A stretch of DNA of 11,056 bases from Ramlibacter sp. Its GTDB lineage: Bacteria > Pseudomonadota > Gammaproteobacteria > Burkholderiales > Burkholderiaceae_C. Position 1 is the first letter of the stretch, and the number at the start of each line of letters is the position of its first letter. The notes under the pieces were generated by a model. It made no database searches. It was given only the letters and a program-made list of their open reading frames with translations, and was not told where the DNA came from. The position numbers were made by a program, and so were the translations under genes. The stretch is taken from assembly GCA_025351615.1 (NCBI GenBank), contig JANXVP010000195.1, forward strand, positions 1 through 11,056. The letters are read 5' to 3'. Positions 1 to 11,056 of the stretch are shown one piece after another.

Positions 1-101
1 ACGTGTCGCAACTTTTGGCCGGCAATCAGCATTTCCGGATGCACGAGGAACTCGGCACCGGGCCCGGCTTTTTCTACCTATGGGATCGGAACCAGACATG
101 A
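1..101 (+). CDS. C-terminal end of an iron-sulfur subunit (PadC/DmsB-like), partial
   Basis: Only the last 32 codons are in the window, read in the frame starting at base 3 and ending with TGA at 99-101. The tail contains the segment EELGTGPGFFYLWD, which resembles the end of ferredoxin-like electron-transfer subunits of the DMSO reductase family, including the PadC type. No cysteine motif lies in the visible part, so the assignment rests on this tail and on the next gene being the matching membrane anchor. The expected role is passing electrons between a molybdopterin catalytic subunit, presumably further upstream, and the membrane subunit. The frame stays open to the left edge. The family is inferred, and any gene ending in this context could look similar. 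Confidence 0.6.
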   Translation, partial: VSQLLAGNQHFRMHEELGTGPGFFYLWDRNQT

Positions 102-124
102 GCGCAGCGCAGAACCGCTTCAAG

Positions 125-180
125 CAAGCTCGCGCCCCCTCGGGGGGCAGCGCAGCGGGCTTGCCCGCAAGCGTGGGGGC
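125..180. repeat. GC-rich extragenic repeat with nested hairpins, Burkholderiales type
   Basis: The gap between the partial gene and the membrane anchor contains two perfect inverted repeats. GCCCCC at 134-139 pairs with GGGGGC at 143-148, and GCGGGC at 155-160 pairs with GCCCGC at 163-168 around a TT loop. A further GGGGGC at 175-180 could also pair with the first arm, giving an alternative fold. The layout (CAAGCTCGCGCCCCCTCGGG, then GCGTGGGGGC) matches from memory an intergenic repeat common in Comamonadaceae-like genomes. It ends three bases before the next start codon, so its G-run is the only candidate ribosome-binding sequence there. It has no T-tract, so I do not call it a classical terminator. 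Confidence 0.65.
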
Positions 181-183
181 CAC

Positions 184-1029
184 ATGAGCTACGGACCCAA
201 TCCCTGGCAGCAGGCGCACTGGGACTGGCGCGCCGCCGGCAACTTCATCTGCGGCGGTGCCGGCGCGGGCCTGGTGATCTTCACGGTGCTGTCCGGCCTG
301 CAGGGCCTGGCCGCGCCCCTGGCGATCCTGGCCGGTCTTGGGTTGGTCGGCCTGGGCCTGCTGTGCGTGTGGCTGGAGATCGGCCGGCCGCTGCGGGCGC
401 TGAATGTCTTCTTCAACGTCCGCAGCTCGTGGATGTCGCGCGAAGCGCTGGTCTCGGTCTTCCTTTTTGCGCTCGGGCTGGGCCTGGCGGCCGGTGTGAA
501 GTCCTGGGCTGCGCCCGTGGTGATCGCCGCCGTGGTCTTCATCTATTGCCAGGCGCGCATCGTGCAGGCGGCGCGGGGCATCCCTGCCTGGCGCGAACCG
601 CTGACCGTGCCGCTGCTGATGACGACCGGCCTGGCCGAGGGTGCCGGCCTGTTCTGGCTTGCCGCCGCGTGGCAAGGCGCGGGCGGGACGCTGCTCGCTT
701 CAATATTTGCCTTGCTGGTGCTGGGGCGCTGGGTGCTCTGGCGCGCCTGGCGCAGCCGCGTCGCCACGCTCAGCGCGCCGCGTGCGCTGGCCGAGATCGA
801 TCGTGTCGGCCCGGCCTTGCTGTGGATCGGCACCGTGGTGCCTCTGGTCCTGGCTGTGGTGGCTGCGACCGGATTGTTGCCAGCGGCCTGGACTTCAGTG
901 CTGTTGGCTGCTGCGGGTCTTGGCGTTGCCGCGACGGGCGCCTGGTTCAAGTTCACGCTGATCACCCGCGCCGCTTTCAACCAGGGCTTTGCCCTGGCAC
1001 GGCTGCCGGTGCGCGGCGTGCCGCACTGA
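184..1029 (+). CDS. padD: NrfD/DmsC-type membrane anchor, PadD-like
   Basis: This 281-residue integral membrane protein should anchor a molybdenum/iron-sulfur oxidoreductase and pass electrons to or from quinone. About eight hydrophobic helices are visible, roughly at residues 20-40, 43-64, 87-104, 108-128, 139-162, 169-187, 208-229 and 234-252, the usual NrfD/DmsC/PsrC layout. Family-like motifs are the N-terminal GPNPWQQAHWDWRAAGNF, the glycine-rich first helix, and EIGRPLRALNVFFN (about residues 65-78) followed by SSWMSREA. The N-terminal block is what makes me favour the membrane subunit of phenylacetyl-CoA:acceptor oxidoreductase, which oxidises phenylacetyl-CoA to phenylglyoxylate. The substrate could be another aryl-CoA. 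It follows the iron-sulfur gene tail after 82 bases and precedes the ligase by 26. ATG at 184 has only the G-run of the repeat as a ribosome-binding site. Confidence 0.75.
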   Translation: MSYGPNPWQQAHWDWRAAGNFICGGAGAGLVIFTVLSGLQGLAAPLAILAGLGLVGLGLLCVWLEIGRPLRALNVFFNVRSSWMSREALVSVFLFALGLGLAAGVKSWAAPVVIAAVVFIYCQARIVQAARGIPAWREPLTVPLLMTTGLAEGAGLFWLAAAWQGAGGTLLASIFALLVLGRWVLWRAWRSRVATLSAPRALAEIDRVGPALLWIGTVVPLVLAVVAATGLLPAAWTSVLLAAAGLGVAATGAWFKFTLITRAAFNQGFALARLPVRGVPH

Positions 1030-1055
1030 TTTTTCAACCCGACGCAGGATCACTT

Positions 1056-2405
1056 ATGGGTGCACTCTCGAGAGCGGAAACCGGGCTTCGCGCCGGACAG
1101 GCCGAACGCAGTTTCCTGCATGCGGAACAGGAGACAATGCCGCGCGAACGGCTGGCGCAGTTGCAGCTCGGGCGGCTGCAGACGACGGTGCGCAATGCCT
1201 TCGACAACGTGCCACTGGTGCGGCAGCGGCTGGAGGCAAAAGGCCTGCAGCCGGCCGACATTGGCAGCCTGGCGGATGTGGCGCTGCTGCCGTTCACGGT
1301 GAAGACCGACCTGCGCGACCAATACCCGTTCGGTCTGTTTGCGCGGCCCTGCGACCAGCTCGCCCGGCTGCATGCTTCGTCGGGGACCACGGGCAAGGCA
1401 ACCGTGGTCGGCTATACAAAAGAGGACCTCGACACCTGGGCGGACCTGATGGCACGCTCGATGTACGCGGCCGGCGCCCGCCGCGGCGATGTCGTCCACA
1501 ACGCTTACGGCTACGGCCTGTTCACCGGCGGCCTGGGAGCGCACTACGGGGCCGAGCGGCTGGGCGCCGTTGTGGTTCCGGTGTCGGGGGGTTCGACCGA
1601 ACGGCAGGTCGGCCTCATCATGGATTTCAAGGCGCGGGTGCTGTGCGCCACGCCCTCGTATGCGCTTGCCATCGCCGAGGTGGCGCAGCAGCAGGGCATC
1701 GACCTGCGCACCGGAGGACTTCGCATCGGCCTATTCGGCGCGGAACCCTGGAGCACGGCGATGCGCCGCGAGATCGAGTCCCGGCTCGGCCTGAAAGCGA
1801 TGGACGTTTACGGCCTGTCGGAGATCATGGGCCCTGGCGTCGCCTGCGAATGCGAATGCCAGGATGGCCTGCACGGGTGGGAGGATCATTTCCTGTTCGA
1901 GGTGATCGACCCTGAAACCGGCCTTGCGCTGCCGGAGGGCGAGGCGGGCGAGCTGGTGATCACCACGCTGACCAAGCAGGCGCTGCCGATGCTGCGTTAC
2001 CGCACGCGGGACATCACGCGCCTGACGACAGCACCTTGCGACTGCGGCCGCACCCATGTGCGGATCCTGCGCATCACCGGGCGCAACGACGACATGCTGA
2101 TCATCCGCGGCGTCAACGTCTATCCCTCGCAGATCGAAGCCGTGCTGGTCGGGCGGCCCAACATCGCACCGCACTACCAGCTGGTGGTCGAGCGGCGCGG
2201 CATCCTGGACATCGTGAGCATCGAGGTCGAGACGGCGCCCGGCACCGATGCCGAACTGTTCGGCGCCATCGCGCGCGATGTCGCGCACCACATCAAGTCG
2301 CGGGTCGGCATCACGACCCAGGTTTCCGTGCTGTCGCCGGGAGCGATTCCCCGCTCGCAGGGCAAAGCCGTGCGGGTGCGCGACCTGCGGCCCAGGGAGG
2401 GGTGA
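1056..2405 (+). CDS. paaK: PaaK-type aryl-CoA ligase (phenylacetate-CoA ligase family)
   Basis: This 449-residue cytoplasmic adenylate-forming enzyme makes an aryl-CoA from the acid, ATP and CoA. Its length fits PaaK (about 430-440). The ATP-binding loop SSGTTGKATVVGYT is at residues 108-121, with Ala115 where PaaK usually has Pro. YGLSEIMGPGV is the A5-type motif, GRNDDMLIIRGVNVYP the hinge block, and PRSQGKAVRVRDLR holds the likely catalytic Lys437. The cysteine pattern CDCGRTH is also typical of PaaK. The frame is open far upstream to 363, but homology begins after ATG 1056, which has AGGA at 1046-1049, and the upstream part overlaps the anchor gene. Between a Pad-like anchor and Hcr genes, the substrate may be phenylacetate, 4-hydroxyphenylacetate or hydroxybenzoate; the sequence does not decide. 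Confidence 0.85.
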   Translation: MGALSRAETGLRAGQAERSFLHAEQETMPRERLAQLQLGRLQTTVRNAFDNVPLVRQRLEAKGLQPADIGSLADVALLPFTVKTDLRDQYPFGLFARPCDQLARLHASSGTTGKATVVGYTKEDLDTWADLMARSMYAAGARRGDVVHNAYGYGLFTGGLGAHYGAERLGAVVVPVSGGSTERQVGLIMDFKARVLCATPSYALAIAEVAQQQGIDLRTGGLRIGLFGAEPWSTAMRREIESRLGLKAMDVYGLSEIMGPGVACECECQDGLHGWEDHFLFEVIDPETGLALPEGEAGELVITTLTKQALPMLRYRTRDITRLTTAPCDCGRTHVRILRITGRNDDMLIIRGVNVYPSQIEAVLVGRPNIAPHYQLVVERRGILDIVSIEVETAPGTDAELFGAIARDVAHHIKSRVGITTQVSVLSPGAIPRSQGKAVRVRDLRPREG

Positions 2406-2406
2406 G

Positions 2407-2877
2407 ATGGCTATGCAATTGCTCAGTCTGGAGGTCAACGGCCGCCCGCACCAGGTCGCGGCTCCGGGCAGCGCGCTGCTGCTGGAAGTGCTGCGCGACC
2501 AGCTCGGCCTCACCGGCACCAAGCAGGGCTGCGACGGCGGAGAATGCGGCGCCTGCACGGTGCTGGTCGACGGCCAGCCGCGGCTGGCTTGCATCACGCT
2601 GGCCGCCAGCGTCGCCGGAAAGCAGATCGAAACCATCGAAGGATTGTCCGAGGCCGGCCGCATGAGCCGCCTGCAGCAGGCGTTTCACGAGCAGTTGGGC
2701 ACGCAGTGCGGCTTTTGCACGCCGGGCATGGTGATGGCCGCCGAGGCGCTGCTGCGGCGCGAGCCCAGGCCGACCGAGCCGCAGATCCGCGAAGCGCTGG
2801 CCGGCAACCTGTGCCGGTGCACCGGCTACGTCAAGATCATCGAGTCGGTGCAGGCAGCCGCCGGAGGGGGGCCATGA
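2407..2877 (+). CDS. hcrC: 4-hydroxybenzoyl-CoA reductase-type small subunit, two [2Fe-2S] clusters
   Basis: This 156-residue small subunit of a xanthine oxidase family enzyme carries electrons between the FAD/iron-sulfur subunit and the molybdenum site. The plant-type [2Fe-2S] ligands are Cys42, Cys47, Cys50 and Cys62 ([12 protein letters not shown], then LAC). The second cluster uses Cys101, Cys104, Cys136 and Cys138 (QCGFCTPGM and NLCRCTGY). All eight are present. Length fits HcrC (about 160). ATG 2407 lies one base after the ligase stop and behind a strong GGGAGGGG ribosome-binding site inside the end of the ligase gene. The stop overlaps the next start by ATGA, so the subunits are probably translationally coupled. 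Small subunits are alike across the family, so the Hcr name comes from the medium subunit. Confidence 0.9.
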
Positions 2878-5234
2878 AGCGCGACCCGCACGCGCTGGAG
2901 CGTCCGCCCGCGCCTCCCACCCATTCGATCGGCAAGCGCACGCCGCTGGTGGACGGGATCGAGAAAGTCACCGGGCGGGCGCGCTATACCGCCGACCTGC
3001 CCATGAGCGAGACCCTGGTCGGCCTGATCGGTCGCAGCCCGGTCGCCCATGCCTTCATCCGCTCGATCGACACCCGCCGTGCGCTCGCGATTCCCGGTGT
3101 CCGCGCCGTGATCACGGGCGAGGAATTCAGCGCGCCGTACGGCGTCATTCCGATCGCGCAGAACGAATGGCCGCTGGCGCGCGGCAAGGTGCGCTACCGC
3201 GGCGAACCGCTGTTCGCCGTAGCCGCCCGCGACGAAGCCGCGGCGCGCGCCGCGCTGGCCGCGGTCGAGGTCGTATTCGATGCGCTGCCGCCCCTTTTCA
3301 GCGCGGCCGAGGCCCGGGCAGAAGGCGCGGTGCTGTTGCACGACAACAGGCCCGGCAACCTGGAGCGACAGGTCGAGCAGGAGTTCGGCGATGTCGAAGC
3401 CGGCTTCGCCAGCGCCGACCTGGTGCTCGAGCGCCGCTATGAATGCGCCGAGGTCGCGCACGGCCAGATCGAACTCAATGCCACGGTGGCGCACTGGGAG
3501 CCCGAGCGCGAGCGCCTGACCGTGCACTCCGTCAGCCAGGTTCCGTACTACCTTCACCTGATGCTGGCGCAGACGCTCGGCATCGACCGCTCGCAGGTGC
3601 GCGTCGTCAAGCCGTTCGTCGGCGGCGGCTTCGGCCACCGCGTCGAGCCGCTCAACTTCGAGATGATCACGGCGGCCCTGGCGCGCGCCGCGGGCGGCAC
3701 CGTGAAGCTGGAGCTGACGCGCGAAGAGGTGTTTCTCACCCATCGCGGCCGGCCCCACACGGAGGTCCGGCTCAAGATCGGCCTGAAGCGCAGCGGCGAG
3801 ATCACGGCGCTGGACGCGGAAGTGACCCAGCGCGGCGGAGCCTATGGTGGCTATGGCCTGGTCACCATCCTGTACGCCGGCGCCTTGCTGCACGCGCTCT
3901 ACAAGGTGGGCGCTGTGCGCTATCGCGGTTACCGGGTCTACACCAACCTGCCGCCTTGCGGCGCGATGCGCGGCCACGGAGCGGTGAACGTGCGCTTCGC
4001 GATCGAGTCGCTGCTCGACGAAATGGCGCCCCGGCTCGGGCTCGACCCGTTCGCGTTGCGCCGTGCCAACCTGATCGAGGTGCCGTACCGCACGCTCAAC
4101 GACCTGCAGGTCAACTCCTACGGCTTGCCGCAATGCCTGGACGCGGTGGAGCGGGCCTCCGGCTGGCACGCGCGCCGCGGCAAGCTGGCGCCGGGGCGCG
4201 GGTTGGGCATGGCCTGCTCGCATTACGTCAGCGGCTCGGCCAAGCCGGTGCACTGGAGCGGCGAGCCGCATGCGGTCATCAACCTGAAGCTCGATTTCGA
4301 CGGCAGCATCACGGTCCTGACCGGTGCCTCCGACATCGGGCAGGGCTCCACGACGCTGCTGACGCAGGTTGTGGCCGAGGTGTTGCTGCTTCCGATGGCA
4401 CGCATCCGCGTCATTTCCGCCGACAGCGCGCTCACCCCCAAGGACAACGGCTCGTATTCCTCGCGCGTCTCGTTCATGGTGGGCAACGCGGCCCTGCGCG
4501 CGGCCGAAAACATGAAACGTGTGCTGGTCACCGCCGCAGCGAAGAAGCTTGAGGCGAGCGCCGACGACATCGAATGGGCCGGTGAATCCTGCTGGGTGAC
4601 CGGCACTGAACGCAAGCTCGATTTCGGGCAGTGCGTGCAGGCGGCGCTGGCCGAGTCCGGCACGCTGACCGTCAAGGGAACCTGGTCGACGCCGCTGGAA
4701 ACGCAGGGCGGCAAGTTCCGTGGCGCGGCCGTCGGTTCGACCGCGGGCTTCAGTTATGCCGCCCAGGTGGTCGAGGTGCAGGTGGATGAAGACACCGGCG
4801 CCGTGCACGTCGAAAAGGTGTGGGTCGCGCATGATTGCGGCCGCGCGCTCAACCCCCTCGCCGTCGAGGGCCAGGTCCAGGGAGCGGTCTGGATGGGCAT
4901 GGGCCAGGCACTCTCGGAGGAAACGCAGTACCACGAGGGCCTCCCGCTGACCTCCAACCTGATCGACTACCGCATCCCGACCATCGCCGAGTCGCCGCCC
5001 ATCGACGTGACGCTGATCGAAAGCATGGACCCGCTGGGACCGTTCGGCGCCAAGGAGGGCAGCGAAGGCGGCCTGCACGGTTTTCCGCCGGCCCTGACCA
5101 GTGCGATCGCCGACGCGCTCGGCCTGCGCCTGAACGCGCTGCCGGTGACGCCGGACCGGGTCTTCGATGCCTTGCAAACGCGCCGGCGTGAACTGCGCCT
5201 GCAGAAGGCGCGCAGCGCGCAGCAGGAGAGCTGA
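2874..5234 (+). CDS. hcrA: 4-hydroxybenzoyl-CoA reductase-type large (molybdopterin) subunit
   Basis: This 786-residue catalytic subunit of the xanthine oxidase family binds molybdopterin cytosine dinucleotide. In the Hcr branch it removes the para-hydroxyl of 4-hydroxybenzoyl-CoA to give benzoyl-CoA, using low-potential electrons. The N-terminal a/b hammerhead segment (residues about 20-140) includes DGIEKVTGRARYTADL. FVGGGFGH (248-255), AMRGHG (364-369) and SDIGQGS, with Gln490, match cofactor-binding segments. Glu731 in GAKEGSEGG aligns with the conserved active-site glutamate. Length is close to known HcrA (about 770). The start overlaps the small-subunit stop by four bases, and the medium subunit begins directly after this stop. 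Function within the family is decided mainly by its partner subunit, so a related aryl-CoA substrate remains possible. Confidence 0.88.
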   Translation: MKRDPHALERPPAPPTHSIGKRTPLVDGIEKVTGRARYTADLPMSETLVGLIGRSPVAHAFIRSIDTRRALAIPGVRAVITGEEFSAPYGVIPIAQNEWPLARGKVRYRGEPLFAVAARDEAAARAALAAVEVVFDALPPLFSAAEARAEGAVLLHDNRPGNLERQVEQEFGDVEAGFASADLVLERRYECAEVAHGQIELNATVAHWEPERERLTVHSVSQVPYYLHLMLAQTLGIDRSQVRVVKPFVGGGFGHRVEPLNFEMITAALARAAGGTVKLELTREEVFLTHRGRPHTEVRLKIGLKRSGEITALDAEVTQRGGAYGGYGLVTILYAGALLHALYKVGAVRYRGYRVYTNLPPCGAMRGHGAVNVRFAIESLLDEMAPRLGLDPFALRRANLIEVPYRTLNDLQVNSYGLPQCLDAVERASGWHARRGKLAPGRGLGMACSHYVSGSAKPVHWSGEPHAVINLKLDFDGSITVLTGASDIGQGSTTLLTQVVAEVLLLPMARIRVISADSALTPKDNGSYSSRVSFMVGNAALRAAENMKRVLVTAAAKKLEASADDIEWAGESCWVTGTERKLDFGQCVQAALAESGTLTVKGTWSTPLETQGGKFRGAAVGSTAGFSYAAQVVEVQVDEDTGAVHVEKVWVAHDCGRALNPLAVEGQVQGAVWMGMGQALSEETQYHEGLPLTSNLIDYRIPTIAESPPIDVTLIESMDPLGPFGAKEGSEGGLHGFPPALTSAIADALGLRLNALPVTPDRVFDALQTRRRELRLQKARSAQQES

Positions 5235-6215
5235 ATGCACGCACTTTCCGATTTCAGCTTGCAACGGCCCTCCAGCCTCGCCGAGGCAGCTGCCATGCTG
5301 GCCGCAGAACCGGCCGCTCGGCTGGTCGCCGGCGGCACCGATCTGCTGCCCAACTTGCGGCGCGGGCTCGAGCGTCCGCCGGTCCTGGTCGACCTGTCGG
5401 GTGTCATCGGTTTCGACCTGGTGCAGGAGGCTGCGGATGGCAGCATCCTGCTGGGTGCCGGGCTGACGCTGGCCGCGCTCATGACCCACGCCACGATCAT
5501 GGCGCGCCTGCCGGCACTGGCTGCAGCGGCCCGCGCCGCCGCCGGCCCTGGCCACCGCAGCGCGGCTACGCTGGGCGGCAACCTGTGCCAGGACACGCGC
5601 TGCGTGTTCTACAACCAGAGCGAGTGGTGGCGCGCCAGCAACGATTACTGCCTGAAGCGCGGCGGTGAGACATGCCATGTGGCGCCTCAGGGTGCGCGCT
5701 GCCATGCGGCGTTCAGCGGCGACCTGTCACCAGTGCTGCTTGTGCTGGGTGCGCAGGTCGAACTGCAAGCCGCCGGCAGCCGGCGGTGGTTGCCGCTGGC
5801 GGGGTTGTACCGCGACGACGGCGCCGCTCACCTGACGCTCGCATCTGGCGAATTGCTGACGCAGGTGTGCCTGCCCGCCGCACCGCCCGGCCAGGTGTGC
5901 GGCTATCGCAAGGCGCGGGTGCGCGGCGCGATTGACTTTCCGCTCGCTGCCGTAGCGATCTCACTGGCGCTGGAGCACGGCCGTGTCGCGTTGCTTGCCA
6001 TCGGGCTGTCGGGCACCAACGCCCATCCGCTGTTGTTGACCGGCACCGGCGACTGCGTGGGCCTTGCGGTGGACGATGCCCTGCTGGCCCGGGTCGCGAA
6101 GCTGGTCCAGCAGCAGGTCAGCCCGATGCGAAGCACGGCCACCCCGTCGAACTACCGCCGCCAGGTGGCCGCCGCGCTCACGCGGCGGCTGCTGCGCGAG
6201 CTGGCCGGCACCTGA
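5235..6215 (+). CDS. hcrB: 4-hydroxybenzoyl-CoA reductase-type medium subunit, FAD plus extra [4Fe-4S]
   Basis: This 326-residue FAD-binding subunit has the CO dehydrogenase flavoprotein fold: VAGGTDLLPNL (31-41) and TLGGNLCQDTRC (112-123) are FAD-loop motifs. After the second motif comes the insertion specific to 4-hydroxybenzoyl-CoA reductase, with FYNQSEWWR and Cys123, Cys139, Cys147 and Cys156. These match, shifted by one, the [4Fe-4S] ligands I recall for Thauera aromatica HcrB (122, 138, 146, 155). That cluster is thought to let electrons flow to the substrate rather than away from it. Aerobic xanthine-dehydrogenase-type medium subunits lack it, so this is the strongest evidence for a dehydroxylating reductase here. 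ATG 5235 abuts the large-subunit stop, with AGGAG at 5224-5228. Confidence 0.92.
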   Translation: MHALSDFSLQRPSSLAEAAAMLAAEPAARLVAGGTDLLPNLRRGLERPPVLVDLSGVIGFDLVQEAADGSILLGAGLTLAALMTHATIMARLPALAAAARAAAGPGHRSAATLGGNLCQDTRCVFYNQSEWWRASNDYCLKRGGETCHVAPQGARCHAAFSGDLSPVLLVLGAQVELQAAGSRRWLPLAGLYRDDGAAHLTLASGELLTQVCLPAAPPGQVCGYRKARVRGAIDFPLAAVAISLALEHGRVALLAIGLSGTNAHPLLLTGTGDCVGLAVDDALLARVAKLVQQQVSPMRSTATPSNYRRQVAAALTRRLLRELAGT

Positions 6216-6251
6216 TGCGTCGGCCACCAGCGCTTACCCAAATGCCAATGT

Positions 6252-6258
6252 GAGGAGA
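6252..6258 (+). promoter_or_regulatory. Ribosome-binding site that fixes the start of the fusion gene
   Basis: GAGGAGA lies five bases before ATG 6264. An in-frame TTG at 6261 would leave only two bases of spacing, so ATG 6264 is preferred. The 48-base gap after the hcrB stop holds nothing else that I recognise. Confidence 0.7.
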
Positions 6259-6263
6259 CCTTG

Positions 6264-8429
6264 ATGCTGTGTCCGAAATGCCGCGTGTCGCTCGTTGGCG
6301 GGAGCGTGGGCCATTACATCTGCTGCGCGGACGCGCCGGTGCAATGGCAGTGCGGGCGGTGCGGCAAGGTCAGCGAAGGCTTTGCCTTCCCCTACGGCAA
6401 CTGCCCGCGGTGCGGCGGCAAGCTGGCCCTGCGCCAGGAGGACCTGACGGTGGCCACGGACAAGGCTGCGCTCGACGCTGTGCGCATGGCGTTCGAGATC
6501 GAGCTTGGCGGCCGCGCCTTCTATCAGCGCGCCGCCGCGGACAGCGACGACGATGCGTTGCGTGCGCTGTTCGGGCGCTTTGCCGTCATGGAAGGCGAGC
6601 ACATGGAGACGCTCTCGCGGCGCTATCACGTCGAGACGCCCGACCCGTCGCCGGGTTTCAGGGTCGAGCTGGCGGCGGTCTTCGCCGACGTCGACCACCG
6701 GCCGCAGGATCCGGACAACCTGTTCCGCATTGCGATCGCGCTCGAAAAGAGGGCCGCCAGTTTCTTCGCGAAGCGCTCGGCGCAGGCCCCGGCGGGTTCG
6801 GCGGAGCAGCGACTGTACCTCGAGCTCGGCGCCGAGGAGCGGGAGCACGCGGCCATGCTGGCCACCGAATACGAGCGCTGGCGGGCGCTGCAGCCGGGCC
6901 GGTTCAGCAGCGACCCCCTGGCCGATGCCGCCCGCGCCATGCGCGCTGGAACTCTGGCCGAGCCGATCAACGCAGCGGCGCTGCTGCTCGGCGCGGTCGA
7001 CGCCGGGCGCATCGCGCTGGTGTGCGCGGGCCAGCAGATCACGTATGGGGAACTGCGCAACCGCGTTGCCCGCGCGGCCTCGGTCTGGCATGCGCGGGGC
7101 CTGCGTCCCGGCGACCGTGTGGCCGTCAAGCTGCCCGACGGCATCGACTGGGTGGTGTGCTTTCTGGGAACGATCTGGGCCGGCGGCGTGGCCGTCGCGG
7201 TCAACCCGCAGATCCCGGCCGCCGAATGGAGCTACATCCTGGACGAGGCCGGATTCAACGTGATCGTGGCCGAGACCGGCGACGACACGCCTGCGCCCTG
7301 GCGCGATCGCGTGATTTTGGTGGACGAAGGACGGCGCGCCGTTGCCGCCGCCGCGCCGGTCGAGCCGCACTGGGTGGACGACGACACACCGGCTTTCTGG
7401 TGCCACTCGTCAGGGACGTCCGGCAAGCCCAAGGCGGTGGTCCACAAGCACCGTTTCGCCCGTGAGATCGAGCGCGTCTCGCGCGACCGCGTGGGCGTCA
7501 CGCCCGACGATCGCCTGTTCGCCACGTCGCGGCTGTTCTTTTCCTATCCGCAGACCAACAGCCTGTTCGCCGGCCTGAAGATCGGCGCCACCGTCATCCT
7601 GGATCCGCAATGGCCGACTGCGGCCTCGGCGGCCGCGACCGTGGAACAGTCGCGACCGACCGTTTTCTTCAGCGTGCCATCGCTGTACCGCAACCTGCTG
7701 CACGAGGGCCTGGCGCCGGCGCTCGCCGCCGCGGGAGTCAGGCTCTGCGTGTCCGCCGGCGAGGTTTTGCCGGCCAGTCTGCGCCAGGCCTGGCGGGAGG
7801 CGACGGGCATCGGCATGATCGACGGTTACGGTGCCTCCGAAACGCTGGTCCTGGTGCTCACATCGCTGGACACCGACGACGGCCTGCAGCCGTCGCCGGG
7901 CGTCGATGTCCGACCGCTCGATCCGCAGGCGGCAGCGGCCGGCATCCCGACGCGTCTGTGCATCCAGGTGTCGACTCTCGCCCTGGGCTATCTCGACCGC
8001 CCGACGGCGCAGGCGGAAAGCTTCCGCGAAGGCGCGTTTTGCCCGGCCGACCTGTTCCTGCGCACCCCTGGCGGCGGCTGGCGTTTTGCCGGGCGCGAGG
8101 ACTCGCTGGTGAAGATCAAGGGCCGCTGGGTGAACCTGGTGGAGCTTGAGGAGAAGCTGGCGGCGGGAACGCCGGGCCTGCTGGAAGCTGCATTGGTCTG
8201 CGTGCCCGATCCTGACGGGGTCGATTCGGTCATCCTGTTTTACGTCGCGCAGACCGGCGAACGCGGGCGGGTCGAGGACTGGTTGCTGGAACGCGCCGCG
8301 GCGCTGCCTCGCTACCAGCGCCCGCGCGCCTTGCACGCGCTCACCGCGCTCCCGCGCACGGCCACCGGCAAGCTGCTGCGCAGGCGCCTGGCTGAAATGC
8401 TGACGTTGCCGGTCGAGGATCCGTCATGA
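6264..8429 (+). CDS. Fusion: reverse-rubrerythrin module + benzoate-type CoA ligase
   Basis: This 721-residue protein has two halves. Residues 1-54 are cysteine-rich: C3/C6, C20/C21, then a rubredoxin-like C30xxC33...C47xxC50. Residues about 67-207 form a ferritin-like four-helix domain with the diiron pattern E80, E110xxH113, E161, E192xxH195. Rubredoxin before four-helix is the order of reverse rubrerythrins, which reduce peroxide or oxygen. From about 235 to the end is an adenylate-forming ligase of the benzoate/4-hydroxybenzoate-CoA ligase type: SSGTSGKPK (382-390), YGASE (522-526), GREDSLVK (610-617) and TGK with catalytic Lys703. Both halves look intact and in one frame, without a stop or frameshift. 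It follows hcrB by 48 bases. The aromatic acid substrate is unknown. The role of the iron domain is inferred: protecting an oxygen-sensitive pathway, sensing oxygen, or a redox reaction on the substrate. Confidence 0.85.
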   Translation: MLCPKCRVSLVGGSVGHYICCADAPVQWQCGRCGKVSEGFAFPYGNCPRCGGKLALRQEDLTVATDKAALDAVRMAFEIELGGRAFYQRAAADSDDDALRALFGRFAVMEGEHMETLSRRYHVETPDPSPGFRVELAAVFADVDHRPQDPDNLFRIAIALEKRAASFFAKRSAQAPAGSAEQRLYLELGAEEREHAAMLATEYERWRALQPGRFSSDPLADAARAMRAGTLAEPINAAALLLGAVDAGRIALVCAGQQITYGELRNRVARAASVWHARGLRPGDRVAVKLPDGIDWVVCFLGTIWAGGVAVAVNPQIPAAEWSYILDEAGFNVIVAETGDDTPAPWRDRVILVDEGRRAVAAAAPVEPHWVDDDTPAFWCHSSGTSGKPKAVVHKHRFAREIERVSRDRVGVTPDDRLFATSRLFFSYPQTNSLFAGLKIGATVILDPQWPTAASAAATVEQSRPTVFFSVPSLYRNLLHEGLAPALAAAGVRLCVSAGEVLPASLRQAWREATGIGMIDGYGASETLVLVLTSLDTDDGLQPSPGVDVRPLDPQAAAAGIPTRLCIQVSTLALGYLDRPTAQAESFREGAFCPADLFLRTPGGGWRFAGREDSLVKIKGRWVNLVELEEKLAAGTPGLLEAALVCVPDPDGVDSVILFYVAQTGERGRVEDWLLERAAALPRYQRPRALHALTALPRTATGKLLRRRLAEMLTLPVEDPS

Positions 8430-8488
8430 ACCGCTGGGCGGTCCCAAGAGCGAATGCCGCAGCGCGTCGCGCGGAAGTTGGCCAATGA
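8426..8488 (+). other. 20-codon open frame bridging two genes, possible coupling peptide
   Basis: A short frame begins at ATG 8426, overlapping the fusion-gene stop by ATGA, and ends at TGA 8486-8488, overlapping the next gene's ATG 8485, again by ATGA. The predicted peptide is basic and alanine-rich and resembles no family I know. I see no strong ribosome-binding site of its own, so it would be translated by re-initiation after the ligase and would deliver ribosomes to the hydratase start. It may equally be chance, since two four-base overlaps are not rare in GC-rich DNA. Confidence 0.3.
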
Positions 8489-9270
8489 GCGCGATCCTGG
8501 CGCAGCCCCTGGTGCACCAGGCGCGCCACGGCGCCGTGCTGACGCTCACGATGGCGCGCGCGCCGGTCAACGCACTCGACGAGCCCCTGGTCGAAGCACT
8601 GGAAGCGGCACTGGAGACGGGCTGCCAGGACAGCGGGATCACGGTGCTGCACCTGCGCAGCGGCTGCCGCGCGTTCTGCGCCGGCGCCGACCTGGCGTTG
8701 CTGGCGCAAAGCATCGCTACGTCGCAGGGGCTGGATCAAATGCTGGCGCTGGTCGCGCGGCTGCAGCGGCTGGCGGCGCGGCTGGAAGCGGCGCCGCTGG
8801 TGACGCTGGCGGAGATCGGCGGCGCGGCGCTGGGCGGCGGCTTCGAGCTGGCGCTGGCATGCGACCTGCGCATTGCGGCCCATGAGGCCACGCTGGGACT
8901 GCCCGAAGCGGGGCTCGGCCTGCTGGCGTCCGCTGGCGGCACCCAGCGTCTCACCCGCCTGGTGGGACCGGGCATCGCCAAGCGCCTGATCCTGGGCGCC
9001 GAAACGCTCGACGGCGTGTCCGCCGAGCGGCTCGGCCTGGTGCAATGGACGGTCCCGCGCGCGCGTCTGGCCGAGGCTGCGCGCGCAGTGGCCGAGCGCA
9101 TCGCTGCGTTGCCGCGGCAAGCGCTGGGCGCGGCCAAGCAATGCATCGCCGCTGCGCTCGACGACGCGCGCGACGGCTTCGCCGAAGAGATCGCGCACAC
9201 CCGGCGCCTGTACCAGCAGGGCCCGACGCGCGATCGCGTCGCGGCTTTCCTCGCGCCCCGCGCGCGCTGA
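8485..9270 (+). CDS. Enoyl-CoA hydratase/isomerase (crotonase) family protein
   Basis: This 261-residue crotonase-fold enzyme should act in the cytoplasm on an unsaturated acyl-CoA. Both catalytic glutamates of true hydratases are present: Glu121 in ALGGGFEL and Glu141 in GLPEAGLGL, spaced by 20 as in rat enoyl-CoA hydratase (144 and 164). The oxyanion-hole segments FCAGADL (64-70) and GGG (117-119) are intact, and SAGGTQRL follows at 149-156. Hydratase activity is therefore more likely than a pure isomerase. Next to a BadH-like dehydrogenase, a BadK-like role is attractive: adding water to cyclohex-1-ene-carboxyl-CoA or a related ring CoA. That rests on context. ATG 8485 has GGAAG at 8473-8477; 36 bases separate the stop from the next gene. 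Confidence 0.85.
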   Translation: MSAILAQPLVHQARHGAVLTLTMARAPVNALDEPLVEALEAALETGCQDSGITVLHLRSGCRAFCAGADLALLAQSIATSQGLDQMLALVARLQRLAARLEAAPLVTLAEIGGAALGGGFELALACDLRIAAHEATLGLPEAGLGLLASAGGTQRLTRLVGPGIAKRLILGAETLDGVSAERLGLVQWTVPRARLAEAARAVAERIAALPRQALGAAKQCIAAALDDARDGFAEEIAHTRRLYQQGPTRDRVAAFLAPRAR

Positions 9271-9306
9271 TGCGTTGGCACCCCTTTTTGGTCCTGGAGA
9301 ACGTTC

Positions 9307-10053
9307 ATGAAACTGGATAACCGCACCGCGCTCGTCACTGGAGCCGCCTCCGGCATCGGCCGTGCGACCGCACAGGCCATGGCAGATGCCGGCGCCCGGG
9401 TGCTGCTGGCGGACATCGACGAGGCCAACGGGGCCGAGGCCGCCGCCCAGCTGCGGGGTGGGGGCCACAAGGCCGACTACCTCAAAGTGGACCTGACCAA
9501 TCCGGAATCGATCGCCGCGGTTGCGGCGCGGGTGCTGCAGGGCTTTGGCCCGCCCGACATCATTGTCAACGGCGCGGGCTGGGGCATGACGCATCCGTTC
9601 TGGGAGGGCACGCCCGAACTGTGGGCCAAGCTGGTCGCGTTGAACTTCGTCGGACCGATGCAGCTGGTGAAGGCGCTCCTGCCGGCGATGCTCGAGCGCG
9701 GCAGCGGCAGGATCGTCAACATCGCGAGCGATGCCGGCCGCGTCGGCAGCCTGGGCGAGACGGTGTACTCCGGAGCCAAGGGCGGGCTGATCGCCTTCAC
9801 CAAGTCGCTGGCCCGTGAAACGGCTCGCCGCGGCATCACGGCCAACTGCGTCTGCCCTGGCCCGACCGAGACACCGCTGTTGTTCGCCGTGCCGGACAAG
9901 CACCTGGAAGCCTTCAAGAAAGCGATCCCGATGCGCCGCTTCGCCCAGCCCTCGGAAGTGGCCGACGCCATCCTGTTTTTTGCCAGCGACCGCGCCGCCT
10001 ACGTCACGGGGCAGGTGCTCAGTGTCAGCGGCGGGCTGACCATGGCCGGTTGA
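9307..10053 (+). CDS. badH: BadH-like short-chain dehydrogenase (2-hydroxycyclohexanecarboxyl-CoA dehydrogenase type)
   Basis: This 248-residue classical short-chain dehydrogenase has the nucleotide loop TGAASGIG at 11-18, Asp36 after the second strand (NAD preference), Asn113, Ser141, Tyr154 and Lys158 (YSGAK). NGAG at 88-91 replaces the usual NNAG. Several long segments (IVNIASDAGRVGSLGE, VCPGPTETPLL, TGQVLSVSGGLTM) strongly recall Rhodopseudomonas BadH, which oxidises 2-hydroxycyclohexanecarboxyl-CoA to the 2-keto ester in alicyclic-ring and benzoyl-CoA degradation. The hydratase just upstream supplies the preceding step in that scheme. FabG-like 3-hydroxyacyl-CoA dehydrogenases are the main alternative. 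ATG 9307 has GGAGA at 9296-9300. The gene probably ends the catabolic operon, as the next genes are of another type after 70 bases. Confidence 0.8.
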   Translation: MKLDNRTALVTGAASGIGRATAQAMADAGARVLLADIDEANGAEAAAQLRGGGHKADYLKVDLTNPESIAAVAARVLQGFGPPDIIVNGAGWGMTHPFWEGTPELWAKLVALNFVGPMQLVKALLPAMLERGSGRIVNIASDAGRVGSLGETVYSGAKGGLIAFTKSLARETARRGITANCVCPGPTETPLLFAVPDKHLEAFKKAIPMRRFAQPSEVADAILFFASDRAAYVTGQVLSVSGGLTMAG

Positions 10054-10123
10054 CCGGTCGCACCGATAACACGCAAGGTGTGAATATCAGTCCAGCCATG
10101 GCCGATACCACTCTCCTGGCCGC

Positions 10124-10381
10124 ATGACAGCCGCACCCAAAGCCCGGCAATGGCTTGAACCGGCCGAAGCGCACATCGACGTGCGCGGGCTGATGCCGCC
10201 GCAGCCGCTGGTGTCTATCCTGCGACTGCTGGCATCGGTCGACCATGGCACGACCGTGGTCGCGCATCTCGAGCGCGACCCCGTCATGCTGTATCCGGAA
10301 CTGGCGCAGATCGGCTGGCGCGCCGAAATCGTCCCCGGCGATCCCGGCGAAGTCAGGCTGCGACTGCGGAGGGCCGGGTGA
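10124..10381 (+). CDS. Small DUF2249 protein
   Basis: This 85-residue soluble protein matches the DUF2249 pattern: IDVRGLMPPQPLVSILRLLA near the N-terminus, then DPVMLYPELAQIGWRAEIV and a basic C-terminal strand. The family has a TusA-like two-layer fold. Its members are often found near nitrogen-oxide reduction, hemerythrin or heme-copper oxidase-like genes, but the biochemical role is not established. It has no cysteine in the DVRG region, so TusA-type sulfur transfer is unlikely. ATG 10124 is the only ATG, GTG or TTG after the in-frame stop at 10067, yet it lacks a clear ribosome-binding site. A nine-codon frame at 10098-10127 ends across it by ATGA. Its own stop overlaps the next gene's GTG start by four bases (GTGA). 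Confidence 0.75.
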   Translation: MTAAPKARQWLEPAEAHIDVRGLMPPQPLVSILRLLASVDHGTTVVAHLERDPVMLYPELAQIGWRAEIVPGDPGEVRLRLRRAG

Positions 10382-11056
10382 GCGGTGCCGGCGCTTTCCT
10401 CGGCGGCGCCAGAAGCCGGCTGCTGCCGGCTTCGATTCCGCTGCGCTTCTTCGGCGCGGCCACCGTGTTCCATCTGTTCGCATGGCTCGCCCTGGGCGCT
10501 GGCGCGCAGGTGTGGCCGCACGCGCCCGCGGCGCTGGGTTGGCCCCTGGCCGCGCTGCACCTGGTGACTCTGGGTGTCCTGGGCATGACCGCAATGGGCG
10601 CCGGCGCGCAGCTGCTGCCGGTGGCGACGCGGCAGCCGGCCCCTGGCCATCGGCTGCTGGCCGCGCTCTGGTGGCTGTACACGGCGGGTGTCGCCGTCCT
10701 GGCTCTTGGCATGGGCCTGGCGCGCCCGCCGCTGCTGGCCGTGGGCGCGGTCGCAGTTGCATTGGCATTGACCTCCTGGGCGGCGCTGATGGCGCGCAAC
10801 CTGCGCGGCGCGCGCGGCATGCCTGGCGTGGTGGCGCATGGCTGGGCGGCGCTGACGTCGCTGGGGGTCGTGCTGGGCAGCGCGCTTGTTCTGGCAGGCG
10901 CTTTGCCGGGCCTCACGGCGCCCCTGCACGAGATCACTCTGGCGCTGCACCTGGTGTTCGCGCCCTTCGGTTTCATGGGCATGCTGCTGCTGGGCCTGTC
11001 GTACATCCTGGTGCCTATGTTCGCGCTGGCCGACGTTCCGGGCGAACGCGCCCAAC
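10378..11056 (+). CDS. Polytopic NnrS/heme-copper-oxidase-like membrane protein, 3' partial
   Basis: The frame starts at GTG 10378, overlapping the DUF2249 stop, and is still open at the right edge (226 codons visible). The protein has repeated hydrophobic helices, roughly at residues 22-42, 55-78, 94-113, 117-137, 152-174 and 186-216. Histidines lie at the ends of or within helices: His32, His61 (LHLVTLGVLGM), His154 (VVAHGWAAL), His184 and His191 (ALHLVFAPFGFMGM). The pattern H-x2-TLG-x8-GAGAQLLPV resembles NnrS and related heme-copper oxidase subunit I-like membrane proteins linked with NO or denitrification physiology. Overlap with the DUF2249 gene indicates one translational unit. GTG is chosen because of the overlap and because hydrophobic sequence begins soon after. 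The rest, including any metal-binding sites, lies outside the window. Confidence 0.65.
   Translation, partial: MSGAGAFLGGARSRLLPASIPLRFFGAATVFHLFAWLALGAGAQVWPHAPAALGWPLAALHLVTLGVLGMTAMGAGAQLLPVATRQPAPGHRLLAALWWLYTAGVAVLALGMGLARPPLLAVGAVAVALALTSWAALMARNLRGARGMPGVVAHGWAALTSLGVVLGSALVLAGALPGLTAPLHEITLALHLVFAPFGFMGMLLLGLSYILVPMFALADVPGERAQ

Follow-up and report, generated by a model that had tools for sequence, protein, structure and literature searches.

The aromatic reductases of facultative denitrifiers are very sensitive to oxygen and operate where its supply fluctuates, and the shielding of these reductases has, to our knowledge, been little studied. The question takes a concrete form in an 11,056-nucleotide stretch of Ramlibacter sp. 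DNA (assembly GCA_025351615.1, contig JANXVP010000195.1, positions 1 to 11,056), hereafter the window, which is one contig (C131) of a 583-contig genome. Behind the genes of a 4-hydroxybenzoyl-CoA reductase, one gene joins a diiron module to an aryl-CoA ligase, and it may be asked what such a module does there. As a defence-type diiron module in an entry enzyme coincides with a probable flavoprotein donor and with named strains, the question is directly testable. The features of the window are as follows.

184..1029, forward strand: DmsC-like membrane anchor (PF04976)
1056..2405, forward strand: PaaK-like CoA ligase (TIGR02155, 593.4 bits, cut-off 646.3)
2407..2877, forward strand: 4-hydroxybenzoyl-CoA reductase gamma subunit, HcrC (TIGR03193, 256.2 bits, 1.6 under the cut-off of 257.8)
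2877..5234, forward strand: 4-hydroxybenzoyl-CoA reductase alpha subunit, HcrA (TIGR03194, 1158 bits, cut-off 994.55)
5235..6215, forward strand: 4-hydroxybenzoyl-CoA reductase beta subunit, HcrB (TIGR03195, 408.6 bits, cut-off 404.55)
6252..6258, forward strand: likely ribosome-binding site gaggaga before the ATG at 6264, read from the sequence
6264..8429, forward strand: fused gene, diiron/rubredoxin-like module and aryl-CoA ligase (721 aa; Pfam domains, alignment)
6264..6899, forward strand: module in full (residues 1-212), a homologue of the ferritin domain at the C-terminus of NfnAB-type flavoproteins (NF009413)
6270..6326, forward strand: first cysteine set, C3xxC6 and C20C21, a putative metal knot
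6345..6419, forward strand: rubredoxin-like knot, C30xxC33-x13-C47xxC50 (motif, alignment)
6477..6869, forward strand: four-helix diiron (rubrerythrin/ferritin-like) domain with ligands E80, E110, H113, E161, E192 and H195 (Pfam, alignment)
7002..7994, forward strand: AMP-binding domain of the CoA ligase, including HSSGTSGKPK at 7404-7433 (Pfam, solved relatives, curated models)
8151..8372, forward strand: AMP-binding C-terminal domain with Lys703 at 8370-8372 (Pfam, alignment)
8485..9270, forward strand: enoyl-CoA hydratase-family gene (PF00378)
9307..10053, forward strand: short-chain dehydrogenase (PF13561)

The fused gene begins 48 bases behind the end of HcrB, and further downstream the window holds a DUF2249 gene and an open reading frame with no Pfam match. 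The DmsC-like anchor, which in relatives lies behind genes for a molybdopterin enzyme and an Fe-S protein, is presumably PadD.

The fused protein and its conservation

The initial annotation had described one uninterrupted frame with a rubredoxin-like cysteine module, a diiron four-helix domain and a complete adenylating enzyme of the benzoate type, and this description holds. The frame is open from 6264 to 8429 on the forward strand (721 aa and a stop), most relatives likewise start with M-x-C-P-x-C at the ATG, the rubredoxin-like pattern is present as CxxC-x13-CxxC (C30/C33/C47/C50), and E80, E110xxH113, E161, E192xxH195 and K703 all lie at the positions then given. Residues 1-212 comprise eight cysteines (C3, C6, C20, C21, C30, C33, C47, C50) and the four-helix domain; the additional set C3xxC6 with C20C21 had not been recorded before. 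The Pfam Rubrerythrin model (PF02915) matches residues 72-202 with 21.5 bits in the whole protein, under its cut-off of 22.8, and with 24.6 bits, over it, when residues 1-212 are scanned alone. In the ligase part, AMP-binding (residues 247-577, 208.2 bits, cut-off 29.9) and AMP-binding_C (residues 630-703, 26.9 bits, cut-off 24.5) both exceed their cut-offs, and together with the P-loop motif and K703, found in 116 of 116 proteins, they mark an aryl-CoA ligase of the ANL superfamily. We take Lys703 to be the catalytic lysine of this family, the roles of the P-loop motif and of the lysine being assigned from what is generally held for the superfamily.

Among the 116 aligned proteins (those of at least 690 aa among 121, the window protein included), E110, H113, E161, E192 and H195 are as invariant as K703, and E80 is present in 115. 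A scan of named genomes, of which the best 80 of 234 confirmed places (79 loci) were analysed, gave 56 ligase fusions and 24 ligase-free copies of the module. Removal of five copies that are short or contain a stop (L030, L032, L051, L071 and L073) and addition of the window left 76 aligned rows (from the best 80 of 234 places). Every row has the six diiron ligands and an alanine at position 164, and all four rubredoxin cysteines are likewise kept in all 76 (L051 being left out). Canonical rubrerythrins have an extra helix-C glutamate three residues after the helix-C ligand. As A164 occurs in every row, this glutamate is missing and the module does not qualify as a canonical rubrerythrin. The order of domains predicted from the motifs, a rubredoxin-like knot N-terminal to a diiron four-helix domain, is that of a reverse rubrerythrin; the knot matches the rubredoxin part of rubrerythrin 1b71 weakly (E 0.058), and the best solved matches of the module are 2fzf, 2oh3 and 1vjx, not rubrerythrins. 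The same order, knot first and helices second, appears in excerpts of PMC7482061 for revRbr1/2 of Clostridioides difficile, from which the window protein, known here from sequence, differs in an extra N-terminal cysteine set, the lack of Glu164 and an enzyme fused behind. The earlier term 'reverse rubrerythrin' therefore holds as a statement on domain order, whereas the sequence places the module with the NF009413-type ferritin domains and does not make it a demonstrated reverse rubrerythrin. In comparisons of the window with five relatives, pN/pS ranged over 0.21-0.37 in the module and 0.23-0.40 in the ligase, by which both halves look to be under purifying selection.

A sequencing error that joins two genes, or homologues that are always separate, had been named as grounds on which the fusion might fall. 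A search with the front module, its candidates limited to 0.55-1.75 times the query length, found AMP-binding in 120 of 120 proteins (among 120 of 912 matches listed), and a search with the ligase part found the module, whole or partial, in 112 of the 120 matches listed; the fusion stands on both counts. Five of the remaining eight appear truncated: P0123 and P0139 start in the last residues of the module, P0134 and P0138 set in within the ligase and have no start, and P0154 is on a 1.5-kb contig. For the other three (P0164, P0169 and P0171), whose contigs span 80-113 kb, a true lack of fusion, a faulty annotation or a frameshift may account for the missing module. An assembly artefact is ruled out by the conservation of the combination across many homologues, named genomes included, among them Ramlibacter lithotrophicus RBP-1, R. 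monticola KACC 19175 and R. alkalitolerans KACC 19305. Separate homologues as the rule are likewise ruled out for the ligase clade, and the module stands alone in the 24 ligase-free copies. Because both patterns of the named-genome scan lie inside the front module, the scan is blind to unfused members of the ligase clade, a bias countered by the search with the ligase part and by a comparison of same-genus genomes, in which the closest unfused ligase match has 45% identity. The module is scarce, occurring in 10 of 250 genomes of the family, and a scan of viral contigs found no relative. In a quick tree of the ligases, which carries long-branch warnings, 55 fused rows fall on one side of a branch (SH-aLRT 99) and 19 unfused rows on the other, for which one fusion event is the simplest reading.

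Kinship of the module with NfnAB-type flavoproteins

Residues 3-213 match the C-terminal ferritin domain of NF009413 (E 3.5e-84; numbering there is one higher). NF009413 (PRK12775, the 'trifunctional' protein) consists of two NfnAB-like flavoprotein halves and this ferritin domain; against the full-length model the window protein reaches 283.3 bits of the required 1895, only the ferritin domain being matched and the flavoprotein halves being absent. By homology, then, the module is the 'ferritin domain' of NfnAB-type flavoproteins. Its eight cysteines and six diiron ligands recur without exception in the 24 ligase-free copies from the best 80 of 234 places. The arrangement is different: in NF009413 the module stands behind the flavoprotein, whereas in the window protein it stands ahead of a CoA ligase, and in the fusions the flavoprotein is separate upstream or absent. 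The ferritin domain, part of a database name that calls it 'putative', thereby gains a second context.

Linkage to NfnAB accompanies this kinship, with counts taken from tblastn mapping under identity thresholds and with crude gene calls at the loci. In the best 80 of 234 places, NfnAB precedes the module in every one of the 24 ligase-free copies: 14 are in one open frame with it (for example in Anaeromyxobacter, Telmatospirillum and Thiocystis), six form a separate gene of 211-230 aa behind it, and four are ambiguous by the gene calls. Within 1.3 kb upstream of the 56 fusions (same best 80 of 234), the closest mapped gene is NfnAB for 23 fusions, HcrB for 18 and a gene for a TRAP-transporter protein for two; eight have none of the mapped kinds, and five lie at a contig edge. 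Twelve of the 23 NfnAB-linked fusions have HcrB ahead of NfnAB, which gives the order hcrCAB-nfnAB-fusion. The upstream gene in relatives has both halves in one chain and is possibly BzdV. NfnAB, the NADH-dependent ferredoxin:NADP+ oxidoreductase, is reviewed with its fused forms in PMC6405883, and the relatives' gene likewise joins the two halves; ferritin and rubredoxin have no mention in that review, so the diiron form is seemingly untreated there.

NfnAB does not accompany every fusion. No close NfnAB occurs in the genome of the window (91.1% complete, 583 contigs), the best match having 34% identity, and none was found at E<=1e-70 in G026, listed as 100% complete. At an identity of at least 70%, NfnAB is present in five of 13 intact-fusion genomes (G003, G023, G157, G252 and G263); that of G023 adjoins a separate module gene, not the fusion, and that of G263 is fragmented and has one internal stop. 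In a module tree with several weak inner branches, fusions with and without linked NfnAB intermingle, and NfnAB-linked Ramlibacter rows stand nearest to the window, both of which fit repeated loss of NfnAB.

All 23 NfnAB-linked fusions and all 24 ligase-free copies (best 80 of 234) have the first cysteine set intact; of the 25 NfnAB-less fusions, six (L037, L067, L069, L073, L079 and L051) show it damaged or lost. The rubredoxin cysteines and the diiron ligands are kept in all 24 aligned NfnAB-less fusions, L051 being left out. L051, a single MAG record that is the same as G032:C17, has no cysteine head at all; its hcrB continues, as one 971-aa frame, into the diiron helices and the ligase, so no rubredoxin step is possible there. 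NfnAB-less pairs have module pN/pS values of 0.39-0.63, and in the two pairs with values for both halves the module exceeds the ligase (0.44 and 0.63 versus 0.31 and 0.46); modules of NfnAB-less lineages may evolve faster. The pattern of head loss, recognized post hoc, suggests a head that works for NfnAB and degenerates in its absence, the diiron helices being retained.

Gene setting and probable substrate

The initial annotation had suggested a link to substrate activation just before an oxygen-labile reductase, and the gene context agrees, as the fusion follows the 4-hydroxybenzoyl-CoA reductase genes and the genome has an apparent benzoyl-CoA reductase set. In the 27 well-flanked fused loci (at least 7 kb on each side, from the best 80 of 234 places), HcrB lies within 9 kb in 21, versus none of 21 ligase-free loci. 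Near the fusion there also occur the hydratase (20/27), the dehydrogenase (20/27), PaaK (15/27), NfnAB (11/27) and other diiron-type genes, namely a short rubrerythrin (12/27) and a hemerythrin (10/27); under the same identity thresholds, the 21 ligase-free loci have none of these neighbours except NfnAB. Six of those 21 have a pyruvate:ferredoxin oxidoreductase, an enzyme that is itself oxygen-labile.

The same company is seen at the level of genomes. Within the genus, PF06050, the family of benzoyl-CoA reductase B and C, occurs in seven of seven fused genomes versus two of 14 unfused ones (Fisher 3e-4), and HcrB over its cut-off in seven of seven versus none of 14 (Fisher 9e-6), both tests ignoring kinship and choice, as the relatives are not independent and the 14 were chosen by hand, not at random, from 30 same-genus genomes with no fusion. 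Across all 16 module-bearing genomes searched, PF06050 is present in 14 and HcrB over its cut-off in 13. G160 has the fusion and no PF06050, BoxB or HcrB over cut-off; G177, in which the module stands beside NfnAB and pyruvate:ferredoxin oxidoreductase with no ligase seen, lacks PF06050 as well as HcrB over its cut-off; and in G258 HcrB is just under its cut-off. Since PF06050 also matches the control E. coli, it is suggestive of benzoyl-CoA reductase and by itself no proof of it. BoxB is over its cut-off in 27 of 30 genomes. On contig C434 of the window's genome lies an apparent bcrCBAD-ferredoxin set (the subunit names are our reading), and the boxB contig C94 carries a benzoate-type ligase with no module, so that one genome holds a plain ligase by aerobic genes and a diiron-bearing ligase by reductive genes.

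The substrate of the ligase is probably an aromatic acid, a hydroxybenzoate, to judge from its relatives and neighbours. Its closest solved relatives are the benzoate-CoA ligases 2v7b and 4eat; it scores 255.4 bits with the benzoate-CoA ligase model TIGR02262, under the cut-off of 375.25, and its top curated model is that of the 3-hydroxybenzoate-CoA ligase HbdA (NF053567, 315.8 bits, under the cut-off of 1000). Compared with known benzoate-, 3-hydroxybenzoate- and 4-hydroxybenzoate-CoA ligases, it thus falls below both curated cut-offs and into a clade of its own among the compared rows. Five fused loci among the best 80 of 234 (L039, L054, L056, L063 and L093) carry, behind the fusion, a phenylphosphate-carboxylase-beta-like gene, identified in L039 by 990.8 bits (cut-off 469) and in the other four by similarity to L039, and accompanied in all five by CBS and PEP-utiliser genes. 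Excerpts of PMC6114531 describe a phenylphosphate carboxylase pathway that leads to 4-hydroxybenzoate, which is then activated by a CoA ligase. The stretches of L063 and L093 covered by the mapping show no PaaK or HcrCAB, which, with the carboxylase-like genes by the fusion, favours 4-hydroxybenzoate. The operon has two ligases, and the PaaK-like neighbour stays a competitor for the part of 4-hydroxybenzoate ligase in view of the Thauera enzymes: according to excerpts of PMC8388817, the 4-hydroxybenzoate ligase has 48 kDa, and the 60-kDa 3-hydroxybenzoate ligase accepts both isomers.

Possible roles of the fusion

From this material we infer a substrate, an electron path, a catalytic activity and a benefit of fusion. 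The ligase two thirds of the protein would adenylate an aromatic acid, likeliest a hydroxybenzoate, and form its CoA thioester, which would pass to 4-hydroxybenzoyl-CoA reductase and then to benzoyl-CoA reductase. Electrons from NAD(P)H would run through the NfnAB-type flavoprotein, where present, and the rubredoxin-like iron to the diiron site, at which H2O2 or O2 would be reduced to water. The oxygen-labile reductases and the ferredoxin pool would thereby be kept working at traces of oxygen in facultative aerobes, and the fusion would fix the ratio and the place of both functions. The chemistry of the module is most likely like that of reverse rubrerythrins, given the cysteines, the ligands and the NAD(P)H-type flavoprotein gene adjoining it in many relatives. 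According to excerpts of PMC7482061, reverse rubrerythrins working with partner proteins reduce H2O2 and O2 at the expense of NADH, and C. difficile lacking both shows a growth defect above 0.1% O2. That the module protects the reductases is plausible from its gene setting.

A two-function enzyme of this kind, an aryl-CoA ligase whose attached O2/H2O2 reductase draws on NAD(P)H and protects oxygen-labile reductases of facultative anaerobes, has in our judgement about an even chance of being correct. It is supported by the invariant ligands and cysteines, the linkage to NfnAB, the intact heads where NfnAB is present, and the company of HcrB and PF06050. It is weakened by the lack of a close NfnAB in the window's genome, by the 18 of 56 fusions directly behind HcrB (best 80 of 234), by headless L051, the pN/pS of NfnAB-less modules, A164, the case of G160 and the second ligase in the operon. 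The tie between oxygen or peroxide removal and a labile step, as initially proposed, hence remains plausible with NfnAB as the candidate donor in relatives, whereas this genome offers no such donor. The L051 join and the losses of the head cut both ways among the readings.

The module might instead be an oxygen or redox gate: it would respond to O2, to peroxide or to the electrons loaded on it by turning the ligase on or off, which would prevent synthesis of aryl-CoA, and trapping of CoA, while the downstream reductases are poisoned. The fusion does sit on the activating step of the pathway, and the diiron ligands persist in 24 of 24 aligned NfnAB-less fusions and the helices even in headless L051; however, the module is related to part of an electron-transfer protein and to no known family of sensors, and we consider a gate rather unlikely. 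Oxygen sensing, also raised at the outset, and ligase gating found no support in this analysis. In a bolder version, NfnAB and the fusion would form one NAD(P)H-burning complex that clears O2 or peroxide at the entry of aromatic acids, and the state of the diiron site would set the activity of an oxygen-checked CoA ligase, which seems quite unlikely.

It is also unlikely that the fusion is passive, the operon neighbours nfnAB, module and ligase having lost a stop codon and gained co-expression with no functional coupling. A separate module gene adjoins nfnAB in relatives, so read-through into a downstream ligase would be easy, the ligase clade is single, and L051 (hcrB-module-ligase) shows that such joins continue. 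Retention argues in the opposite direction, as the junction is kept in 112 of the 120 ligase matches listed, with five of the other eight looking cut, and both halves persist in second copies (L040, L074) as well as in copies away from the mapped hcr and nfnAB genes (L033, L037). The order hcrCAB-nfnAB-fusion in 12 loci, and the one record with hcrB joined to the module, would suit a conduit in which the module carries electrons from NfnAB to 4-hydroxybenzoyl-CoA reductase, the ligase positions the substrate and oxygen chemistry is secondary. Such a conduit is highly improbable, since the full carboxylate/His diiron ligand set would be needless, NfnAB is missing in many hcr-bearing loci, and the head is missing where hcrB is joined. 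Reduction of O2 or H2O2 by the module on behalf of the reductases is the reading we prefer.

Full-text searches, judged mostly by title and start of abstract, found no description of this fusion, and rubrerythrin has no mention in the excerpted aryl-CoA-ligase review PMC8388817 or in the Aromatoleum multi-omics paper PMC9765128. The domains are known ones; what appears to be new, judged from sequence, is their conserved and pathway-linked combination, which automatic annotation already names 'acyl-coenzyme A synthetase/AMP-(fatty) acid ligase/rubrerythrin'.

Ligase-like frames adjoining hcrB

The fusion of a diiron module, that is, a cysteine head followed by a four-helix diiron domain, to a benzoate-type CoA ligase has one relative that also takes in hcrB, the gene for the FAD subunit of 4-hydroxybenzoyl-CoA reductase. 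In this three-way join of reductase subunit, diiron domain and CoA ligase, the diiron helices are present and the cysteine head is absent. It is known only from one MAG record, which appears as L051, L114 and G032:C17. In four genomes of the same genus, an open stretch behind hcrB resembles the N-terminal part of the ligase only.

L051:4146-7061, hcrB-diiron helices-ligase, single open frame of 971 aa
L127:12840-13600, ligase-like open stretch
L129:13230-13900, ligase-like open stretch
L135:13700-14500, ligase-like open stretch
L136:9050-9720, ligase-like open stretch

Judged from sequence, these four stretches are probably shortened ligase remnants; they span 213-246 aa, lack the diiron module and carry a P-loop that is degenerate by eye, and the reading frame is open in 4/4. 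Perhaps the remnant has been repurposed.

Other settings of the module and the fusion

The diiron module has a second conserved home next to a ferredoxin enzyme, in loci of the flavoprotein gene NfnAB and pyruvate:ferredoxin oxidoreductase. All three occur together in L085, L091, L094, L101, L103 and L106, with a dihydroorotate-dehydrogenase-like gene (named by eye) in each and a ferredoxin gene in some.

The fusions of L033, L037 and L113 (R. monticola, R. alkalitolerans) are not near mapped hcr genes. Around that of R. alkalitolerans, two-component regulators and cytochrome-like and copper-protein-like genes were seen by eye, the latter two looking like nitrite respiration. In two Ramlibacter MAGs the fusion is present a second time in diverged form, with a TRAP-transporter protein gene upstream and DUF2249 and NnrS-like genes (the latter by eye) downstream.

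L040:18922-21479, second fusion copy
L074:2910-5188, second fusion copy

Window 3' end and probable contaminants

Window 10124-11056, DUF2249 gene and ORF without Pfam match, 3' of the preceding genes

Many relatives continue with a hemerythrin gene, so that the three form a recurring trio.

L043 and L094 are probably contaminating contigs: in an Anaerolineales MAG the fusion is almost the same as in an Aquabacterium MAG, and a betaproteobacterial-type locus lies inside a Chitinophaga MAG.
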